Source of the DNA: Oscillospiraceae bacterium CM
GTDB lineage: Bacteria; Bacillota; Clostridia; Oscillospirales; Oscillospiraceae
NCBI GenBank assembly: GCA_022870705.1
Contig: CP072107.1
Span: 1,548,501 to 1,612,500 of the forward strand
DNA: 64,000 bases
Direction: 5' to 3'
In this document: piece after piece, positions 1 through 64,000 of the stretch
How the letters are laid out: each line of letters opens with the position of its first letter
How positions within the stretch are numbered: the stretch's first letter is position 1
Notes under the pieces: generated by a model
What the model was told of the DNA's origin: nothing
Seen by the model: the letters and a program-made list of their open reading frames with translations, nothing else
Database searches by the model: none
Made by a program: the position numbers and the translations under genes

Positions 1-1133
1 AGCCCTTGCGCGGCAAGCCCCGCAGACATGGCGGCGGCGTGCCCTTCGGCGATGCCGACGTCATAAAATCGATCTGGATATTTCTGCGCAAACGCCGTCA
101 ACCCCGTGCCGCTCGTCATGGCAGCGGTGACGGCACAGACGCGCCAGTCCTTTGCCGCGAGCTTGTCGAGCGTTTCGCCGAAGACTGTTGAAAAGCAGAG
201 GCCGCCGCTTGTGACGACACCTTTTTTATAGTCAAACGGCGTTACGCCGTGATAGACATCCGGCGTCATTTCCGAATAGATATATCCGCGCCCCTTTTGG
301 GTGATAACGTGAAGCAAAACGGGCTCCCGGAGCTCTTTGGCCCAGGTGAGCGCCTCAGAAAGGCGCGTTAAATCGTGGCCGTCTATAGGGCCGGCATACT
401 GAAGGCCCATCTCCTCGAACATGCTGCAGTGGAAAAGCGCTTCTTTGATGGCGCTTTTGATGCCGTGTGTCAGCTGATAAATTTTTCGCCCGCCCGGCAG
501 CTTTTCCATCAGGCGTCTGTACCGCTTTTTAAACGCCGCATAGGACGGCTTGAGGCGCTGGCGCGACAGATACGATGCCATGCCGCCAACGTTTTTCGTA
601 ATCGACATACCGTTATCGTTTAAAATAATCACAAGCGGTTCCCCGCTCTCGCCGGCGTCACTCAGTGCCTCGTACGACAGGCCGCCTGTGAGCGCCCCGT
701 CGCCGATAAGCGCCACGACGTTATAGTCGCGCCTGCTCTGGGAGCGCGCGCGCGCCATGCCGAGCGCCACGGAAATTGAGTTAGATGCGTGGCCCGCGAT
801 AAAAGCGTCATGATGCGATTCGGACGGCTTGGGATAACCTGACAAGCCGTTAAACTGGCGCAGCGTATCAAACTGCTCCATGCGGCCTGTGAGAATTTTA
901 TGGACATAGCTTTGATGACCGACGTCAAAGACGAGCCGGTCTATCGCCGTATCAAAAACACGGTGAATGGCGACCGTCAGTTCAACAACGCCAAGATTTG
1001 ACGCCAGATGGCCGCCCGTTTTCGAGACGTTTTGAATCATGAACTGCCGCAGCTCACGGCACAGCGTTTCAAGCGCCGTGGGCTCAAGCGACTGGAGATC
1101 GCCGGGGAGATTTAATTTGTCTAACAGCTCCAA
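1..1133 (-). CDS. dxs: 1-deoxy-D-xylulose-5-phosphate synthase, N-terminal part (runs off window)
   Basis: DXS condenses pyruvate and glyceraldehyde-3-phosphate with thiamine diphosphate (TPP), the first step of the MEP isoprenoid pathway. About 377 codons of an enzyme usually near 620 residues lie in the window; the C-terminus is beyond base 1. The TPP motif GDGALTGGLSYEAL reads at about 660-700 (minus), followed by DAGESGEPLVIILNDNGMSI at 601-660. I place the start at the TTG at 1133 (MELLDKLNLPGDL) because an AGGG element lies about 6 nt upstream and no ATG fits. It starts 9 nt after the oapA stop, so it is probably cotranscribed with the OLE/oapA/ispA/xse genes; ispA uses products of the same pathway. 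Confidence 0.95.
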   Translation of the reverse strand, partial: MELLDKLNLPGDLQSLEPTALETLCRELRQFMIQNVSKTGGHLASNLGVVELTVAIHRVFDTAIDRLVFDVGHQSYVHKILTGRMEQFDTLRQFNGLSGYPKPSESHHDAFIAGHASNSISVALGMARARSQSRRDYNVVALIGDGALTGGLSYEALSDAGESGEPLVIILNDNGMSITKNVGGMASYLSRQRLKPSYAAFKKRYRRLMEKLPGGRKIYQLTHGIKSAIKEALFHCSMFEEMGLQYAGPIDGHDLTRLSEALTWAKELREPVLLHVITQKGRGYIYSEMTPDVYHGVTPFDYKKGVVTSGGLCFSTVFGETLDKLAAKDWRVCAVTAAMTSGTGLTAFAQKYPDRFYDVGIAEGHAAAMSAGLAAQG

Positions 1134-1142
1134 TGGTTTCCC

Positions 1143-1682
1143 TCATTTTTTGCGTAAAAGTCTATTCTTCATGTAGATCAGCTTCCCGACATCGAGGACG
1201 ATGCGGGTGCTGTTGTTTATAGCCAGTATCTTACCAAAAGCCTTGCCGCCAACGGCCATTCCAGTAACGAGACCTGATATGGCAAGCTGAAGGAGAATAT
1301 TGTCTGTCGACAAATCCACCATCAGCCGTGAGACGATGAGTGCCGAGGTTGTGCCGCTGATGATGCCGGTGATATCCCCGACAACGTCGTTACAAACGGC
1401 GGAGACCTTCTCGGCGTTTCGGATGAGGCGGATGGCCTCCACGGCGCCGTGCTCTTTATGGGCGGCCATGGAGTGAAACGGTTTTGTGGATGCGGCCGTC
1501 ACAGACACGCCGATAATATCAAAAATAATCCCTAAAAAAATAAAAACCGTTAAAATCAAAAACGCCACGACATAACCGGCCCTCCCCAAAAGCTCTGAGG
1601 AGACAAAGGTTAATGCAATGGATATCGAGACGCTGATTAGGATGATTTTAACGAGCCAGCCGGTGTTTGTTTTCATTTTCAT
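1143..1682 (-). CDS. oapA: OLE-associated membrane protein OapA
   Basis: A 179-residue membrane protein with hydrophobic segments near residues 12-27, 36-58, 102-120 and 130-146. The identification rests on size, membrane topology, a D-x-x-x-D pair (D99 and D103 in CNDVVGD), and its place between dxs and a long noncoding stretch after ispA, which is the known OLE/OapA neighbourhood. In characterised bacteria OapA binds OLE RNA and holds it at the membrane; the complex matters in cold, alcohol and metal stress. Database entries often call the family CorB-like or DUF21-like. The ATG at 1682 has no clear Shine-Dalgarno sequence; a second ATG follows two codons later. Confidence 0.85.
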   Translation of the reverse strand: MKMKTNTGWLVKIILISVSISIALTFVSSELLGRAGYVVAFLILTVFIFLGIIFDIIGVSVTAASTKPFHSMAAHKEHGAVEAIRLIRNAEKVSAVCNDVVGDITGIISGTTSALIVSRLMVDLSTDNILLQLAISGLVTGMAVGGKAFGKILAINNSTRIVLDVGKLIYMKNRLLRKK

Positions 1683-1744
1683 TATTCATTACACCATTTT
1701 ATTATAACACTGCCGATTTCGTTTATCGGCTGTAAAAGGCCGCG

Positions 1745-2441
1745 CAACGAAAAAGCGCGAGATGCCGCGGAATCGGCCACTACCCGCGCTGTTTTTTCAA
1801 TGCAGCGGCAACAAGCTGAGTAAATCTTACGGCTTAGGTACGGGCTGGATTTCCCCCGCGGCTGCCTCTCGTTGCCGTAGAGGCGGTTTCCCATTAAAGC
1901 CACGTTCGATGCGTTACCAACATCGCTGCCCGATTGCCACTGAGTCCGTACTGCAATCCCCATCCTGTCACGGGGACAGGTTCTCCCCGAACAGCCTAGG
2001 TGTTTTCCACCGCAGTCTCACCGTCTCTTAGCCTCTTTTGCAGAAAATATTTCAAGGGGCAATAGCGCAAAGCTTTGTGGCCACAACGCCGTGCATTTAA
2101 TCCCCTATCCGCAGATTCCACTCAAGGCAGGCTACTCTGCACACAGCGCTCGGCTTGCGCCGGAGCACCGCGATGCAGGTTCAATCCTGCCCCGTACAAG
2201 GATCGCCCTCGGTGTACGAGGTCGTCAAAGCACGATGGCAGGTCTCCGCACAAACAGGGTCGCGCACTCCATGCCATTGGAGGTCGCCCTGAAGGTGCAA
2301 GCGCCGAAGCGCTTCCCCCCAGCACCCACCCCGAACTGGGCGTTCAAAGCAGGCACAAGGGGTTTCAAAGGTGTGCCCTTCAAAGGATTTTTAGGCCCTT
2401 CCTGGTAGACGGCAGATCTGACTAGGATACTGCGCCGCTGT
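1745..2441 (-). ncRNA. ole: OLE RNA (ornate, large, extremophilic), boundaries approximate
   Basis: About 0.7 kb between ispA and oapA without a credible protein, densely packed with hairpins on the minus strand, for example an AAGCGC-UUCG-GCGCUU stem near 2300, CGAUG/CAUCG near 1910-1930 and GCCUCU/GAGAGGC near 1870-1890. The order xseA-xseB-ispA-[RNA]-oapA-dxs is the classic OLE context, and the size is slightly above the usual 600 or so nt. OLE is a structured RNA that forms a membrane ribonucleoprotein with OapA. The 5' end is inferred from a promoter overlapping the ispA stop, and the 3' end from a GC-rich hairpin plus U5 at 1750-1790. Sequence-level assignment is from memory and context, not from a covariance search. 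Confidence 0.82.
1750..1790 (-). terminator. terminator-like hairpin at OLE 3' end
   Basis: The minus-strand transcript folds AGCGCG...CGCGCU with an inner GCCG/CGGC helix and is followed by five U residues. It may end OLE RNA before oapA; a smaller GCCGAU/AUCGGC hairpin follows at 1712-1730. Confidence 0.5.
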
Positions 2442-2447
2442 AGCTAT

Positions 2448-2476
2448 ATATTAACAATATCGGCGGGATTTATCAA
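2448..2476 (-). promoter_or_regulatory. sigma-A-type promoter for OLE RNA
   Basis: On the minus strand TTGATA (2471-2476) and TAATAT (2448-2453) are separated by 17 bp. The -35 box overlaps the ispA stop codon. This predicts transcription starting near 2441, so OLE could be made independently of the upstream operon. Confidence 0.6.
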
Positions 2477-3348
2477 TACTTTCTTTCTTCCAGATAAATG
2501 GCAAGCGCTTCAAAAAAACCTGTGTTTTCAAAATATCCCCGAAGGGCATCAACGGCTTTGCCCGTCATCTCGCGCACGAGAGTTCGGCACTGATCCAGAC
2601 CGTAAAGCGTTACAAACGTCGTTTTGCCGTTTGTTTCATCGGAACCGGCCGGTTTGCCGAGGCGGGCCGTTTCGCCGGTTGCGTCGAGCATATCGTCTCG
2701 GATCTGAAAGGCCAGGCCGAGCGCCGTCGCATACCGCTCGGCGGCAACGCGCTGCGCCGATGTGCCGCCGCCCGCTAAAACGCCGAGCTGACAGGCTGCT
2801 GCGAGAAGTGTTGACGTCTTCAAATGATGGACTGTCGTTATCTCCTCGAGCGTGAGCCTTTTGCCCTCACTATCCATGTCAAGCGCCTGCCCGAGGCAGA
2901 CGCCGTCAGCTCCGGCTGCCTTGGCGAGCACATTGCCCATTTGAACGAGCGTCTCCGCCGGAAGGTCTGATGCCAGGAGTATTCTGAAGGCCTCCGCCTG
3001 CAGCGCGTCGCCCGCGAGCGTTGCCAGCCCTTCGCCATAAACGACGTGGTTCGTCGGCTTGCCGCGACGCAGGCTGTCGTTATCCATCGCGGGCAGATCG
3101 TCGTGCACGAGCGTATAAGTATGGAATACCTCTACGGCCAGCGCCGCCGAAAGGGCTTTTTGGGCGCTGCCGCCAACGGCTTCGGCAAATTTCAAAGCCA
3201 GCACGGGCCGGATGCGTTTGCCCCCGGCTAAGAGGCTGTAGCGCATGGCCTCCGCCAGCTTGGAGCGGCCGGGCAAGCAGGACGCGAGGCTTTTTTCAAC
3301 CATGTTCCGCAAGGCTTCATATTCTTCATTAAATGTGTCAGCAGGCAT
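2473..3348 (-). CDS. ispA: farnesyl/geranylgeranyl diphosphate synthase (class II polyprenyl synthase)
   Basis: Condenses dimethylallyl diphosphate with isopentenyl diphosphate to farnesyl (possibly longer) diphosphate in the cytoplasm, feeding undecaprenyl and quinone-type lipids. It is 291 residues, normal for IspA. The first aspartate-rich motif DDLPAMD is at residues 83-89 and the second, FQIRDDMLD, near 212-220; GGKRIRP near 42-48 binds substrate. The start at 3348 has GGGGAG five bases upstream. It begins 2 nt after the xseB stop, so the two are cotranscribed. The exact product chain length cannot be read from the sequence. Confidence 0.95.
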   Translation of the reverse strand: MPADTFNEEYEALRNMVEKSLASCLPGRSKLAEAMRYSLLAGGKRIRPVLALKFAEAVGGSAQKALSAALAVEVFHTYTLVHDDLPAMDNDSLRRGKPTNHVVYGEGLATLAGDALQAEAFRILLASDLPAETLVQMGNVLAKAAGADGVCLGQALDMDSEGKRLTLEEITTVHHLKTSTLLAAACQLGVLAGGGTSAQRVAAERYATALGLAFQIRDDMLDATGETARLGKPAGSDETNGKTTFVTLYGLDQCRTLVREMTGKAVDALRGYFENTGFFEALAIYLEERKY

Positions 3349-3350
3349 TG

Positions 3351-3578
3351 TTACTCCCCGGCGTCAAAATCCGATTCCGTCGGCGCGCCGTCGGCACCCT
3401 TTTGAAGCTTCGTCACCTTTTGCTCGGCGGTATCAAGAAGCTCCGAGCAGAATTTAATGAGGCCGGTCCCCTCCTCAAACAGCGTGAGCGACTGCTCGAG
3501 CGGCGCGTCGCCGCGTTCGAGTGTTTTGACAATCTCGTCGAGGCGCGTGATGGCCTGTTCAAACGTTTGTTTTTTCAT
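3351..3578 (-). CDS. xseB: exodeoxyribonuclease VII small subunit
   Basis: A 75-residue protein with the XseB pattern FEQAITRLDEIVKTLERGD followed by LEQSLTLFEEGTGLI, forming the helical hairpin that binds the XseA C-terminal helices. Exonuclease VII degrades single-stranded DNA from both ends. AAAGGAG lies seven bases before the ATG at 3578. Its partner xseA is normally directly upstream; here a transposase gene separates the two, leaving about 590 bp between them. Confidence 0.93.
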   Translation of the reverse strand: MKKQTFEQAITRLDEIVKTLERGDAPLEQSLTLFEEGTGLIKFCSELLDTAEQKVTKLQKGADGAPTESDFDAGE

Positions 3579-3623
3579 ATTGGCGCTCCTTTATCAGTGG
3601 GGTGGATGGGGGAAGTGCGGGGC

Positions 3624-3642
3624 GGACATTGGCCGTCCCTAC
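3624..3642. repeat. REP-like palindrome, degenerate, at RAYT stop codon
   Basis: GGAC-attggcc-GTCC followed by CTAC. On the minus strand this is a GTAG tetranucleotide next to a stem, as in REP sequences recognised by RAYTs. The transposase stop codon lies inside it. Confidence 0.6.
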
Positions 3643-4115
3643 GGCGTTCGATATTCGTCTTCTGCCCATTTTACAGGGTTGTCATCGATATACTGCCATA
3701 TGTCACGATAATCTTGTTCGTTCCTGATAATATGCTCATAAAACCGTGCCTGCCATATTGAAACTCCTACTTTCTTGCTGACATGCCCTTTAAATTGATT
3801 GATTATACGGGATATCGTAGGGACGGCCATTGGCCGTCCGCCGTTTCCGGACAACAGGAGAATCATATGGATATGATTTGGCATGATGACGTATTTATCA
3901 ACGAAGACGGTGGGATAAATTTCATGAAGCTTATTTATTGCTTTATCCGTAATATTACCGCATTTCGAGAGGTGCGGACGGCCATTGGCCGTCCCTACGG
4001 CATTATCCCAAAACAGATGCTCTCTGTTTCGAGTGCAGATCGTCACGAAATAGGCGCCATTTTGACAATAATCATAATCAGATAGACGTATTTCCTTTCG
4101 TACTGGAAGCGTCAT
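3639..4115 (-). CDS. REP-associated tyrosine transposase (RAYT, IS200-like Y1 family)
   Basis: A 158-residue single-domain Y1 nuclease. The HUH pair is in MPNHIHMI and the probable catalytic tyrosine is in WQARFYEHIIRNEQDY. RAYTs cut and join single-stranded DNA at REP palindromes and are usually single-copy host genes without terminal inverted repeats. I choose the ATG at 4115 because AAAAAGGAG lies nine bases upstream; the longer reading from a TTG at 4142 would place that ribosome site inside the gene. Two REP palindromes lie inside the coding region (3817-3839 and 3976-3998), encoding GGRPMAVPT and TANGRPHL, and a degenerate third overlaps the stop codon. The gene splits the xseA-xseB pair. 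Confidence 0.9.
   Translation of the reverse strand: MTLPVRKEIRLSDYDYCQNGAYFVTICTRNREHLFWDNAVGTANGRPHLSKCGNITDKAINKLHEIYPTVFVDKYVIMPNHIHMILLLSGNGGRPMAVPTISRIINQFKGHVSKKVGVSIWQARFYEHIIRNEQDYRDIWQYIDDNPVKWAEDEYRTP
3817..3839. repeat. REP palindrome inside the RAYT gene (copy 1)
   Basis: GTAG followed directly by the perfect palindrome GGACGGCCATTGGCCGTCC (3821-3839) on the plus strand. In the transposase frame (minus strand) it encodes GGRPMAVPT. Confidence 0.85.
3976..3998. repeat. REP palindrome inside the RAYT gene (copy 2)
   Basis: The same palindrome GGACGGCCATTGGCCGTCC (3976-3994) followed by CTAC, so inverted relative to copy 1. It is read in another frame as TANGRPHL. Confidence 0.85.
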
Positions 4116-4166
4116 AACATGAAGCTCCTTTTTTGACCTCAACGAGGGACAATTCTCCTAAACGCC

Positions 4167-5363
4167 TTACTCAACAAGCGCGCTGATTTCATCCTTTTGC
4201 AGATGAATCCTGATCCGATCGCCCGGTTTGACGTCTGACGCGCTTTTGACGACGGCCCCGTCTGCACTGGCGACGATCGCGTAGCCGCGCCCGAGGACTT
4301 TTAAGGGGCTCATTGCGTCGAGCGCGGCGGCAAGACTGGCAAAGCGCGCGCGTGAGACGGAAAGCTTCCCGGCGGCGGCGGCGCCAAGGCGTGTGGCCGC
4401 ATGGTCCAGAAGGAGCCTTTTGTCATCAATCGGATTTTTTGGGCTTTGTAAAACGCGCTTTTCCGAGAGGTCCAAAACGCGGCGGCGCAGCATTTTAAGC
4501 TCCCGTGTGACAGCCTGCAGCATGCGGATGTCCGTCTGGCGCAGAGCGGCGCGCATCTCTGAGGCCTCCGGCACGGCCAGCTCTGCGGCGTTGGAGGGCG
4601 TCGCGGCGCGGAGGTCGGCGACGAAGTCTGAAATCGTCACATCCGGCTCGTGACCGACGGCGGAGATGACGGGAATTTGAGAATCAAAAATTGCGCGCAC
4701 CACGCGCTCGTCGTTAAACGCCCAGAGGTCTTCAAGCGAGCCGCCGCCACGGCCTGTGATAATGAGGTCGGCGACGCTATATTTATTGGCGTAACGGATT
4801 GCCCCAGCAATTTCAGGCGGCGCTTCCGTGCCTTGCACACGAACCGGGAGAATAACGACCTTCGCCATCGGCCAGCGCTTTCCCAATACGCGAATAATAT
4901 CCCGCACCGCGGCACCCGCCGATGAGGTGATGACCGCAATCGTCCCCGGAAAGCGCGGCAGCGGTTTTTTATGTGACGGATCAAAAAGGCCTTCCTGCAG
5001 AAGCTTCTCTTTGAGCTGCTCGAAGGCGATGTACAAATCACCAACGCCGTCGGGCGTCATGTCACCGACGTAGAGCTGATAAGCCCCGTCCCTCGGAAAA
5101 ACCGTCACACGCCCGAAAACGATGACCTTCATGCCGTTTTCGGGGCGGAAGCGCAATCTGGCGGCGCTGCTTTTAAAAAAGACGCAGCGCAGCGTCCCCT
5201 CGCCGTCCTTCAATGTGAAGTAATGATGGCCGGACGGGTAAATTTTGTAGTTGGACAACTCCCCGCGGACGGTGACGCCGTTTAAAACGTCGTCCGAATC
5301 AAGCAGGCCTTTGATGTGCTCATTAAGTTCTGTGACGCTGTAAATTTTCTTATCCATGCGCAT
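4167..5363 (-). CDS. xseA: exodeoxyribonuclease VII large subunit
   Basis: Catalytic subunit of exonuclease VII, 398 residues (typical 400-450). The N-terminal OB-fold runs from SVTELNEHIKGLL to about residue 105. The catalytic core includes PGTIAVITSSAGAAVRDI near 139-156, the GRGGGSLEDLWAFNDE block near 207-222 and SAVGHEPDVT near 237-246, all hallmarks of the family. A helical region then leads to a small C-terminal domain with LGRGYAIV. The start overlaps the 3' end of the upstream M22-like gene by 14 nt, indicating coupled translation. ATGs at 5363 and 5357 are both possible. Confidence 0.95.
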   Translation of the reverse strand: MRMDKKIYSVTELNEHIKGLLDSDDVLNGVTVRGELSNYKIYPSGHHYFTLKDGEGTLRCVFFKSSAARLRFRPENGMKVIVFGRVTVFPRDGAYQLYVGDMTPDGVGDLYIAFEQLKEKLLQEGLFDPSHKKPLPRFPGTIAVITSSAGAAVRDIIRVLGKRWPMAKVVILPVRVQGTEAPPEIAGAIRYANKYSVADLIITGRGGGSLEDLWAFNDERVVRAIFDSQIPVISAVGHEPDVTISDFVADLRAATPSNAAELAVPEASEMRAALRQTDIRMLQAVTRELKMLRRRVLDLSEKRVLQSPKNPIDDKRLLLDHAATRLGAAAAGKLSVSRARFASLAAALDAMSPLKVLGRGYAIVASADGAVVKSASDVKPGDRIRIHLQKDEISALVE

Positions 5364-6270
5364 CGACCGCCCTGTATGTCAAAATGGCGACGCCGAGGGC
5401 ATTGTCAACCGAGTATTGCGGCTCGGCAAAAATGCCGCCGGACAGCCGCTCCCGCAACAGCGTATTGGACGCGACGCCCCCCGAAAAGAGAACCGGCAGG
5501 CCACCATACTTTTTGACAGCCGTTTCCGTCGTTTGGCGGATGGCGGCAATCACCGACAAAAGCGCAAAACGCGCGATGTCTGCCGGAGGCGCGCCGGATG
5601 CGGAAAGCTGCTTCATCTGATGTTCAACACCTGACAGAGAAAAAGTCAGGCCGTTGATTTTCGGTTCAAAACAACGTGCGGCATCAGACGTCTGCGCCAA
5701 GGCGTCGAGCGCCCGGCCAGACGGGAACGGCAAACCGAGCAGCTGCCCCGCTCTGTCGACAAGCTGGCCGGCGGAGACATCCGATGTCCCGCCGACGATC
5801 TCACAGCGGAGAGCTGACCCAAAGGGCACAACGGACAAAAGCTCCGTCGTCCCGCCGGAGAGATGCCATGCGAGATGGGGCATATCGAGCAGATCTATTC
5901 GGCCGGACGACCATGCGGCCGCCGCGATGTGGCCCTGTTGATGCGAAAAATCAAAAAAAGGCACGCCGAGCGCACGCGCCAAGACGGCCGACTGACTTTC
6001 GCCCGCCAAAAAGCAAGGCATGTACGACTCTTCCGTCTCGCGCGGCTTTGTACTTGCGCCGACGGCAATAATGTCGCCAAGGTCACCGAGCGCTTCAAAA
6101 ACGGACGGCAGACGGCGCACATGCATAAAAAGCGCATCCGACTGCCGAAGGCCAAGGTTTCCAACGGGCACATCCAGCAGGCGGCCCGAATTGCGCCCCG
6201 TCTCGCCGTCAAAGACGGCGCAGCTCGTCGTATAGTTGCTCGTATCAAACGCCAAAGCCGACGGTTTCAT
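5350..6270 (-). CDS. TsaD/Gcp-like (peptidase M22 family) paralogue
   Basis: A 306-residue actin-fold protein of the Kae1/TsaD family. It starts with FDTSNYTTSCAVFD, has the metal-binding H-x-x-x-H at H110 and H114 (SHQQGH), HLSGGTTELL near 136-145 and a C-terminal LFSGGVASNTLLRERL. True TsaD makes the tRNA t6A modification. This shorter form between nusB and xseA is a known clostridial paralogue of unclear function, so I do not call it tsaD. It overlaps nusB by 4 nt and xseA by 14 nt, so it is firmly in the operon. Confidence 0.85.
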   Translation of the reverse strand: MKPSALAFDTSNYTTSCAVFDGETGRNSGRLLDVPVGNLGLRQSDALFMHVRRLPSVFEALGDLGDIIAVGASTKPRETEESYMPCFLAGESQSAVLARALGVPFFDFSHQQGHIAAAAWSSGRIDLLDMPHLAWHLSGGTTELLSVVPFGSALRCEIVGGTSDVSAGQLVDRAGQLLGLPFPSGRALDALAQTSDAARCFEPKINGLTFSLSGVEHQMKQLSASGAPPADIARFALLSVIAAIRQTTETAVKKYGGLPVLFSGGVASNTLLRERLSGGIFAEPQYSVDNALGVAILTYRAVDAHG

Positions 6271-6719
6271 GAAAACGTCACTTCATTTCTTGAAAAGCTG
6301 CCTAAGACGCCGTTGATAAACGGAACCGTCGCCGCTTCCTCATAGCGCTTGGCAAGTTCAACCGCCTCGTTGATGGCGGCGCTGGGCGGCACGTCCGGCA
6401 TATAGAGAATTTCAAACATCGCTGTTTTTAAAATGGCGACGGCCGTTCTTGAAATGCGGCCGAATTTCCAGCCGACGGCGTACTTTTCAATATAAGCGTC
6501 GAGCTCGGCACTGTGGTCCCAGACGCCGTTGATGATCCGCCCAATATAAGCGCGCTGTGCTTCGTCCGGGTAATCGGAAAAGACCCCGTCCTCCTCACGG
6601 AGCGAGCCATAATAGTCCTCATCAAAAACGTGCTCAAGGAGCTTTGCCGGGTCCGTCGGGTTTTCAGATAAGCCATAGCAGAGCCGAACGGCAATCTCTC
6701 TGGCGTTTGTTCTTGTCAT
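6267..6719 (-). CDS. nusB: transcription antitermination factor NusB
   Basis: An all-helical 150-residue RNA-binding protein that with NusE/S10 binds boxA and supports rRNA antitermination. The family pattern is clear: NAREIAVRLCYGLSE at the N-terminus, and the C-terminal block LKTAMFEILYMPDVPPSAAINEAVELAKRY (residues about 106-135) then FINGVLGSF. AAAGGTGAT precedes the ATG. A hairpin with U5 lies just upstream, so expression may depend partly on read-through from asp23. Confidence 0.95.
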   Translation of the reverse strand: MTRTNAREIAVRLCYGLSENPTDPAKLLEHVFDEDYYGSLREEDGVFSDYPDEAQRAYIGRIINGVWDHSAELDAYIEKYAVGWKFGRISRTAVAILKTAMFEILYMPDVPPSAAINEAVELAKRYEEAATVPFINGVLGSFSRNEVTFS

Positions 6720-6733
6720 GTTATCACCTTTAT

Positions 6734-6759
6734 AAAAAGGCGGAGATTCCCTCCGCCTT
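6734..6759 (-). terminator. hairpin terminator between asp23 and nusB
   Basis: AAGGCGGAG-ggaat-CTCCGCCTT followed by UUU on the minus strand, 15-20 nt before the nusB ribosome site. It probably attenuates the asp23 transcript. Confidence 0.7.
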
Positions 6760-6778
6760 GCCTGTCTGCATTATTTTG

Positions 6779-7156
6779 TTATTTGCTTTCTTTTTTGAAG
6801 GTCACGCCGCAGATATGGACGTTGACGCTGGCAACGGCGAGCCCTGTCGTCGATTCAATCGCCGTCGCGACGGCCGACTGGACAGCCATGCCCGTTTCGT
6901 TAACGGCGCTGTTCATCGTCACCATCACATAAACGTCGGCATAGACAGCTTTATCCTCCACGCGGAGTTTGACGCCCTTGGACAGATGCTTTTTCGCTAA
7001 AAGTTCGGCAATGTCACGCCCGGGTGTCGAATACAAACCGGCCACACCGTCAACATCGAGCGCCGCGCCGCCCGCTATCGTCGCCACAACCTCTTCGGAA
7101 ATATTGATACTGCCGCGCTCTTCGGTATAAGTGATGTATTCCTTATTTTCGCCCAC
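6779..7156 (-). CDS. Asp23/Gls24 family envelope-stress protein
   Basis: About 125 residues of the Asp23 family: ISEEVVATIAGGAALDVDGVAGLY, then a middle KGVKLRVEDKAVYADVYVMV and the C-terminal VNVHICGVTFKK. Members of this family sit at the inner membrane face through partners (AmaP in staphylococci) and respond to cell-wall stress. The clostridial copy is usually next to nusB, as here. I favour the GTG at 7156 because GGGGTGA lies five bases upstream; a GTG at 7165 would add three residues. Confidence 0.88.
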   Translation of the reverse strand: MGENKEYITYTEERGSINISEEVVATIAGGAALDVDGVAGLYSTPGRDIAELLAKKHLSKGVKLRVEDKAVYADVYVMVTMNSAVNETGMAVQSAVATAIESTTGLAVASVNVHICGVTFKKESK

Positions 7157-7175
7157 GGCCGTCACCCCAGTAAAA

Positions 7176-7300
7176 GTATAATACCTGCGTATGCAGTTGA
7201 TAGGGCATCCGGCAGGATGCGCTATCGTGTCATCTTTCCGCTCAACGGAGCGGAAAAGGACACTTAAAAAGTATAATACCTGCGTATGCAGGTATTATAC
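7176..7300. repeat. array of three hairpins with a 21-bp direct repeat
   Basis: A perfect 30-bp palindrome (13-bp arms, GTATAATACCTGC, loop GTAT) occupies 7271-7300. A partial copy of it, GTATAATACCTGCGTATGCA, starts at 7176. Between them are two adjacent stems: GATAG..CATCC/GGATG..CTATC (7199-7226) and GTGTC..TTTCCGCTC/GAGCGGAAA..GACAC (7227-7263). It looks like a small insertion that duplicated part of a terminator. Confidence 0.7.
7266..7300 (-). terminator. spoIIIA operon terminator
   Basis: The perfect palindrome is followed on the minus strand by TTTTT, 24 nt after the spoIIIAH stop codon: a strong intrinsic terminator. Confidence 0.8.
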
Positions 7301-7323
7301 AACAGTTCCTATAGAAAATAAAG

Positions 7324-7884
7324 CTATTTTACTTCAATTATTTTCAGGTCGGTCGCCTTGTAGGTTGTCTGCGCGGTGACGATATCCCTGATTTTTGCAA
7401 CAGACGAGACCGTGAGCCCCTCTGTTGGCGCCGGGACGGTGACAGTCACGCCGTCATTGGAGATGTATACGACGCAGTCAGAAAAACCCTTGGCTTTGAT
7501 GAGGTCTTCAAGCTGCGCTTCTTTGAGGGCGTCGGACGCGATTTGAGAAATTTCCTTGAGCGACGCGTCGATCATCTCTTTGGAAGCGCCGTCCGTCTTG
7601 CTGACGGTTGCCAGCGACGCCGCCGCCGCGGAGCGGGCCTGCTCCCGGTTCAGGCGGGCCGTATCAAAATACTCTTTGTTTACCTGCGAATCGGCTGAGT
7701 AATAAAGCCCGGCGTCCGATGGGTCAGCCGCCGCGTTAGCACCCGTCTGGGCGCTCGAGGCGTCATCCGATGTCGCGGCCGTTTCACTGTCAGCGTTATT
7801 GCTGTAAGACCAGTTCAGGTAAGCTGCGACACAGACAAACAGCAGCACAGTGATGATAACCGCATTCCTTTTAAATGTTTTCAC
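7324..7884 (-). CDS. spoIIIAH: stage III sporulation protein AH
   Basis: Mother-cell protein that pairs across the intermembrane space with forespore SpoIIQ to form the A-Q channel. It is 186 residues: a single transmembrane segment at about 8-24, a low-complexity Ala/Ser/Asp linker (about 30-55), and a YscJ/FliF-like ring-building domain toward the C-terminus (EAQLEDLIKAKGFSDCVVYI, then VTVPAPTEGLTVSSVAKI). The start is a GTG at 7884 with GAGGAGG nine bases upstream. It is the last gene of the operon and is followed by a terminator. Confidence 0.93.
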   Translation of the reverse strand: MKTFKRNAVIITVLLFVCVAAYLNWSYSNNADSETAATSDDASSAQTGANAAADPSDAGLYYSADSQVNKEYFDTARLNREQARSAAAASLATVSKTDGASKEMIDASLKEISQIASDALKEAQLEDLIKAKGFSDCVVYISNDGVTVTVPAPTEGLTVSSVAKIRDIVTAQTTYKATDLKIIEVK

Positions 7885-7897
7885 GCAAGTTGCCTCC

Positions 7898-8446
7898 TCA
7901 AGATTTATTCATTTTCGTGACAACGATTTTATCCGCGCCGAGACCCGTCAGCCCTGACACTGCCGAAACGATCTGATATTTGACGGCGGCGTTGTCTGCT
8001 CCCTGGCAGACGATGAGCGCGCCCTGATACTCAGGGTAGATAACCTTGAGCGTCACCGGGCTTTCGCTCGACGTGCCCGTAGAGATGATGACGGTTTTTG
8101 TGCTTTTTTCCGTCGTTGTTTCGGCGTCATTCCCAACGCCGCTTTTTGACGATGTGTCTTCGTCCTGTGCCAGCACCTGTTCCGACGAGCTTTTGAGCGT
8201 TAGAACGACCGTGACGCGGCCGGCCCCATCAATTTTTGACAGCGCCGAGGCGATGCGCTCTTCCTGCGCGGCGAGCGAAAAATCATTTGTCGTTTTTGCC
8301 CCGCCCGTATCAGTCTTCGCATTCGATTGCCCCGTCGGCAGAAGGAGCAGCACAAGGCCGACCGCCAAAACAAGCAAGACGAATTTGTTTTTTTTAATGA
8401 GCGCTAAGAGCTTTTCTGTCAGGGCCGTCATGTTTTTATTTTTCAT
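7898..8446 (-). CDS. spoIIIAG: stage III sporulation protein AG
   Basis: Component of the SpoIIIA secretion-like channel; SpoIIIAG forms a large ring in the intermembrane space. About 182 residues from the ATG at 8446, which has TTTGGAG eight bases upstream; a longer reading to 8497 would run deep into spoIIIAF. One transmembrane helix (KFVLLVLAVGLVLLLLP) is followed by a polar Ser/Thr/Glu-rich insertion and a ring-building domain with GALIVCQGADNAAVKYQIV and the C-terminal KIVVTKMNK. It overlaps spoIIIAF by 11 nt. Confidence 0.93.
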   Translation of the reverse strand: MKNKNMTALTEKLLALIKKNKFVLLVLAVGLVLLLLPTGQSNAKTDTGGAKTTNDFSLAAQEERIASALSKIDGAGRVTVVLTLKSSSEQVLAQDEDTSSKSGVGNDAETTTEKSTKTVIISTGTSSESPVTLKVIYPEYQGALIVCQGADNAAVKYQIVSAVSGLTGLGADKIVVTKMNKS

Positions 8447-8933
8447 TCCTGTTACTCCAAACGAGCTTTTCCCGCGGGATACCGAGGTCCGATTCAATCC
8501 GGCTCTCCAGCGATGCGCGCAGCGCTAGACCGGCGTTTGTTGACAGCTCGGCGCGCGCCGGATACCAATAACCGTCGTCATCCCACGCGGCAGTGACGGT
8601 AACGTCGAGATCGGTGATACCGAGGGACTCAGCTTTGTCCAATATATATGCGCAGCATTTCTCCTCTATGATACGTCTTGTCAGTTTTTCATCGGCGTCC
8701 GATACGTCGGCGGAGAAGGCCGACGCTTCCTGTTTATACGATGCGAGATTTTTGGCAAAGCTGACATAATCAAAACCCTTGAGCGGGCGGATCAGCGCCA
8801 GAATCGTCATGAGCCCGCAGATGAGCGAGACAATTTTTTTCGTCTTCCCCTCAGGCGTCACCGTCATCGCAACGGCGGTGATGAGCGCCGCGCCCGCGAG
8901 GCCGATGACCCAGGTCCGAATCGCTTCCGTCAT
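8436..8933 (-). CDS. spoIIIAF: stage III sporulation protein AF
   Basis: A 165-residue protein with two N-terminal transmembrane helices (about 5-24 and 32-50) and a soluble domain related to ring-building motifs; the C-terminal ESDLGIPREKLVW is typical. It is part of the mother-cell half of the SpoIIIA-SpoIIQ feeding channel. It starts 1 nt after the spoIIIAE stop. Confidence 0.92.
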   Translation of the reverse strand: MTEAIRTWVIGLAGAALITAVAMTVTPEGKTKKIVSLICGLMTILALIRPLKGFDYVSFAKNLASYKQEASAFSADVSDADEKLTRRIIEEKCCAYILDKAESLGITDLDVTVTAAWDDDGYWYPARAELSTNAGLALRASLESRIESDLGIPREKLVWSNRNEK

Positions 8934-8934
8934 C

Positions 8935-10074
8935 TCACGTCACCACCTTAATGACCGAAATGATCGCAATAAACAGCATGAGCGCCGACGCGCCGACGAG
9001 ACCCAGCATCATACCGAAGGCCGTGCTGACGGCGTTTAGGAGCTTTGTAATACGACTGTCTGCAATTGCCCCGGACAAACCGGCGGCAGCTTTATACAGG
9101 AGGTAATTGGCACCGAGGCGCAAAAACGGCAGCAGGCACGTCGCCGCAACGGCCAAAAGGCCAAAAACACCGACGGCGTTGCGGAGAATTGACGCCCCGG
9201 CTAAAACGGTGTCGGCTGCGTCAGAAATAATACTTCCCACGACGGGGAGAACGGTTGAAATCGTCGTTTTGACGGCCTTTGCCGTCACGGCATCCGTCGT
9301 CCCGGAGATGACGCCCGTCAGCGACAGGTAGGCAATAAAAAGGAGCATCGTCACTGTCATGATCGTTTTAGCCATCCATTTCAGAAGGCTTGACGCCCCG
9401 GCGAGCGCGTCGCCGCCCAACGCGGCCTCGGCAATGCTTGTTGCTGTGAAGGCGTAGATGAGGGGCATGACAACGCTTCTGGATACGGTCATTAAGATAT
9501 CCATAAAAAGCGCCGTAGCGGCGTATTTGGCAACAGCCGAGGTGACGGCACCGGACGCTGTGGCAGCAGCCGTCAGCGTTGGCAGCAGCAGCTTTGAAAA
9601 GGTATTCAGATCGTCGAGCGTTTTGCCGCCGAGCCCGATAAACGCATTGATGCTTGATACGCTGACGGCCGCGATAGCAAGGACGCCCGCCAAAACGGCG
9701 TATTTCGCGCCGCCGTCAAACGACGCGGCGACGACGGAACAGAGAATGGCGATGATAACGATGACGGCGGCGCTTTTCAAAGCGCCTGTAAAGACGTCTC
9801 CTATGTTGTCGGAGGCGCTTTTTAAAAGCTTTTGAAAGCCGCCGGAGAGGTCGAGGCTGTCCGTCACCTTCAGATTTCCCAGCGCGTTTCCGGCGTCATC
9901 CGGCAGAGCGTTTTCGAGCTTGTCTGTCCCGAGCGCGTCGGCCTGGCTCTCCTGAATATCGGCAGCCGTGACGGCATTGGACGATGTGTCCGTGTCTGAT
10001 AACGACCCGGCGGCCAGCGCCGCCGGCATCGTGAAAACAATGAGCAAGAAGAAGAAGATCAGTTTTTTTATCAT
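8935..10074 (-). CDS. spoIIIAE: stage III sporulation protein AE
   Basis: Polytopic membrane protein (379 residues) of the SpoIIIA channel, suggested to be an export-gate-like component. I choose the ATG at 10074, which gives a clean signal peptide (KKLIFFFLLIVFTMPAALA) and has GGAG six bases upstream; a start at 10098 has no ribosome site. A polar region follows (residues about 25-75), then many hydrophobic helices from about residue 100 to the end. Diagnostic segments are GGKTLDDLNTFSKLLLPTLT and SLTGVISGTTDAVTAKAVK. Confidence 0.93.
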   Translation of the reverse strand: MIKKLIFFFLLIVFTMPAALAAGSLSDTDTSSNAVTAADIQESQADALGTDKLENALPDDAGNALGNLKVTDSLDLSGGFQKLLKSASDNIGDVFTGALKSAAVIVIIAILCSVVAASFDGGAKYAVLAGVLAIAAVSVSSINAFIGLGGKTLDDLNTFSKLLLPTLTAAATASGAVTSAVAKYAATALFMDILMTVSRSVVMPLIYAFTATSIAEAALGGDALAGASSLLKWMAKTIMTVTMLLFIAYLSLTGVISGTTDAVTAKAVKTTISTVLPVVGSIISDAADTVLAGASILRNAVGVFGLLAVAATCLLPFLRLGANYLLYKAAAGLSGAIADSRITKLLNAVSTAFGMMLGLVGASALMLFIAIISVIKVVT

Positions 10075-10098
10075 TTGCAGCTCCGCCAGCACGGCCAT

Positions 10099-10485
10099 TC
10101 AGGCCAGCGACTGGATCATGGTTATAACAGTTTCAAAGAGCGGGAGCGCGAGGTATAAAGCGGCAAACGAGCCGGCCAGCTCAACGCCGGAGGCGACGGA
10201 CGACTGACCGGCATCACGGCAGACGTCCGCCGAGAGCTTTGTGATGATCGAAATGCCGACAGCCTTGAAGACAATTGACAAAACGGCCGGCGAGACGAGC
10301 GCCATGTCGGACAGCGACAGGACGAAGTCCGTCACGCTTTTGATCGTGTCAAACGCGAGATACAAAGCGACAAGCGCCAGCGAGACGGTGAGCATCAGCG
10401 CCAGCTCCGGGCTGTTTTTACGGATGACGAGCGCGAGCACCGTCCCCGCAACAGCGATGGCAGCGACCTTAATGAGAATCGCCAT
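10099..10485 (-). CDS. spoIIIAD: stage III sporulation protein AD
   Basis: A 128-residue membrane protein with about four helices and the family signature VFKAVGISIITKLSADVCRD near residues 71-90, followed by SVASGVELAGSFAALYLALP. Small export-apparatus-like subunit of the channel, next to SpoIIIAC in every spore former. It starts 2 nt after the spoIIIAC stop. Confidence 0.94.
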   Translation of the reverse strand: MAILIKVAAIAVAGTVLALVIRKNSPELALMLTVSLALVALYLAFDTIKSVTDFVLSLSDMALVSPAVLSIVFKAVGISIITKLSADVCRDAGQSSVASGVELAGSFAALYLALPLFETVITMIQSLA

Positions 10486-10487
10486 GG

Positions 10488-10682
10488 CTAAAAACCAAAG
10501 AGCCTTTTTATCATGTCAAACAGCTCGTTGATCTGCTGGACAATGATAAGCAAGACGACAACAAGCCCGGCAATCGTCGTCATCAACGCCTGCTCCTCAC
10601 GTTTGGAATTCGTGAGCAAAAGGTTTAAGACAGCCACCAGTATTCCGACAGCCGCAATTTTAAAAATTAACTCGACATTCAT
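10488..10682 (-). CDS. spoIIIAC: stage III sporulation protein AC
   Basis: A 64-residue membrane protein with two helices (about 5-23 and 34-51) and the highly conserved EQALMTTIAGLVVVLLIIVQ segment. Small subunit of the SpoIIIA channel. AGGGGTC lies just upstream of the ATG at 10682. Confidence 0.94.
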   Translation of the reverse strand: MNVELIFKIAAVGILVAVLNLLLTNSKREEQALMTTIAGLVVVLLIIVQQINELFDMIKRLFGF

Positions 10683-10697
10683 ATGACCCCTCTTATT

Positions 10698-11213
10698 TTA
10701 CAGTAGGATGACGACTGCGAAGAGACCGGCGGCGACACCGAGAAAAGCGCGAACTTTTGAATTTCTGTCGCGCTCTTCCTCCGCTTGTTTGACGTATGCC
10801 TCAAGCCGTCGCTGGGCGTACTGAATGGCGCTGCGCTGCTCGGCAATATCATACCGCCCAAGGCACAGGCCGAGCTCCGTTAAGACGAGTGCTTCCGACG
10901 GGGTAAGCAAAAGTTCCGGTGTTACCAAAACGGCCTGGCGCCACAGGGCGGAAAACGGCGTTGTGCCGAGCTGCCCGATTTGGTCCGCCGCGTTTTGAAA
11001 AAAAAGCGCGGCAGGGGCGGTGCACTCCGCGGCAAGCTGTGTCAGCAGCGCTGGAATTGGCGTGAGATGGTCGCAAATTTCGCTTTTCATAACGCCGAGC
11101 GCACCCGTCAGCGCGCGGAGGCTCTTAACGCGGTTTCGGAGCTTTATGACGCCCAATATGCCCCAGGCGGCCGTTCCCAGCATGATAAGCACAGCTCCCA
11201 TAAATCGAATCAT
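10698..11213 (-). CDS. spoIIIAB: stage III sporulation protein AB
   Basis: A 171-residue protein with a transmembrane helix at each end (residues about 4-20 and 153-170) and a soluble helical middle, the GspF-like arrangement typical of SpoIIIAB. It presumably pairs with the SpoIIIAA ATPase. The conserved [20 protein letters not shown] is at about 38-57. It overlaps the end of spoIIIAA by 4 nt. Confidence 0.92.
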
Positions 11214-12142
11214 ACGCCCGCCTCCAAGTCACGGACGGTATACGTCCACGTCCCGTTTTCCTTGCCGATCAGCACGGCTTTTTCGAAAATCGCGTCGCTC
11301 AGTAGCCGCTTATAAATTGGCCGCTTTACAAGGTCATTGAGGCTCTCGGCATGCGCCGTTGCAAGAAGCCGTACGCCGCAGCCCGCCGCGCTTTCAATGG
11401 CCTCAATGTCAGCCGGGGCCGTGATCTCGTCGAGCGCGATGACCTGCGGGTTCATGGCCCGCAGCAGCATCATAACGCCCTCGGCCTTTGGGCAGGCGTC
11501 GAGAACGTCCGTCAGCATCCCGACGTCCATCTGGGGCGCGCCGTCGCAAACGGCGGCAACTTCGCTGCGCTCGTCAGCCAGCGCTACGCGCAGCGGCTTC
11601 ATGCCAAGCGCCTCGTCACCCGACGAGATCAGCCGCACCAAATCGCGCAGGAGCGTCGTTTTCCCGCGGCCCGGCGGCGAGAGGATGAGCGTTGACCGCA
11701 GCATACCGCCATCCGTCAGCTGCGGCGCAACGCTTCGAGCGATGCCGACGACGGCGCGCGCGATGCGAACGGACGCCGACGTCAGCGCTTTAAACCCAGC
11801 CGCCTCACCGCTCTGGACGATTGCTGTGCCGCACAGGCCGATTCTGTAACCTCCGCGCACCGTGATATACCCGGATCGGACGCTCTCACGCGCAGCGTAG
11901 GCCGACGCGCCGGTCGCGATGTCCAAAAGCCCGTCAAGGTCACGCTTTGTGACCGGCGCACCGCCGAGCGACACTTCACCCGACGGCAGCAGCACGGATA
12001 GCGGCTGGCCGGTGCGCAGCCGCAGCTCCTCGGCGACAGCCCTGTCTTCCCGCACCACCCGGCGCGCGGCCTCCCGCAGCATCATCGGCAGGAGCAGAAC
12101 AGCACCGTCATACCGCGCCACCTGCGCCGTTAAGTCGGCCAT
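11210..12142 (-). CDS. spoIIIAA: stage III sporulation protein AA, secretion-type ATPase
   Basis: A 310-residue ATPase related to type II/IV secretion ATPases that powers or assembles the SpoIIIA channel during forespore engulfment. The Walker A is [14 protein letters not shown] near residues 155-168. A Walker B-like [18 protein letters not shown] follows near 234-251, and [13 protein letters not shown] near 258-270. It is the first gene of the operon. The product is cytoplasmic in the mother cell. Confidence 0.95.
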
Positions 12143-12176
12143 CTTGCTTCACCCCACTGTCGTTTCGTTCTGTCAC

Positions 12177-12206
12177 AGTCTATTGTGGCATGTCCCGAAA
12201 TATGCT
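12177..12206 (-). promoter_or_regulatory. possible sigma-E promoter of the spoIIIA operon
   Basis: Minus strand AGCATATT (12199-12206) then 14 bp, then AATAGACT (12177-12184), which matches the sigma-E pattern ATcATATT/CATAcaAT in most positions. In Bacillus the operon is sigma-E controlled, so a sigma-E site is expected here. By-eye match only. Confidence 0.4.
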
Positions 12207-12271
12207 CGTCCGTTTCGTTATTTGCTCGAAAGGCTATCTGAAAACACTGTCACTGCTCATTTTGGGGCAGC

Positions 12272-12292
12272 AAAAAAGCCCCCGAAGGGGGC
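12272..12292 (-). terminator. second terminator downstream of spo0A
   Basis: GCCCCC-TTC-GGGGGC followed by TTTTTT on the minus strand, between spo0A and spoIIIAA. Confidence 0.8.
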
Positions 12293-12319
12293 CTTATGTA
12301 GGATTTGACTTTTGTATCA

Positions 12320-12350
12320 AAAAATGAAAAGCCGGGGCATCAGCCCCGGC
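12320..12350 (-). terminator. spo0A terminator
   Basis: Perfect stem GCCGGGGC-TGAT-GCCCCGGC followed by TTTTCATTTTTT on the minus strand, 10 nt after the spo0A stop. Confidence 0.85.
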
Positions 12351-12359
12351 GATATTGTT

Positions 12360-13148
12360 TTATTTGCTTTCCCGCCGCTGAAGGCTGAGCCTGTCGGCGA
12401 TCATGGCGATAAATTCGCTGTTTGTGGGCTTGCCTTTGATGTTGGACACCGTGTAGCCGAAGAATTTTTGGAGCGTTTCGAGGTCTCCCCTGTCCCAAGC
12501 AACCTCGATGGCGTGACGGATGGCGCGCTCGACGCGGCTGGGCGTTGTGGCAAAGCGCTTGGCAACGGTCGGATACAAAACTTTTGTGACGGCATTGATA
12601 ACGTCCATATCATTGATCGTTAAGATAATGGCCTCGCGCAGATACTGATAACCCTTAATGTGCGCCGGAACGCCGATTTCATGAATGATTTCCGTGACGA
12701 GGCTCTCCAGGCTCTGCTCCGGCCGTGTTGGCTTGACGGCGGTGCTGACAGGCGCGAGCGCAGCGCGTGATTTACCGGACACCATGCGGATGCGTGATAA
12801 AAGCGCGGGGATGTCACACGGCTTCTGCAAAAAATAGGATGCGCCAAGAGCTGACGCCTCCGATAGCGTGTGTTCGCTGGAAAAACCCGAAACAATGATG
12901 ACGGAAGGCTTGTCCCCGTCGGGCACGTCCGAGAGTTTTTCGAGGACGGATAACCCGTCAAGCCCCGATAAAATGAGGTCCGTTACCAGAACATCCGGCT
13001 TCTCCGACAGCACGAGGGAATATGCCGTGAGTCCGTCTCCGGTGCAGCCGACAACCTCAAAATCTCCTTCATTCATCAAGATCTCTGAGAACAGAAGTCT
13101 GTAATCTTCTCCGGTATCGGCAATCAGAACGCGCGTTTTTGTTTCCAT
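12360..13148 (-). CDS. spo0A: sporulation master regulator Spo0A
   Basis: Response regulator that commits the cell to sporulation. It is 262 residues from the ATG at 13148, which has GGAGGAGC five bases upstream. The receiver domain (about 4-122) has the phosphoacceptor aspartate in [14 protein letters not shown] and the switch lysine in [12 protein letters not shown]. The C-terminal DNA-binding domain (about 150-262) has [18 protein letters not shown], the recognition region [24 protein letters not shown] and [15 protein letters not shown]. It binds 0A boxes (TGTCGAA). Candidate boxes occur near the next gene and near abrB. Confidence 0.97.
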
Positions 13149-13269
13149 TGTAAGCTCCTCCGTCACTGATAATTCATCACGGCTTTGCAATTTTTCTGCT
13201 TATCTGCGGCCTTGTCTAACAATCTAGCACATTCAGACCTCGTTTGCAAGCACTATTTGGAAAATAATT

Positions 13270-13530
13270 CTAATTATTTCCATTTCCTCTACCGTCAAGC
13301 AAATAATCATAGGAAACGTTGAAAATTGCCGCAATAGCACAGAGTTCAAGATCAGAAACAAATCGTTTGTTTGTTTCAATGCGTGTGATAACATTTTTGT
13401 CCATGTCCACGCCGCGCAATTGCAGCTGGTTTGCCAAAGCCCGCTGTGACAGTCCTTTCCGCTCTCTGAGCTCCTTCAGACGTAATGCGATCAGATTCTT
13501 CTCACCGTTTTCACCCCAGGGTTTCGGCAT
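13270..13530 (-). CDS. small XRE-family helix-turn-helix regulator
   Basis: An 86-residue single-domain Cro/CI-type regulator. The HTH is LRLKELRERKGLSQRALANQ followed by DKNVITRIETNKRFVSDLEL and a third helical part LCAIAAIFNVSYDYLLDG. I choose the ATG at 13530 (MPKPWGENG) because GGGAGG lies six bases upstream; the longer frame has no ribosome site. Its promoter region contains two 0A-box-like sites. It lies next to spo0A and could be a sporulation-phase regulator, but the target is unknown. Confidence 0.88.
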   Translation of the reverse strand: MPKPWGENGEKNLIALRLKELRERKGLSQRALANQLQLRGVDMDKNVITRIETNKRFVSDLELCAIAAIFNVSYDYLLDGRGNGNN

Positions 13531-13617
13531 GAATCGCCCTCCCAAATTATGAATTATTTTCCTTCTGTTCAAAATTATGATATATTTCATAAAAATCGGT
13601 TGTAAAAATGATACATT

Positions 13618-13634
13618 TGTCGCAATCTGTCGAA
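13618..13634 (-). promoter_or_regulatory. tandem Spo0A-box-like sites upstream of the XRE gene
   Basis: TGTCGCA (13618-13624) and the perfect box TGTCGAA (13628-13634) are in the same orientation with 3 bp between them, the spacing seen in tandem 0A boxes. On the minus strand they lie upstream of a TTTACA...TATCAT promoter (18-bp spacer) for the XRE gene. Confidence 0.55.
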
Positions 13635-13648
13635 TTTTAGCCAAAAGT

Positions 13649-14605
13649 TTAACGATTTTCTGCCCATTTTGCGGCAGCTTCAAGACTGGCGGCCATCAAG
13701 CGGCCGTTATCTTGATACATCTCTGAAAACTGCGAAAGGGCCAGCGGTGAAACGCCGATGCCGGCTTCAATGGTAAAGCCGGGGCGGTTAAACGCCGATA
13801 CGAACCAGTCTTTATAACCGGCAAACCCGGCGTTATACGGCGTGTCTTCCACCGCATAACCGCTCACATCTTTTAATTTTTGCGCAAGCTGCCATGCATT
13901 TTTTGGCGCAGAATCGAGATACTTCCAATAGATCACTTTTCCCTGCGTGTGGTAAGACAGCGTGAGGGCGAAGTCATTTTGCCGCGTCAAATCGTAAAGG
14001 GCGCAGCTTTCAGGGGCCGAAAGCGGCTGCGACCCGACATAGTCCCGCGGTGCGGGGCTTGTGATGCCACGTTCAAATTTTATGTCGCGTGCCTTTTCCC
14101 AACCGGCGGGATACTGGAGGTTTAGATCAACGCCTTCTATATTTGCCTTCCAACCAGCTGGAAACGGCACATCCGGAAACTTTTCCGCTATCGCGGCGGC
14201 TTTTTCAAGCGGCGCCCCGGTCAGTGCGCCCGTTACGAGATCGACCCCGTCGGGGTTAACCATTGGCACAACATATAACGTTGTTTTACTGTACAGCAAA
14301 CGAGCGCCACAGTCAAACAACGATGCGTTTTTTTCGACGGCGTCGGCATAGTTTTCAACAAATTTTAAAACGAGCGGCGCTGTAATCCATTCGTTGGCGT
14401 GGTGCGCGGCGTTGAAAAAGACAGCCTGTTCGCCGATACCGACCGTTATGAGCAGCAGTGGTCGTCCGAGCACGCTTGACCCAATGGTACGAACTTTGAC
14501 AATTGGATAACGGGCGGCAATGGCTCGCACCGTTTCTTCAAAAAGATGCGCTGTCATGGGGATGTTTGCAGGTGTCAGCTGAACGTCCTTTGCGTGGTCA
14601 TTCAT
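13649..14605 (-). CDS. M14-family zinc carboxypeptidase (gamma-D-glutamyl-diamino acid peptidase-like)
   Basis: A 318-residue metallopeptidase. Zinc ligands are H and E in FNAAHHANEWIT (about 64-75) and H in LSYHTQGKVIYW (about 218-229). VNPDGVDL, EGVDLNLQYP and the probable catalytic glutamate in PGFTIEAGIG complete the M14 pattern. Relatives cleave gamma-D-Glu-meso-diaminopimelate bonds in peptidoglycan, often in spores, which fits the neighbours spo0A and spoIVB; the substrate here is inferred. No signal peptide is evident. The ATG at 14605 has GGAG eight bases upstream. Confidence 0.88.
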   Translation of the reverse strand: MNDHAKDVQLTPANIPMTAHLFEETVRAIAARYPIVKVRTIGSSVLGRPLLLITVGIGEQAVFFNAAHHANEWITAPLVLKFVENYADAVEKNASLFDCGARLLYSKTTLYVVPMVNPDGVDLVTGALTGAPLEKAAAIAEKFPDVPFPAGWKANIEGVDLNLQYPAGWEKARDIKFERGITSPAPRDYVGSQPLSAPESCALYDLTRQNDFALTLSYHTQGKVIYWKYLDSAPKNAWQLAQKLKDVSGYAVEDTPYNAGFAGYKDWFVSAFNRPGFTIEAGIGVSPLALSQFSEMYQDNGRLMAASLEAAAKWAENR

Positions 14606-14826
14606 ATACATGACTCCTATCTGTTTAACAATCGCTTATTTTGAATCAAATTATGACATTTCATGTGAATTCATACATGGCTTGTTGAAAAAAAAGCGTG
14701 AGGGCTTTCAATCAAAAACCTACCAAGACAAAACAGATAGATATTGTCACGAACGGCGATCTCTTTTTTGTGACGCAGCGGACATATTAAAATTGTCGCT
14801 TCAAATTATTTCAGGAGGGAAATTTA
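14606..14826. other. AT-rich divergent intergenic region
   Basis: Between the divergent M14 peptidase and spoIVB genes. I see no convincing gene; it should hold both promoters. The only clear elements are the leader peptide frame described next and its ribosome site CAGGAGGG. Confidence 0.5.
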
Positions 14827-14868
14827 ATGATCAATTTTTTTTGCTCTCCACATCGGAAGGAAGGCTGA
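14827..14868 (+). CDS. 13-codon leader peptide frame upstream of spoIVB
   Basis: ATG at 14827 with a near-perfect ribosome site CAGGAGGGAAATTTA in front, reading MINFFCSPHRKEG and stopping at 14866-14868. The stop TGA overlaps an ATG and lies 3 nt before the spoIVB start at 14872. The frame may couple translation to spoIVB. It could also be chance. Confidence 0.4.
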   Translation: MINFFCSPHRKEG

Positions 14869-14871
14869 TGC

Positions 14872-15915
14872 ATGGGGATTACTAAATTATATAAAAAGCT
14901 GTTTTCCGGCTTCTTGCTTTTGACGGTTTTGGCGTTTTCCTGTCCCGGAACGCTGGCGGCCGGGAAAGCACTCATCCCAATGGGAAATGCAGTCGGCATT
15001 TCACTGTCGTCGGACGGTGTTATGGTTGTCGGCGTTCCCGAGACGATGCCGGACGGCGTGACAGCGTCACCGGCACGCGACGCGGGTGTGGCCGTCGGGG
15101 ATATTATCACGCAAATTGGTTCTCAGCACGTCTCGTCCAACGACGACCTGAAGGCGGCAATTAAAATGCTGGACGGATCGCCTGTTGCAATGACGGTTCT
15201 GCGCGGCGGCAAAACGATGTCGCTGAAAATGACACCGCATAAAAGTAATGATGGCGCGTGCGAGCTTGGCTTGTGGCTGCGCGATGGTATCGCCGGTATT
15301 GGCACACTGACGTTCTATGACCCTGAAACGCACCTCTTCGGCGCGCTTGGGCACGCCGTCAACGATGCGGAGACGGGTGTTCTCATCCCGCTGCGTACAG
15401 GGCAGATCATGCGTTCGTCCGTGACGGACGTTATCTTGGGCAAAGCCGGTATGCCCGGTCAGCTGCACGGGACATTTAATACGGAAAGCGTTCTCGGGAC
15501 GCTGATGAAAAATTCAACAAGCGGCATTTTCGGAACGCTGGACAATGAAGACCTGATTGCTGGAAAAACGGCCGTTCCGATTGCCAAAACATCAGAAATC
15601 AAGACGGGTCCAGCCAAGATCCTCTCGAACGTCTCCGGAACTGACGTCGTATCCTATGATGTCGAGATCACACGGGTGTACACCGGCACCGAGGCAGTCG
15701 GCCGCACCATGATGATCACCGTGACCGACAAGCGCCTGATCGAGAAGACGGGCGGTATCGTTCAGGGGATGAGCGGCAGCCCCATCCTGCAGGACGGCAA
15801 GCTCATCGGCGCCGTGACGCATGTGCTCGTCAACGACCCGACGAAAGGCTATGGTATTGATATCGAAAACATGCTGAGCACCGCAAAAAGCGCCGCCCCG
15901 TCAAAAGCGGCATAA
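14872..15915 (+). CDS. spoIVB: SpoIVB serine peptidase (S55)
   Basis: Forespore protease that crosses into the intermembrane space and triggers sigma-K activation by cutting SpoIVFA. It is 347 residues: signal/anchor segment at about 8-30, a PDZ domain (ASPARDAGVAVGDIITQIGS, about 65-84), and the S55 peptidase domain with the probable catalytic histidine in FGALGHAVNDAETG and serine in GIVQGMSGSPILQDGKLIGAV. AAGGAAGG precedes the ATG. In Bacillus spoIVB lies directly before spo0A; here two minus-strand genes lie between them and spo0A is on the opposite strand. Confidence 0.95.
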   Translation: MGITKLYKKLFSGFLLLTVLAFSCPGTLAAGKALIPMGNAVGISLSSDGVMVVGVPETMPDGVTASPARDAGVAVGDIITQIGSQHVSSNDDLKAAIKMLDGSPVAMTVLRGGKTMSLKMTPHKSNDGACELGLWLRDGIAGIGTLTFYDPETHLFGALGHAVNDAETGVLIPLRTGQIMRSSVTDVILGKAGMPGQLHGTFNTESVLGTLMKNSTSGIFGTLDNEDLIAGKTAVPIAKTSEIKTGPAKILSNVSGTDVVSYDVEITRVYTGTEAVGRTMMITVTDKRLIEKTGGIVQGMSGSPILQDGKLIGAVTHVLVNDPTKGYGIDIENMLSTAKSAAPSKAA

Positions 15916-15924
15916 AACAGAACA

Positions 15925-15956
15925 AGACCGGGGGCTTAAAGGCCGCCGGTCTTCTT
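15925..15956 (+). terminator. spoIVB terminator
   Basis: AAGACCGG...CCGGTCTT stem with an inner GGC/GCC helix, followed by CTTCT, just after the spoIVB stop. The U tract is weak. Confidence 0.65.
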
Positions 15957-16059
15957 CTATTTCAGGGTATCTAAACAAATAAGTACAAAAAATAAAAAAA
16001 ACAATAATTGCAGGAGATAATTTTACAAAAACAACACGTCATTGTGCCATGTAAAAACG

Positions 16060-16088
16060 TTGGAAAATGACGATAGATATGTTAGAAT
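16060..16088 (+). promoter_or_regulatory. sigma-A-type promoter for a putative small RNA
   Basis: TTGGAA (16060-16065) and TAGAAT (16083-16088) with a 17-bp spacer on the plus strand, in the gap between two convergent genes. Confidence 0.6.
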
Positions 16089-16094
16089 ACGTTT

Positions 16095-16156
16095 CGGTAA
16101 AACGAACGGGCAAGGGTGCTTTTGTGACAGCCGAACTGTCATGAAAGCTTTTTTTA
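16095..16156 (+). ncRNA. putative ~60-nt small RNA
   Basis: Predicted from a sigma-A-like promoter followed within 30 nt by a strong intrinsic terminator (13-bp stem GCTTTTGTGACAG/CTGTCATGAAAGC, loop CCGAA, then T7). No gene on the plus strand uses this promoter. The RNA would be convergent with tmcAL and touch its stop codon. I know no family match. Confidence 0.45.
16118..16155 (+). terminator. intrinsic terminator of the putative small RNA
   Basis: 13-bp stem with two G-U pairs, 5-nt loop, and seven T residues on the plus strand only. The minus strand has no U tract, so it is not the tmcAL terminator. Confidence 0.7.
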
Positions 16157-17365
16157 GGGATGAAGCCGGTTCATTGCGCCCACAATGCGGGGGCTTCTCA
16201 TCCACTCCTGACCGCCGCTTCTGTTTTCGGCCCCCGGGCAGGCCAGCACATAAAAGTCCGTGGCGGCGGCTTCCTTCCGAAAAAGCGACAGCGCCGGACC
16301 ATTCAGACCCCTCGCTGAAGCCGGCTTTGTAATGACCGGCAGGCTCGACGTTTCTTTGATGTGATGCAAGACGGCCATCCCCGTTTTATTGAGCGCCAGC
16401 ACACGCACGAAGCAGGGCATGGCGCGGCTTTCAGACGCCGTCAGTCCAAGCGCGGCGCACATCACCATCCGGCGCAGCCGCGAGAGGGCGTACCGCTTCG
16501 TTTTTGTCATGCTGTAGAGTGCTTCAAGCGTCGGCGCCGTCAAAGCGGCGCGCATCAGACGGTGCTCCAGCCCTTCCGAGGCATCGGGCAGAGCGGCAAA
16601 ATCGTCAGGCTTCAGCATCCTCAGGCGCGCCAAAAGCGCTGTTTCGATGCCGGCCATAAATACAGGGCCGCGGCGGGCCGCGATCTCCGCGCGGTATAGA
16701 CGCCCGGCCTCATCCGGTATGAGCGGCCAGATATCTTTTCCGGCTCGCAGCAGGCATCTTAGGGCGGAAGCTGATTCATTCCCCTGTGAATCGTGCGCGG
16801 CGCCAAGGCGGCGAACTGTGACAGGCGCAATCGGCGCGCCAAGCGTTTTAAGCGCTTTGATATATTCAATGCCGAGAATATTGTTCGGCGTTTCCAGAAG
16901 ACGCGCCTTGTCCCCGAAAAGCCGGTTTGCTGCCCGCTGCCGCGCCGCGGCATAAGAGACGCCCGATGTCAGTTCCTTTTGAATCAGCCCGTCCATTTCC
17001 GGCCGAAGAAGGCCTTCGGCGACTTCGGCAAGCGGCGCCACATCGCCCGCCTCGCTGCCGAAGGACAAATGCGTGATAACGCCAAGCGCGTTGAACAGCG
17101 CAACCCCGCCCAGCGCAAACAGGGCTGCCGACGACAGAACGGACGGCAGCGGCAGCTCGACAACAAGGTCTGCCCCACACAAAACGGCGGCCTCGGCCCG
17201 CGCGTGCTTGCTGAACACGGCCAGCTCACCGCGCTGTACAAAATTACCGCTCATCGCGCAGACAATGGCTGTATCGGCACCGAGCAGGCGGCGTGTTTCC
17301 GCAATGTGATGGACGTGACCGTTGTGAATGGGGTTATATTCACTGATGATACCGGCGATCTTCAA
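16154..17365 (-). CDS. tmcAL: tRNA(Met) cytidine acetate ligase
   Basis: Installs N4-acetylcytidine at the wobble position of elongator tRNA-Met using acetate and ATP. It is 403 residues. The nucleotidyltransferase signature is at the N-terminus (GIISEYNPIHNGHVHHIAET, with the HxGH-type motif), followed by AMSGNFVQRGELAVFSKHAR and ADLVVELP. The start is a TTG at 17365 with GGAGG eight bases upstream. The family (YlbM) is commonly divergent from ackA in Clostridia, as here; both proteins handle acetate. Confidence 0.93.
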   Translation of the reverse strand: MKIAGIISEYNPIHNGHVHHIAETRRLLGADTAIVCAMSGNFVQRGELAVFSKHARAEAAVLCGADLVVELPLPSVLSSAALFALGGVALFNALGVITHLSFGSEAGDVAPLAEVAEGLLRPEMDGLIQKELTSGVSYAAARQRAANRLFGDKARLLETPNNILGIEYIKALKTLGAPIAPVTVRRLGAAHDSQGNESASALRCLLRAGKDIWPLIPDEAGRLYRAEIAARRGPVFMAGIETALLARLRMLKPDDFAALPDASEGLEHRLMRAALTAPTLEALYSMTKTKRYALSRLRRMVMCAALGLTASESRAMPCFVRVLALNKTGMAVLHHIKETSSLPVITKPASARGLNGPALSLFRKEAAATDFYVLACPGAENRSGGQEWMRSPRIVGAMNRLHP

Positions 17366-17479
17366 CGCATGAACCTCCGTTCATCGGTTTTACAAGATGA
17401 CAACATAAATCATACATCACCTTTTATCTTCAGATATTATTGTAAAGCATGTATATTAATTTTCAAGGGGTTTGCATAA

Positions 17480-18676
17480 ATGAACGTATTAGTCATTAAC
17501 GCCGGCAGCTCGTCACTGAAATATCAGCTGTTCGATATGGAAAACGAGATGGTTGCCGCCAAAGGCCTGTGCGAGCGCATCGGTATCGACGGCCGTATGA
17601 AGCACACGCCGCTCGTCGGCGATAAACCTGAGTACAAAGCCGATATCGCATTGCCGACTCACGCCGAGGCCATCGCCGCCGTTATCAAGATGCTGACAAG
17701 CCCGGCACACGGTGTCATTTCAAGCCTTGATGAGATTGGTGCCGTCGGCCACCGCGTGCTGCACGGCGGGCAGCGTTTTTCGAGCAGTGTTCTGATTGAT
17801 GCTGGTGTTATCCGCGCAATTACGGAGTACATCCCGATGGGGCCTCTTCATATTCCGGCAAATCTGATGGGCATCAAGGCCTGCCAAAAAGCGATGCCTG
17901 GCGTGCCGCAGGTCGCCGTGTTCGACACGGCTTTTCATCAGACGATGCCGAAGCATGCCTTCATTTATCCGATTCCATATTTTTATTATGAAAAATACGG
18001 CGTCCGCCGCTACGGGTTTCACGGCACGTCGCACCGTTACGTCTCGCAGATGGCAATCGAGTTTCTCGGCATCCCTGTCGAAGGCTCGCGCATTATCACC
18101 TGCCACCTCGGCAACGGCTCATCTCTGGCGGCCGTGAAAGACGGCAAGTGTATTGACACAACGATGGGCCTCACCCCGCTGGAAGGTCTGCCGATGGGCA
18201 CACGCAGCGGCAGCATTGACCCGGCGATCGTCGAATTCATGCACAACCATGAGGGGCTGTCAATCCATCAGGCGATGGAGGTGCTTAACAAAGAGTCGGG
18301 CGTCCTCGGCATTTCCGGTGTCTCCTCCGACTTCCGCGACATTGAGGAGGCGGCGGCCGAGGGCAATGACCGCGCACAGCTGGCGCTTGATTACTTCAAC
18401 TACTGCGCCAAAAAATATATCGGTTCCTACATCGCCGCCCTCGGCGGCGCAGACGCCATTGTCTTCACAGCCGGTCTCGGTGAAAACTCGCCGGAGACGC
18501 GGGAGGCTGTGATGGACGGCTTGGAAGGGTTCGGCATCCGTCTTGACAAGGAGAAGAACAAATTCAGAGGCCAGACCCGCGATATCACGGGCGAGGGCTC
18601 ATCAGTCCGGATTATTGTTATCCCGACGAATGAGGAGCTCGTCATCGCCAGGGACACAAAAGCCATCGTCGAGTAA
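17480..18676 (+). CDS. ackA: acetate kinase
   Basis: Makes ATP from acetyl phosphate and ADP, giving acetate as fermentation end product. It is 398 residues, the usual length. Signature 1 is VLVINAGSSSLKYQLF at the N-terminus, then GHRVLHGG near 90, HGTSHRYVS near 181, GLTPLEGLPMGTRSG near 231 and the C-terminal FTAGLGENSPETR near 330. AAGGGG lies upstream of the ATG. No pta gene is in the window. Confidence 0.97.
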   Translation: MNVLVINAGSSSLKYQLFDMENEMVAAKGLCERIGIDGRMKHTPLVGDKPEYKADIALPTHAEAIAAVIKMLTSPAHGVISSLDEIGAVGHRVLHGGQRFSSSVLIDAGVIRAITEYIPMGPLHIPANLMGIKACQKAMPGVPQVAVFDTAFHQTMPKHAFIYPIPYFYYEKYGVRRYGFHGTSHRYVSQMAIEFLGIPVEGSRIITCHLGNGSSLAAVKDGKCIDTTMGLTPLEGLPMGTRSGSIDPAIVEFMHNHEGLSIHQAMEVLNKESGVLGISGVSSDFRDIEEAAAEGNDRAQLALDYFNYCAKKYIGSYIAALGGADAIVFTAGLGENSPETREAVMDGLEGFGIRLDKEKNKFRGQTRDITGEGSSVRIIVIPTNEELVIARDTKAIVE

Positions 18677-18691
18677 TAAAAAGGAATAAAC

Positions 18692-18734
18692 CGCGCCGGA
18701 AGTCCGCTTCGTCGGACCGCCGGCGCGTTTTTTT
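18692..18734 (+). terminator. ackA terminator
   Basis: CGCGCCGG...CCGGCGCG stem with an inner GTCCG/CGGAC helix, followed by seven T residues. Confidence 0.9.
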
Positions 18735-18762
18735 GTGCTGTTTAGCATCGCGCAATTTGAGG

Positions 18763-18791
18763 TTGACAGCGTTCGGCAGACAGACTATTCT
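18763..18791 (+). promoter_or_regulatory. sigma-A-type promoter of the oxoamine synthase operon
   Basis: TTGACA (18763-18768) and TATTCT (18786-18791), 17-bp spacer. It predicts a leader of roughly 110 nt before the gene at 18906; no riboswitch was recognised in it. Confidence 0.7.
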
Positions 18792-18905
18792 AGTCCTAGC
18801 ATCTTTTGGGAAACGAGCATCCGGTAACTCTTGTGCCTGCGGTGATTATAGGCGTTATTTGCGCTTTTAATAAATTGTGCCGACAGCGGCGGAACGGACG
18901 ATGAG

Positions 18906-20078
18906 ATGATGGATATTTTTGAAAAATGCTATGCCTTTACGGCTGCCGACGACGCGAAAAAAGAGGGTATTTATCCTTATTTTCATGCGCTGGAATCGCG
19001 GCAGGACGTCGAGGTTATTATGGAGGGCAAACGCCGGATCATGCTCGGCTCCAACAACTATCTCGGGCTGACGACGCACCCTGAGATCATTGAGGCCGGG
19101 CGCGCGGCTTTTGAAAAATACGGCTCCGGCTGCTCCGGCTCACGCTTTTTGAACGGAACGCTGGAAATGCATTTAGAACTGGAAGATGAACTGGCCGCTT
19201 TTGTGAACAAGGCATCGGCCGTCACCTTCTCAACAGGCTTCCAATCCAATCTCGGCATCATCAGCGCCGTCGTCGGCCACGGTGACTATGTCGTCTGTGA
19301 CCGAGAAAACCATGCGAGTATTTATGACGGCTGCCGTCTCAGCTTCGGCAAAATGGTTCGTTTTCTGCACAGCGACATGGCGGACCTTGAGCGCGTGCTG
19401 CAGAGCATCCCGGAAGGGGCCGGCAAACTGATTGTGACAGACGGCGTCTTCAGCATGGGCGGCGACATCGCCCGTCTGCCGGATATTGTAGCCCTCGGTA
19501 AAAAATACGGCGCGCGGATTATGGTTGATGATGCGCACGGTCTCGGCATTCTTGGAAACGGCGGGCGCGGCACCGCCGATTACTTTGGGCTGACGGACGA
19601 TGTGGATATCATCATGTCAACGTTCAGCAAATCTTTGGCCAGCCTCGGCGGCTTTATGGCGGCCAGCGACAAGGTGTGCGACTTCGTGCGCCACAATTCC
19701 CGGCCGTTTATTTTCTCGGCCTCCATCCCGCCAGCCAACTGCGCGACGGCATTGGCGGCGCTGCGCCACCTGAAAAAGCACCCGGAGATTGTCAAGCGCC
19801 TCAACGACCTGTCTGTCTATATGCGCCGCGGTCTACTGGCGCGCGGCATTGAAATTAAAATGTCTCAAACGCCGATTATCCCGATTTATACCTACGAGGT
19901 GACAAACACGCTCATCAAAGCAAAGGCTCTTTACGACGCGGGCGTTTATGTCAATCCGGTTATGCCGCCTGCAACACCACAAAACGAATGCCTTTTGCGA
20001 ACGAGCTATATGGCGACGCACACCGAAGCGCTTCTTGACGAGGCACTTGACATCCTTAAAGACGTTTTGGTGAGCTGA
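18906..20078 (+). CDS. alpha-oxoamine synthase family enzyme (serine palmitoyltransferase / KBL / AONS-like)
   Basis: PLP-dependent enzyme of 390 residues that condenses an amino acid with an acyl-CoA or acyl-ACP and releases CO2. Family marks: MLGSNNYLGLTTHPEI near 42, GSGCSGSRFLNGT near 74, ENHASIYDGC near 139, VDDAHGLGILGNGGRGT near 203, and the PLP lysine in MSTFSKSLASLGGF near 238-251. The N-terminal extension and SRFLNGT block look more like bacterial serine palmitoyltransferases than biotin-pathway BioF. It is followed 1 nt later by a short-chain reductase, the pairing needed for a 3-keto sphingoid base. No biotin or threonine genes are nearby. Acyl and amino-acid specificity are inference. 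Confidence 0.85.
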   Translation: MMDIFEKCYAFTAADDAKKEGIYPYFHALESRQDVEVIMEGKRRIMLGSNNYLGLTTHPEIIEAGRAAFEKYGSGCSGSRFLNGTLEMHLELEDELAAFVNKASAVTFSTGFQSNLGIISAVVGHGDYVVCDRENHASIYDGCRLSFGKMVRFLHSDMADLERVLQSIPEGAGKLIVTDGVFSMGGDIARLPDIVALGKKYGARIMVDDAHGLGILGNGGRGTADYFGLTDDVDIIMSTFSKSLASLGGFMAASDKVCDFVRHNSRPFIFSASIPPANCATALAALRHLKKHPEIVKRLNDLSVYMRRGLLARGIEIKMSQTPIIPIYTYEVTNTLIKAKALYDAGVYVNPVMPPATPQNECLLRTSYMATHTEALLDEALDILKDVLVS

Positions 20079-20079
20079 G

Positions 20080-20865
20080 ATGAACGAGGTTGTGATAGTA
20101 ACGGGCGGCAGCCGCGGTATCGGCTACGCAACGGCGAGAAGCTTTGCCGAAAAGGGCTGCAAAATTTATGAAATCAGCCGCCATGCGGTTGAAAATCCCG
20201 GCGTCGTCCACCTTCAGGGCGACGTGACCGACCCGGCGTCCGTCAATGCCGCCGTCCAGCAGGTCCTTGAACGCGAAGGTCGTATCGACGTGCTCGTGTG
20301 CAACGCGGGGACCGTTCTTTCCGGTGCAATAGAGTTTACGGAACCGGAGCAGATCAAAATGCTCTTTGACCTCAATTTCTTTGGGACGGTCAACGCCGTG
20401 CGTGCCGTCCTGCCGTTGATGAGAAAAGCCGGGCGCGGGCGCATCGTCTGTACGAGCTCGATGGCCGCCCCCTTCCCGATTCCCTTTCAGGCGTATTATT
20501 CGGCTTCGAAAACGGCTGTTCTTGCCTTCTCGAGCGCCCTCGCGGGCGAGGTGAAAAAATTTGGCGTCAGCGTCACGGCTGTTTTGCCCGGCGACACAAA
20601 AACCGACCCCATCCGGCATAAATTCCACGTGGGTGACGATGTCTACGGCGGCATGATATCGCGCTCTGTCGCCGTGATGGAGCATGATGAAAGTAACGGC
20701 ATGTCCCCGGATACGGTCGGCAGCATTATCAGTGCCATCGCACTGAAAAAACGCGTCAAGCCTCTTTATGCCATCGGCTTTATATCAAAAATTCAGCTCT
20801 TTCTCAAGCGCCTGTTCACTGAAGCCTTTGTGCAAAAAATCATCGGCGCGATGTATGTCAAATAA
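20080..20865 (+). CDS. short-chain dehydrogenase/reductase, possible 3-ketosphinganine-type reductase
   Basis: Classical SDR of 261 residues. The NADP-binding GGSRGIGYATA is at about 8-18, CNAGTVLSGA near 83, catalytic serine in CTSSMAAPF near 126-134 and the YxxxK pair in YYSASKTAV near 144-152. The C-terminal tail KIQLFLKRLFTEAFVQKIIG may be membrane-associated. It starts 1 nt after the oxoamine synthase stop, so the two are one unit. Reducing the 3-keto product of that enzyme is the simplest role but is inferred. Confidence 0.85.
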   Translation: MNEVVIVTGGSRGIGYATARSFAEKGCKIYEISRHAVENPGVVHLQGDVTDPASVNAAVQQVLEREGRIDVLVCNAGTVLSGAIEFTEPEQIKMLFDLNFFGTVNAVRAVLPLMRKAGRGRIVCTSSMAAPFPIPFQAYYSASKTAVLAFSSALAGEVKKFGVSVTAVLPGDTKTDPIRHKFHVGDDVYGGMISRSVAVMEHDESNGMSPDTVGSIISAIALKKRVKPLYAIGFISKIQLFLKRLFTEAFVQKIIGAMYVK

Positions 20866-20902
20866 ACGAGCCATTTTGCAATAACGACGCCATCTTTTTG
20901 TA

Positions 20903-20931
20903 TTGACAAGAGTGAATCGGGATGATAAACT
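20903..20931 (+). promoter_or_regulatory. rplU promoter
   Basis: TTGACA (20903-20908) and TAAACT (20926-20931) with a 17-bp spacer. Confidence 0.75.
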
Positions 20932-20936
20932 TTACA

Positions 20937-21012
20937 AGCCGCTTTGAACGGGCTTGAAGCGAAAACATCTGTTTTCCGCCCCTAGAGCGAGTCTCAACAA
21001 TATGAGGTGAAA
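20937..21012 (+). promoter_or_regulatory. ribosomal protein L21 leader (putative)
   Basis: A short structured leader between the promoter and rplU with AAGCCGCTTTGAACGGGCTT pairing and a following GGCGGAAAA-type element. Firmicutes commonly have an L21 leader here, thought to mediate autoregulation. I assign it by position and hairpin content, not by a model search. Confidence 0.5.
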
Positions 21013-21019
21013 AAAGAGC

Positions 21020-21331
21020 ATGCATGCAGTGATTGAAACAGGCGGCAAACAGTACCGCGTGACCGAGGGCGACGTCATCTACATCGAAAAGCTCCCGATG
21101 GAAGCCAACGACAAGGTCACGTTTGACAAGGTGCTCGCCGTCATCGGCGAAGGCGTTTCGTCATTCGGCGCACCGACGGTGGCCGGAGCGAGCGTTATGG
21201 GCAGCATTATTAAAAACGGCAGGTCCAAAAAAATCATCGTGTACAAGATGCACGCAAAAAAAGGGTATCGCCGGAAGCAGGGTCACAGACAGTCCTACAC
21301 AAAGGTTCAGATTGAAAAAATCTCCGTCTGA
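21020..21331 (+). CDS. rplU: 50S ribosomal protein L21
   Basis: A 103-residue ribosomal protein with the standard start [20 protein letters not shown] and the C-terminal signature [29 protein letters not shown] precedes the ATG. It is followed by rpmA with only 40 nt between, leaving no room for the prp protease gene that usually lies there in Firmicutes. Confidence 0.98.
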
Positions 21332-21371
21332 GGAGATTGCGCGATATAAACACAAATCGGAGGTGTAAATC

Positions 21372-21635
21372 ATGGCACATAAAAAGGGCGTCGGTTCAAC
21401 AAAGAACGGCCGTGACAGCAAATCCAAGCGCCTTGGGCCCAAGCGCGCCGACGGGCAGTTTGTCCTCGCGGGCAACATCCTAGTCCGCCAGCGCGGCACA
21501 CATATCCATCCGGGCACGAATGTCGGCCGCGGCAGCGATGATACGCTGTTTGCGCTTGTTGACGGTAAGGTCAGCTTTGAGCATCTGGGCAAAGACCGTA
21601 AATGCGTTTCGGTCTACGAAGAGCTCGCGCAGTAA
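21372..21635 (+). CDS. rpmA: 50S ribosomal protein L27, without N-terminal extension
   Basis: An 87-residue L27 starting [20 protein letters not shown]. Most Firmicutes L27 proteins carry a roughly nine-residue N-terminal extension that Prp removes; here an in-frame stop lies one codon before the ATG, so no extension is possible. CGGAGGTG is the ribosome site. The absence fits the missing prp gene. Confidence 0.98.
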
Positions 21636-21646
21636 CATATTGATTT

Positions 21647-21676
21647 AAAAAGCCGCTCCAAACGGGGCGGCTTTTT
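21647..21676 (+). terminator. rpmA terminator
   Basis: AAAAAGCCGC...GCGGCTTTTT stem ending in T5. Confidence 0.9.
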
Positions 21677-21692
21677 GCTGTGTGCGCGGGGC

Positions 21693-21721
21693 TTGCATCT
21701 TTTTACCAGTCGGCGTATAAT
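21693..21721 (+). promoter_or_regulatory. degV promoter
   Basis: TTGCAT (21693-21698) and TATAAT (21716-21721), 17-bp spacer. It leaves only a short untranslated leader before the ATG at 21740. Confidence 0.75.
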
Positions 21722-21739
21722 GCGCGTGGGGTGGTAAAT

Positions 21740-22585
21740 ATGCGCATTAAAATCACGTCGGACAGCACGTGCGATTTGACGCCGGCGCTTATTGCGCGGC
21801 ATGACATCACAATTTTTCCGCTCACAATTATAAAAGGCGACGGCGAATTTCTAGACGGTGTGGAAATCACACCGGAGGACATTTTTGAATACGTTGAAAG
21901 CGGCGCTGGCATCACGCATACGTCGGCCGTCAACGTCTCCGATTTTGGTGAGAAATTCGCCGTATTCTCGAAGGATTACGACGCTGTTATCCACGTCAGC
22001 CTCGGCGGCGACTTTTCGGCCTGCTGCCAGAACGCCATGATTGCCGCATCCGACTTTGACAACGTTTTCGTCGTCGATTCGCGCAATCTCTCCAGCGGTG
22101 TCGGCCATCTCGTCCTTGATGCCGCCGAGATGGCAAAAGCGGGTCTCACGGCATCGGAAATCGTTTCAAAGCTCAAGGCCCTTGTCCCGACGGTTGACGC
22201 CAGCTTTGTCATCGACTCGCTGAAGTACCTATACAGGGGCGGCCGCTGCTCCGGTATCGCGGCGCTCGGCGCAAACGTACTCAAGCTCAAGCCCTGTATT
22301 GAGGTTGACGACAGCAAAATGACCGTCGGCAGAAAGTACCGCGGCGACTTTGACAAAGTCATCCTCCAATACATAACGGACAGGCTAAAAGACCGTGACG
22401 ACATTGACACGCGGCGCATTTTTATCACGCACGCCTCCGGCGTTAAGCCCGCCGTCATCGAACGTGTGATGGAGACAATCCAATCGCTGCAGAATTTTGA
22501 CGAGATCATTGAATCAATCGCCGGGTGTACCATCTCGCACCACTGCGGGCCAGTTTGTCTGGGGATTCTCTATTACAGAAAATAG
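21740..22585 (+). CDS. DegV family fatty-acid-binding protein
   Basis: A 281-residue DegV/FakB-type protein. FakB subunits present a fatty acid to the kinase FakA for phosphorylation; many clostridial DegV copies are uncharacterised. Family marks: IKITSDSTCDLTPALI at the N-terminus, GAGITHTSAVNVSDF near 57, HVSLGGDFSACCQNA near 88, VVDSRNLSSGVGHLV near 112, SLKYLYRGGRCSG near 160 and the C-terminal HHCGPVCLGILYY. The ATG at 21740 has GGGGTGG five bases upstream; a longer reading to 21680 would include the promoter. Confidence 0.92.
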   Translation: MRIKITSDSTCDLTPALIARHDITIFPLTIIKGDGEFLDGVEITPEDIFEYVESGAGITHTSAVNVSDFGEKFAVFSKDYDAVIHVSLGGDFSACCQNAMIAASDFDNVFVVDSRNLSSGVGHLVLDAAEMAKAGLTASEIVSKLKALVPTVDASFVIDSLKYLYRGGRCSGIAALGANVLKLKPCIEVDDSKMTVGRKYRGDFDKVILQYITDRLKDRDDIDTRRIFITHASGVKPAVIERVMETIQSLQNFDEIIESIAGCTISHHCGPVCLGILYYRK

Positions 22586-22598
22586 GCGGATATTTTAA

Positions 22599-22628
22599 GG
22601 CGCTCACAGTGATGTGAGCGCCCTTTTT
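22599..22628 (+). terminator. degV terminator
   Basis: GGCGCTCAC-agtgat-GTGAGCGCC followed by CTTTTT. Confidence 0.9.
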
Positions 22629-22646
22629 GTTGTGTTGTGAAGAGGC

Positions 22647-22672
22647 GGGCGGGCATGGAAATCCGCCCCTAC
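22647..22672. repeat. REP-like palindrome
   Basis: GGGCGG-gcatggaaat-CCGCCC followed by CTAC, i.e. GTAG at the foot of the hairpin on the minus strand. Confidence 0.75.
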
Positions 22673-22688
22673 AGGGGGTATGATAAAC

Positions 22689-22713
22689 GGGCGGATATGG
22701 AATCCGCCCCTAC
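22689..22713. repeat. REP-like palindrome
   Basis: GGGCGGATatggAATCCGCCC followed by CTACGG; same orientation as the copy at 22647. Confidence 0.8.
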
Positions 22714-22743
22714 GGAGGATGGCAGAGGCATGGTCAAGCTGAC

Positions 22744-22769
22744 GGGGCGATGTGGGCATCGCCCCCTAC
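22744..22769. repeat. REP-like palindrome
   Basis: GGGGCGAT-gtgggc-ATCGCCCC followed by CTACGG. Third unit of the cluster, same orientation, different stem sequence. Confidence 0.75.
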
Positions 22770-22803
22770 GGAGAGGGCGCGGCAACCCGGAGCGTGCGGA
22801 CAT

Positions 22804-22833
22804 TGTCATTCTGAGCGCAGCGAAGAATCTTTC
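22804..22833. repeat. dispersed repeat of the CATTCTGAGCG...GAAGAATCT type
   Basis: A sequence recalled as a frequent intergenic repeat in many bacterial genomes; here GTCATTCTGAGCGCAGCGAA followed by GAATCT, next to the REP cluster and before phzF. Identified from memory. Confidence 0.5.
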
Positions 22834-22850
22834 TAAGGTACACTTTTGAT

Positions 22851-23633
22851 TCACAGATTGATTTCTCCTTTAAGATACAGCTTTGCATGTCCTCCGATCA
22901 TCACTCTCTCTCCATGGTCTTCACAAAACAATACTCCCCCACGTTCGGATAACTGCAAAGCTTTTAAATTGGACTTTCCTAATCTTTCAGCCCAAAACGG
23001 TATGAGAGTACAATGTGAAGATCCAGTTGCAGGGTCTTCCGGAACGCCTGCATTGGGTGCAAAAAACCTTGATACAAAGTCAGCTTTATCCCCTTTGGAA
23101 CTTATGATAAATCCAAAACAGTCTTTTATTTGTGAGAGCCTTCCAAAATCAGGTTTTATCTCTCTAATTTTAGCTTCGCTTTCAAATAACACTAATAAAT
23201 CTCTGGATTTGTAAATCTCAATTGGCTCCATGCCAAACGCCTCAGTTATTTCTTTTGTTTTAGAAATCAAAACCGGCTTCCTTGCAGGGAAGTTCATCCA
23301 ATAGACATCTTTTTCTTTTTGGACAGTCAAAATTCCGCTCATGGTCTCAAAAGATACTAACGAGATGTCAGTTTCCAAATAATTAAGAATTATATAAGCA
23401 CTTGCGAGCGTTGCATGACCACATAAATCAATTTCAACCTTAGGCGTAAACCATCTAAGGTCATAATGATCGCCCTTTTTCACAATGAAAGCAGTTTCCG
23501 ATAAGTTATTTTCAGCAGCAATCTTTTGAAGAACTCCATCTTCCAACCATGCGCTTAAAACACAGACAGCTGCTTGATTACCAGAAAAAAGTTTTTCTGT
23601 GAAGGCATCAACTATATACATCTGTATGTTCAT
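22851..23633 (-). CDS. PhzF family isomerase/epimerase
   Basis: A 260-residue protein with the two-domain diaminopimelate-epimerase-like fold. The catalytic glutamate is in AENNLSETAFIV near residue 43; DLCGHATLASAY near 70 and DPATGSSHCTLIPFW near 205 are family signatures. Most PhzF relatives outside phenazine operons have unknown substrates, and no phenazine genes are present. The ATG at 23633 has AGGAGG six bases upstream. It is clearly more AT-rich than its neighbours and sits beside a repeat cluster, which suggests recent acquisition. Confidence 0.9.
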   Translation of the reverse strand: MNIQMYIVDAFTEKLFSGNQAAVCVLSAWLEDGVLQKIAAENNLSETAFIVKKGDHYDLRWFTPKVEIDLCGHATLASAYIILNYLETDISLVSFETMSGILTVQKEKDVYWMNFPARKPVLISKTKEITEAFGMEPIEIYKSRDLLVLFESEAKIREIKPDFGRLSQIKDCFGFIISSKGDKADFVSRFFAPNAGVPEDPATGSSHCTLIPFWAERLGKSNLKALQLSERGGVLFCEDHGERVMIGGHAKLYLKGEINL

Positions 23634-23695
23634 ATGCATCCTCCTACTGTGTAAGAAAACAGGGAGCGAGCAGTGCCTTGCGGGCGGGCCTGTTA

Positions 23696-24712
23696 TTAAT
23701 CATCATACCCGTTGGGGTTATTCTTCTGCCAGTTCCATGCGTCACGGCACATGTCATCAATCGTGCGTGATGCCTTCCAGCCCATGAGTCGCTCGGCCTT
23801 TGAAGCGTCGGCGTAGCAGGCGGCTATGTCCCCTTCGCGCCGGGGGGCGATGGTATACGGAATGGTAACACCGCTCGCTTTTTCAAACGCCCTGATGATG
23901 TCAAGCACCGAGACGCCCTGCCCTGTTCCAAGGTTGAAGACCTCAACGCCCGTGTGGCCGCTGCAATAATCGAGCGCGGCGACATGGCCCTTGGCAAGGT
24001 CGACGACGTGAATATAATCGCGCATGCCGGTGCCGTCCGGCGTCGGATAATCATCGCCGTATACCGAAAGGCGCTCAAGCTTCCTGACGGCGACCTGCGA
24101 TATGTACGGCATCAGATTATTTGGTATCCCATTCGGCATTTCGCCGATGAGGCCGCTTTCGTGCGCGCCGACGGGGTTAAAGTACCGCAGCAGGACAGCC
24201 GACAAGGATGGCCGCGCCGCAGCGGCGTCTTTGATAATCTGCTCGATGAAGAGCTTCGTCCAGCCATAGGGGTTTGAGCAGGAGCCGGTGGGCATGTCCT
24301 CCACGAGGGGCAGGCTTTGGGGCGTGCCGTAGACTGTTGCCGACGAGCTGAAGATGATGTGCTCGACACCAAAGTCTGCCATCGTCTCAAGGAGCGACAG
24401 GGTGCAATCGATATTATTCCGGTAATAAAGAAGCGGCACTTTGACCGATTCGCCGACGGCCTTGAGGCCCGCAAAGTGAATCACGCCGTCAAATCGGTGG
24501 TTTTGAAAAATCGTTTTAAGCGCTGCCTTATCAGCGACATCAATGCCATAAACGGATATTCTTTTGCCGCCGAGACGCTCGATTCTGCCCACTGCGGCCG
24601 GTGCGCTGTTTGAAAAATTATCAGCGATGACGACGTCGTGCCCGGCCTTTAAGAGCTCGACGGCCGTATGCGAGCCGATATAACCGGTTCCGCCCGTTAA
24701 AAGAATTTTCAA
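23696..24712 (-). CDS. galE: UDP-glucose 4-epimerase
   Basis: Interconverts UDP-glucose and UDP-galactose (possibly the N-acetyl forms) with bound NAD. It is 338 residues, standard for GalE. N-terminal Rossmann motif LLTGGTGYIGSHTAVEL, HFAGLKAVGESV near 80, catalytic Ser in FSSSATVYG and the YxxxK in NPYGWTKLFIEQ near 146-157, then RYFNPVGAHESGLIGE near 176. The start is a TTG at 24712 with GGAGG seven bases upstream. No other gal genes are nearby. Confidence 0.95.
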   Translation of the reverse strand: MKILLTGGTGYIGSHTAVELLKAGHDVVIADNFSNSAPAAVGRIERLGGKRISVYGIDVADKAALKTIFQNHRFDGVIHFAGLKAVGESVKVPLLYYRNNIDCTLSLLETMADFGVEHIIFSSSATVYGTPQSLPLVEDMPTGSCSNPYGWTKLFIEQIIKDAAAARPSLSAVLLRYFNPVGAHESGLIGEMPNGIPNNLMPYISQVAVRKLERLSVYGDDYPTPDGTGMRDYIHVVDLAKGHVAALDYCSGHTGVEVFNLGTGQGVSVLDIIRAFEKASGVTIPYTIAPRREGDIAACYADASKAERLMGWKASRTIDDMCRDAWNWQKNNPNGYDD

Positions 24713-24844
24713 GGTGACGCCTCCGATATTAGAAATATATGCCAGTATACCACAGTTTGACCGCCCGGGCAATATTGTTTGTCGGCTTTCATATTTGCAA
24801 AAAATCGGTCAATCCTAGAAGCAGCAAATGATTGAGGTGATTTT

Positions 24845-25861
24845 TTGAGTCAAAAGCATGTAGGCGGGCAGAGCGTCAGCTTCCCGAACCCGCCATCCAT
24901 CATTGCCAGCGCCAGCGTCGTCGGCAAGAAAGAGGGCGAAGGGCCACTTAAAGACAGTTTTGACGTTGTCAGCGACGACACGACATTCGGCGAAGAGACA
25001 TGGGAAAAATCCGAGAGCGCCATGCAGAAAAAAGCGCTGGAAACGGCGCTTTCCAAAGCAGGTCTCACGCCCGCTGACATTCAGTACATTTTTGCCGGGG
25101 ACCTTTTAAATCAGTGCATCGGCTCGGTGTTTTCCCTGCGCGATATGAACATCCCGTTTTTCGGGCTGTACGGCGCGTGCTCGACAATGGCCGAGAGCCT
25201 TGCTCTGGCGGCGATGACCATCGACGGCGGCTTTGCCGACAAGACGGCAGCCGTCACATCGTCGCACTTCTGCAGCGCCGAGCGGCAGTTCCGCTTCCCG
25301 CTGGAATATGGCGGGCAGCGCACACCGACGGCACAGTGGACCGTCACAGGGGCCGGGGCCGTGATCCTTGCAGAGAGCGGGCCGGGCCCATATGTCAAGC
25401 ATGTGACGTGCGGCAAAATCGTTGATAAGGGCATTAAGGATGCCAACAATATGGGCGCCGCGATGGCCCCGGCTGCCTATGATACGCTGACCGCCCATTT
25501 TAAGGACTTGGCGCTTGAGCCTTCTTATTACGATATGATCGTCACGGGCGACCTCGGCCTTGTCGGCGCCGATATTCTGACAGACCTTCTCAAAAAGGAC
25601 GGCCTCGACATCATGCCTAACTATAACGACTGCGGCCTGATGATTTATGCACGTGACGCGCAGGACGTGCACGCTGGCGGCTCCGGCTGCGGCTGCTCGG
25701 CGTCTGTTTTGTCGGGGCATCTGCTGGACGGGATGCGCGCGGGACGCTGGAAAAACATCCTCTTTGCCGCGACTGGGGCGCTTTTATCACCGACGTCAAC
25801 GATGCAGGGTGAAAGCATCCCCTGTATCTGCTGCGCCGTGTCGATTTCAACGGCGAAATAG
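24845..25861 (+). CDS. spoVAD: stage V sporulation protein AD
   Basis: Thiolase-fold protein of the SpoVA channel that binds dipicolinic acid and helps load it into the forespore. It is 338 residues, normal length. Typical segments are FAGDLLNQCIGSVFSLRDMN near 82, FFGLYGACSTMAESLALAAM near 104, SSHFCSAERQFRFPLEYGGQ near 132 and the C-terminal GALLSPTSTMQGESIPCI. The start is TTG with TGAGGTGAT upstream. A sigma-G/F promoter is expected; TTTCATA...CAATCCTA upstream is a weak candidate. The usual partner spoVAC is not upstream. Confidence 0.94.
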   Translation: MSQKHVGGQSVSFPNPPSIIASASVVGKKEGEGPLKDSFDVVSDDTTFGEETWEKSESAMQKKALETALSKAGLTPADIQYIFAGDLLNQCIGSVFSLRDMNIPFFGLYGACSTMAESLALAAMTIDGGFADKTAAVTSSHFCSAERQFRFPLEYGGQRTPTAQWTVTGAGAVILAESGPGPYVKHVTCGKIVDKGIKDANNMGAAMAPAAYDTLTAHFKDLALEPSYYDMIVTGDLGLVGADILTDLLKKDGLDIMPNYNDCGLMIYARDAQDVHAGGSGCGCSASVLSGHLLDGMRAGRWKNILFAATGALLSPTSTMQGESIPCICCAVSISTAK

Positions 25862-25877
25862 GAAAGGAAATAAACAA

Positions 25878-26246
25878 ATGCAGATTTTTTGGGAATATTT
25901 AAGGGCTTTTCTAGTCGGCGGCGCTTTGTGCCTCATCGGTCAAATTCTCATTGATAAAACAAAGCTGACGCCCGCCCGAATTTTAACGTCCTACGTCGTC
26001 GCCGGTGTCTTACTGGGGGCTGTTGGCCTATACAGGCCGCTCGTCGACTGGGCCGGTGCGGGTGCGACGGTGCCACTGACCGGCTTCGGCAACATTCTAG
26101 CACAAGGCGTTAAAAAGGCCGTCGACGAGAAGGGCTTTCTCGGCATTTTTACCGGCGGCCTGACGGCGGCGGCCGCCGGAATTGCCGCCGCCATCTTCTT
26201 TGGATATCTGTTCGGCCTGATTTTCAAGCCCGGCGACAAAAGCTAG
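25878..26246 (+). CDS. spoVAE: stage V sporulation protein AE
   Basis: A 122-residue membrane protein of the SpoVA channel for dipicolinic acid. It has about four hydrophobic helices, and the characteristic GGALCLIGQILIDKTKLTPA near 15-34 and AQGVKKAVDEKGFLGIFTGG near 75-94. The ATG at 25878 has GGAAAGGAAA upstream and follows spoVAD by 16 nt. A longer reading that starts inside spoVAD is not real. Confidence 0.94.
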   Translation: MQIFWEYLRAFLVGGALCLIGQILIDKTKLTPARILTSYVVAGVLLGAVGLYRPLVDWAGAGATVPLTGFGNILAQGVKKAVDEKGFLGIFTGGLTAAAAGIAAAIFFGYLFGLIFKPGDKS

Positions 26247-26260
26247 GCTTCAGCGGTCGC

Positions 26261-26301
26261 AAAAAAAGCGGCGCAGACTGCTGTCTGCGCCGCTGGCCTT
26301 T
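26261..26301 (-). terminator. clpC terminator, also possible for spoVAE
   Basis: An 11-bp stem AGCGGCGCAGA/TCTGCGCCGCT with T7 on the minus strand; the plus strand has GGCCTTTTT after the stem, so it may work in both directions. Confidence 0.88.
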
Positions 26302-28779
26302 TTAGACATTACTGGTTTCAGCCGATTTTTCTTCCTGCCGGACGAGCTCAATTTTTCCGTCGAGCGCCGTCACGGTGACCGTGTCGCCCTCCTTGATGCT
26401 GCCGTCCAAGATTTTCTCGGCGGCGGCGTCCTCCACGGCGCTTTGAATCGCGCGGCGGAGCGGGCGCGCACCGTAGACGGGGTCAAAGCCGCGTTCGGCG
26501 AGCAGGTCAAGCGCCGACTCGTCCACCGTCATGACAATGCCCATTGCCTTGATGCGGCTGACAACCGTCGCGAGCATTTTGGCGCTGATCTCCTTGATGT
26601 TCTCGCGAGAGAGCTGATGGAAAACAATTGTCTCGTCAATGCGGTTTAAGAACTCCGGCTTGAAGGTCCGCCGCAGTTCCTCCATCACGGCACTTTTGAT
26701 GTTTTCAAATTTCGTCAGCTCACTGTCGCCGCCAGCCGGGGCGAAGCCGAGCTTTTTCTGCTTATCGGTGATGTTGCGCGCGCCGACGTTTGACGTCATG
26801 ACGATGATGGTGTTTTTAAAGTCCACGCGGCGGCCCTGCGCGTCGGTCAGGATCCCGTCCTCCATAATTTGGAGAAGGATATTAAACACATCCTCATGCG
26901 CTTTTTCGATCTCATCGAAGAGGATGACGGCGTAAGGACGACGCCGAACCTTTTCCGTCAGCTGGCCGCCCTCGTCGTAGCCGACATAGCCCGGCGGCGA
27001 GCCGATGAGCTTGGAAACTGTATGCTTTTCCATGAATTCCGACATATCAACGCGCATCATGGCGTTTTCATCACCGAACATCGCCTCGGCAAGTGCCTTG
27101 GAAAGCTCCGTCTTGCCGACGCCCGTCGGGCCAAGGAACAGGAAAGAGCCGATCGGGCGCTTCGGGTCTTTTAACCCGACCCTGCCGCGCCGCAGCGCCT
27201 TGGCAACGGCCGTAACGGCCTCCTCCTGCCCCACAACGCGCTTGTGGAGCACCGCTTCCATCTTCAAAAGCCGCTCGCTCTCGTCCTGCGTGATGCTCAT
27301 CACGGGAATGCCCGTCCAGCCGGAGACAACGGCGGCGATATCCTCCGGGCCGACGCTTTTGCGATCGCCGCTGCGCAGGCTCTCCCAATTCTTGCGGACT
27401 TGCTCCAGTTCCGTGTCGAGCTGGTGTTCCCTGTCGCGCAGGGCGGCGGCACGCTCAAAGTCCTGACTTTTGACGGCGGCTTCCTTTTCCGCCCCAAGCG
27501 CTTCGCGTTTGATTTCCAGCTCCTTGATATCCGGCGGGAGCTTGAGGTTCTGCATCCGCACGCGCGAGGAGGCCTCATCAATGAGGTCAATGGCCTTATC
27601 GGGGAGATAACGATCGTTAATATACCGGCTGGACATCTTGACGGCGGCTTCGATAGCCTCGTCGGTGATCTTCAGCTTATGATGGGCTTCATACTTATCA
27701 CGCAGGCCGGTGAGGATCTGAATCGACTCCTCCTGCGTCGGCTCATTAACCGTTACGGGCTGGAAGCGTCTTTCAAGCGCTGCGTCCTTCTCCACATGTT
27801 TTCTGTATTCATTGAGCGTCGTCGCACCGATAACCTGAATCTCGCCGCGGCCGAGCGCCGGTTTGATGATATTGGCGGCGTCAATTGCGCCCTCGGCGGC
27901 GCCTGCGCCGATGATTGTGTGCAGTTCATCGACAAACAAGATGACGTCTCCCGCTTTGATCACCTCGTCAATGGCAGCCTTGATGCGCTCTTCAAAATCG
28001 CCTCTGTACTTTGTTCCAGCAACCATGCCGGTGAGGTCTAGGGACACGACGCGCTTGTCCTGCAGCATTTCCGGCACGTCCCCGGCGATAACGCGCTGCG
28101 CGAGACCTTCGGCGATGGCCGTCTTGCCGACGCCCGGCTCGCCGATTAAAACAGGGTTGTTTTTCGTGCGCCGGGAGAGTATCTGAATGACGCGCTGGAT
28201 TTCATTGTCGCGCCCGATGACGGGGTCTAGTGCGCCGCTGCGCGCCATCTCTGTCAAATCGCGTGAAAACTGATCCAGTGTTTTCGTCTCGGTCTTCTTC
28301 GTCTTGCCAACAGGGGCCGTCTGCCGCGGCTTATATTCGGTGCTGCCGAAAATATTGATAATTTCCGTATACATCTTGTTGAGGTCAACGCCTGTTGAGA
28401 GAATCAGCCGCGCCGCAACACTGTCATATTCGCGCAGAATACCAAGCAGCAAATGCTCCGTCCCGATATAGTTGTGCCCGAGCCTGTTGGCCTCTGTAAC
28501 GGCCAGTTCGATGACGCGCTTAGCACGCGGCGTGAGGCCTTGGGGGGGCATGTCCCCCTGCCCGCCTCGACCGATATTCTTCTCAATGAGGTCTAAAATG
28601 AGACGGCTTTCAAGCCCAGACTCCCGCAGTACCTTGGCGGCAACGCCGCCGCCCTCGCGCGCGAGGCCTAAAAGGACGTGCTCGCTGCCGACATATCCAT
28701 GCCCAAGCTCTGCGGCTGCAGCCTGCGCCAATTCCAAAACGCTTTTGGCCCGCTCGGTAAATCTCTCTTCATATCTCAT
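26302..28779 (-). CDS. clpC: Clp protease ATP-binding subunit ClpC
   Basis: AAA+ unfoldase (825 residues) that feeds ClpP. Two N-domain repeats lie at about 1-140. The first ATPase domain has [18 protein letters not shown] near 212. A middle domain with UVR-like [20 protein letters not shown] lies near 440-460, and the second ATPase domain has [18 protein letters not shown] near 547, then [20 protein letters not shown]. Near the C-terminus [18 protein letters not shown] is typical. GGGGGG lies six bases before the ATG. It follows mcsA by 2 nt and is controlled with it by CtsR. Confidence 0.97.
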
Positions 28780-28781
28780 AT

Positions 28782-29252
28782 CTAACCCCCCTGTCCGTTT
28801 TCACTATTTTCAAGCTGTTTAATTGTATCACGCAGCGCGGCTGCCTTCTCAAAGTCTTCGGCCTCAACCGCATTGTGCAGCTGCTCGCGCAGGATGTTGA
28901 GCTCACGGCGCTTTTTCATTTCCTCGTCGATTTCAGGCGCATTTTCAGCGGCAGGCTCATCCGCCACGCCCGGCACCGCCGTTTCTGTCTTCGGGCGGAG
29001 CAAGAGGCCCATCGCCGGAATGACGAACGTCGGGAAAAAGACGTTATAACGAACGGGCGCCTCATCCGGCAACCCGCCGAAAACACCGGTAAAGAGCTCG
29101 GCCAGAGAACCTTTTGGCTTTATGTCGGACGTCTGCGTCAGGCCGAGCTTCTCGGCGCAGTCGGCACACAGGTGCTTTTCGGTGATATTTCCGTTGATAT
29201 TTGATGTATAATGGAAGTTGACTTCCTCATTGCCGCAGTTTTGGCACTTCAT
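28782..29252 (-). CDS. mcsA: McsA-like zinc-binding protein with UVR motif
   Basis: A 156-residue protein with two CxxC pairs at the N-terminus (CQNCGNEEVNFHY and HLCADCAEKLG) and a C-terminal UvrB/UvrC motif (LHNAVEAEDFEKAAALRD). In Bacillus McsA activates the arginine kinase McsB and modulates CtsR. The ATG at 29252 has AAAGGAG eight bases upstream. The mcsB gene that normally follows is absent: clpC begins 2 nt after this stop codon. Confidence 0.92.
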   Translation of the reverse strand: MKCQNCGNEEVNFHYTSNINGNITEKHLCADCAEKLGLTQTSDIKPKGSLAELFTGVFGGLPDEAPVRYNVFFPTFVIPAMGLLLRPKTETAVPGVADEPAAENAPEIDEEMKKRRELNILREQLHNAVEAEDFEKAAALRDTIKQLENSENGQGG

Positions 29253-29277
29253 AGCTGTGCTCCTTTCTTTGTCTCGC

Positions 29278-29727
29278 CTATATGACATTAATCAGCATTT
29301 GTTTAAAGATACTCGCCCTGACGATATCCCGAAGCGGGGCCGGTATGGGGCGCAGCGCACAGCAGCCGACGGCCGCGAGAATCATGCGCGCCTGCTTGTG
29401 ATCAATGGCACCGCTGTTTAATAGATTTTTCGTTAATGCCTCGGCGGAACTATGGCTGACGGCTTCACCAATGGCGTTAACCGTGTGCATGATGAGCCGC
29501 TCCGGCTCCATCTCGACGCGCGTGATTCGGATGAACCCGCCGCCGCCCCGCCTGCTCTCCACAATATACCCGTGCTCGGGTGAAAACCGTGTCGAAATCA
29601 CATAGTTAATCTGACTGGGAACGCATTTGAAACGGTTTGCCAGCTCGGCGCGCTGCAACTCGGCGCAGCCGTCGGCATCGTTGAGCGCGTTGACAATAAA
29701 ACCGGCAATCACATCACTCATGCCCAT
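29278..29727 (-). CDS. ctsR: transcriptional repressor CtsR
   Basis: Dimeric repressor of class III heat-shock genes, 149 residues. The winged HTH has CAELQRAELANRFKCVPSQI and INYVISTRFSPEHGYIVESR, with the glycine-rich thermosensing wing RRGGGGFIRI near 60-69. The C-terminal domain includes DHKQARMILAAV. It is the first gene of the ctsR-mcsA-clpC operon. A CtsR operator lies between the promoter and the gene, so the operon represses itself. Confidence 0.96.
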   Translation of the reverse strand: MGMSDVIAGFIVNALNDADGCAELQRAELANRFKCVPSQINYVISTRFSPEHGYIVESRRGGGGFIRITRVEMEPERLIMHTVNAIGEAVSHSSAEALTKNLLNSGAIDHKQARMILAAVGCCALRPIPAPLRDIVRASIFKQMLINVI

Positions 29728-29752
29728 CGCGCATCACCACCTTCATTTTGAC

Positions 29753-29769
29753 TTTGACTATCTTTGACC
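29753..29769 (-). promoter_or_regulatory. CtsR operator
   Basis: Minus strand GGTCAAA-GAT-AGTCAAA, an exact match to the RGTCAAANANRGTCAAA consensus, followed directly by a third partial half-site GTCAAA. It lies just downstream of the predicted transcription start. Confidence 0.9.
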
Positions 29770-29778
29770 TTTTATGTT

Positions 29779-29807
29779 ATTTTACACCGGTTGATCACGC
29801 TTGGCAA
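29779..29807 (-). promoter_or_regulatory. ctsR operon promoter
   Basis: Minus strand TTGCCA (29802-29807), 17-bp spacer, TGTAAAAT with an extended -10 (TAAAAT 29779-29784). Confidence 0.7.
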
Positions 29808-29853
29808 TGGGTTTTTCACCCGTCATTGCACCAATAATCCTTTATTTTCGAAT

Positions 29854-30048
29854 CTATCTCACTTGTTCTTTTGATTTCGCGGCCTTCGGCGTAATAGCGC
29901 TGCTTTGCGCCGTTGCCAAGCCGCTTTTAATAGACGTCGGCTCGACCGCCCGGTGCGACATGGCACGCATTGTGTGCTCGCGGCTTTTCGGGCCGCCATT
30001 TTGACCGGGGCAGTCGCCCCTAAATATATCATACGCCTCTAGCTGCAT
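29854..30048 (-). CDS. uncertain small protein (64 aa) in the ctsR-ferredoxin gap
   Basis: In the 495-bp divergent gap between ctsR and the ferredoxin gene, the minus strand holds a 64-codon frame starting MQLEAYDIFRGDCPGQNGG with GGAAG some distance upstream. It has no hydrophobic segment and I recognise no family. Its GC content and codon use resemble real coding sequence, and it would read toward ctsR. It may instead be part of a structured leader. Apart from this and the two promoters I see nothing else in the gap. Confidence 0.3.
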   Translation of the reverse strand: MQLEAYDIFRGDCPGQNGGPKSREHTMRAMSHRAVEPTSIKSGLATAQSSAITPKAAKSKEQVR

Positions 30049-30140
30049 GGCTTTTTCTTCCTGCTTCCCGATGTTATATTTAGTTTATTATATCCTTACC
30101 GGGCGCAGCATTATTCGGCGAAAGCTGTAGAAATCTGCTC

Positions 30141-30168
30141 TTGATTTTTTATAGAGTCATGGTACAAT
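30141..30168 (+). promoter_or_regulatory. ferredoxin promoter
   Basis: TTGATT (30141-30146) and TACAAT (30163-30168), 16-bp spacer. Confidence 0.65.
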
Positions 30169-30222
30169 TAAATTGTTAAACCGTCTTTTAAGGCGGCCGA
30201 TACATAATATGGAGGTATATTC

Positions 30223-30390
30223 ATGGCATACAAAATTAGTGACGCTTGCGTTTCATGCGGAGCCTGCGCTCCGAACTGCCCTGTCGAGGCAATTTCCGAA
30301 GGTGCCGATCGCTATGTGATCGACCCCGCCAAGTGCACCGACTGCGGTACTTGCGCAGAAGCCTGCCCCATGGAAGCTATTTCCCAGTAA
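30223..30390 (+). CDS. 2[4Fe-4S] ferredoxin
   Basis: A 55-residue clostridial-type ferredoxin carrying low-potential electrons for pyruvate:ferredoxin oxidoreductase, hydrogenase and similar enzymes. Two CxxCxxCxxxCP clusters are visible: CVSCGACAPNCPVEAI and CTDCGTCAEACPMEAI, each ending in the usual P-x-E-A-I. The ATG at 30223 has GGAGG upstream. It is monocistronic with its own promoter and terminator. Confidence 0.97.
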   Translation: MAYKISDACVSCGACAPNCPVEAISEGADRYVIDPAKCTDCGTCAEACPMEAISQ

Positions 30391-30402
30391 GCAAACAAAC
30401 AT

Positions 30403-30475
30403 AAAAATGCTGTCGTTTCGGAATATGACACGCCGCCAAGCGGCAGTTGTCTGACTTAAATGGCAGCATTTTTTT
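30403..30475 (+). terminator. ferredoxin terminator
   Basis: AAAAATGCTG...CAGCATTTTT outer stem with an inner GCCGCcaaGCGGC hairpin, followed by T residues. Confidence 0.8.
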
Positions 30476-30489
30476 ATGGCGGTGAGATA

Positions 30490-31218
30490 ATGACGGATGC
30501 AATGTGGCCCGGCGGCCCTGTTTTCAAAAAAAGTGAAGACGCCTTTCGTATCGGTACAGACGCCGTCCTTCTGGCAGCCTTTGCCGGTGATGGGCAGGCC
30601 CGGCGCGTCTGCGACCTTGGCTGCGGCAGCGGTGTCCTCGCGATTTTATTGGCATACAGCCGTGATGACGTGCGCGTTGACGGCATCGAGCTTTTGCCGG
30701 TATCGGCGGCGATAGCGCGTGAAAACGTCCGCTTAAACGGCCTGGGCGGTCAAATTGACATATTAAACCGTGATCTGCGGGAACACCGAGATTTTCTCAC
30801 CGCGGGCGCGTATGACCTCGTTGTCGCCAATCCGCCGTATTATGTAACCGGCAGCGGTCAATCATCCCGCGACGCCGCGACGGCAGCGGCGCGAGCCGAG
30901 CACGCCTGCACCCTGCATGACGTGTGCGCAGCGGCGGCCTTTTTAACGCGCTGGGGTGGGCGCTTTGCCCTCGTGCACAAGCCGGAACGGCTTGCCGATG
31001 TTATCACAACACTCCGGCAGACAGGCTTTGAGCCAAAGCGTCTCCGCTTTGTCCATTATAAAGCCGTCGCGGCGCCGAACCTTTTTTTAATCGACAGCCG
31101 CCGGGGCGGCAAACCGTCGCTCGTCATTGAGCCGCCGCTTATTTTAACGGATGAAAACGGTTACGATACGGATGAAATCAAAAAGATTTATCATCGGGAT
31201 GCACGAGGTGATTTATGA
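30490..31218 (+). CDS. TrmN6-like tRNA adenine-N6 methyltransferase
   Basis: Class I SAM methyltransferase of 242 residues. SAM motif CDLGCGSGVLAILLA near 42-56, acidic GIELLPVSAAIA near 68, and the N6-adenine catalytic motif NPPYY near 115. E. coli TrmN6 modifies A37 of tRNA-Val; the Bacillus homologue YabB lies before rsmI and abrB, the same order as here, so the assignment is good though the target tRNA is unproven. GGTGAG lies before the ATG at 30490. It overlaps rsmI by 4 nt. Confidence 0.88.
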   Translation: MTDAMWPGGPVFKKSEDAFRIGTDAVLLAAFAGDGQARRVCDLGCGSGVLAILLAYSRDDVRVDGIELLPVSAAIARENVRLNGLGGQIDILNRDLREHRDFLTAGAYDLVVANPPYYVTGSGQSSRDAATAAARAEHACTLHDVCAAAAFLTRWGGRFALVHKPERLADVITTLRQTGFEPKRLRFVHYKAVAAPNLFLIDSRRGGKPSLVIEPPLILTDENGYDTDEIKKIYHRDARGDL

Positions 31219-32060
31219 GCGGAATTCTTTATCTGGTGGCAACGCCGATCGGCAATCTCGGCGACCTGACAAAGCGCGCTGCCGACATCTTGTCGGCCGT
31301 CGATTTTATCGCCGCCGAGGATACGCGCGTCACGCTGAAGCTGTTAAACCATCTCGGGCTTAAAAAACCGACCGTCAGCTATTATGAGCACAACCGCGCC
31401 GAGAGCGGCGAGCGGATTTTAGGCCGCCTTCTCGCCGGTGAGACCGCCGCCCTAGTCACCGACGCGGGCATGCCGGCTATCAGCGACCCGGGCGAAGACC
31501 TTGTGCGGCTTTGTACCGAAGCCGGTGTCCTTGTCCGCATTGTGCCCGGCGCGTGCGCGGCCGTCTCGGCCCTTGCACTGTCCGGCTTGCCAACGGGGCG
31601 CTTTACATTTGAGGGCTTTTTATCAACGGCAAAGAAAAGCCGCTTTGAGCATCTGGCCGCTTTAAAAACAGAAAAGCGCACAATGATTTTTTATGAAGCG
31701 CCGCACAAGCTGCGCGCGACGCTGCGCGATATGCTCGAAGCCTTCGGCGACCGGCGCATCTCTGTTAGCCGGGAACTGACAAAACTTCACGAGGAGACGC
31801 TGTCTACAACGCTGTCGATGGCCGCCACGCATTTTGACGATGTCCCACCACGCGGTGAATTTGTCCTCGTCCTTGAAGGCGCGCCCGACACACACGATGA
31901 CACCGGCATGACGCTCGAAACGGCGCTTACCATTGTGAAGGCGCGCCGTGACAATGGCATGACGCTCAAGGATGCCGTTAAATCGTGCGCGCTTGATACG
32001 GGTTTTCCCAAGAACGCCCTGTATGAGGCGGCCCTTAAAATGCCAACGGAAATCAATTAA
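31215..32060 (+). CDS. rsmI: 16S rRNA (cytidine(1402)-2'-O)-methyltransferase
   Basis: Tetrapyrrole-methylase-fold enzyme that 2'-O-methylates C1402 in the ribosomal decoding centre. It is 281 residues. N-terminal LYLVATPIGNLGDLTKRA, DFIAAEDTRVTLKLLNHLG near 33, LVTDAGMPAISDPGEDLVRL near 79, and FYEAPHKLRATLRDMLEAFG near 158 are all diagnostic. It starts inside the end of the TrmN6 gene, so translation is coupled. Confidence 0.96.
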   Translation: MSGILYLVATPIGNLGDLTKRAADILSAVDFIAAEDTRVTLKLLNHLGLKKPTVSYYEHNRAESGERILGRLLAGETAALVTDAGMPAISDPGEDLVRLCTEAGVLVRIVPGACAAVSALALSGLPTGRFTFEGFLSTAKKSRFEHLAALKTEKRTMIFYEAPHKLRATLRDMLEAFGDRRISVSRELTKLHEETLSTTLSMAATHFDDVPPRGEFVLVLEGAPDTHDDTGMTLETALTIVKARRDNGMTLKDAVKSCALDTGFPKNALYEAALKMPTEIN

Positions 32061-32065
32061 AAAAC

Positions 32066-32103
32066 AAAAAGAGTCTCCGTCCATAAGACGGAGACTTTTT
32101 TAT
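32066..32103. terminator. bidirectional terminator between rsmI and abrB
   Basis: GTCTCCGTC-cataa-GACGGAGAC with A-rich and T-rich flanks on both sides; serves the convergent rsmI and abrB. Confidence 0.9.
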
Positions 32104-32111
32104 TTTTTTAC

Positions 32112-32357
32112 TTATGCTTTTCTCTTGAGCTCTTTCATGCAGGGCGCGCAGATGTTTTTACCCTTGTAATTGGTAACACCCTTGACGTTGCTGCAAAAAA
32201 TACAGGCCGGTTCATACTTTTTGAGAACGATTGCCGACTCATCGACGTAGATTTCCAATGAGTCCTTCTCGGCAATGTCCAATGTGCGGCGAAGCTCGAT
32301 CGGGAGAACAATTCGCCCCAGCTCATCGACCTTCCTGACAATCCCCGTTGATTTCAT
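32112..32357 (-). CDS. abrB: AbrB-family transition-state regulator
   Basis: An 81-residue swapped-hairpin DNA-binding protein with MKSTGIVRKVDELGRIVLPI at the N-terminus, then ELRRTLDIAEKDSLEIYVDE and a C-terminal CxxC pair set (ACIFCSNVKG and ICAPCMKELK), as in clostridial AbrB. In spore formers AbrB represses post-exponential genes until Spo0A~P shuts it off. A candidate 0A-box pair overlaps its -35 region. AGGAAG is the ribosome site. Confidence 0.95.
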   Translation of the reverse strand: MKSTGIVRKVDELGRIVLPIELRRTLDIAEKDSLEIYVDESAIVLKKYEPACIFCSNVKGVTNYKGKNICAPCMKELKRKA

Positions 32358-32422
32358 TGTTCCGCTTCCTTTCTACAGAATATTCAATTGTCTTCTCCAT
32401 TTTACCTAGATTTGTCATAATT

Positions 32423-32451
32423 AGGATACCACTAATGTCCGTATTTGTCAA
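32423..32451 (-). promoter_or_regulatory. abrB promoter
   Basis: Minus strand TTGACA (32446-32451), 17 bp, TATCCT (32423-32428). Confidence 0.7.
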
Positions 32452-32462
32452 TCGCTGTCGAT
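32446..32462 (-). promoter_or_regulatory. candidate Spo0A boxes at the abrB -35
   Basis: TGTCAAT (5 of 7) and TGTCGAT (6 of 7) in the same orientation, 3 bp apart, overlapping and just upstream of the -35 box. Confidence 0.45.
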
Positions 32463-32563
32463 TCAATAAATAAAATATTTTATCGTCATTCTTGTGCTAT
32501 TTTGCGGTGGGACACGTATATATTTTTATATATTGTGTACGAATTTCAAATCGGAGGAAAAAA

Positions 32564-33145
32564 ATGGCACTGGCATGGGTTTGGACAATCATGGTCGTCG
32601 TCTCCGTTATTTTTGGAATTTTAACCGGGAAAATTGATGCTGTTGGCACGGCAGCCTTAGACGGCGCTGGCTCTGCCGTGACGCTTGCGATTGGGATTTG
32701 CGGTGTCACGTGCCTTTGGACGGGCGTGATGGAAGTTATGCGCCGCAGCGGGCTTGCCGAGCGCTTAAAAATGCTTCTTTTGCCGCTTCTAGGCGGCCTG
32801 TTCCCGGCGTCACGCCGTCAGCACGAGACAATGGAAGCCCTTTCGGCGAACGTCTCCGCCAATCTTTTGGGACTTGGAAACGCCGCAACACCTTATGGCA
32901 TCAACGCAGCCTCGGCAATGGCCAAATTGTCAAAATCAAAAACGGCGACAGACGATCTCTGTACGCTCGTTGTCTTGAATACCGCTTCACTTCAGCTTAT
33001 TCCGGCCACCGTCGCGGCTGTCCGCGCTGCCGCCGGGGCAGCCCAGCCTTTTGATATTCTTCCGGCCGTCTGGGTTTCATCCGGCACATCCGTCGCCGTC
33101 GGGATTATAGCTGTTCAACTTTTTAAAAGAATCTGGAGGGCGTGA
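32564..33145 (+). CDS. spmA: spore maturation protein A
   Basis: A 193-residue membrane protein of the nucleoside-recognition (Gate) domain family, required for spore core dehydration. Hydrophobic helices run through the chain, with SANVSANLLGLGNAATPYGI near 88-107 and VVLNTASLQLIPATVAAVRA near 126-145. The ATG at 32564 has GGAGG five bases upstream; a longer frame from 32492 lacks a ribosome site. It pairs with spmB, which starts 1 nt after its stop. Confidence 0.94.
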   Translation: MALAWVWTIMVVVSVIFGILTGKIDAVGTAALDGAGSAVTLAIGICGVTCLWTGVMEVMRRSGLAERLKMLLLPLLGGLFPASRRQHETMEALSANVSANLLGLGNAATPYGINAASAMAKLSKSKTATDDLCTLVVLNTASLQLIPATVAAVRAAAGAAQPFDILPAVWVSSGTSVAVGIIAVQLFKRIWRA

Positions 33146-33146
33146 G

Positions 33147-33662
33147 ATGGTTGCTGCCCTTGCCGTTCCGGCACTTCTCGGCTTCATAGCCGTTTATGCC
33201 CTTTCAAAAAAGATTGACGTTTTCGACGCTTTAACGGACGGCGCGCGCGACGGACTGCACGTCATGATCAAAATCTTTCCCGCTCTCGTCGCCCTGCTGA
33301 CCGGCGTTTCGATGCTGCGCGCCTCCGGCGCGCTGGAGGCCTTCAGCGCGTTATGCGCGCCGCTTCTTTCCGCTGTCGGTATCCCGCCGGAGACGGTGCC
33401 GCTGATGCTTATCCGGCCGCTCAGCGGCAGCGGGGCACTAGCCGTCGGTTCCGAGCTGATTGGGCAATACGGTCCGGATTCAACCGTTGGGCGCACGGCG
33501 GCTGTCATGCTCGGCTCCACCGAGACGACGTTTTACGTCATAGCCGTCTATTTCGGTGCCGTCGGCATCAAAAAAACACGCTATGCGATTCCGGCCGCCT
33601 TGTGTGCCGACCTCGCCGGTTTTGTAGCGGCAGCCCTCACCGTCCGTTTGCTGTTTCGATGA
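33147..33662 (+). CDS. spmB: spore maturation protein B
   Basis: A 171-residue partner of SpmA, also a Gate-domain membrane protein. Typical segments are FDALTDGARDGLHVMIKIFP near 26-45, LIRPLSGSGALAVGSELI near 88-105 and STETTFYVIAVYFGAVGIKK near 124-143. The two genes form a tight operon. Confidence 0.94.
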   Translation: MVAALAVPALLGFIAVYALSKKIDVFDALTDGARDGLHVMIKIFPALVALLTGVSMLRASGALEAFSALCAPLLSAVGIPPETVPLMLIRPLSGSGALAVGSELIGQYGPDSTVGRTAAVMLGSTETTFYVIAVYFGAVGIKKTRYAIPAALCADLAGFVAAALTVRLLFR

Positions 33663-33685
33663 CGAACGACGGCCATATAAGCAGG

Positions 33686-33718
33686 AAAAAGCGCGGCAGT
33701 AACCTGCCGCGCTTTTTT
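33686..33718. terminator. bidirectional terminator after spmB
   Basis: GCGCGGCAG-taac-CTGCCGCGC flanked by A5 and T6. Confidence 0.9.
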
Positions 33719-33735
33719 GATAGACATTTTCAATT

Positions 33736-34413
33736 TTATGCTGCTGCCCTGACGTGAATAACGCATGTCGCCGTCTTACCATCCACCGTGACCTTCAGCG
33801 TGGCCGAGCCTTTGCCGGTCGCCGTCACGCGGCCGTTGGGCTGAACCATAATAACGTCGTCGTCGCTACTCTCCCAAGTGGCTGTTTTCCCAGTTGTTAC
33901 CGGCGTTGTTTTGAATCCGAACAGGAGCGTGTCGCCGACTTTTTCCATCGTCACATCCGTTCTGACATTGCCAAGCCACGTGATTTCAACCTTCGAAATC
34001 GCCACGTTGGAGCCGGAAGACGGCGACGTTGAGCCGGATGGCGAGGTGGAGGGTGAAACGCCGGGCGATGTGGAGCTGTCGGGTGTTGCCGATGTATCCG
34101 GCGAAGCCGAATCGGAAGGCGACGGTGTGATTGACGTGACATCCTCATTGCTATTAAAAGACGGCATAACAGACGGCGTTGACGCGGTGTTATCTGTGCT
34201 GTCCGGCAGGCTTGAAAAAATCAAAACCATAGACGCGGCAAGCAAAACCACAAGCAGAATAACGCCGATGACGAGTTTTGCCCTGGCGTTATCGTCCGTA
34301 TCGGCATTTTTTCCGCGTTTATTACGCCGCGCACCGCAATACGGGCAGCGGCTGCGGAAACCGGAATAGCGCCGGTCGCATCGTGTGCATTTAACATCGG
34401 AAATAACAGCCAT
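33736..34413 (-). CDS. zinc-ribbon, single-pass membrane protein with Ig-like (Big_2) domain
   Basis: A 225-residue protein of unknown function. The N-terminus has a zinc ribbon (CTRCDRRYSGFRSRCPYCGA), a transmembrane helix follows (KLVIGVILLVVLLAASMVLI, about 46-65), then a roughly 70-residue Ser/Thr/Pro/Asp spacer. The C-terminus is an Ig-like Big_2 domain (TGKTATWESSDDDVIMVQPN, then GRVTATGKGSATLKVTV). Topology should be zinc ribbon inside, Ig domain outside. The spacer is rich in imperfect SPS/TPD repeats. Confidence 0.82.
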   Translation of the reverse strand: MAVISDVKCTRCDRRYSGFRSRCPYCGARRNKRGKNADTDDNARAKLVIGVILLVVLLAASMVLIFSSLPDSTDNTASTPSVMPSFNSNEDVTSITPSPSDSASPDTSATPDSSTSPGVSPSTSPSGSTSPSSGSNVAISKVEITWLGNVRTDVTMEKVGDTLLFGFKTTPVTTGKTATWESSDDDVIMVQPNGRVTATGKGSATLKVTVDGKTATCVIHVRAAA

Positions 34414-34497
34414 TTAAACCCCCCGTTTCTGTTGCTGTATCAGACCAGATAAAAGTTTACAACAACTTTATCTTTTCGTCAACGAATTTCGGCAATA

Positions 34498-35103
34498 TTA
34501 CAACTTTTGCTTTTTTTCGACGGATGGCTTTGATATATATGGATTGTCGGATATTGTAAAACGCCAGGGCATTTCGCGCGAGGACACCGCATAATCAATA
34601 CCAATGCGGCTTGATGCTGTCACCGGTACCGCTTTTCTGCCGTATTCGAGATAGAGCGTACCGCTTCGGCAGACATCAGCGCCGTACTGCCCTTTGCCGA
34701 TATCAAACGCCCGGCAGAGCTTGCCGGGCCCGCTACAGAGCGCCAAACGGTTCTTTGACGCGCGCCTTTCCGCCATGAGTTCTAAACCGGAGACCGGCTC
34801 AACGGCCCGGATGAGAACGACCTCCGGCAGACTGGGCGGCCCGGCTGTGAGATTCAGGCAGAAATGAATGCCATAGATCATGTAAATATAGGCATGGCCC
34901 TTTTCGCCATACTGGACGGCCGTCCGCGCCGTTTTGCCCTTGTAGCTGTGCGCGGCGTCATCCTTTTCCCCGAGATACGCTTCTGTCTCCACAATGATGC
35001 CGGTAACCGTCCCCGCAGGCGTGTGCCGGACGAGCAATTGGCCGAGGAGCGATTGAGCGACCGTCAGCGTATCCTGCTCGTAAAAATCCCTCGGAATAAT
35101 CAT
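34498..35103 (-). CDS. DNA-3-methyladenine glycosylase (AAG/MPG family)
   Basis: A 201-residue base-excision repair glycosylase that removes alkylated purines. Key blocks are DTLTVAQSLLGQLLVR near 11, the catalytic-site region GIIVETEAYLGEKDDAAHSY near 35-54 (glutamate E40 region), AYIYMIYGIHFCLNL near 71, VLIRAVEPVSGLELMAERR near 96 and SGPGKLCRAFDI near 124. It overlaps rsmA by 4 nt. Confidence 0.93.
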   Translation of the reverse strand: MIIPRDFYEQDTLTVAQSLLGQLLVRHTPAGTVTGIIVETEAYLGEKDDAAHSYKGKTARTAVQYGEKGHAYIYMIYGIHFCLNLTAGPPSLPEVVLIRAVEPVSGLELMAERRASKNRLALCSGPGKLCRAFDIGKGQYGADVCRSGTLYLEYGRKAVPVTASSRIGIDYAVSSREMPWRFTISDNPYISKPSVEKKQKL

Positions 35104-35987
35104 CGCACGTTGCTGACCTGCACAGCTTGAAGGCGCGCGCCGACGGCACGCGCGACCGCATGAAAGCCCGCAATATCGAGCGTTTCGCCACGGATCTTTT
35201 CATCAAAGCCGCAATCGGTCACGGCACGTGTCAGCATTTCCTTCGACAGCGTGGAACCGAAGGCGGCCCCAAGGCTGTTGACAAGCGTTTTGCGCCGCTG
35301 GGCAAACGAAGCGCGCACAACGCGAAAGAAAAGCCCTTCGTCCTCAATCCCGTCCGGCGGCGACGGTCGCATCTGGAGCCTGACGACCGCGGACGTCACC
35401 TTCGGCTGCGGTATAAACGCACCGGGCGGGACGTCAAATAATATCTTGGGCTCGGCGTGGAACTGCGTGAAAACAGTAAACGCGCCGTATTCGGGCGTTG
35501 CCGGTTTGGCGCACAGCCGCTGGGCCACTTCCTTCTGCACCATCACAGTAATCGTTTCAAAAATGCCCGCTTCAAAAAGCACCGTCAGCGCCGGTGTTGT
35601 AATGTTATATGGCAGGTTCGCGCACACGGCGTACCGGAGATTCGGCATGTTGTTTAAAACAGTTGTTTTAATGTCAAGCTTCAGGATATCGCCGGAGACG
35701 ACCGTGACGTTCGGGCATGGCGCCAGCGTCTCATTCAGAACGGGCAGAAGCCTTTTGTCGAGCTCGACGGCGACGACGCGGGCAGCACGCCGGCAGAGGG
35801 CGTTTGTCAGCGCGCCCACCCCGGGGCCGACCTCCAGAACGCCGAATGACGCGTCCACCCCGGCCCCGTCGGCAATCCGCTCCGGGATCGTGGCATCCGT
35901 TAAAAAATTTTGCCCAAGTGCCTTTGAAAAATGAAACCCGTGACGCTCCAGAAGCTTCTTTAGATCTCCGTCGTGATATGACGCCAT
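35100..35987 (-). CDS. rsmA: 16S rRNA adenine dimethyltransferase
   Basis: Dimethylates A1518 and A1519 of 16S rRNA; also called KsgA. It is 295 residues. Family marks are HFSKALGQNFLTDATIPERI near 17-36, the SAM motif VLEVGPGVGALTNALCRRA near 51, ELDKRLLPVL near 75 and the catalytic NLPYNITTPAL near 124-134, then PGAFIPQPKVTSAVVRLQ near 188. It starts right after the glycosyltransferase gene upstream. Confidence 0.96.
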   Translation of the reverse strand: MASYHDGDLKKLLERHGFHFSKALGQNFLTDATIPERIADGAGVDASFGVLEVGPGVGALTNALCRRAARVVAVELDKRLLPVLNETLAPCPNVTVVSGDILKLDIKTTVLNNMPNLRYAVCANLPYNITTPALTVLFEAGIFETITVMVQKEVAQRLCAKPATPEYGAFTVFTQFHAEPKILFDVPPGAFIPQPKVTSAVVRLQMRPSPPDGIEDEGLFFRVVRASFAQRRKTLVNSLGAAFGSTLSKEMLTRAVTDCGFDEKIRGETLDIAGFHAVARAVGARLQAVQVSNVR

Positions 35988-36947
35988 TTATTCCTCCCGC
36001 TCGAGACCAACCGTCTCGCCGATGTGATAGCGCGGGCGCTGCTTGGACTCCAGATACGTACGCCCGACGTATTCGCCCACAAGGCCGAGCGCCGTTAAGA
36101 TAAGGCCGCCGACACCCCAGACGGAGATCGTGATTATTTTCCAGTTTAACAGCGTATACCCCATGAACAGGCCGACAAGGGAGACGACGAGAAGAACCAT
36201 CGTCAATAAAAGCAGTAAAAGGCCCGTCACCGTGACGGCCCGGACAGGCTTGAGGCTCAGCGAAAAAACACCGTCTGAAGCCAAGGCCAGCATTTTTTTA
36301 AGCGGATATTTGCTCTCCCCGGCAAAACGCTCGCCGCGCGCGTACGACACCGTCGCCGTTTTAAAGCCGAGCATGGGGACGATGCCGCGCAGGAAAAGGT
36401 TTTGTTCGCCATATTGGCTCAACGCATCCAGCGCGCGGCGCGACAAAAGTCGGTAATCGGCGTGATTAAAGACGACGCGGCAGCCCATGGCGTGTAAAAG
36501 TTTATAATACCCCTCGGCTGTAAAGCGCTTGAAAAAAGTGTCGCTGTCACGCCGGGCGCGCACGCCGTAGACAACGTCACACCCGTCGAGATACGCTTCC
36601 ACCATCCTGTCGACGGCATCGATATCATCCTGCAAATCAGCGTCCATCGACACGATCATATCTGCCTGCTCCCGCGCCGCCATGAGCCCCGCCAAAAGGG
36701 CATTCTGATGGCCGCGGTTACGGCTGAGGGACAAGCCCGCAAAATAGCGGCTGTCGGCAGCGAGCTGCCGAATCATCGGCCATGTTCTGTCGGCAGAGCC
36801 GTCATCAACAAATAAAACGCGGCTGTTTTCGGCAATTTTTCCAGATTGAACAAGCGATATCAGCTTGTCTTCCAGGCGTTTGGCCGCCTCTGGGAGAACC
36901 ATTTCTTCATTATAGCAGGGGACGACGATAAAAAGTCTGTTGTTCAC
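35988..36947 (-). CDS. family 2 glycosyltransferase with two C-terminal membrane helices (GtrB/DPM-like)
   Basis: A 319-residue membrane enzyme. GT2 catalytic domain: VVPCYNEEMVLPEAAKRL near 8, FVDDGSADRTWPMI near 46, LSRNRGHQNALLAGL near 73 and the SMDADLQDDIDAV metal site near 99-111. Two helices at about 230-255 and 268-290 anchor it. Relatives transfer glucose or another sugar to undecaprenyl phosphate. The acceptor and sugar are not known here. It lies 1 nt before rsmA. Confidence 0.9.
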   Translation of the reverse strand: MNNRLFIVVPCYNEEMVLPEAAKRLEDKLISLVQSGKIAENSRVLFVDDGSADRTWPMIRQLAADSRYFAGLSLSRNRGHQNALLAGLMAAREQADMIVSMDADLQDDIDAVDRMVEAYLDGCDVVYGVRARRDSDTFFKRFTAEGYYKLLHAMGCRVVFNHADYRLLSRRALDALSQYGEQNLFLRGIVPMLGFKTATVSYARGERFAGESKYPLKKMLALASDGVFSLSLKPVRAVTVTGLLLLLLTMVLLVVSLVGLFMGYTLLNWKIITISVWGVGGLILTALGLVGEYVGRTYLESKQRPRYHIGETVGLEREE

Positions 36948-37161
36948 GAGGCACGCTCCCTTTCTTCCGGCGCTGTATGGCTAACGCCTCAAAGCGCCGT
37001 GCTGCCCTTCCTGTCCAAGTATACCCATTCTGACGGCCGGATGCAATTATTTTAACCGTCCTGAGCCATTTGGACCGTTTTGGTGCATAACAGACCTGAT
37101 TATAGGGGAAATATGTTATAAACATGAGTCAATTCGTTCAAAAAAAGATGGACAAAATGTG
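36948..37161. other. intergenic region between the glycosyltransferase and pgk
   Basis: Together with the pgk leader this is a 326-bp divergent gap. Apart from the pgk promoter at 37162 I see no gene, hairpin terminator or repeat. The minus-strand promoter for the glycosyltransferase should lie here but I could not pick one with confidence. Confidence 0.5.
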
Positions 37162-37190
37162 TTGAAAAGTTGCGGTAATCGTACTACAAT
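37162..37190 (+). promoter_or_regulatory. glycolytic operon (pgk) promoter
   Basis: TTGAAA (37162-37167) and TACAAT (37185-37190), 17-bp spacer. Confidence 0.75.
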
Positions 37191-37273
37191 GATATGCGAT
37201 TGCTAACATTATCAATTGGGGGCTTTCTATGAGCAATATTCAAGCTGTTATTCAACTGACCTCGGAGGATGTC

Positions 37274-38467
37274 ATGAACTACAACAAAAAATCGATTACG
37301 GATATTGATGTTAAGGGCAAAAAGGTGCTCCTGCGGTGTGATTTCAACATCCCGCTCGATAAGGAGACGGGCGCCATTACCGATGAAGGCCGCATCACCT
37401 CCGCCCTTCCGACGATACATTATCTGCTCAGCAACGGCGCCGCCGTTATCGCGTGTTCCCATCTTGGCCGCCCAAAGGGCGAATGGAATATGAAAATGTC
37501 TCTGGCCGTTGTCGGCCGCCGCTTATCGGAGCTGTTAGGGAAACCTGTTAAAATGGCGAAGGACGTTATCGGCGACGACGCCAAAAGTCTTGCCGCCAAC
37601 CTGCGCCCCGGCGAAATTATGCTGCTGGAAAACCTCCGTTTCCATAAAGAGGAGGAGAAAAACGACCCGGCGTTTGCCAAAGCGCTGGCGGATCTGGCCG
37701 ACATTTATGTTGACGATGCTTTCGGCTCCGTCCACCGCGCGCATGCCTCAACAGAAGGCGTTTCACACTATCTGCCTGCCGTCAGCGGCTTTCTGCTCGC
37801 CAAGGAGCTCGAGCATATCGGCGGCGCGCTTAACGACCCGGCGCACCCGTTTGCCGCCATCCTGGGCGGCTCGAAGGTCTCTGATAAACTCGGCGTTATT
37901 GTGAGTCTTTTAAATAAGGTGGACACGCTCATCATTGGCGGCGGCATGGCGTTTACGTTTATTCGGGCGCAGGGCGGCAGCATCGGCAATTCGCTCTGTG
38001 AAGACGATAAGCTCGACTATGCGCTGGACGTTTTGAGCCGGGCAAAAGCGCTGGGCGTCAAAATCCTGCTGCCGGTCGACGCCGTCGCGGCGGCTAGCAT
38101 TTCAAACGACGCCGATACCACCGTCGTCAAATGCGGCCATATGCCGGATACGCTAATGGGCCTTGATATCGGGCCTGAAACCGTCCGTCTTTTTTGCGAT
38201 GAGATCAAAAAATCAAAAACTGTTATTTGGAACGGCCCGATGGGTGTTTTTGAAATCGCCAAATTTGCTGTGGGAACGCACGCCGTCGCTGAGGCGCTGG
38301 CCAATTCAGGCGCTGTTTCCATCGTCGGCGGCGGTGACAGCGCCGCGGCCATCCGGAAATTCGGTCTGGAGGACAAGGTTACCCATGTCTCGACAGGCGG
38401 TGGAGCAACACTCGAATTTTTGGAGGGGAAAGATCTCCCGGGCATTGCATGTCTACTAAATAAATAG
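37274..38467 (+). CDS. pgk: phosphoglycerate kinase
   Basis: Transfers phosphate from 1,3-bisphosphoglycerate to ADP. It is 397 residues from the ATG at 37274, which has GGAGG five bases upstream. An in-frame ATG at 37229 with GGGGG would add 15 residues and is less likely. Family marks: VLLRCDFNIPLDK near 18-30, the LLENLRFH block near 116-123, ILGGSKVSDKLGV near 196, and the C-terminal nucleotide loop VSIVGGGDSAAAI near 350-362. First gene of pgk-tpiA-gpmI-eno. Confidence 0.97.
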   Translation: MNYNKKSITDIDVKGKKVLLRCDFNIPLDKETGAITDEGRITSALPTIHYLLSNGAAVIACSHLGRPKGEWNMKMSLAVVGRRLSELLGKPVKMAKDVIGDDAKSLAANLRPGEIMLLENLRFHKEEEKNDPAFAKALADLADIYVDDAFGSVHRAHASTEGVSHYLPAVSGFLLAKELEHIGGALNDPAHPFAAILGGSKVSDKLGVIVSLLNKVDTLIIGGGMAFTFIRAQGGSIGNSLCEDDKLDYALDVLSRAKALGVKILLPVDAVAAASISNDADTTVVKCGHMPDTLMGLDIGPETVRLFCDEIKKSKTVIWNGPMGVFEIAKFAVGTHAVAEALANSGAVSIVGGGDSAAAIRKFGLEDKVTHVSTGGGATLEFLEGKDLPGIACLLNK

Positions 38468-38480
38468 GAAGAAGAAATCC

Positions 38481-39254
38481 ATGAACAGGAAATACCGAAA
38501 CACCATTCTCGCCGCCAACTGGAAGATGAATATGCTCCCGTCTGCCGTGAAATCGTATGCCGAAGAGCTCAAACTCCTGACTGTGCGCGCCAAGTGGTGT
38601 GACATCGTGATCTGTCCGTCGTTCGCTCTCATTCCGGCAGCACAGAAAGCATTTCGGGAAAGCCGGATTGCCCTCGGCGCTCAGAATGTGAGCGAGCACG
38701 ACGCCGGCGCCTATACGGGCGAAGTCTCCGCCGGGCAGCTGGCCGAGTTAAACCTCCGCTACGTGATTGTCGGCCACAGCGAGCGGCGGCAGTACTTCGG
38801 CGAGACGAACAGCGCCGTTAACAAAAAGGTTCATGCAGCCCTCCGAGAAAATCTGCGCCCCATTCTCTGCGTCGGCGAGAGCAGCGACGAACGCGAGGCC
38901 GGTGTTACGGCCGACGTTGTGACGCTGCAGATCAAAACAGCGCTTTATGATGTACCGCCGTCTAAAATGCGGCGCATTGTCATCGCTTATGAGCCCATCT
39001 GGGCTATTGGAACAGGAAAAAACGCGACGGCCGCCGACGCGGGCGACGTCTGCGCAACGATCCGCGCCGTTATTCGCGGCCTTTACGGCGCGCGGACGGC
39101 CAGAGCCGTCTCCATCCTTTACGGCGGCTCGATGAATGACAAAAATGCCGCCGAGCTGCTCGCCCAGCCCGATATCGACGGCGGCCTTGTGGGTGGGGCA
39201 TCGCTCTCCCCTGCCGCTTTTGCGGCGATGATCGATGCCGCACATCAGGAATAA
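38481..39254 (+). CDS. tpiA: triosephosphate isomerase
   Basis: Interconverts dihydroxyacetone phosphate and glyceraldehyde-3-phosphate. It is 257 residues. ILAANWKMNMLPSA carries the N-terminal Asn/Lys, VIVGHSERRQYFGE (about 94-107) the catalytic histidine, and AYEPIWAIGTGKNA (about 167-180) the catalytic glutamate. ILYGGSMNDKNAAELL closes the barrel near 214. AGGAAG lies upstream. It lies 13 nt after pgk. Confidence 0.97.
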   Translation: MNRKYRNTILAANWKMNMLPSAVKSYAEELKLLTVRAKWCDIVICPSFALIPAAQKAFRESRIALGAQNVSEHDAGAYTGEVSAGQLAELNLRYVIVGHSERRQYFGETNSAVNKKVHAALRENLRPILCVGESSDEREAGVTADVVTLQIKTALYDVPPSKMRRIVIAYEPIWAIGTGKNATAADAGDVCATIRAVIRGLYGARTARAVSILYGGSMNDKNAAELLAQPDIDGGLVGGASLSPAAFAAMIDAAHQE

Positions 39255-39295
39255 CACGATTTTGAAAGTGCCGCGACAGCGGCGGAGTGTACATC

Positions 39296-40819
39296 ATGAA
39301 AATACCAACAACGCTTGTTATTATGGACGGGTACGGACTGGCTCCGGCGAACGGCGGCAACGCCGCCGCCGCGGCATCGACACCCGTCCTTGACCGTCTT
39401 TTTATGACATGCCCGAACACGGTTCTCTCCGCCTCGGGGCTCGATGTGGGCCTGCCGGCCGGGCAGATCGGCAACAGCGAAGTCGGCCATACGAATATTG
39501 GCGCGGGCCGTGTTGTCTATCAGGACTTAACGCGGATCTCGAAGGATATCGAGGACGGCGGCTTTTATAAAAACGCGGCTTTTCAAGGCGCTGTTGACGC
39601 GGTAAAAGCAACGGGCGGGGCGCTCCATCTATTAGGCCTCACATCACCCGGCGGCGTTCACAGCCATATTGAACATCTGTGGGCGTTTTTGGAGCTGGCG
39701 CGCCGAAACGGCCTGACGAGGGTTTTCCTGCACTGCTTTATGGACGGCCGTGACACGCTGCCGATGTCGGGCAAGGCGGTTATGGCCGAGGTGACGGAGA
39801 AGTGCCGTGCCCTTGGCGTCGGCCGTGTTGCCACTGTGATGGGGCGCTTTTACGCAATGGACCGCGACAACCGCTGGGACCGCGTCGAGGCCGCGTACAA
39901 CGCCATGGTTTTCGGTGAGGGCATCAATAACGCCGACCCGGTGGCGGCGATACAGAATTCTTATGACGACGGTGTCACCGATGAGTTTATCAAGCCGGTC
40001 ATTGTCGACAAGGAAGGCCTTGTGAAATCCGGCGATTCGGTGATTTTCATCAATTTCCGCCCGGACAGGGCTCGTGAAATCACCCGTGCTTTTGTCGACC
40101 CGGCCTTCAACGCGTTTACACGTAAAAATGGTATCTTCCCGCTCCACTATGTCTGCACGACGCAGTACGACGAGAAAATGCCAAACGTGATAGTTGCCTA
40201 TCCGCCCGAATCCATTGAAAATACGCTTGGCGAAACGGTGAGCGACCTTGGCCTGACGCAGCTACGCGCCGCGGAGACGGAGAAGTACGCGCATGTGACG
40301 TTTTTCTTCAACGGCGGCACAGAGACCGTCTATCCGGGCGAGGATCGCCTTCTTATCCCCTCCCCGAAGCAATTCCCGACGTATGATCTCATTCCGGAGA
40401 TGAGCGCCTTTGAGCTCACGAAGGAGGTCGTCAAACGGATTAAAAGCGGTGTCTACGATATCGTTATCCTCAACTTCGCCAACTGTGACATGGTCGGCCA
40501 TACGGGCGTCTTTTCTGCCGCTGTCAAAGCCGTCGAAACGGTCGACACCTGCGTCGGCGAGATCGTCGACGCGACGCGCGAAATGGGCGGCATCTCCATC
40601 ATCACGGCCGATCACGGTAATGCCGAAGAAATGCTCGACGGCGACGGCATCACCCCGCAGACGGCGCACAGCAAAAACCCCGTGCCGCTGATCCTCGTCG
40701 GAGCCGATGTGACGCTCCGCCCCGGCAGGCTCTCCGACATTGCGCCCACAATTTTGGAATTGATGGGTCTTGAAAAACCTGTTCAGATGACTGGCCGGTC
40801 ACTCATCGTCACCCCATAA
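39296..40819 (+). CDS. gpmI: 2,3-bisphosphoglycerate-independent phosphoglycerate mutase
   Basis: Mn-dependent mutase of the alkaline phosphatase superfamily, 507 residues. MDGYGLAPANGGNAAA holds the first metal aspartate; LPAGQIGNSEVGHTNIGAGR (about 56-75) holds the catalytic serine; HCFMDGRDTLP near 148, INFRPDRAREI near 252, NCDMVGHTGV near 395 and TADHGNAEEM near 438 complete the metal sites. The ATG at 39296 has GGAG eight bases upstream; a GTG at 39287 would add three residues. Confidence 0.97.
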   Translation: MKIPTTLVIMDGYGLAPANGGNAAAAASTPVLDRLFMTCPNTVLSASGLDVGLPAGQIGNSEVGHTNIGAGRVVYQDLTRISKDIEDGGFYKNAAFQGAVDAVKATGGALHLLGLTSPGGVHSHIEHLWAFLELARRNGLTRVFLHCFMDGRDTLPMSGKAVMAEVTEKCRALGVGRVATVMGRFYAMDRDNRWDRVEAAYNAMVFGEGINNADPVAAIQNSYDDGVTDEFIKPVIVDKEGLVKSGDSVIFINFRPDRAREITRAFVDPAFNAFTRKNGIFPLHYVCTTQYDEKMPNVIVAYPPESIENTLGETVSDLGLTQLRAAETEKYAHVTFFFNGGTETVYPGEDRLLIPSPKQFPTYDLIPEMSAFELTKEVVKRIKSGVYDIVILNFANCDMVGHTGVFSAAVKAVETVDTCVGEIVDATREMGGISIITADHGNAEEMLDGDGITPQTAHSKNPVPLILVGADVTLRPGRLSDIAPTILELMGLEKPVQMTGRSLIVTP

Positions 40820-40832
40820 GGGCACCATATAG

Positions 40833-42125
<1,293 letters not shown>

Positions 42126-42144
42126 GATATTTTTATCAGCACAC

Positions 42145-42187
42145 ACCGCCGGTTTGCCGACAAAGGCAGGCCCGGCGGTTTGTTTTT
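42145..42187 (+). terminator. eno operon terminator
   Basis: ACCGCCGG...CCGGCGGT stem followed by TTGTTTTT. Confidence 0.88.
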
Positions 42188-42210
42188 AAGGCGTATTCGG
42201 CGGCGCGGCA

Positions 42211-42239
42211 TTGAATTATTGCAGCACAGCGTGTATAAT
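42211..42239 (+). promoter_or_regulatory. promoter of the amino-acid ABC transporter operon
   Basis: TTGAAT (42211-42216) and TATAAT (42234-42239), 17-bp spacer. Confidence 0.78.
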
Positions 42240-42273
42240 GCAGCTATCATTTTTTATGGAGGTAGGACAATCG

Positions 42274-43089
42274 ATGAAAGTGACAAAAATCCTGGCAGTC
42301 ATTCTGGCGCTCGGCACGCTTTTCACACTCGCGGCCTGCGGCACCGGTAAAACAGCGCAGACGAACGCAGGCGTCAAGCTCAAGGTTTTGGATACGGCTT
42401 ATGTTTCGGAGGATTACGCCATCTGCGTTGCCAAGGAGAACACCGACCTGCTCTTTAAGATCAATACGGCGCTCGGCGAGCTGATTGACAACGGCACGGT
42501 GAAAAAAATCGTGGACAATTATATCAGCAACGTTCCCGACAACCTGACCTTCCAGCAGAACACCGACGGCATGCCTGTTTTGAAAATGGCGACAAACGCC
42601 ACCTTCCCGCCGTATGAGTTTATGCAAGACAACAAAATCGTCGGTATCGACGCCGATATCGCCGCCGCCATCGCTGACAAGCTCGGCATGAAGCTCGTGA
42701 TTCAGGATATGGAATTTGATTCGATCATCTCGTCTGTTGCCACCGGCAAGTCTGACATCGGCATGGCTGGTTTGACCGTGACGCCCGACCGTGAGGAAAG
42801 CGTCGCGTTCTCCCTATCATACGCCACGGGCGTCCAGTCCATCATCGTCCCTGAAAACTCCCCCATTACGTCCGTTGACGCCCTCGCGGCCGACGGCGCG
42901 ACATATACCATCGGCGTTCAGCAGAACACGACGGGTGACCTCTACGCCACCGATCAATTCGGTGCTGAGCGCGTGCGCCAGTATAACAGCGGCGCTGATG
43001 CCGTTTCTGCCCTTGTCACCGGCAAAATCGATTGCGTCATCATCGACAACGAGCCCGCCAAGGCCTTTGTTGCGGCTAATAATAAATAA
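42274..43089 (+). CDS. amino-acid ABC transporter substrate-binding lipoprotein, apparently circularly permuted
   Basis: A 271-residue family 3 (polar amino acid) binding protein with a lipoprotein signal (cysteine after LFTLAA, residue 22). The order of parts is unusual. Residues about 35-84 (VLDTAYVSEDYAICVAKENT, then LLFKINTALGELIDNGTVKK) match what is normally the C-terminal segment of such proteins. Residues about 100-271 then give the normal N-terminal part (MATNATFPPYEF, IVGIDADIAAAIADKLG, FDSIISSVATGKSDIGMAGL) and the second lobe, ending at IIDNEPAKAFVAANNK, exactly where the moved segment would usually continue. The frame is intact and the permease and ATPase follow, so it looks functional. 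GGAGG lies ten bases before the ATG. Confidence 0.9.
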   Translation: MKVTKILAVILALGTLFTLAACGTGKTAQTNAGVKLKVLDTAYVSEDYAICVAKENTDLLFKINTALGELIDNGTVKKIVDNYISNVPDNLTFQQNTDGMPVLKMATNATFPPYEFMQDNKIVGIDADIAAAIADKLGMKLVIQDMEFDSIISSVATGKSDIGMAGLTVTPDREESVAFSLSYATGVQSIIVPENSPITSVDALAADGATYTIGVQQNTTGDLYATDQFGAERVRQYNSGADAVSALVTGKIDCVIIDNEPAKAFVAANNK

Positions 43090-43102
43090 TTGACGTCATT
43101 GA

Positions 43103-43137
43103 GCGGAATAGGGACGGTGAACCGTGTCCTATTCCGC
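43103..43137 (+). promoter_or_regulatory. intercistronic hairpin between binding protein and permease
   Basis: GCGGAATAGG...CCTATTCCGC with an inner ACGG/CCGT pair and no U tract. Such hairpins often stabilise the upstream binding-protein message so that it exceeds permease message. Confidence 0.65.
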
Positions 43138-43161
43138 TTCATTTCTAAGGAGGACGAGGCT

Positions 43162-43890
43162 TTGTCCGCTTGGCTTGACAGCGTGAAGGCTGACTTTTAC
43201 TTAAACTTCATCAAGGAAAACAGATGGCAGCTGATGGCTAAAGGCCTTGTCGTCACATTGGAAATCACATTCGGCGCGCTTGTTTTGGGAATTGTGATCG
43301 GCATTGTGATCTCGATCATCCGCGCCACGCACGACAAGACGATTGAGACGATGCGCCCCAGCCTTGGCAAAGCAGCACTCAAATTGTTCAACGCCGTCAG
43401 TAAAATTTATCTGACGCTCTTTCGCGGGACGCCCGTTGTCGTTCAACTGCTGATTTTCTATTTCATTATTTTTTCAGCATCCGACAATGGTGTTATGATC
43501 GCAATTTTGACATTCGGCATTAATTCCGGCGCCTACGTTGCGGAGATTTTCCGCGGCGGTATCATGTCTATTGACCGCGGCCAGATGGAGGCCGGGCGCA
43601 GCCTCGGCTTTAACTACGTTCAGACGATGTGGCACATTATTATTCCGCAGGCCTTTAAAAATGTTTTGCCGCCGCTGGCGAGCGAATTTATCACGCTGCT
43701 GAAAGAGACGTCGGTTGCCGGTTATATCGCCATCCGCGATATCACAAAGGCCGCCATCACCATTCGCGGCGCGACGTATTCTCCGTTCATGCCACTTATT
43801 GCCCTGGCGCTTATCTATCTCATCCTCGTTATGTTCTTTACATGGCTTGTCGGCATTCTGGAAAGGAGGCTTCGCAGCAGTGATCACTGA
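43162..43890 (+). CDS. polar amino-acid ABC transporter permease
   Basis: A 242-residue inner-membrane permease of the HisM/GlnP family. Membrane helices begin around residues 25-55, 90-115, 119-135 and 190-230. The family motif for ATPase contact is [26 protein letters not shown] (split as [16 protein letters not shown] and IIIPQAFKN, about 142-167). [17 protein letters not shown] is also typical. The start is a TTG at 43162 with AAGGAGG eight bases upstream; a longer frame to 43090 would swallow the hairpin. It overlaps the ATPase gene by 11 nt. Confidence 0.93.
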
Positions 43891-44623
43891 ACCGATCATC
43901 AAGGTTGAAGGCCTTCAAAAATATTTCAAGGGCGGGGACATCAAAGCCCTCGACGGCATCAGTGCCGAGGTCAGGCGCGGCGAGGTCGTCGTCGTCATTG
44001 GCCCGTCCGGCAGCGGTAAATCGACCTTTTTGCGCTGTCTGAATCTTTTAGAGGTGCCAACAGGCGGTACGATTTTCTTTGAGGGTACCGACATCACCGA
44101 CCATAAAACGGATATCAACCGCCACCGCCGGAAAATGGGGATGGTGTTTCAGCATTTTAATCTCTTCCCGCATATGACCGTTTTAAAAAACATGACGCTC
44201 GCGCCGATCACGCTGCTGAAAAAACCAAAGGCTGAAGCGGACGCACAGGCGCTGGCGCTTTTACGCCGCGTTGGGCTGGAGGACAGAGCTCTGGCATATC
44301 CCGACCAGCTCTCCGGCGGCCAGAAGCAGCGCATCGCCATTGTCCGCGCCTTGTGCATGGATCCGGACGTCATGCTGTTTGACGAGCCAACGAGCGCCTT
44401 AGACCCCGAAATGGTCGGCGAGGTGCTCGACGTGATGAAGGGCTTAGCGCGCGAGGGGATGACCATGGTCGTCGTCACGCATGAGATGGGTTTTGCCCGC
44501 GAGGTCTCATCACGTGTTATTTTTATGGACGGCGGTAAAATTGTTGAGGAGAATACGCCGGAGGTTCTTTTCAGCAACCCGGAGAGCGAGCGCCTGAAGG
44601 CTTTTCTGGCAAAGGTCCTATAA
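43880..44623 (+). CDS. polar amino-acid ABC transporter ATPase
   Basis: A 247-residue GlnQ/HisP-type ATPase. Walker [16 protein letters not shown] near 40-54, Q-loop [14 protein letters not shown] near 90-103, signature [17 protein letters not shown] near 143-159, Walker [18 protein letters not shown] near 164-180, and the switch histidine in [10 protein letters not shown] near 199-208. The start is a GTG at 43880 with AAAGGAGG upstream, inside the permease gene. The substrate is probably a polar amino acid; which one cannot be read. Confidence 0.95.
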
Positions 44624-44636
44624 GAGCAAGACAAAT

Positions 44637-44677
44637 AAAAGCCCGGCCGTCGCATGTTGCGGCGGCCGGGCTTTTTT
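44637..44677. terminator. bidirectional terminator after the ABC transporter
   Basis: AAAAGCCCGGCCG...CGGCCGGGCTTTTTT; serves both the ABC operon and the convergent GerMN gene. Confidence 0.92.
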
Positions 44678-44685
44678 GCGTCGTC

Positions 44686-45765
44686 TTATTTATAGGGCAC
44701 GGCACTGTCCGGGTCAACGGGGAGAAGGTCGCCCTTGTTATACAGGAAATGGCCGGACTCATACGGCCCGCCATTGATTGTAACGGCAACCTTGTCAGTT
44801 TGGAAGTAGCTGCCGACGGTGTCGGCTACACTGGCAAGGATGAGCCCCTCAAGCGTTGAACCGGCGTTCATCCCGGTTATAAATGTTTTGGAAAAGTCAA
44901 TGGTGGCAACACCGGTTGCCGGGTCAAACGTCAGGCTTTTAATGGCGGCATCTGTAGACATGACGGGCGTGAGGCTGCTGCCGGTCGGGACGTGCTTGAA
45001 TTCGTACTCAAGCTTGGTTTTGATATCATCTCCCGTCTGCAGCGAGATGCTTTTATCGACATATTTGACCTTTTCACCTGCAAAATCAGGATAATAAACA
45101 CGCAGGTTGACTGTCAGCGGGCTGCCCGTTTCAACCGACTTCAAAGCGCTCGTAATGGGGTTTGCGGGGTCACTGTTTGATATAAATTCACGTTTAATCA
45201 GGCCAATATCACGGGCGTAATACTCTTTTACGGTCGTATCGGCGCTCTTTGTCGTCACTTCGACGGCCTTGAACGTGCCGTAAGGCACCGTGACGGATAG
45301 ATCCGTTGCTGTTATGGCGCGCGTGTCGCCGTCCGGCAGCGTCCAGGACGTGCCGGGAATAATCGGCTCCATCAGAATCGTTTCATCCATCTCCCGCTTG
45401 TCGGTATAGTCATAGCGGTAGTACGTCTCCCCCTGCGAGAAAACTTTCTTCAAAGCGCCGTCATCAATAAGATAGACGGCGACGGACTCTGTCCCACCGT
45501 TATTCGTCCGAACCTGATAGGCGCCGTTATTGACATAATCAACCCACGATTCAAAGCCCGCGTATTCGTTGCCCGTCCCTTCATATGTCATATGAACATT
45601 TGATGTGAAGGGAAAATAGTCCTTAACCGTTGCGTCTGACGTTGAGGGTGAGGGCGAGGCTGTGCCGGTCGGCGTGGGCTGGCCCTTTTTACCGAAGGGC
45701 AGGCAGCCGGCCGCCGTGATGACAAGTGCCATAATGAGGAGCGCTGCTGCAATTTTTTTCATCAT
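44686..45765 (-). CDS. GerMN-domain lipoprotein
   Basis: A 359-residue lipoprotein: signal peptide with lipobox (LVITAAGC, Cys near 21), a Pro/Thr/Ser linker, a middle beta-rich domain (about 50-215) and a C-terminal GerMN domain (VNLRVYYPDFAGEKVKYVDK, ATIDFSKTFITGMNAGSTLE, QTDKVAVTINGGPYES). In spore formers GerM forms part of the basal platform of the SpoIIIA-IIQ channel, so a link to sporulation is possible, but GerMN domains also occur in vegetative lipoproteins. Confidence 0.88.
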   Translation of the reverse strand: MMKKIAAALLIMALVITAAGCLPFGKKGQPTPTGTASPSPSTSDATVKDYFPFTSNVHMTYEGTGNEYAGFESWVDYVNNGAYQVRTNNGGTESVAVYLIDDGALKKVFSQGETYYRYDYTDKREMDETILMEPIIPGTSWTLPDGDTRAITATDLSVTVPYGTFKAVEVTTKSADTTVKEYYARDIGLIKREFISNSDPANPITSALKSVETGSPLTVNLRVYYPDFAGEKVKYVDKSISLQTGDDIKTKLEYEFKHVPTGSSLTPVMSTDAAIKSLTFDPATGVATIDFSKTFITGMNAGSTLEGLILASVADTVGSYFQTDKVAVTINGGPYESGHFLYNKGDLLPVDPDSAVPYK

Positions 45766-45877
45766 AATCCTCCGTTTTGTTGATATTCATCCATGAATTC
45801 ACTGTCTAATTTATACAGGATGAGTTTTTGCATTTTTGAGGCAAAATAACACCAAACTTCAAACAACGAGGGGACAT

Positions 45878-47311
45878 ATGGAAAAGAAACGAAAAGGCAT
45901 ATCCGCCGGGCATCTGACGATGCTGGCGCTTGGGACGGTCATCGGGGGATCGTTCTTTTTAGGGTCTTCTGTCGCCATCAACGCCGCAGGCCCGTCAATT
46001 ATTCTGTCATATATATTCGGCGGGGTACTCGTCTATTACATTCTCTATGCTTTGTCGGAGATGACGGTTGCCTACCCGGATTACGGCGGCTTTAAAACAT
46101 TTGCCACGAAAGCCTTTGGCGAGCGGACGGGTTTTGTTGTCGGCTGGATTTATTGGACGGGTATGGCCCTTGGTATGTCCAGCGAAGCAACAGCCGCCGC
46201 CATTTTGCTGCGCCAGTGGGTACCGAGCCTGCCGATTTCACTGTTGGGCGGCGGGATCATTGTGCTTGTCACACTCGTTAATCTGATCGGGGCGGTGCGC
46301 CTGTCTAAGCTCGAGAGCGGACTTGCCGGGATTAAGGTCGCGGCTGTCGCCGTGTTTATTCTGATGGCACTGCTGCTCGTCACCGGCGTTCTTTTTGGCA
46401 GGCCAGCTGTCGGGATCGGGGCTGTCGCGAACGAGCCGTTTGCCCCCGGGGGGCTCGGCGGCCTTTTGGGCAGCATGCTCATCGTGATGTTTTCTTACAG
46501 CGGATTTGAGGTTATTGCCCTTGCCGGAGGCGATGTCACGGATATTCACAAAACAATCCCGCGGGCAATTCGGTATACGGTTTTAAGCCTTGTAAGTCTC
46601 TTTATCCTATATATCGCCTTTCTCCTGCCGCTCATCCCGACGGCGCAGCTGAACGAAAATACGAGTGCCATCGTCCAATCGCTCAGTAGCCACGGCATCG
46701 GCTGGATCGGCACCGTCATCACCGCCGTCGTCATTTCAGCCATTATCTCAACCATGATGGCTACCATTTACGGCCTAGGGCGGATGATGCGCTCGCTCAC
46801 CGATGACGGGCACGCCCCGCACTGGCTGAAGGATGAGACGCCTGTGCCGTTTCGCGGTATCCTCGCGACCGGTGTGGGAATGCTTTTGGCTTTGGGTCTG
46901 GGCCTGTTGTTCCCGCGCGTTTACCTCTTCCTTTTAAGTTCCGGCGGGTTTGCCATCTTGTTCGTCTACGCGGCAATTATGGCCTCCCACCTGCGCTTGC
47001 GTCGCCGATTCGGCTGCCCCCCGGACGGCAGATGCCAGCTGCGCGGCTTTCCCTTCACGTCCGGCTTTGTTCTGGCGGCGCTCATCGTCGCCATCCTCTG
47101 CATGCCGTTTGTCAAAGGGCAAAGCGACGGCCTCATCGTCGGCCTTCTTTTCGTCGTCTTCTTTGAGGCGTGTTATTCGTTTTTAAAATTTTATCGCCGC
47201 CACGGCCGCTACAAGGTCATTGTTCCGCCCTTTCAAAAAACCGGGCTCTCGGCTGAGTTTTCTGAGGAGCTTGCCGACATGGACAAAAAAGACGACGGCG
47301 ACAAGAAATAG
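45878..47311 (+). CDS. APC-family amino-acid permease
   Basis: A 477-residue transporter with about 12 helices. The first helix has the APC substrate-binding signature LGTVIGGSFFLGSS (about 18-31); YALSEMTVAYPDYGGFKTFA near 58-77 and FSYSGFEVIALAGGDVTDIH near 208-227 are typical. Cationic or neutral amino acids are likely substrates (inference). The ATG at 45878 has GAGGGG four bases upstream. The C-terminal tail is cytoplasmic, basic then acidic (MDKKDDGDKK). Confidence 0.92.
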   Translation: MEKKRKGISAGHLTMLALGTVIGGSFFLGSSVAINAAGPSIILSYIFGGVLVYYILYALSEMTVAYPDYGGFKTFATKAFGERTGFVVGWIYWTGMALGMSSEATAAAILLRQWVPSLPISLLGGGIIVLVTLVNLIGAVRLSKLESGLAGIKVAAVAVFILMALLLVTGVLFGRPAVGIGAVANEPFAPGGLGGLLGSMLIVMFSYSGFEVIALAGGDVTDIHKTIPRAIRYTVLSLVSLFILYIAFLLPLIPTAQLNENTSAIVQSLSSHGIGWIGTVITAVVISAIISTMMATIYGLGRMMRSLTDDGHAPHWLKDETPVPFRGILATGVGMLLALGLGLLFPRVYLFLLSSGGFAILFVYAAIMASHLRLRRRFGCPPDGRCQLRGFPFTSGFVLAALIVAILCMPFVKGQSDGLIVGLLFVVFFEACYSFLKFYRRHGRYKVIVPPFQKTGLSAEFSEELADMDKKDDGDKK

Positions 47312-47312
47312 G

Positions 47313-48683
47313 TTACCGGCCGAGCGCCCGGGCGACCTTCATCATGACGGCACATTCGATGCGTTTTTTGAAAAGGCGGCAGCCGTCCTCGTAAACGCCT
47401 TCAATCGACCCAGACGCATGATAGGCGTTGGCCGCGCAGCCGCCGGAGCAGTAAAGCCGCGCCCAGCAAGCCTGGCACGCCTCGCGCGTATAGGCGTTGC
47501 AGCGCGCGAAGGCTTCGCGCTTTTGGTCATTTTTGATACCGCGCCAAATGTCGCCCAAAACGTAATCCTTATCGCCGACAAACTGGTGGCAGGGGTAAAG
47601 CGTGCCTTCCGGCGTGACGGCGGCGTATTCCGTTCCGGCACCGCAGCCCGAAATGCGCTTATATATGCACGGCCCGCCGTTTAAGTCCAGAAGGAAATGA
47701 TAAAACGTAAAGCCGCAGCCTTCTTGATCCCGCCGGAGCATCTCGTACGCGAGCGCCTCGTATTGCTCGAGAAGTACGGGCATATCATTCTCCGTCAGAG
47801 CGATGGCGTCCTCCTGCTTTGAGACGACAGGCTCCATGGACAGTTCCGAAAAGCCGAGGTTCGCCATGTGCAGAATATCTTTCGTGAAATCTGTATTGTC
47901 ATGCGTGAACGTGCCACGGATATAGTAATTTTTGTTGCCGCGCTCCTTGACGAAGCGCTGAAATTTCGGCACAACGGTGTCATAGCTGCCGCCGCCGTCC
48001 GGGCTCTTGCGGAAGCGGTCGTGCGTCTCTTTTCGGCCGTCTAGGCTTAAAACAACATTGTGCATCTCCCTGTTGCAGAAGTCGATGACATCGTCGTCAA
48101 TCAAAACACCATTTGTCGTCAGCGTAAAGCGAAAGTTTTTCCCCGCGACTTGTTCAAGGCTGCGGGCGTAGGCGACAATTTGCTTGACGACGTCCCAGTT
48201 CAAAAGCGGCTCGCCGCCAAAGAAGTCAACCTCCAAATTGCGCCGCGCCCCAGACTGTTCCACCAGAAAGTCGATCGCCCGTTTGCCGACGTTAAAATTC
48301 ATGAGCGCACTTGCGCCGTGATAGCGCCCCGCTCCGGCGAAGCAGTAGGCACAGGCGAGGTTGCACGCGTGCGATACGTGCAGGCACAAAGCTTTGATAA
48401 CACTTTTTTTCGTTGTCAGGTTTTCGGCTAGTGCCTTGTATGTATCCGGCGAAAAAAGCTTGCCCGCGTTTTTGAGCGCGTCGACAGCTGACAGCGCCTC
48501 CAAAACATCTGCCTTTGTCGTGTCTCCCGTGTATTTGTCACACAGGGTGCTGACGAGGTCTTCCCTATTTGCTGTTTCATAAAGGCCGATGAGGTCATAG
48601 ACGAGCGCGTCGACAACGTGGACGGCACCACTGTATACGTCGATAACGATATTATAGCCGTTGAGCTGAAATTGATGAATCAT
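47313..48683 (-). CDS. scfB: SCIFF peptide thioether maturase (radical SAM, SPASM domain)
   Basis: Radical SAM enzyme of 456 residues that forms Cys-to-Thr/other thioether links in the SCIFF peptide. An N-terminal peptide-binding (RRE-like) domain occupies about 1-85. The radical SAM site is CNLACAYCFAG near 107-117, then DFFGGEPLLNW near 150. The C-terminal SPASM region has cysteines in ISGCGAGTEYAAV, TLYPCHQFVGD and EACQACWARLYCSGGCAANAYH. The precursor peptide gene lies just upstream with an attenuator-like hairpin between them. Confidence 0.96.
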   Translation of the reverse strand: MIHQFQLNGYNIVIDVYSGAVHVVDALVYDLIGLYETANREDLVSTLCDKYTGDTTKADVLEALSAVDALKNAGKLFSPDTYKALAENLTTKKSVIKALCLHVSHACNLACAYCFAGAGRYHGASALMNFNVGKRAIDFLVEQSGARRNLEVDFFGGEPLLNWDVVKQIVAYARSLEQVAGKNFRFTLTTNGVLIDDDVIDFCNREMHNVVLSLDGRKETHDRFRKSPDGGGSYDTVVPKFQRFVKERGNKNYYIRGTFTHDNTDFTKDILHMANLGFSELSMEPVVSKQEDAIALTENDMPVLLEQYEALAYEMLRRDQEGCGFTFYHFLLDLNGGPCIYKRISGCGAGTEYAAVTPEGTLYPCHQFVGDKDYVLGDIWRGIKNDQKREAFARCNAYTREACQACWARLYCSGGCAANAYHASGSIEGVYEDGCRLFKKRIECAVMMKVARALGR

Positions 48684-48706
48684 GTGAACTCCGAATATTT
48701 ATCTGA

Positions 48707-48757
48707 TAAAAACGCAATGCCGTTTATCTCCGAAAGGCGAAAAACGGCAGCATTTTT
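48707..48757 (-). terminator. attenuator/terminator between scfA and scfB
   Basis: Minus strand GCCGTTT...AAACGGC stem followed by ATTGCGTTTTT. It would let the short precursor be transcribed more than the enzyme. Confidence 0.6.
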
Positions 48758-48771
48758 GTTTATGGACGCGT

Positions 48772-48921
48772 TTAGTTCCTGTCGCTGTTTTCACACGGCT
48801 GATTGGCAACGCCGCAGGAGGTTTTACAGGCCGACTGGCAAGACGTCTGGCACTCGCCGCAACCGCCGCTCACGGCGCTTTCAACGAGGTCACGCGTTTC
48901 AATGGTGATAATTCTTTCCAT
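48772..48921 (-). CDS. scfA: SCIFF peptide precursor (six cysteines in forty-five)
   Basis: A 49-residue ribosomal peptide: it begins MERIITIETRDLVESAVSGG and continues with the cysteine-rich part CGECQTSCQSACKTSC then GVANQPCENSDRN. Cysteines at residues 21, 24, 28, 32, 36 and 43 give exactly six. SCIFF is nearly universal in Clostridia; its mature role is unknown, with redox or signalling proposals. GGGGAG lies eight bases before the ATG. The maturase ScfB is next downstream. Confidence 0.97.
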   Translation of the reverse strand: MERIITIETRDLVESAVSGGCGECQTSCQSACKTSCGVANQPCENSDRN

Positions 48922-49082
48922 GATACATTCTCCCCACTAAGATTTTCTTTAAATACCATAACATTTTTTCCCCATCCTGTCAACGGCGAGGTCAAAAAGG
49001 AGGCCCCGCCGAAAAGGCAGGGCCAAGTGAAGATAACATCCTTGATTTGCTGATACAATCATATCAGATTCGACGTTTTCCG

Positions 49083-50522
49083 TCAAAGGCAAGTGCTGGG
49101 AATCTCAAGGCAGCAGAGGCGTTCCGGCGCGCTGCCGCGCGTGCTTTTTAAGCTGACGCCGCTTTTTAGAAGATATTGGAGCCGACGGACAGCGTCTATA
49201 CCGATCTTCTCCCCGGGGACAAGAATCGGAACACCCGGCGGGTACGCCCAGACGTACTCGAGGCAAACCGCCCCGGCAGCGGCTTCGAGTGGGATAAAGG
49301 CGCCCGTTTTATCCTCGGCCTCGCGGGTGGACAGGACGCGCTCCGGCAGCGTGAAGGCGGCGGGGGCAGCAATTGGCGCCTGCTGTGTTTCAAGCTCGCG
49401 GTCGATCTCCAGTAGCGCTCCTGCGAAAATCTCAAACGACTCACGGCTGTCGCAGACGCTCGTCATGGCGAGCACACCACCGGGATATGCCATCTCCAGT
49501 TCGATTCGATACTTGTCACGCAAAATAGCAAAAAGAGACGGGCCGGTGAGCGCTGTCCCGCGCGTGGACACAACGATTTTGCCGGGGTCAAACACGAAAA
49601 AGGCGGCGTGTGCTGAGAGCGCGTCGCGCCCGTGACAGACGACGGCGAGCTTTTTTAGATCTTTGACCGCCGCGTCAAACGCCCGGAGATTGGCGGCATA
49701 AGCTTCAAAAAGCGCTTGTCGCTGCGCTGCCATCTCCCGGATACTGAAGTCAATGGAGGACAGCAGGACATACGACGGGCTCGACGTCTGAAAGACGGCG
49801 AGGGCGCGCCGGAGCCGCTGCGCGTCAACGCGCGTTCCGGTGCGGCATAAAAGCGCCCCCGGCGTCAGCGCGAAAAGCGTTTTGTGCAGGCTCATCACAA
49901 CGAGGTCGGCCCCAGACGCCACGGCATTATCGGGAAACGCCTCGTGAAAGCCGAGATGCGCGCCGTGGGCCGCGTCAACAAGCACAGGGACAAAATGGCG
50001 ATGTGCCGTTTCGACAATTGCCGGAAGGTCACTGACGACGCCCTCGTACGTCGGCGACGTGACGATGACGAGCGATGCCAAGGGGTATTGTTGAAGGGCC
50101 TCTTCAACCTGTTCCGGCCGGATGCTGCCGAAGAGGCCCGTTACGTCGTCCGTCTCCGGCAGGAGGAAGACAGGGCTTATATCGTTTAAATCAAGGGCGT
50201 TATAAACAGACTGATGGCAGTTGCGCGCCATTATCACCGTGCCGCCAGCCCGGACGGCGGCGCGCACAGCGGCAAGAATGCCGCCGGTCGCGCCGTTCAC
50301 AAGCAAAAACGCCTCGTCGGCGCCGTAGAGCGCTGCGGCTGTGTCGGCCGTGTCTTTTAAGACGCCGGTCATATCCTGCAAATTGTCAAAGCCGGTGATT
50401 TCCGTGATGTCAAGGCTATACGGCAGTTTATCACCCAGCAGCTTCGTGTTTCTTTTGTGGCCCGGCATATGCAGCGGCACAGCGCCATTTTTGTGATATT
50501 CAGAAAGCAACTCGTAGAGCAT
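49083..50522 (-). CDS. Orn/Lys/Arg decarboxylase family protein (fold-type I PLP enzyme)
   Basis: A 479-residue PLP enzyme. MPGHKRNTKLLGD near 18, EITGFDNLQDMTGVLKD near 41, VNGATGGILAAVRAAV near 77 and the PLP lysine in VVMSLHKTLFALTPGA near 210-225 are family marks, with VDAAHGAHLGFHEAFP near 182. The family includes lysine, arginine and ornithine decarboxylases of the Bacillus SpeA/YaaO type; polyamine synthesis is likely but the substrate is not fixed by the sequence. The ATG at 50522 has GGGGAGG six bases upstream. Confidence 0.9.
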   Translation of the reverse strand: MLYELLSEYHKNGAVPLHMPGHKRNTKLLGDKLPYSLDITEITGFDNLQDMTGVLKDTADTAAALYGADEAFLLVNGATGGILAAVRAAVRAGGTVIMARNCHQSVYNALDLNDISPVFLLPETDDVTGLFGSIRPEQVEEALQQYPLASLVIVTSPTYEGVVSDLPAIVETAHRHFVPVLVDAAHGAHLGFHEAFPDNAVASGADLVVMSLHKTLFALTPGALLCRTGTRVDAQRLRRALAVFQTSSPSYVLLSSIDFSIREMAAQRQALFEAYAANLRAFDAAVKDLKKLAVVCHGRDALSAHAAFFVFDPGKIVVSTRGTALTGPSLFAILRDKYRIELEMAYPGGVLAMTSVCDSRESFEIFAGALLEIDRELETQQAPIAAPAAFTLPERVLSTREAEDKTGAFIPLEAAAGAVCLEYVWAYPPGVPILVPGEKIGIDAVRRLQYLLKSGVSLKSTRGSAPERLCCLEIPSTCL

Positions 50523-50587
50523 TTGGCACCTCCCCGGCATATGCAGGATATGTTATTGCGGCAGCATTGTCAATCCATATTCAGAAC

Positions 50588-50611
50588 ACGGGCGGATATG
50601 GAATCCGCCAC
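50588..50611. repeat. REP-like palindrome, degenerate tail
   Basis: GGCGGATatggAATCCGCC, same stem as the copy at 22689, but followed by ACGAC instead of CCTAC. It lies between the decarboxylase and the first SDR gene. Confidence 0.65.
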
Positions 50612-50620
50612 GACCACCAG

Positions 50621-51415
50621 TCACACAGATAGCCATTTTTTCTGGGCACTTTGCCAGCGGGCGTACAACAGCTTGGCAATCAACGATCTGGGAACGAGCG
50701 CGCCGACGAAACGGAAAAACGTGTTGACGGGCCCCGGGATATAGAGTGAATCACCCTTCAAAACGCGCGTCAGCGTCCGACGCGTGATCTTTTCAAGCGC
50801 GTTTGTCGTCACGCCGCCCCAGAACCCCTGCGCCGCGATACCGGAAAGCGCCGCGTCCGTCGTCATCAGGCCGCCGGGACACAGCGTCAGTACCCGGACG
50901 CCGTACGGGCGCAGCTCCTGCCCGAGCGCCGTGGCAAAGTCACGCAGAAACGTTTTTGACGCGGCGTAGGTCGCTTTGAGCGGCATGGGGTAAAAGGCCG
51001 CGAGGCTGGAGACGAAGACGATGTAAAACGGCTTTGCCGGCGCGCGGCTGTCGAGCGCACGGCGGGTGACGCCCAGCGTCGCCTCCACGTTGAGGCGGAC
51101 GATCTGCAAAAGCTCTTCGGCCTGCCGCTCGTAAAAGCCGCCCTCAAAGTCGATGCCCGCCACGTTTAAAAGCATGTCTGGCTTTGCGCCTTCTGCCTCG
51201 GCAGCGCGGAAGAGCGCCTCAACATCTCCTGCGCGCGTCAAGTCGCATTGATGCGTTAAGACGCGGACGGGATAACGGCTTTGAATACCTTGCGCGATCA
51301 GCGCCAGACCGTCGCCGCTCAAATCCGTCAAGAAAAGGTCATAGCCTCTTTCGGCGCAGGCGTTGGCAAACGCCCGGCCTAGGCCGCCTGCGGCCCCCGT
51401 GATCAAAACTGTCAT
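50621..51415 (-). CDS. short-chain dehydrogenase/reductase
   Basis: Classical SDR of 264 residues: cofactor motif LITGAAGGLGRAFANA near 4-19, NVAGIDFEGG near 84, serine in VFVSSLAAFYPM near 132 and YxxxK in TYAASKTFLRDF near 148-159. The last 40 residues are hydrophobic and basic (PGPVNTFFRFVGALVPRSLI), suggesting membrane association as in lipid-acting SDRs. Substrate unknown. It overlaps the upstream SDR gene by 4 nt, so the two work together. Confidence 0.88.
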   Translation of the reverse strand: MTVLITGAAGGLGRAFANACAERGYDLFLTDLSGDGLALIAQGIQSRYPVRVLTHQCDLTRAGDVEALFRAAEAEGAKPDMLLNVAGIDFEGGFYERQAEELLQIVRLNVEATLGVTRRALDSRAPAKPFYIVFVSSLAAFYPMPLKATYAASKTFLRDFATALGQELRPYGVRVLTLCPGGLMTTDAALSGIAAQGFWGGVTTNALEKITRRTLTRVLKGDSLYIPGPVNTFFRFVGALVPRSLIAKLLYARWQSAQKKWLSV

Positions 51416-52272
51416 GACGCCGTCACCCCGAATCGGATGCCAAGGAGCCTGTCACTGACCGCAAAGAGCTGCTCGGTGTTTTGCCGGTTTACTTCACGGC
51501 TTATCCTCGCCGGGCCGTTCAGGCCGTGGCAGAGCCCCGCTGGCGCGGGCTTTTCGGTCATAAGCCGCTTATAAATTGACGCGGGGACGGAAGGATCAAC
51601 GCCGGTCTTTTTCCGATGCGTCCACACAAAGCCGACGAGACCGCCCGTGTTTTTATTGCCGATATCCGTTTTCACAAGGCCAGGGTCGACGCCATAAGCG
51701 CGAAGGCCCATATCGGCGTAGCGCTCCATAAGCCCGCGGGCAAAGAGCATGTTGCAGAGTTTCGACTGCTTGTAAGCCAAAAGCGGGCTGTAGCGTTTTT
51801 CAAACATCAGGTCCTTCCAGCGCATACGCATCAGCCTGTGCGAGGCGCTTGACGTGATGATGACACGCCCCTGTGCTTCGAGCAGGTTGGCAAGCAGCTC
51901 ATGCGTCAGAAGATACCCCGCCAGGTGGTTGAGCGCAAACTGGTGTTCGTACCCCTCCGGCGTCGTCATGAAAAATCGGCGGACGCACCCGGCGTTGTTA
52001 ATAAGCGCGTCGAGTCTGCCTGCGCTGTTTTCCTGAAGGTCCGCGCGGATTTTCTGTGCGAGGGCGCGGATATCAGATAGGTGTAGCAGGTCGCCCGCAT
52101 AAAACGTGACGCGCGCGCCCGGCACAAGCGCGCGCAGCGCTTCTTCCGATGCCCGGCATGTCTCCGCGCTGCGCCCCAGCGCGATGACGCGGCAATTATC
52201 TTGAAGAAGGGCGGCGCAGACGGCAAAACCGATGCCGCTTGTCGCGCCAGTGACGACGACTGTTTTCATCAC
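51412..52272 (-). CDS. short-chain dehydrogenase, retinol-dehydrogenase-like
   Basis: SDR of 286 residues with VVTGATSGIGFAVCAALL near 6-23, NNAGCVRRFF near 92, serine in IITSSASHRLMRM near 138 and a YxxxK in LLAYKQSKLCNML near 164-176. The sequence order and the PGLVKTDIGNKNTGG block resemble eukaryotic-type retinol dehydrogenases/WW-domain oxidoreductases, a form common in Clostridia. Substrate unknown. First gene of the two-SDR unit. Confidence 0.88.
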   Translation of the reverse strand: MMKTVVVTGATSGIGFAVCAALLQDNCRVIALGRSAETCRASEEALRALVPGARVTFYAGDLLHLSDIRALAQKIRADLQENSAGRLDALINNAGCVRRFFMTTPEGYEHQFALNHLAGYLLTHELLANLLEAQGRVIITSSASHRLMRMRWKDLMFEKRYSPLLAYKQSKLCNMLFARGLMERYADMGLRAYGVDPGLVKTDIGNKNTGGLVGFVWTHRKKTGVDPSVPASIYKRLMTEKPAPAGLCHGLNGPARISREVNRQNTEQLFAVSDRLLGIRFGVTAS

Positions 52273-52278
52273 CTACTC

Positions 52279-52992
52279 CTATACAAACCAGTGCCAGACG
52301 TGCCAGAACTCAACAGCCCCGGCGCTGATGGCAAGGACGACATAACTGACGGCGAAGAAAACAACGAATATGAGCACTGCCAAGAGGCCGACGATACGCA
52401 GCTGGCGGCGTGCTGTATCCTTCATGACGGGGTGCAAGGCGTATGGCGGGTACTTCCCGTCCGTCATGACGTTTTTATGCCATCGCCTATACGCCCGCGC
52501 CATCTGACGTGTCAGCGCGATGAACCAGACGGCGGCGACGGCGAACAAAACGCCCAGCGCAATGAGATCGATACCAAGGAGCGCGCCACCGGCATACGGC
52601 ATGACCGGCAGCAACACAAACGCCGGTAAGAGCGGCCTTAAAAGAAGGCAAAGGCCGACAAGGCATGACGATACGGCAGACAAGGCCAAGACAAGCACCC
52701 AAGAAAACAGCAAAGCGAAAAACGACGCGACAAAAATATCGGCAAAAAAGAGCCCGACTCCGGCAAAAATTTTATTTGATTTTATCACTTCTTTGGCGGT
52801 ACCGGAAAGCGCAAACTGCGCGGCGATCTCCGGCGGTGCGCCGAGCTTCTTGGCGATTTCCTCCTCTGTATACCCGTCCGCCATTTTGCGGTCAAAATGC
52901 TCCTTGTATTCGGCTAAAATCTCGTCTATATCCGAAACGTTATTTGCTTTCAACTGGTTTTTCAGTTCATTTAAATATTCCTGCTTTGTCAT
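52279..52992 (-). CDS. HAAS/DUF1700 membrane protein
   Basis: A 237-residue protein. The N-terminal soluble HAAS domain has TKQEYLNELKNQLKANNVSD and YKEHFDRKMADGYTEEEIAK, followed by KLGAPPEIAAQF. Several membrane helices follow (about 75-105, 108-130, 138-160, 200-228). Such proteins are usually encoded with a PadR-family repressor, as here, and are thought to transmit envelope or drug stress. The overlap with padR is 4 nt. Confidence 0.9.
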   Translation of the reverse strand: MTKQEYLNELKNQLKANNVSDIDEILAEYKEHFDRKMADGYTEEEIAKKLGAPPEIAAQFALSGTAKEVIKSNKIFAGVGLFFADIFVASFFALLFSWVLVLALSAVSSCLVGLCLLLRPLLPAFVLLPVMPYAGGALLGIDLIALGVLFAVAAVWFIALTRQMARAYRRWHKNVMTDGKYPPYALHPVMKDTARRQLRIVGLLAVLIFVVFFAVSYVVLAISAGAVEFWHVWHWFV

Positions 52993-53309
52993 TTTTCTTC
53001 TCCCCCTTTCACGAGCTTCTCAATTGATGCGGCAAACGCCTGCCATTCGGCTTTTTGCGTTAAAAATTCGTCCCGCCCCGTTTTCGTCAGTGAATAGTAT
53101 TTGCGCGGCGGGCCGCCGCTTTCTTCAGACAGATACGTCGTCACAAAGCCGTCGCTCTTGAGCTTTCTTAAAATCGGGTAGACGGTGCCGTCGGCGATCT
53201 CAATATGCTGTGAGAGATACTCTGACACGTCGTATCCGTAACAGTCCTTTTGATAGAGCAGCGACAGGACGCAGAGCTCCAGAACGCCCTTTTTGTATTG
53301 GCTGTTCAT
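52989..53309 (-). CDS. PadR family transcriptional regulator
   Basis: A 106-residue winged-helix regulator with the PadR signature KGVLELCVLSLLYQKDCYGY and GTVYPILRKLKSDGFVTTYL, then ESGGPPRKYYSLTKTGRDEF. It likely represses its own operon with the HAAS gene. The TACGTTTGATGCGTCATCA stretch just upstream (53328-53346) may contain the operator. Confidence 0.93.
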   Translation of the reverse strand: MNSQYKKGVLELCVLSLLYQKDCYGYDVSEYLSQHIEIADGTVYPILRKLKSDGFVTTYLSEESGGPPRKYYSLTKTGRDEFLTQKAEWQAFAASIEKLVKGGEEK

Positions 53310-53521
53310 CGTTTTCCCCCTTTGACGTACGTTTGATGCGTCATCATCTACTATTAATTATAATATAGTAGTTTTGATTTGTCAATAGTGATTTTATTTT
53401 TGTGTCAAAAACTGCATGGCATAGGAAAAACCGATCCCGCCATAATACATTTAAGGACAAAAACGGTTTTTTGCGCGGGTATGTTGTTATAAAGCGCTTC
53501 CCGCGCGGAGAGGAGCACACG

Positions 53522-53749
53522 ATGGAAGACAGAAAGCTCAAAGGCTATCCCGTCTATACGGAGGACGAATTGGGCGGCATTGCACAGGTCGCCTCGGGAA
53601 GCGACTGTACGGGCCTCGAGCCGACGCCGCCGACATCTATTGCAGAGGCGGTGTCGTATTCATCGCTTGAAAATATCCCGCAGGTGACGAATAAAGTCGA
53701 TAACGGTTTTCAACACATCCACCCGGAACGCAAAAAAAATCATAAATAA
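53522..53749 (+). CDS. small conserved-looking protein of unknown function
   Basis: A 75-residue polar protein beginning MEDRKLKGYPVYTEDELGG, without signal peptide or membrane segment; the C-terminus is basic (HPERKKNHK). GAGAGGAG lies six bases before the ATG at 53522, and a longer frame to 53402 is unsupported. I do not recognise the family. The charged ends with a Ser/Thr/Pro-rich middle suggest a small, possibly sporulation-associated protein, but that is a guess. Confidence 0.7.
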   Translation: MEDRKLKGYPVYTEDELGGIAQVASGSDCTGLEPTPPTSIAEAVSYSSLENIPQVTNKVDNGFQHIHPERKKNHK

Positions 53750-53786
53750 GTGAGCACATGATTTTTGGTTTTCATGTTCCGAAAGC

Positions 53787-53815
53787 TTGACAAACGGGTG
53801 CTGCCTCAGTACAAT
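53787..53815 (+). promoter_or_regulatory. strong sigma-A-type promoter
   Basis: Consensus TTGACA (53787-53792), 17-bp spacer, TACAAT (53810-53815). It drives the hairpin RNA and perhaps the lipoprotein genes downstream. Confidence 0.8.
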
Positions 53816-53821
53816 GACGTG

Positions 53822-53912
53822 TAAATATATGTAATTATAATAAATTAATAAAGAGCCTGAGAGCCTTTTAACTGTTTGGGGAAACCCGTACAGCTAAAAG
53901 GCTCTTTAATTT
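53822..53912 (+). ncRNA. putative hairpin leader or small RNA
   Basis: From the promoter a transcript of about 90 nt would contain a 15-bp near-perfect stem (GAGCCTTTTAACTGT with ACAGCTAAAAGGCTC, 53861-53904) capped by a GGG-GAAA-CCC mini-hairpin with a GNRA loop, followed by TTTAATTT. The weak U tract leaves open whether this terminates transcription or acts as a leader. Confidence 0.4.
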
Positions 53913-53919
53913 CAGGTAA

Positions 53920-54111
53920 GATGAGACGGAACAAGAGCTTTTGGACACCTCGCCGAAACGGCAATCGCCTTTCAGCGTTCCGCTTGCAGATGTCGAAACA
54001 GTGGGATATAATGGGATTAAGCTGCCGGGGATTACCAATTTGGCACATGTCCTGTCGTCGCCGGACTTTACGAATCGTTTTATGGTCAAGAGCTGTACAT
54101 CATGGAAATAG
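53920..54111 (+). pseudogene. possible gene remnant without start codon
   Basis: An open stretch of 63 codons ending at TAG 54109-54111, reading DETEQELLDTSPKRQ...VGYNGIKLPGITNLAHVL, has protein-like composition but no start codon or ribosome site; the frame is closed by TAA just upstream. It fills most of the 377-bp gap between 53749 and 54127 not taken by the hairpin RNA. The family is unknown and it may be chance. Confidence 0.25.
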
Positions 54112-54126
54112 TGTCATGGAAAAGGG

Positions 54127-54675
54127 GTGAAAAAATTGAAGCGTTTTTTATGGAGTTGTTTCTGTTTTCTATTTGTAATGACGTTGCCCTCATGCAGCCT
54201 TTCAAACACACCGTCGGGCTATCAGCAGAATGTGGCAGAAGAATCACAGGCTCAAAATGCAGATGTTACAATCAACATAGATGATGTCAAGGCTAATTTT
54301 TATTATATTTATGAATTAATCCATTATTATATTAGCTTTAAAGAAGATGCAATGAATGACATTTATTTCATCCATATTTATAAAGATTTTTTGGATGAAA
54401 ATTATCCTATTTATCAAAGCGAAATGCAATATATTGAAGATTGTGCATCCAAGAATATTCATTATGAGTTAGATTATTGTATTGCAGATGTTGATGTTGA
54501 AGAGCTCCCGAACAATTTATACAAAGTTGTCTATGACTGTATCATTCGAGAAACTGATTCCAATAAAGTTGTCACTGAAATAAAAAAATCACAGGTCTTT
54601 ACGGTGTACGACGATGGAAAAATTCAAAAAATTCGGGATATTCAAGACGTTTCGGATACGGCTTCATCTTCTTAA
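54127..54675 (+). CDS. small lipoprotein of unknown function, AT-rich
   Basis: A 182-residue lipoprotein with a signal peptide and lipobox LPSC (FLFVMTLPSCS). The mature part is rich in Tyr, Ile and Asp/Glu and looks like a single small alpha/beta domain (KVVYDCIIRETDSNKVVTEI). GTG at 54127 or TTG at 54136 may be the start; AAAAGGGG precedes both. No family recognised. It is distinctly AT-rich relative to its neighbours. Confidence 0.75.
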   Translation: MKKLKRFLWSCFCFLFVMTLPSCSLSNTPSGYQQNVAEESQAQNADVTINIDDVKANFYYIYELIHYYISFKEDAMNDIYFIHIYKDFLDENYPIYQSEMQYIEDCASKNIHYELDYCIADVDVEELPNNLYKVVYDCIIRETDSNKVVTEIKKSQVFTVYDDGKIQKIRDIQDVSDTASSS

Positions 54676-54748
54676 TAATGTGATAACATCGCTTCATCGA
54701 TCATAACCAGGTCTGAAAAATATTTGTTAAGCGTTAAAAAGGAGAGAA

Positions 54749-55231
54749 ATGAAAAAAAGACAAATTTTCTTGATCCTTACCGTCATACTTTGCTTAGTCC
54801 TCTGTGCCTGTTCTGGATTGACGTCGCCCGCTCAACCGGCTGCACTTTCAAACAGCGCCAATCCTGTAAGTCCTGACGCGGATTTAAATTCTTGGGTCGG
54901 AGATTACTCCTTTTCTGAACACAATGATCCCGATGAAAACATGTTTTATAGCATAACGATATTTCAAAAAAATCATCAGTATTTTGCCGATATATTTATA
55001 GACGGTTTCCAGACGATGATTAGAATGCAAGCGACTGTTTCTGGAGACGCGCAAGCAATAAATCTGACTTTTGACAAATACTTGCCAGACAATTTAAATG
55101 AACCATATCAACAAGGCGATCTGCTGCTGACCCTTGAAAAGAATAATGACGTTATTGTGACGTATTGGGAGAAGCTGCAGCCAATGCTGCCTCAAAACAC
55201 AGAAAACGGAAACGTATACTTTACCAAATAA
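54749..55231 (+). CDS. small lipoprotein (DUF5991-like)
   Basis: A 160-residue lipoprotein with lipobox LCAC near residues 18-21. The mature domain (WVGDYSFSEHNDPDENMFYS, then ITIFQKNHQYFADIFIDGFQ, LTFDKYLPDNLNEPYQQGD) resembles a widespread DUF5991-type domain, recalled from memory and not searched. AAAGGAG lies upstream of the ATG. It follows the other lipoprotein by 73 nt and shares its AT-rich composition. Confidence 0.75.
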   Translation: MKKRQIFLILTVILCLVLCACSGLTSPAQPAALSNSANPVSPDADLNSWVGDYSFSEHNDPDENMFYSITIFQKNHQYFADIFIDGFQTMIRMQATVSGDAQAINLTFDKYLPDNLNEPYQQGDLLLTLEKNNDVIVTYWEKLQPMLPQNTENGNVYFTK

Positions 55232-55240
55232 CAGTTATAA

Positions 55241-55271
55241 GGAACACCTCGCCGAAGCGAGGTGTTCCTTT
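55241..55271 (+). terminator. terminator after the lipoprotein genes
   Basis: 12-bp perfect stem GGAACACCTCGC-cgaa-GCGAGGTGTTCC followed by TTT. Confidence 0.85.
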
Positions 55272-55293
55272 CGTATGTATGTCTTTTACACGG

Positions 55294-55947
55294 TCAGTTA
55301 TCAAGCCGCTTCAAACGGACAAAGCCACCGCCGCGGCGCGTCGTCTCCAGCCAGTTTTTGAGGTTGACATGGAATAGCCGCCCTTCGTCGGCGATGTCGG
55401 CTTCTAGGCGCGACATGTCTTCATCCCAACTCAGAGACAGGAGCGTCACCCAATGCCACGTGTCAACGAACGGCTCCGTGCCCTTGTCGAGGCTTAAAAA
55501 GGCGACCGGCATATCATCGTACAGCGCGCGGGCAATAAAGTCCGCCACCGCCCCAAGGCCGGGCCTTACCGCTTTTTTTGCCGGGATGTCACAGCTCTCC
55601 AGCGTATAAGGGAGGCCTTTGGCATCCATATAGGCGCGCGCGCCCTTCATAAAGGCCGCCGTCGTCGGAATGCCCTGAATACCGGGCGTCACATACCGCC
55701 ATACCTCTTCCATCAGCGTTACGAAATCAGCTTTGGCGATCGGGTCAGGCCCGCCTGAAAGCCCGCTTTGATTTCGGTTTACATAATTTATAATTCCGGC
55801 AAATACTGTTGGTCCGCAACCCGCAAGGCGCTTGAACCCCGTCAGGTACCAAGCCTGCCGACCGCCACAGCAGGGCGTTCCGCCGTCATGGATTTCGAAC
55901 AGCTTCATATTTTTGATGGATACTGTTTTCATAGCCGACTCCGTCAT
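55294..55947 (-). CDS. papain-like (C39-type) domain protein, putative
   Basis: A 217-residue soluble protein (ATG 55947 or, more likely, the ATG at 55932 reading MKTVSIKNMKLFEI). AGCGPTVFAGIINYV near 43-57 resembles the catalytic Cys block of C39-like peptidases; TWHWVTLLSL near 163 could supply the histidine and a later Asp/Asn (HVNLKNWLETT) the third residue. I infer a papain-like fold; activity is untested and the family is unnamed to me. It overlaps the DUF2156 gene by 4 nt. Confidence 0.65.
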   Translation of the reverse strand: MTESAMKTVSIKNMKLFEIHDGGTPCCGGRQAWYLTGFKRLAGCGPTVFAGIINYVNRNQSGLSGGPDPIAKADFVTLMEEVWRYVTPGIQGIPTTAAFMKGARAYMDAKGLPYTLESCDIPAKKAVRPGLGAVADFIARALYDDMPVAFLSLDKGTEPFVDTWHWVTLLSLSWDEDMSRLEADIADEGRLFHVNLKNWLETTRRGGGFVRLKRLDN

Positions 55948-56831
55948 TTGAGCGTGACGATGTATTTTTCCAAGAGGGCGCAGGGGTGATATGAAAGTTT
56001 GGACGTGCGCAGGCCCTCAATGCCGTCGTCCTCTTCCCTGTTGATATAGGTGACGCCTTCTCCGGCAAACGCTTTGGCAAACTGGTTGACAACCATGGGA
56101 TACGACCCGGCATATGCCGTCAGCGATTTCTCGACGTGGACAAATAGCGTATCGCCGACGATTTCGCCAAGCGACGCGCCGACGACCTTCCCGCCTGCCG
56201 TTAAAAAGCCGCCGAAAAGCTTGTAGATATCGAGATTATCCAGCACTTCTAGCGCTTTGCGGTTGCCCTCCTCATACGTCTCGGAGTCGCGATGGTGCTC
56301 TTGCGCATACGTTTCGAAAAATGCCCGGACTTCCTTCAGATTTTCGGGATTGATAATCTCAAACGACCAGTCTGGGTTTTCGCGCTGAAAGCGGTTAATG
56401 TGGTTGCGCTGGCCGCTGTAGCGCCGACCGGAAAGGTTTTTGATATCCTCACTTTGATACAGGTAGTCAAACCAGTTTCTGTTCGTTGTGATTTCGGCGT
56501 CCGGGTATGACAATTTGACCTGCTCAAGCCGGTGTTCGGAGACAACGCACAGGCGCGGTATCAGGCCGTTTTGACGGCAGTAATCAACAATTCTGTCATA
56601 GGCCTCTTTTTCGGGGCATGGCTCGCCGCGCGGCGGTGTAAACGCCGTCTCTCCCGTCAAATACTTGACCTTGAGATACAAAAGCCCCTCTTCAATGGCG
56701 AACTCTGTTTTAAATGTATCCCGCCAGATAAACGACCCGCCGATTGTACAGTCACAAATACGGCATTTGTTTTTTTCAAAATACGGGCGGAGCTGCGTGA
56801 TATGCTCCAGTTTTAATGCTTGAAATTCCAA
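55944..56831 (-). CDS. DUF2156 (phosphatidylglycerol lysyltransferase-like GNAT) protein
   Basis: A 295-residue protein with the double-GNAT architecture of DUF2156. N-terminal YFEKNKCRICDCTIGGSFIW, middle NWFDYLYQSEDIKNLSGRRY and GQRNHINRFQRENPDW, C-terminal SYPMVVNQFAKAFAGEGVTY and INREEDDGIEGLRTSKLSYH. Related MprF-type domains transfer amino acids from tRNA to lipids; short cytosolic forms like this one have unknown acceptors. It is translationally coupled to the papain-like gene downstream. Confidence 0.88.
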   Translation of the reverse strand: MEFQALKLEHITQLRPYFEKNKCRICDCTIGGSFIWRDTFKTEFAIEEGLLYLKVKYLTGETAFTPPRGEPCPEKEAYDRIVDYCRQNGLIPRLCVVSEHRLEQVKLSYPDAEITTNRNWFDYLYQSEDIKNLSGRRYSGQRNHINRFQRENPDWSFEIINPENLKEVRAFFETYAQEHHRDSETYEEGNRKALEVLDNLDIYKLFGGFLTAGGKVVGASLGEIVGDTLFVHVEKSLTAYAGSYPMVVNQFAKAFAGEGVTYINREEDDGIEGLRTSKLSYHPCALLEKYIVTLK

Positions 56832-56844
56832 AAATTTCTCCTCG

Positions 56845-57369
56845 CTATTTCGTCCAGTTCAGTGCGTCTTTATTTTTTATGAAGTATTCTATCCCGGAAT
56901 ACAGTGTCGCCAATACAATAACGGCGACACAAGCCGTCACGAGAACGGTCGGGATCGGCAGAAGCATCAGAAGAATGCACACCATCGTCGACGCCGTTTT
57001 AATCTTTCCCGATAAACCAGCCGCGATGACGCGACCGCGATCGACAGCGATAAGCCGCAGCGCCGTGACGGCAAACTCACGGATGACGACGATTAAAACG
57101 GCCCACGCGGGCATGAGGCCCTGCTGGGTAAACCATAAAAGCGCAGCAAAAACGAGCGCCTTATCGGCAAGCGGGTCCATAAACTTGCCGAAGTCCGTGA
57201 TCTGGCCGCGTGACCGGGCAATATGCCCGTCGGCAAAGTCGGTCAGGCTCGCCACGGCAAAGATGGCCAACGCAACGTACCGGCTGTCCGGAAAATCCAG
57301 ATACAAAACGAGCAGGAATATGGGGATCAGGATGACGCGAAACAGCGTCAGTTTATTGGCTAGATTCAT
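56845..57369 (-). CDS. pgsA: CDP-diacylglycerol-glycerol-3-phosphate 3-phosphatidyltransferase
   Basis: Integral membrane enzyme (174 residues) making phosphatidylglycerophosphate. The CDP-alcohol phosphotransferase motif is complete: TDFADGHIARSRGQITDFGK continuing FMDPLADK, about residues 42-71 (D-x2-D-G-x2-A-R...G-x3-D-x3-D). Helices at about 5-22, 28-42, 80-100, 120-155. It starts 3 nt after the rimO stop; the order rimO-pgsA is typical in Firmicutes. Confidence 0.96.
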   Translation of the reverse strand: MNLANKLTLFRVILIPIFLLVLYLDFPDSRYVALAIFAVASLTDFADGHIARSRGQITDFGKFMDPLADKALVFAALLWFTQQGLMPAWAVLIVVIREFAVTALRLIAVDRGRVIAAGLSGKIKTASTMVCILLMLLPIPTVLVTACVAVIVLATLYSGIEYFIKNKDALNWTK

Positions 57370-57372
57370 TTT

Positions 57373-58701
57373 TTATGCATCCCCTCGGTTTATTTGCTCA
57401 CCGGACGGCTCACCGTCCCGCGTGCCGGTAATATGGACGGTGACAATGTCACCCGGTTTGACGGTGCGGCCGGTAAAATGGATATAGCCGTCAATTTCCG
57501 GTGACTCGGCCCAACTGCGTCCGATAAACAGCCCGTCCTCTACGCCCTCCGCGAGAATCGTTACCGTTGTGCCGAGGCGGCTGTTATTAAACGCGTCCAT
57601 GACATCGCTTTGCAGCGCCATGACAGCCTCGGCCCGTTTGGCGGCTGTCTCGGCGTCCGGGCGGTCCATGACGGCAGCGGGCGTTCCCTCCTCCGGTGAA
57701 TACGTGAAAACACCGGCGCGCTCAATCCGCGCCTCACGCAGAAAGTCCATGAGTTCGAGGAATTCTTGCTCACCCTCGCCGGGCAGACCGACAATCAGAC
57801 TCGTGCGCAGAACGACGCCGGGAATCCGGGCGCGCAGCTTCTCAAAAAGAGCGCGGATTTCGTCCCCCGTGCCGCGGCGGCCCATTTTTTTGAGGATTCT
57901 ATCGCTGATATGCTGCATGGGGATATCAAGATACTTGAGGATTTTTTCCTCTTCGGCGATGACGGCGATGAGGTCGTCGTCCATTTCGTCGGGATAGAGA
58001 TAATGCAGGCGAATCCAGTTGAGGCCGTCAATCGCGCAGAGCTTTTTAAGAAGCTCTGCAAGGCTTCTTTTCCCGTATAAGTCGAGCCCGTAGCGCGTTG
58101 TGTCCTGCGCGACGACGATGAGTTCTTTGACGCCGCCTTGGACGAGCGCTTCGGCTTCCTTGATAACGCTTTCCATCGGGCGACTTCTGAAGCGGCCGCG
58201 GATATCGGGGATGACACAAAAGGCGCAGCGGTTGTCACAGCCCTCGGCGACCTTGAGATACGCCCAGGCGTCCGACGTGGTCACAACGCGCGGAATGTCG
58301 GGGTCTGGCCGGTTTTTATCATCGAAACGGGCAAAAACGCGGCCACTGAGTGCCGTTGTGACGGCCGCCACGATATCTGATGCGCTGCCGACACCGAGCA
58401 CGGCGTCAATCTCCGGCAGTTCGGCGAGGATTTCAACCTTGTACCGCTCAGCCAGACAGCCGGTGACGATAATTTTTTTAATGCGGCCTTTTTTTTTGGC
58501 TTCGCCGAGCGCGAGCACCGTCTCGATGGCCTCTTTTTTGGCGCTGTCGATAAAGCCGCATGTGTTGACGACAACAGCATCCACGCCGTCTGTTTCGCCG
58601 GTGATATCAAAGCCTGCCTCGCGCAGGAGATAGAGCATCTGCTCGCTGACAACTCTGTTTTTTGGGCAGCCAAGTGAAATGAGCCCGATTTTAGTCTTCA
58701 T
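57373..58701 (-). CDS. rimO: ribosomal protein S12 methylthiotransferase
   Basis: Radical SAM enzyme (442 residues) that methylthiolates Asp88/89 of ribosomal protein S12. The N-terminal UPF0004 domain has LISLGCPKNRVVSEQML and VVNTCGFIDSAKKEAIE with three cluster cysteines (the third in TGCLAERY). The radical SAM motif is CDNRCAFCVIPDIRGRFRSR near 152-171, and a TRAM domain ends the protein (GYIHFTGRTVKPGDIVTVHI). It overlaps recX by 11 nt. Confidence 0.96.
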   Translation of the reverse strand: MKTKIGLISLGCPKNRVVSEQMLYLLREAGFDITGETDGVDAVVVNTCGFIDSAKKEAIETVLALGEAKKKGRIKKIIVTGCLAERYKVEILAELPEIDAVLGVGSASDIVAAVTTALSGRVFARFDDKNRPDPDIPRVVTTSDAWAYLKVAEGCDNRCAFCVIPDIRGRFRSRPMESVIKEAEALVQGGVKELIVVAQDTTRYGLDLYGKRSLAELLKKLCAIDGLNWIRLHYLYPDEMDDDLIAVIAEEEKILKYLDIPMQHISDRILKKMGRRGTGDEIRALFEKLRARIPGVVLRTSLIVGLPGEGEQEFLELMDFLREARIERAGVFTYSPEEGTPAAVMDRPDAETAAKRAEAVMALQSDVMDAFNNSRLGTTVTILAEGVEDGLFIGRSWAESPEIDGYIHFTGRTVKPGDIVTVHITGTRDGEPSGEQINRGDA

Positions 58702-59323
58702 CTGATAAATCCTTAATTTCGCTTAAATATCTGTCGATGGCAGGACGGATCTCGTCCCAGGCAAAGCCGCGCCTGTATAAAGCGTCTGCGGCTGATTTCA
58801 AGGCCTTGCGATCGGTATTCTTGCCGCGGAGTTTTGCTGTGAGGCGCTGATACACCGCTTCACCCGTATCCGGCATTTGTGCCAGCGCATCGTCCCACAG
58901 CGCCCGGTCAACACCGCGCTTATACAGCTCGTCTTTGACGCGCCCGGCGCCATAACCCTTGGCGGCATAATGTCGAACCAGCATGGCGGCAAAATCCGCG
59001 TCGTTGAGGAGCCCCTGGCGTTCCAGCCAGTCGGCTGTCTCCGATGCCGTCTCGGCATCCTCCCCTTTTCGCTCAAGGCGCTCGGTGATCTCATGGCGAG
59101 ACATGTTGCGGCTGCCCAGCATATTCAGCGCACGCTTTTTTGACGCAGATGTTTTGACGGCTTTGACGAGCGCGTCATACTCCCCGTCCGTCAGCGTCCG
59201 CCCGCGATAAAGAGAGAAATCCGCGACGTGCGCCGCCGTAACAGTCATTGCCGCGCCGTCATCCAGCTCCAGGATGAAGGCGTCCTTCTTTTTTTCACTG
59301 ATGGACAGCCTGACGATTTCCAA
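58691..59323 (-). CDS. recX: regulatory protein RecX
   Basis: Modulator of RecA filaments, 210 residues, with three-helix repeats: ALNMLGSRNMSRHEITERLE near 63-82, DWLERQGLLNDADFAAMLVR near 92-111 and KGYGAGRVKDELYKRGVDRA near 115-134. It follows recA by 2 nt, the typical recA-recX unit. An N-terminal beta segment (residues 1-40) is present as in many Firmicutes RecX. Confidence 0.93.
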   Translation of the reverse strand: MEIVRLSISEKKKDAFILELDDGAAMTVTAAHVADFSLYRGRTLTDGEYDALVKAVKTSASKKRALNMLGSRNMSRHEITERLERKGEDAETASETADWLERQGLLNDADFAAMLVRHYAAKGYGAGRVKDELYKRGVDRALWDDALAQMPDTGEAVYQRLTAKLRGKNTDRKALKSAADALYRRGFAWDEIRPAIDRYLSEIKDLSDED

Positions 59324-59325
59324 AG

Positions 59326-60420
59326 TCAGCCCTCGAAGTCCTCGGCGGAGACGTCAACGGCGCGCCCGGCCGCCTTGGCGGCGATGCGCTCCTGCGGCGT
59401 CATGAGCTTTGCCGCGTCGCGGCGGATTTTCATTTCGAGGTCCTCGGCGACGTCGCGGTTTGACTTCAGATACTCGCGAACGTTGTCACGCCCCTGCAGG
59501 CGCGTCTCACCGACGGTAAACCACGCGCCGCCCTTCTCGATCAGGCCAAGCTTGACGCCGAGGTCGATCAGCTCGCCCGTTTTCGAGATACCCTCGCCAT
59601 ACATGATGTCAAACTCCGCCTCTTTAAACGGCGGGGCGACCTTGTTTTTGACGATTTTCGCCCGTGTCCTGTTACCGACGACCTCGGTGCCGTTTTTAAG
59701 TGACTCAATACGCCGAACGTCGATACGGACGCTGGCAAAATACTTGAGGGCGCGGCCGCCGGGCGTTGTCTCCGGGCTGCCGTACATCACGCCGATCTTC
59801 TCGCGCAACTGGTTAATGAAGATGACGATACAGTTTGTTTTCGATATGGAGCCTGCGAGCTTGCGGAGCGCCTGGCTCATCAGCCGCGCCACGACGCCGA
59901 CGCTGGAATCGCCCATTTCACCCTCGATTTCGCTTCTCGGCACAAGCGCCGCAACGGAGTCGACGACGACAACGTCAATGGCGCCGGAGCGAACGAGCGT
60001 TTCCGTAATGGCCAGGGCATCCTCGCCGGTGTCCGGCTGGGAGATGAGAAGATTTTCGATATCAACGCCGAGGGCGCGGGCATAGGCCGGCTCCAGGGCG
60101 TGCTCGGCATCGACAAACGCAACCTCGCCGCCGTTTTTCTGGGCGGAGGCGATGATGTGCAAGGCAAGTGTTGTTTTACCGGATGATTCGGGTCCGTATA
60201 TCTCAATAATGCGCCCCTTCGGGACGCCGCCGATGCCAAGGGCAAGGTCTAAAGACAGAGAGCCCGTTGGAATGGACTCCACGTTGACGGCGAGATTGTC
60301 ACCAAAGCGCATGATGGCGCCTTTGCCGTAGCTTTTTTCAATCTGCGAAATGGCCGTTTCCAGTGCTTTCTTCTTGTCGTCGGCCGGTGCGGCCGCTTCT
60401 GTTCTCTTTTTATCCGCCAT
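59326..60420 (-). CDS. recA: recombinase RecA
   Basis: ATP-dependent strand-exchange protein and SOS co-protease, 364 residues. Walker [14 protein letters not shown] near 76-88, the [12 protein letters not shown] block near 102, Walker [13 protein letters not shown] near 149, and the loop L2 region [20 protein letters not shown] near 199-218, then [14 protein letters not shown]. RecA-family start [18 protein letters not shown]. No clear SOS box was noticed upstream. Confidence 0.98.
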
Positions 60421-60431
60421 GATAACGCCTC

Positions 60432-61292
60432 CTATTTCTGTCTTGTCGCGAGGACAACCCTTTCGATGCCGCGCGTATCCCGTATGATCTGAATATGTTC
60501 AAAGCCATTTTGCTTTAATATACCGGCGACCTGGACTGCCTGACCAATGCCGCACTCAAAGGCTAAAAGCCCGCCGCTTTTTAAAACGGTTTTCCATTTG
60601 GCCGCGATATTTTTATAAAAGATCAGTCCGTCTTTGCCGCCGTCGAGCGCCGTAAGCGGCTCGAAGTCCTTAACCGACGTGTCCAACTGCGCGATATCCG
60701 CCGCCGGAATATACGGCGGGTTGCAGACGATAACGTCGAATTCTCCCAGCAGCATCGGCGGGGCTTCCAGCGCGTTGAGCTCCAGCGTCGTCGTGCTGCG
60801 GGTGAGGTTGTTTTTGATGATATTGATGCGGCAGACGCGTAAGGCTTCCGCTGATTTATCCGCCAGAACGGCGCGGCAGAACGGAACGTGTGCGGCAATG
60901 GCAAGCCCCACACAGCCGCTGCCGGTACAGAGATCTAAGACGCGCGTGCCGTCCAGATTTTTTTCAAAGACCTTAATGACTGCCTCGGCCAGCACCTCCG
61001 TATCGGCACGTGGGATGAGCACGTGGCGATTAACGGTGATGGGCATGCCGTAAAACTCCCACTCGCCAAGGATGTACGCAACCGGCTCACCCGATTTCCG
61101 GCGGGCGATGAGGCCATCAACCTTCTTCTCAAAATCGTCCGTTGCAATCAGGCCTTTATCGCGGACAAACTGCTCGCGCGTTTTGCCGGAAACCGCAACG
61201 GCAAAAAGCCGTGCCTCCACGTCAAACGCTTCGATTCCGGCCGCCTTCAGGCGCCGCCGCGCGGACAGATAGATATCATTATATGTTTTGAT
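60432..61292 (-). CDS. prmC: peptide chain release factor N5-glutamine methyltransferase
   Basis: Methylates the GGQ glutamine of release factors. The protein has the PrmC N-terminal helical domain ([20 protein letters not shown], then [10 protein letters not shown]) and the SAM domain with [18 protein letters not shown] near 120 and the catalytic [10 protein letters not shown] near 189-198. The start is unusual: GGAGG (61300-61304) is seven bases from an in-frame ATC at 61292 that would begin [10 protein letters not shown]. The nearest ordinary start is a GTG at 61218-61220, which would delete half of the N-terminal domain and has no ribosome site. About 286 residues with the ATC start. Confidence 0.92.
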
Positions 61293-61549
61293 CGTGATCC
61301 CTCCGTTGGGGGTTTTTTGTTTTTGGGGCGCCGGCGCGGGGCAGAGACAATCCTCAGTCGCCTTTGTCGGCAGCTTCTTTGCTATAGGAGCCTTGGTGGC
61401 GGGCGAACACAGTTCGCCCCTACGGGAGATGCGATGAACATTTCCCTCATCAGCCGCCTTTGGCGGCAGCTTCCCCCAGGGGAAGCCTTTTTCGGGGTCA
61501 TAGGGGCCAAGCCCCCATTCCTTAATTGGGCGGGCGGTGGGATTTAAAA
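61293..61549. other. intergenic region with dispersed repeats
   Basis: Contains a REP-like palindrome (61401-61423) and two copies of a CAG(T/C)CGCCTTTG(T/G)CGGCAGCTTC sequence (near 61354-61377 and 61450-61473), followed by CCCCAGGGGAAGCC. No gene seen. Confidence 0.6.
61401..61423. repeat. REP-like palindrome
   Basis: GGGCGAAcacagTTCGCCC followed by CTACGGG. In one frame it reads GRTQFAPT, the analogue of the GGRPMAVPT stretch in the RAYT protein of this window. Confidence 0.8.
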
Positions 61550-62494
61550 TTACCAGGCGGCGTCGGCGGCCTTTTCTGGAATGACGAGGCGCAGGGCACG
61601 AAGGGCAACCTCTAGCATTTCATCGTCCGGCTCACGCGTTGTCAGGTGCTGAAGCGCCTTGCCGGGGGCCGAAACAATCCGCGTCAGTAAATTGTCATGC
61701 CGACCGGCCCATTTGATAAGCTCATAGCTCAGCCCGACGACAACCGGCAAAAGCAAAAGGCGCAGCGCCACGCGCACAAGCGGATTTGACCACGTCGCGA
61801 GAGAAAAAATCAGAATGCTGACGATCATGACGATAAACATAAAGCTCGTGCCACAGCGGGGGTGCAGGCGCGACTGCGTCCGCGCATTTTCAACCGTGAG
61901 CGGCAGCCCGCTTTCGTAACAGGCGATCGACTTGTGCTCGGCGCCGTGATACTGCCAGATGCGCTGAACATCCTTCATCCCCGATGTCAGCCACAGGTAA
62001 CCGATAAAGATGAGGATGCGCAGAACACCCTCGAAGAGGTTCCGAAGGAGTGTGCTGTGAATGACGCTGTCAAGCAGCCCGGCCAGTAGCGTCGGCAGCA
62101 GGATGAACAGGCCGACCGACATGGCAAGTCCGATGACAACGGCCAGCGTAATGATTATTTTTTCCGCCTTCTCACCGCCGAAGTGCTCTTCAATCCAACG
62201 GTCAAGTTTTGACGGCTCTTCCTGTTCCTCCTCCGGCATTTGCTCGGCGGCATACATGAGCGCCCGGACACCGGCGACCATCGTGGCACCGAAATTGACG
62301 ACGCCCCGAATGAGAGGCCAGCCGACTATGGGGTATTTTTCTTTGAGCAACTTGAGTTCCTCGACTTTTTCGACGAGACCATCACGTCCTCTGACGACAA
62401 TGGCCTGTTTATGCGGCCCACGCATTAAAACGCCCTCAATCAGCGCCTGCCCGCCGACAGTTGTTTTAAAGGCGGTCTTTTCCTCTTCAGTCAT
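61550..62494 (-). CDS. DUF1385 membrane protein
   Basis: A 314-residue membrane protein of the DUF1385/YqhQ family. TVGGQALIEGVLMRGPHKQA near 11-30 and WPLIRGVVNFGATMVAGVRA near 59-78 are the signature; the middle has YHGAEHKSIACYESGLPLTV near 179-198 and HPRCGTSFMFIVMIV near 212. Four or more helices. The family is often adjacent to prmC in Clostridia, as here; function unknown. Confidence 0.92.
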   Translation of the reverse strand: MTEEEKTAFKTTVGGQALIEGVLMRGPHKQAIVVRGRDGLVEKVEELKLLKEKYPIVGWPLIRGVVNFGATMVAGVRALMYAAEQMPEEEQEEPSKLDRWIEEHFGGEKAEKIIITLAVVIGLAMSVGLFILLPTLLAGLLDSVIHSTLLRNLFEGVLRILIFIGYLWLTSGMKDVQRIWQYHGAEHKSIACYESGLPLTVENARTQSRLHPRCGTSFMFIVMIVSILIFSLATWSNPLVRVALRLLLLPVVVGLSYELIKWAGRHDNLLTRIVSAPGKALQHLTTREPDDEMLEVALRALRLVIPEKAADAAW

Positions 62495-62532
62495 ATGGTG
62501 CGTTAATTCTCCTTTATGGTAGCTTCCGGCCC

Positions 62533-63960
62533 TTAAACAGAGCTGCTGACCGGCAGACGGACCGTCACAAGCAAACCGCCGCCCTCGGCGTTTTCAAGCG
62601 TGAGCGTGCCGCCATGGAAGCGAATAATTTCGTCACAAACGGCAAGGCCGATACCGCTGCCGCGGTCCTTGGCATTCGAGCCTTTATAAAACTTCATTTT
62701 CACGTTGTCCAGTTCATCTGCCGGGACGCCGGGTCCAAAATCACGAATACAGATGATGACATAGCTCGCGTCTAGGCCGACGGTGACCTCGATGCGCTTA
62801 CCCTCTCGGCCATATTTGGCGGCGTTATCGAAGAGATTGAGGAACACCTGTTTTAGTCGGCTCGGATCGCCGGGTATGAGCGGAATTTCGTCCATGTACG
62901 GCTCATATATGAGCTCCAGCTCATCCTGCCGCAAGAGCTCGCGGTAAGTGAAAATCGAATCCTCCAGCTCGGCAACGATGTCAATGAGCTCAATATTGAG
63001 CGTAAAGCGGCCATCCTCCATGCGTGTGAATTCCAAAAGCTCCTCAACCATTTTTGTCAGCCGCCGGGCTTCCTTTAAGATGATGGCAATGCCTTTTTTC
63101 GTCTCGCCGTCAAGGTTTTCGTTATAGATAAGCGTCTCACCCCAGCCGGTAATGGCCGTCAGCGGTGTGCGCAGCTCGTGCGATACCGAGGATATAAACT
63201 CCGTTTGAATCTTTTCCGACTGCGCGATTTTCAGCGACATCTCGTTGATGGAGTCCACCATTTCACCAATCTCGTCGTGATAATCTTTATCGATCTGGAT
63301 ACCGTAGCTGCCCTGCGCGATTCGGCCTGTCATCTTGGTAATTTCGGTGACCGGCTCGATAACGGAGCGGATGAACACAAGGTTAATAAAAATGACGAGC
63401 AGCATAATGACGGCACCGAGCGCGCAGACAGCCAAAACATTAAACAGCACCTGCGCATCAACCGCATCAAGACTTGTAATATAGCGCATAACGCCAACGA
63501 CCCTGTCGGAATAAATCATGGGTGCCGAGACAGACATCACGCGCTCACCTGTCGACGGCATGCGCCCGACCCAAGAGGAAATTTCACGCGATTGAATCGC
63601 TTCGGTCACGTCGGGTGTTGAGGAGGAGCCCGCCGAGATGCCGAACGTTGACATCATAACGCGGCCTTCCGCATCCATGAACTGAAGCTCCAGCCTGTCG
63701 GCGTCTTCAAATGACTCGGTGTAACGGTAAGCGCTGTCGTAATATTCCCCATACGACTTGGCAACGTAATTGGCGAAAAAGTCGGTCGCTGTTTTGGCTT
63801 TCGTTTCAAGGCCTGTCCGAACGGCATCATAATAATTGGCGGCGATGAAAACTGAAATAGCCGCCGTGACGACGAGAAGCGAAACCAGAATCACCAAAAA
63901 GCTGCTTCTGATCCAGCGGCGCTTCAGGCCGCTTGTCGGTATTCTGAAAAACTTTCTCAT
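62533..63960 (-). CDS. two-component sensor histidine kinase
   Basis: A 475-residue membrane kinase. Two transmembrane helices (about 18-42 and 170-197) flank an extracytoplasmic sensor domain of about 125 residues. A HAMP domain follows (VIEPVTEITKMTGRIAQGSY), then the HisKA box with the phosphohistidine in FISSVSHELRTPLTAITGWG near 261-280 and the ATPase domain with NLFDNAAKYG, IRDFGPGVP and GSGIGLAVCDEI. I choose the ATG at 63960 with AGGTG six bases upstream. The partner response regulator probably lies beyond the right edge. Confidence 0.95.
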   Translation of the reverse strand: MRKFFRIPTSGLKRRWIRSSFLVILVSLLVVTAAISVFIAANYYDAVRTGLETKAKTATDFFANYVAKSYGEYYDSAYRYTESFEDADRLELQFMDAEGRVMMSTFGISAGSSSTPDVTEAIQSREISSWVGRMPSTGERVMSVSAPMIYSDRVVGVMRYITSLDAVDAQVLFNVLAVCALGAVIMLLVIFINLVFIRSVIEPVTEITKMTGRIAQGSYGIQIDKDYHDEIGEMVDSINEMSLKIAQSEKIQTEFISSVSHELRTPLTAITGWGETLIYNENLDGETKKGIAIILKEARRLTKMVEELLEFTRMEDGRFTLNIELIDIVAELEDSIFTYRELLRQDELELIYEPYMDEIPLIPGDPSRLKQVFLNLFDNAAKYGREGKRIEVTVGLDASYVIICIRDFGPGVPADELDNVKMKFYKGSNAKDRGSGIGLAVCDEIIRFHGGTLTLENAEGGGLLVTVRLPVSSSV

Positions 63961-64000
63961 CGTCATCACCTGCTTTTCGTGCAGCCGTTACATCCGTTTC
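63961..64000 (-). other. window edge upstream of the histidine kinase
   Basis: Forty bases that may contain the end of an upstream response-regulator gene; two frames close here (TAA in AAACGGATGTAA, and TGA overlapping the kinase ribosome site), and I cannot decide which is real. Confidence 0.3.

Follow-up and report, generated by a model that had tools for sequence, protein, structure and literature searches.

The abrB promoter of Bacillus subtilis carries tandem 0A boxes between its operator and the start codon, and the fold of AbrB differs from that of XRE regulators. SinR has a C-terminal SinI-binding and oligomerisation domain beside its HTH, and in Clostridioides difficile the sinRI locus is not known to lie beside spo0A. 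To our knowledge, the mapping of direct Spo0A targets is sparse in organisms other than Bacillus and C. difficile. The TGTCGAA core of the 0A box and its contacts with Spo0A are described in the accessible portion of one study (PMC3485338), and the accessible portion of another reports that Spo0A represses the sinRI locus in C. difficile (PMC7643835).

Here we analyze a 64-kb stretch of the genome of Oscillospiraceae bacterium CM (hereinafter the window), in which a pair of 0A-like boxes precedes a small XRE-type gene that lies upstream of spo0A. The locus shares with abrB the tandem TGTCGAA-type boxes and, in a group of box-bearing homologues, the position of these boxes as well; in the window itself, however, the boxes lie upstream of the candidate promoter. 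The parallel with C. difficile sinRI is that of an HTH regulator locus in Clostridia under direct Spo0A control, which for the window is a prediction; moreover, the R1 box of C. difficile sinR, TTCTACA (TGTAGAA), is the variant that occupies the place of box 1 in the congener G002. In contrast, the sinRI boxes given in the accessible portion of that study are located 274 and 230 bp upstream and do not form a 3-bp tandem, and the operon includes a second gene, sinI (PMC7643835).

The XRE gene and its surroundings

The XRE gene lies on the minus strand, running from an ATG at 13530 to a stop codon whose last base is 13270; it encodes 86 amino acids and has GGGAGGG upstream of the ATG. Its stop codon is separated by 121 bp from the start of spo0A on the same strand (12360-13148, minus), which encodes a protein with receiver and Spo0A_C domains (TIGR02875, 299.8 bits; PF08769, 2.7e-46; PF00072, 1.9e-17), that is, a Spo0A with its DNA-binding domain is encoded in this genome. 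Downstream of spo0A lies spoIIIAA (11210-12142, minus; TIGR02858, 285.9 bits), and upstream of the XRE gene, collinear with it, lies a gene for an M14 zinc carboxypeptidase (13649-14611, minus; PF00246, 1.5e-30) that is syntenic in the congeners G001, G002, G004 and G005. The spoIVB gene (14872-15915, plus; TIGR02860, 348 bits) occupies the strand opposite to spo0A, with the M14 and XRE genes between the two; in 11 of 29 loci from sister genera spoIVB is found just upstream of spo0A on the same strand.

The preliminary description had reported TGTCGCA and TGTCGAA as direct repeats, with 3 bp between them, upstream of the small XRE gene, and the sequence confirms this. Box 1, TGTCGCA (13618-13624, plus), matches the consensus in 6 of 7 positions, departing from it at position 6; box 2, TGTCGAA (13628-13634, plus), is perfect. 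With the spacer ATC (13625-13627) they form a 10-bp repeat that accounts for 13 of 14 bases, located 88-104 bp upstream of the XRE gene and pointing away from it. The same description placed the boxes upstream of a plausible -35 element, and a candidate one is in place: a motif scan detected TTTACA-N18-TATCAT (13577-13606, minus; 10/12 matches), 11 bp from the boxes. As a promoter, however, this site does not exceed shuffle expectation, given that the scan of the region yielded 2 sites versus 1.4 in shuffled sequence; we consider it a plausible XRE promoter.

The 86-aa protein is a single-domain XRE regulator of the Cro/CI type (HTH_3 clan), with Pfam matches to HTH_19 (5e-10, 39.6 bits; gathering score 30.2) and HTH_3 (5.8e-9, 36.3 bits; gathering score 23). 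An AlphaFold2 model (mean pLDDT 83.2) consists of five helices ending at residue 79. Although Foldseek with this model gave no match at E <= 0.001, it points to a fold likeness with phage-type Cro/CI repressors and the DNA-binding domain of SinR (P22 c2, E 1.2e-3, TMt 0.86; SinR 3zkc, E 7.5e-3, TMt 0.87), with further matches to a 434 variant and ImmR. Sequence searches of solved structures produced no relative at E <= 0.01. With respect to a possible mobile-element origin, PHROG repressor profiles match the protein, and the NCBIfam model of phage RstR gives a match that falls short of the cut-off (29.5 of 80 bits). The analogy with SinR/SinI and AbrB drawn in the preliminary description holds as a possible way of working but not as family membership: the Pfam search matched HTH families only, with no AbrB-type DNA-binding domain; the 86-aa protein has no SinR-type C-terminal domain; and no sinI-like gene adjoins the XRE gene, which is flanked by the M14 peptidase gene and spo0A. 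Among the papers listed in literature searches, none deals with this XRE family, and none was found on Spo0A in Papillibacter.

A putative operator shared by the XRE family, and boxes in a subset of it

A contig scan for XRE homologues yielded 179 matching loci, of which the best 80 were analyzed (60-81% identity, mostly Lachnospiraceae by title; three are congeners with the same neighborhood). Upstream of 79 of these 80 homologues there is a left operator arm close to GTCTCACTTTTACAACCG (at least 14/18), and upstream of 67 an inverted right arm, GTGCAAAAAGTGAGACAA (at least 13/18), the arms being 37 bp apart in 40 of the 67. Both words were picked by eye from the same loci, and random 180-bp pieces of these loci, which may overlap a true site, reach the left- and right-arm scores in 12 and 9 of 400 cases, respectively. 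The motif DMDKNVITRIET over the third helix is invariant in 21 aligned XRE sequences. We infer that the split palindrome is probably the operator of the XRE protein itself. In the window, the left arm GTATCATTTTTACAACCG (13597-13614, minus; 16/18 to the family consensus, and the one perfect match of the pattern in the genome) lies 3 bp from box 1 and overlaps the candidate -35; the right arm is not recognizable there, the best score of 11/18 falling inside the box region itself.

A large XRE regulon was considered, and the strict operator revealed none; relaxing the search to one mismatch produced 30 matches in ten genomes versus 25 for the backwards control. Perfect arm matches number one or two per genome, with none in G002, and those of the window's genome, G001 and G004 are at the XRE gene; the window's genome also has a one-mismatch match (control 0), which falls within a reading frame. 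A second perfect copy of the arm in G062 (L144, near 1501) comes just after a promoter-like TTGATT-N17-TACAAT in a 3-kb locus that has no XRE-profile gene, and is possibly a second target of the XRE protein. Clustering of the open reading frames around the 80 homologues revealed no gene except XRE in more than 17 loci.

Tandem 0A pairs of at least 13/14 occur within 170 bp upstream of 13 of the 80 homologues (13.5 kb of sequence upstream of XRE genes), compared with one such pair in the other 680.7 kb (L100, about 100 bp beyond the XRE gene) and none at any of 12 other spacings. The boxes of these 13 homologues are downstream of the right operator arm, between the operator and the start codon. 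In the tree of the family, the 13, two homologues with weaker boxes (L050 and L106) and three boxless rows make up an 18-row group (SH-aLRT 93) that stands apart from the group of the window; with few columns, many forks of this tree are unresolved and the box-bearing group is itself poorly resolved, and on it boxes of at least 13/14 require no fewer than 3 changes. When the search was extended to the class, 13 of 391 genomes matched, that of the window among them, and in the upstream regions read from the other 12 no pair exceeded 10/14.

The four box-bearing hosts that were checked all have Spo0A_C proteins, with strong matches in G065, G066 and G069 and a weak best match in G067 (3.7e-21; 26% identity to the Spo0A of the window). 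In four genomes that carry this XRE family, G061, G066, G069 and G065, the best Spo0A homologues (L272, L276, L277 and L279) are proteins of 189-211 aa with a Spo0A_C domain and no receiver domain according to Pfam; in L272 the receiver-less homologue adjoins spoIVB. Among five near full-length Lachnospiraceae spo0A genes, heptamers of at least 6/7 are present upstream in G062, G063 and G068 and absent in G060 and G064.

The tandem element at spo0A and other genes of the family

Within the bacterial family of the window, 61 genomes were searched for Spo0A_C, 55 had a match, and we examined the best 30 loci, of which 29 belong to other genera. A perfect TGTCGAA is present within 300 bp upstream of spo0A in 21 of these 29 genera, as against 1.38 in shuffles and 0-1 for each of five control words. 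Tandem pairs with 3-bp spacing reach at least 12/14 in 12 of the 29 and at least 13/14 in 5 (shuffles 0.12 and 0.0), and these five best pairs start 148-175 bp before the spo0A ATG. Fourteen other spacings gave 0-5 pairs at the lower threshold and 0 at the higher one; the 5 belong to the 13-bp spacing, which is one more helical turn than 3 bp.

Independently of the gene, a search of 150 family genomes with the pattern only returned 60 perfect tandem pairs in 44 genomes, compared with 2 for the backwards control. Among 30 sites that were fetched, a gene start could be assigned for 12, and many of the other 18 are inside reading frames; the 12 comprise five HATPase histidine kinase genes, three spo0A genes (named from translation), three DUF6514 genes and one gene for a small HTH protein of a different type. 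The five histidine kinase-type (HATPase_c) genes (L217, L224, L228, L232 and L234), whose starts have perfect tandem boxes nearby, possibly encode sporulation kinases controlled by Spo0A.

The 30 best DUF6514 loci, which include that of the window's genome and were read upstream of the matched domain, have a perfect box in 22 cases (five control words, 0-3) and a tandem of at least 12/14 at 3 bp in 17, versus 0-3 at 11 other spacings. The DUF6514 gene is a candidate conserved Spo0A target; a literature search found no paper naming the domain. In the window's genome, the DUF6514 gene (L123, 1136-1483; G000:C1, near 1056653) has a 13/14 tandem and a nearby TGTCGCA.

Given the spo0A and DUF6514 promoters, it is credible that the 3-bp tandem is a mark of Spo0A in the window's bacterial family. 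Its own genome has the tandem upstream of the DUF6514 and XRE genes and lacks it in the 300 bp upstream of spo0A. Elsewhere the mark appears noisier: a second survey, via the Lachnospiraceae-like G361 and with a slightly looser pattern, found 46 sites in 33 of 200 genomes versus 27 for the control, a modest excess. In the family of G361, tandem boxes precede an Hpt phosphotransfer gene (by Pfam; L268, 1682-2086) and an HPr-like gene (by eye; L253, 1624-1866). The 60 tandem-site loci fetched from the two wider surveys contain no close member of the XRE family; one weak match to the XRE profile (8.1e-5) is more than 600 bp from its site.

Conservation within the genus

The genus is represented by six genomes, and five of them, that of the window included, encode Spo0A_C; G003 has neither a Spo0A_C nor an XRE match. 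The order M14-XRE-spo0A is shared by G000 (the window's genome), G001, G002 and G004, and G005 has M14-spo0A with no XRE gene between them. With respect to the boxes, which the preliminary description expected to be conserved in relatives if functional, the aligned place holds 12/14 in G002 (TGTAGAA TTA TGTCAAA) and 11/14 in G004 (TGTATAA TTA TGTCAAA), and in G001 it holds AGTCGAA and TGTAGAA 6 bp apart, the former also pairing with TGTCTAA on its other side to give a shifted 12/14 at 3 bp. Thus, conservation of the boxes is partial: pairs persist in three congeners, but all are weaker than those of the window, and G005 lacks the gene. The weaker boxes have C4 or G5 altered. In the accessible portion of the study cited above, single changes at C4 or G5 cost the C. 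difficile Spo0A DNA-binding domain about 10-fold in affinity, C4A (giving TGTAGAA) doing so at abrB (PMC3485338).

The possibility that XRE was inserted at an empty site retained by G005 is weakened by two observations. The M14-spo0A gap of G005 resembles the DNA just upstream of the G000 XRE start (none of 300 shuffles as good in local alignment), its similarity to G001, G002 and G004 being weak (191, 82 and 12 of 300 shuffles as good); and the Spo0A of G005 is the closer to that of the window, with 86% identity compared with 78% for G002 and 79% for G004. Loss of XRE in G005 appears as likely as insertion elsewhere, or likelier. No boxes kept in the G005 gap were found.

Proposed regulation of the XRE gene and alternative explanations

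We propose, with a probability of roughly 0.6, that the XRE gene is an autorepressor under direct Spo0A~P control. The claim of the preliminary description that it is a direct Spo0A target is thus retained as a prediction from sequence; it draws on the rarity of the strict pair in the window and the genome, on the recurrence of the motif in front of spo0A and DUF6514 genes within the family, and on similar boxes upstream of XRE relatives in another lineage. Under this proposal, the XRE protein would bind the left arm that overlaps the candidate -35 and repress its own gene, and Spo0A~P would bind both boxes, which lie around -48 to -64 relative to the candidate start, and either activate the XRE promoter or displace the XRE protein. 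Since the arm, the candidate -35 and the boxes are packed into 13597-13634, the XRE protein and Spo0A~P could hardly ignore each other. Both the direction and the role of this control are predicted: box placement near -48 to -64 in the window favors activation or anti-repression, and boxes near the start codon in the box-bearing group of homologues suggest repression there. Action early in sporulation, as suggested in the preliminary description, would be a hypothetical role.

Because the strict operator is found once in the genome, the effect is probably confined to the locus: the XRE protein would set its own level and, by transcription continuing across the 121 bp between the genes, part of that of spo0A. 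This single match, the short gap and the lack of a terminator-like site in it, as judged by a scan of the region, make XRE itself and read-through into spo0A the likely outputs. Given that spo0A retains a conserved promoter-like site of its own (TTGCAA-N17-TAGATT, 13221-13249, minus; recognized by eye in an alignment of four congeners, and in G005), the XRE module would tune spo0A rather than gate it.

The same predicted read-through transcript opens an alternative that we regard as unlikely, namely that the boxes serve autoregulation of spo0A and that any control of XRE is incidental. The frequency of perfect boxes upstream of spo0A in sister genera would fit such a role, and in the window, as in G005, no 0A box of 6/7 with the CG core is present in the 300 bp upstream of spo0A; nor does a terminator-like site separate the two genes. 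However, the boxes of the window are oriented opposite to most of those upstream of spo0A (coding-strand form in 19 of 29 loci, the other form in 5), spo0A has its own promoter-like site, and G005, which has no XRE gene, kept no such boxes in front of spo0A.

Chance, in the sense of a random pair picked out of 64 kb, strikes us as distinctly improbable. Single TGTCGAA words are at chance level in the window (9 versus 9.3 expected), the loose pattern TGNCGNA-N3-TGNCGNA shows no clear enrichment over the genome as a whole (12 versus 8 for the backwards control), and the weaker boxes of the congeners point the same way. Nevertheless, no other pair in the window reaches 12/14 with 3 bp between the boxes, and when up to one mismatch is tolerated the 2.19-Mb genome holds two sites, this pair and one upstream of the DUF6514 gene. 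As the backwards control yielded 3 sites in the same genome, the number of sites is no proof by itself; the places are what count. Such pairs recur upstream of the same XRE family, and dinucleotide shuffles of 81 upstream regions, that of the window included (30 each), reached 13/14 in 0 of 2430. A strict search of ten genomes, picked partly for boxes already seen there, returned 20 sites, 6 of them upstream of an XRE-family gene (G065, G066 twice, G067, G069 and G000); over these ten genomes the backwards control was commoner than the strict tandem pattern.

That the repeats belong to the operator of the XRE protein itself and are not Spo0A sites is very improbable, for despite their position 3 bp from the conserved arm and the best right-arm score within them, the right arm of 67 of 80 homologues has a different sequence, in 64 of 81 XRE-family upstream regions no TGTCGAA pair reaches 12/14, and the same repeats are found at spo0A and DUF6514 promoters in a family in which no XRE of the window's type was found near spo0A in 28 of 29 sister-genus loci.

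Beyond direct control of the XRE gene by Spo0A~P, we tentatively suggest, as a doubtful extension, that a compact self-repressing XRE gene, with a split-palindrome operator common to its family, joined the Spo0A regulon on two or more occasions. In one setting, comprising Acetatifactor, Parablautia and, with weaker boxes, Anaerocolumna, the boxes would have come to lie between the operator and the start codon, and the best Spo0A homologue of some of the hosts is without a receiver domain. In the other, the genus of the window, XRE between its 0A boxes and spo0A would constitute a two-gene feedback module, the adjoining XRE and Spo0A sites replacing the boxes that front spo0A in sister genera.

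With respect to significance, the 3-bp tandem rule offers a low-background prediction of Spo0A targets in the window's family (spo0A, DUF6514 and histidine kinase genes). If the proposed control is real, XRE would act as a simple feedback element where uncultured or little-studied anaerobes switch to sporulation, and would extend modestly what is known of how spore formation is wired.

Additional observations

The window's genome encodes a second Spo0A_C protein (L117, 1486-2331; G000:C1:570122) with a receiver-like N-terminus, as judged by eye, and a sensor-kinase-like gene adjoins it. An AT-rich inverted repeat (13257-13279) spans the XRE stop codon, with similar repeats seen by eye in G001 and G005. 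Finally, a locus of another genus (G026; L014/L190) has three small HTH genes beside spo0A, two of which match the XRE profile.
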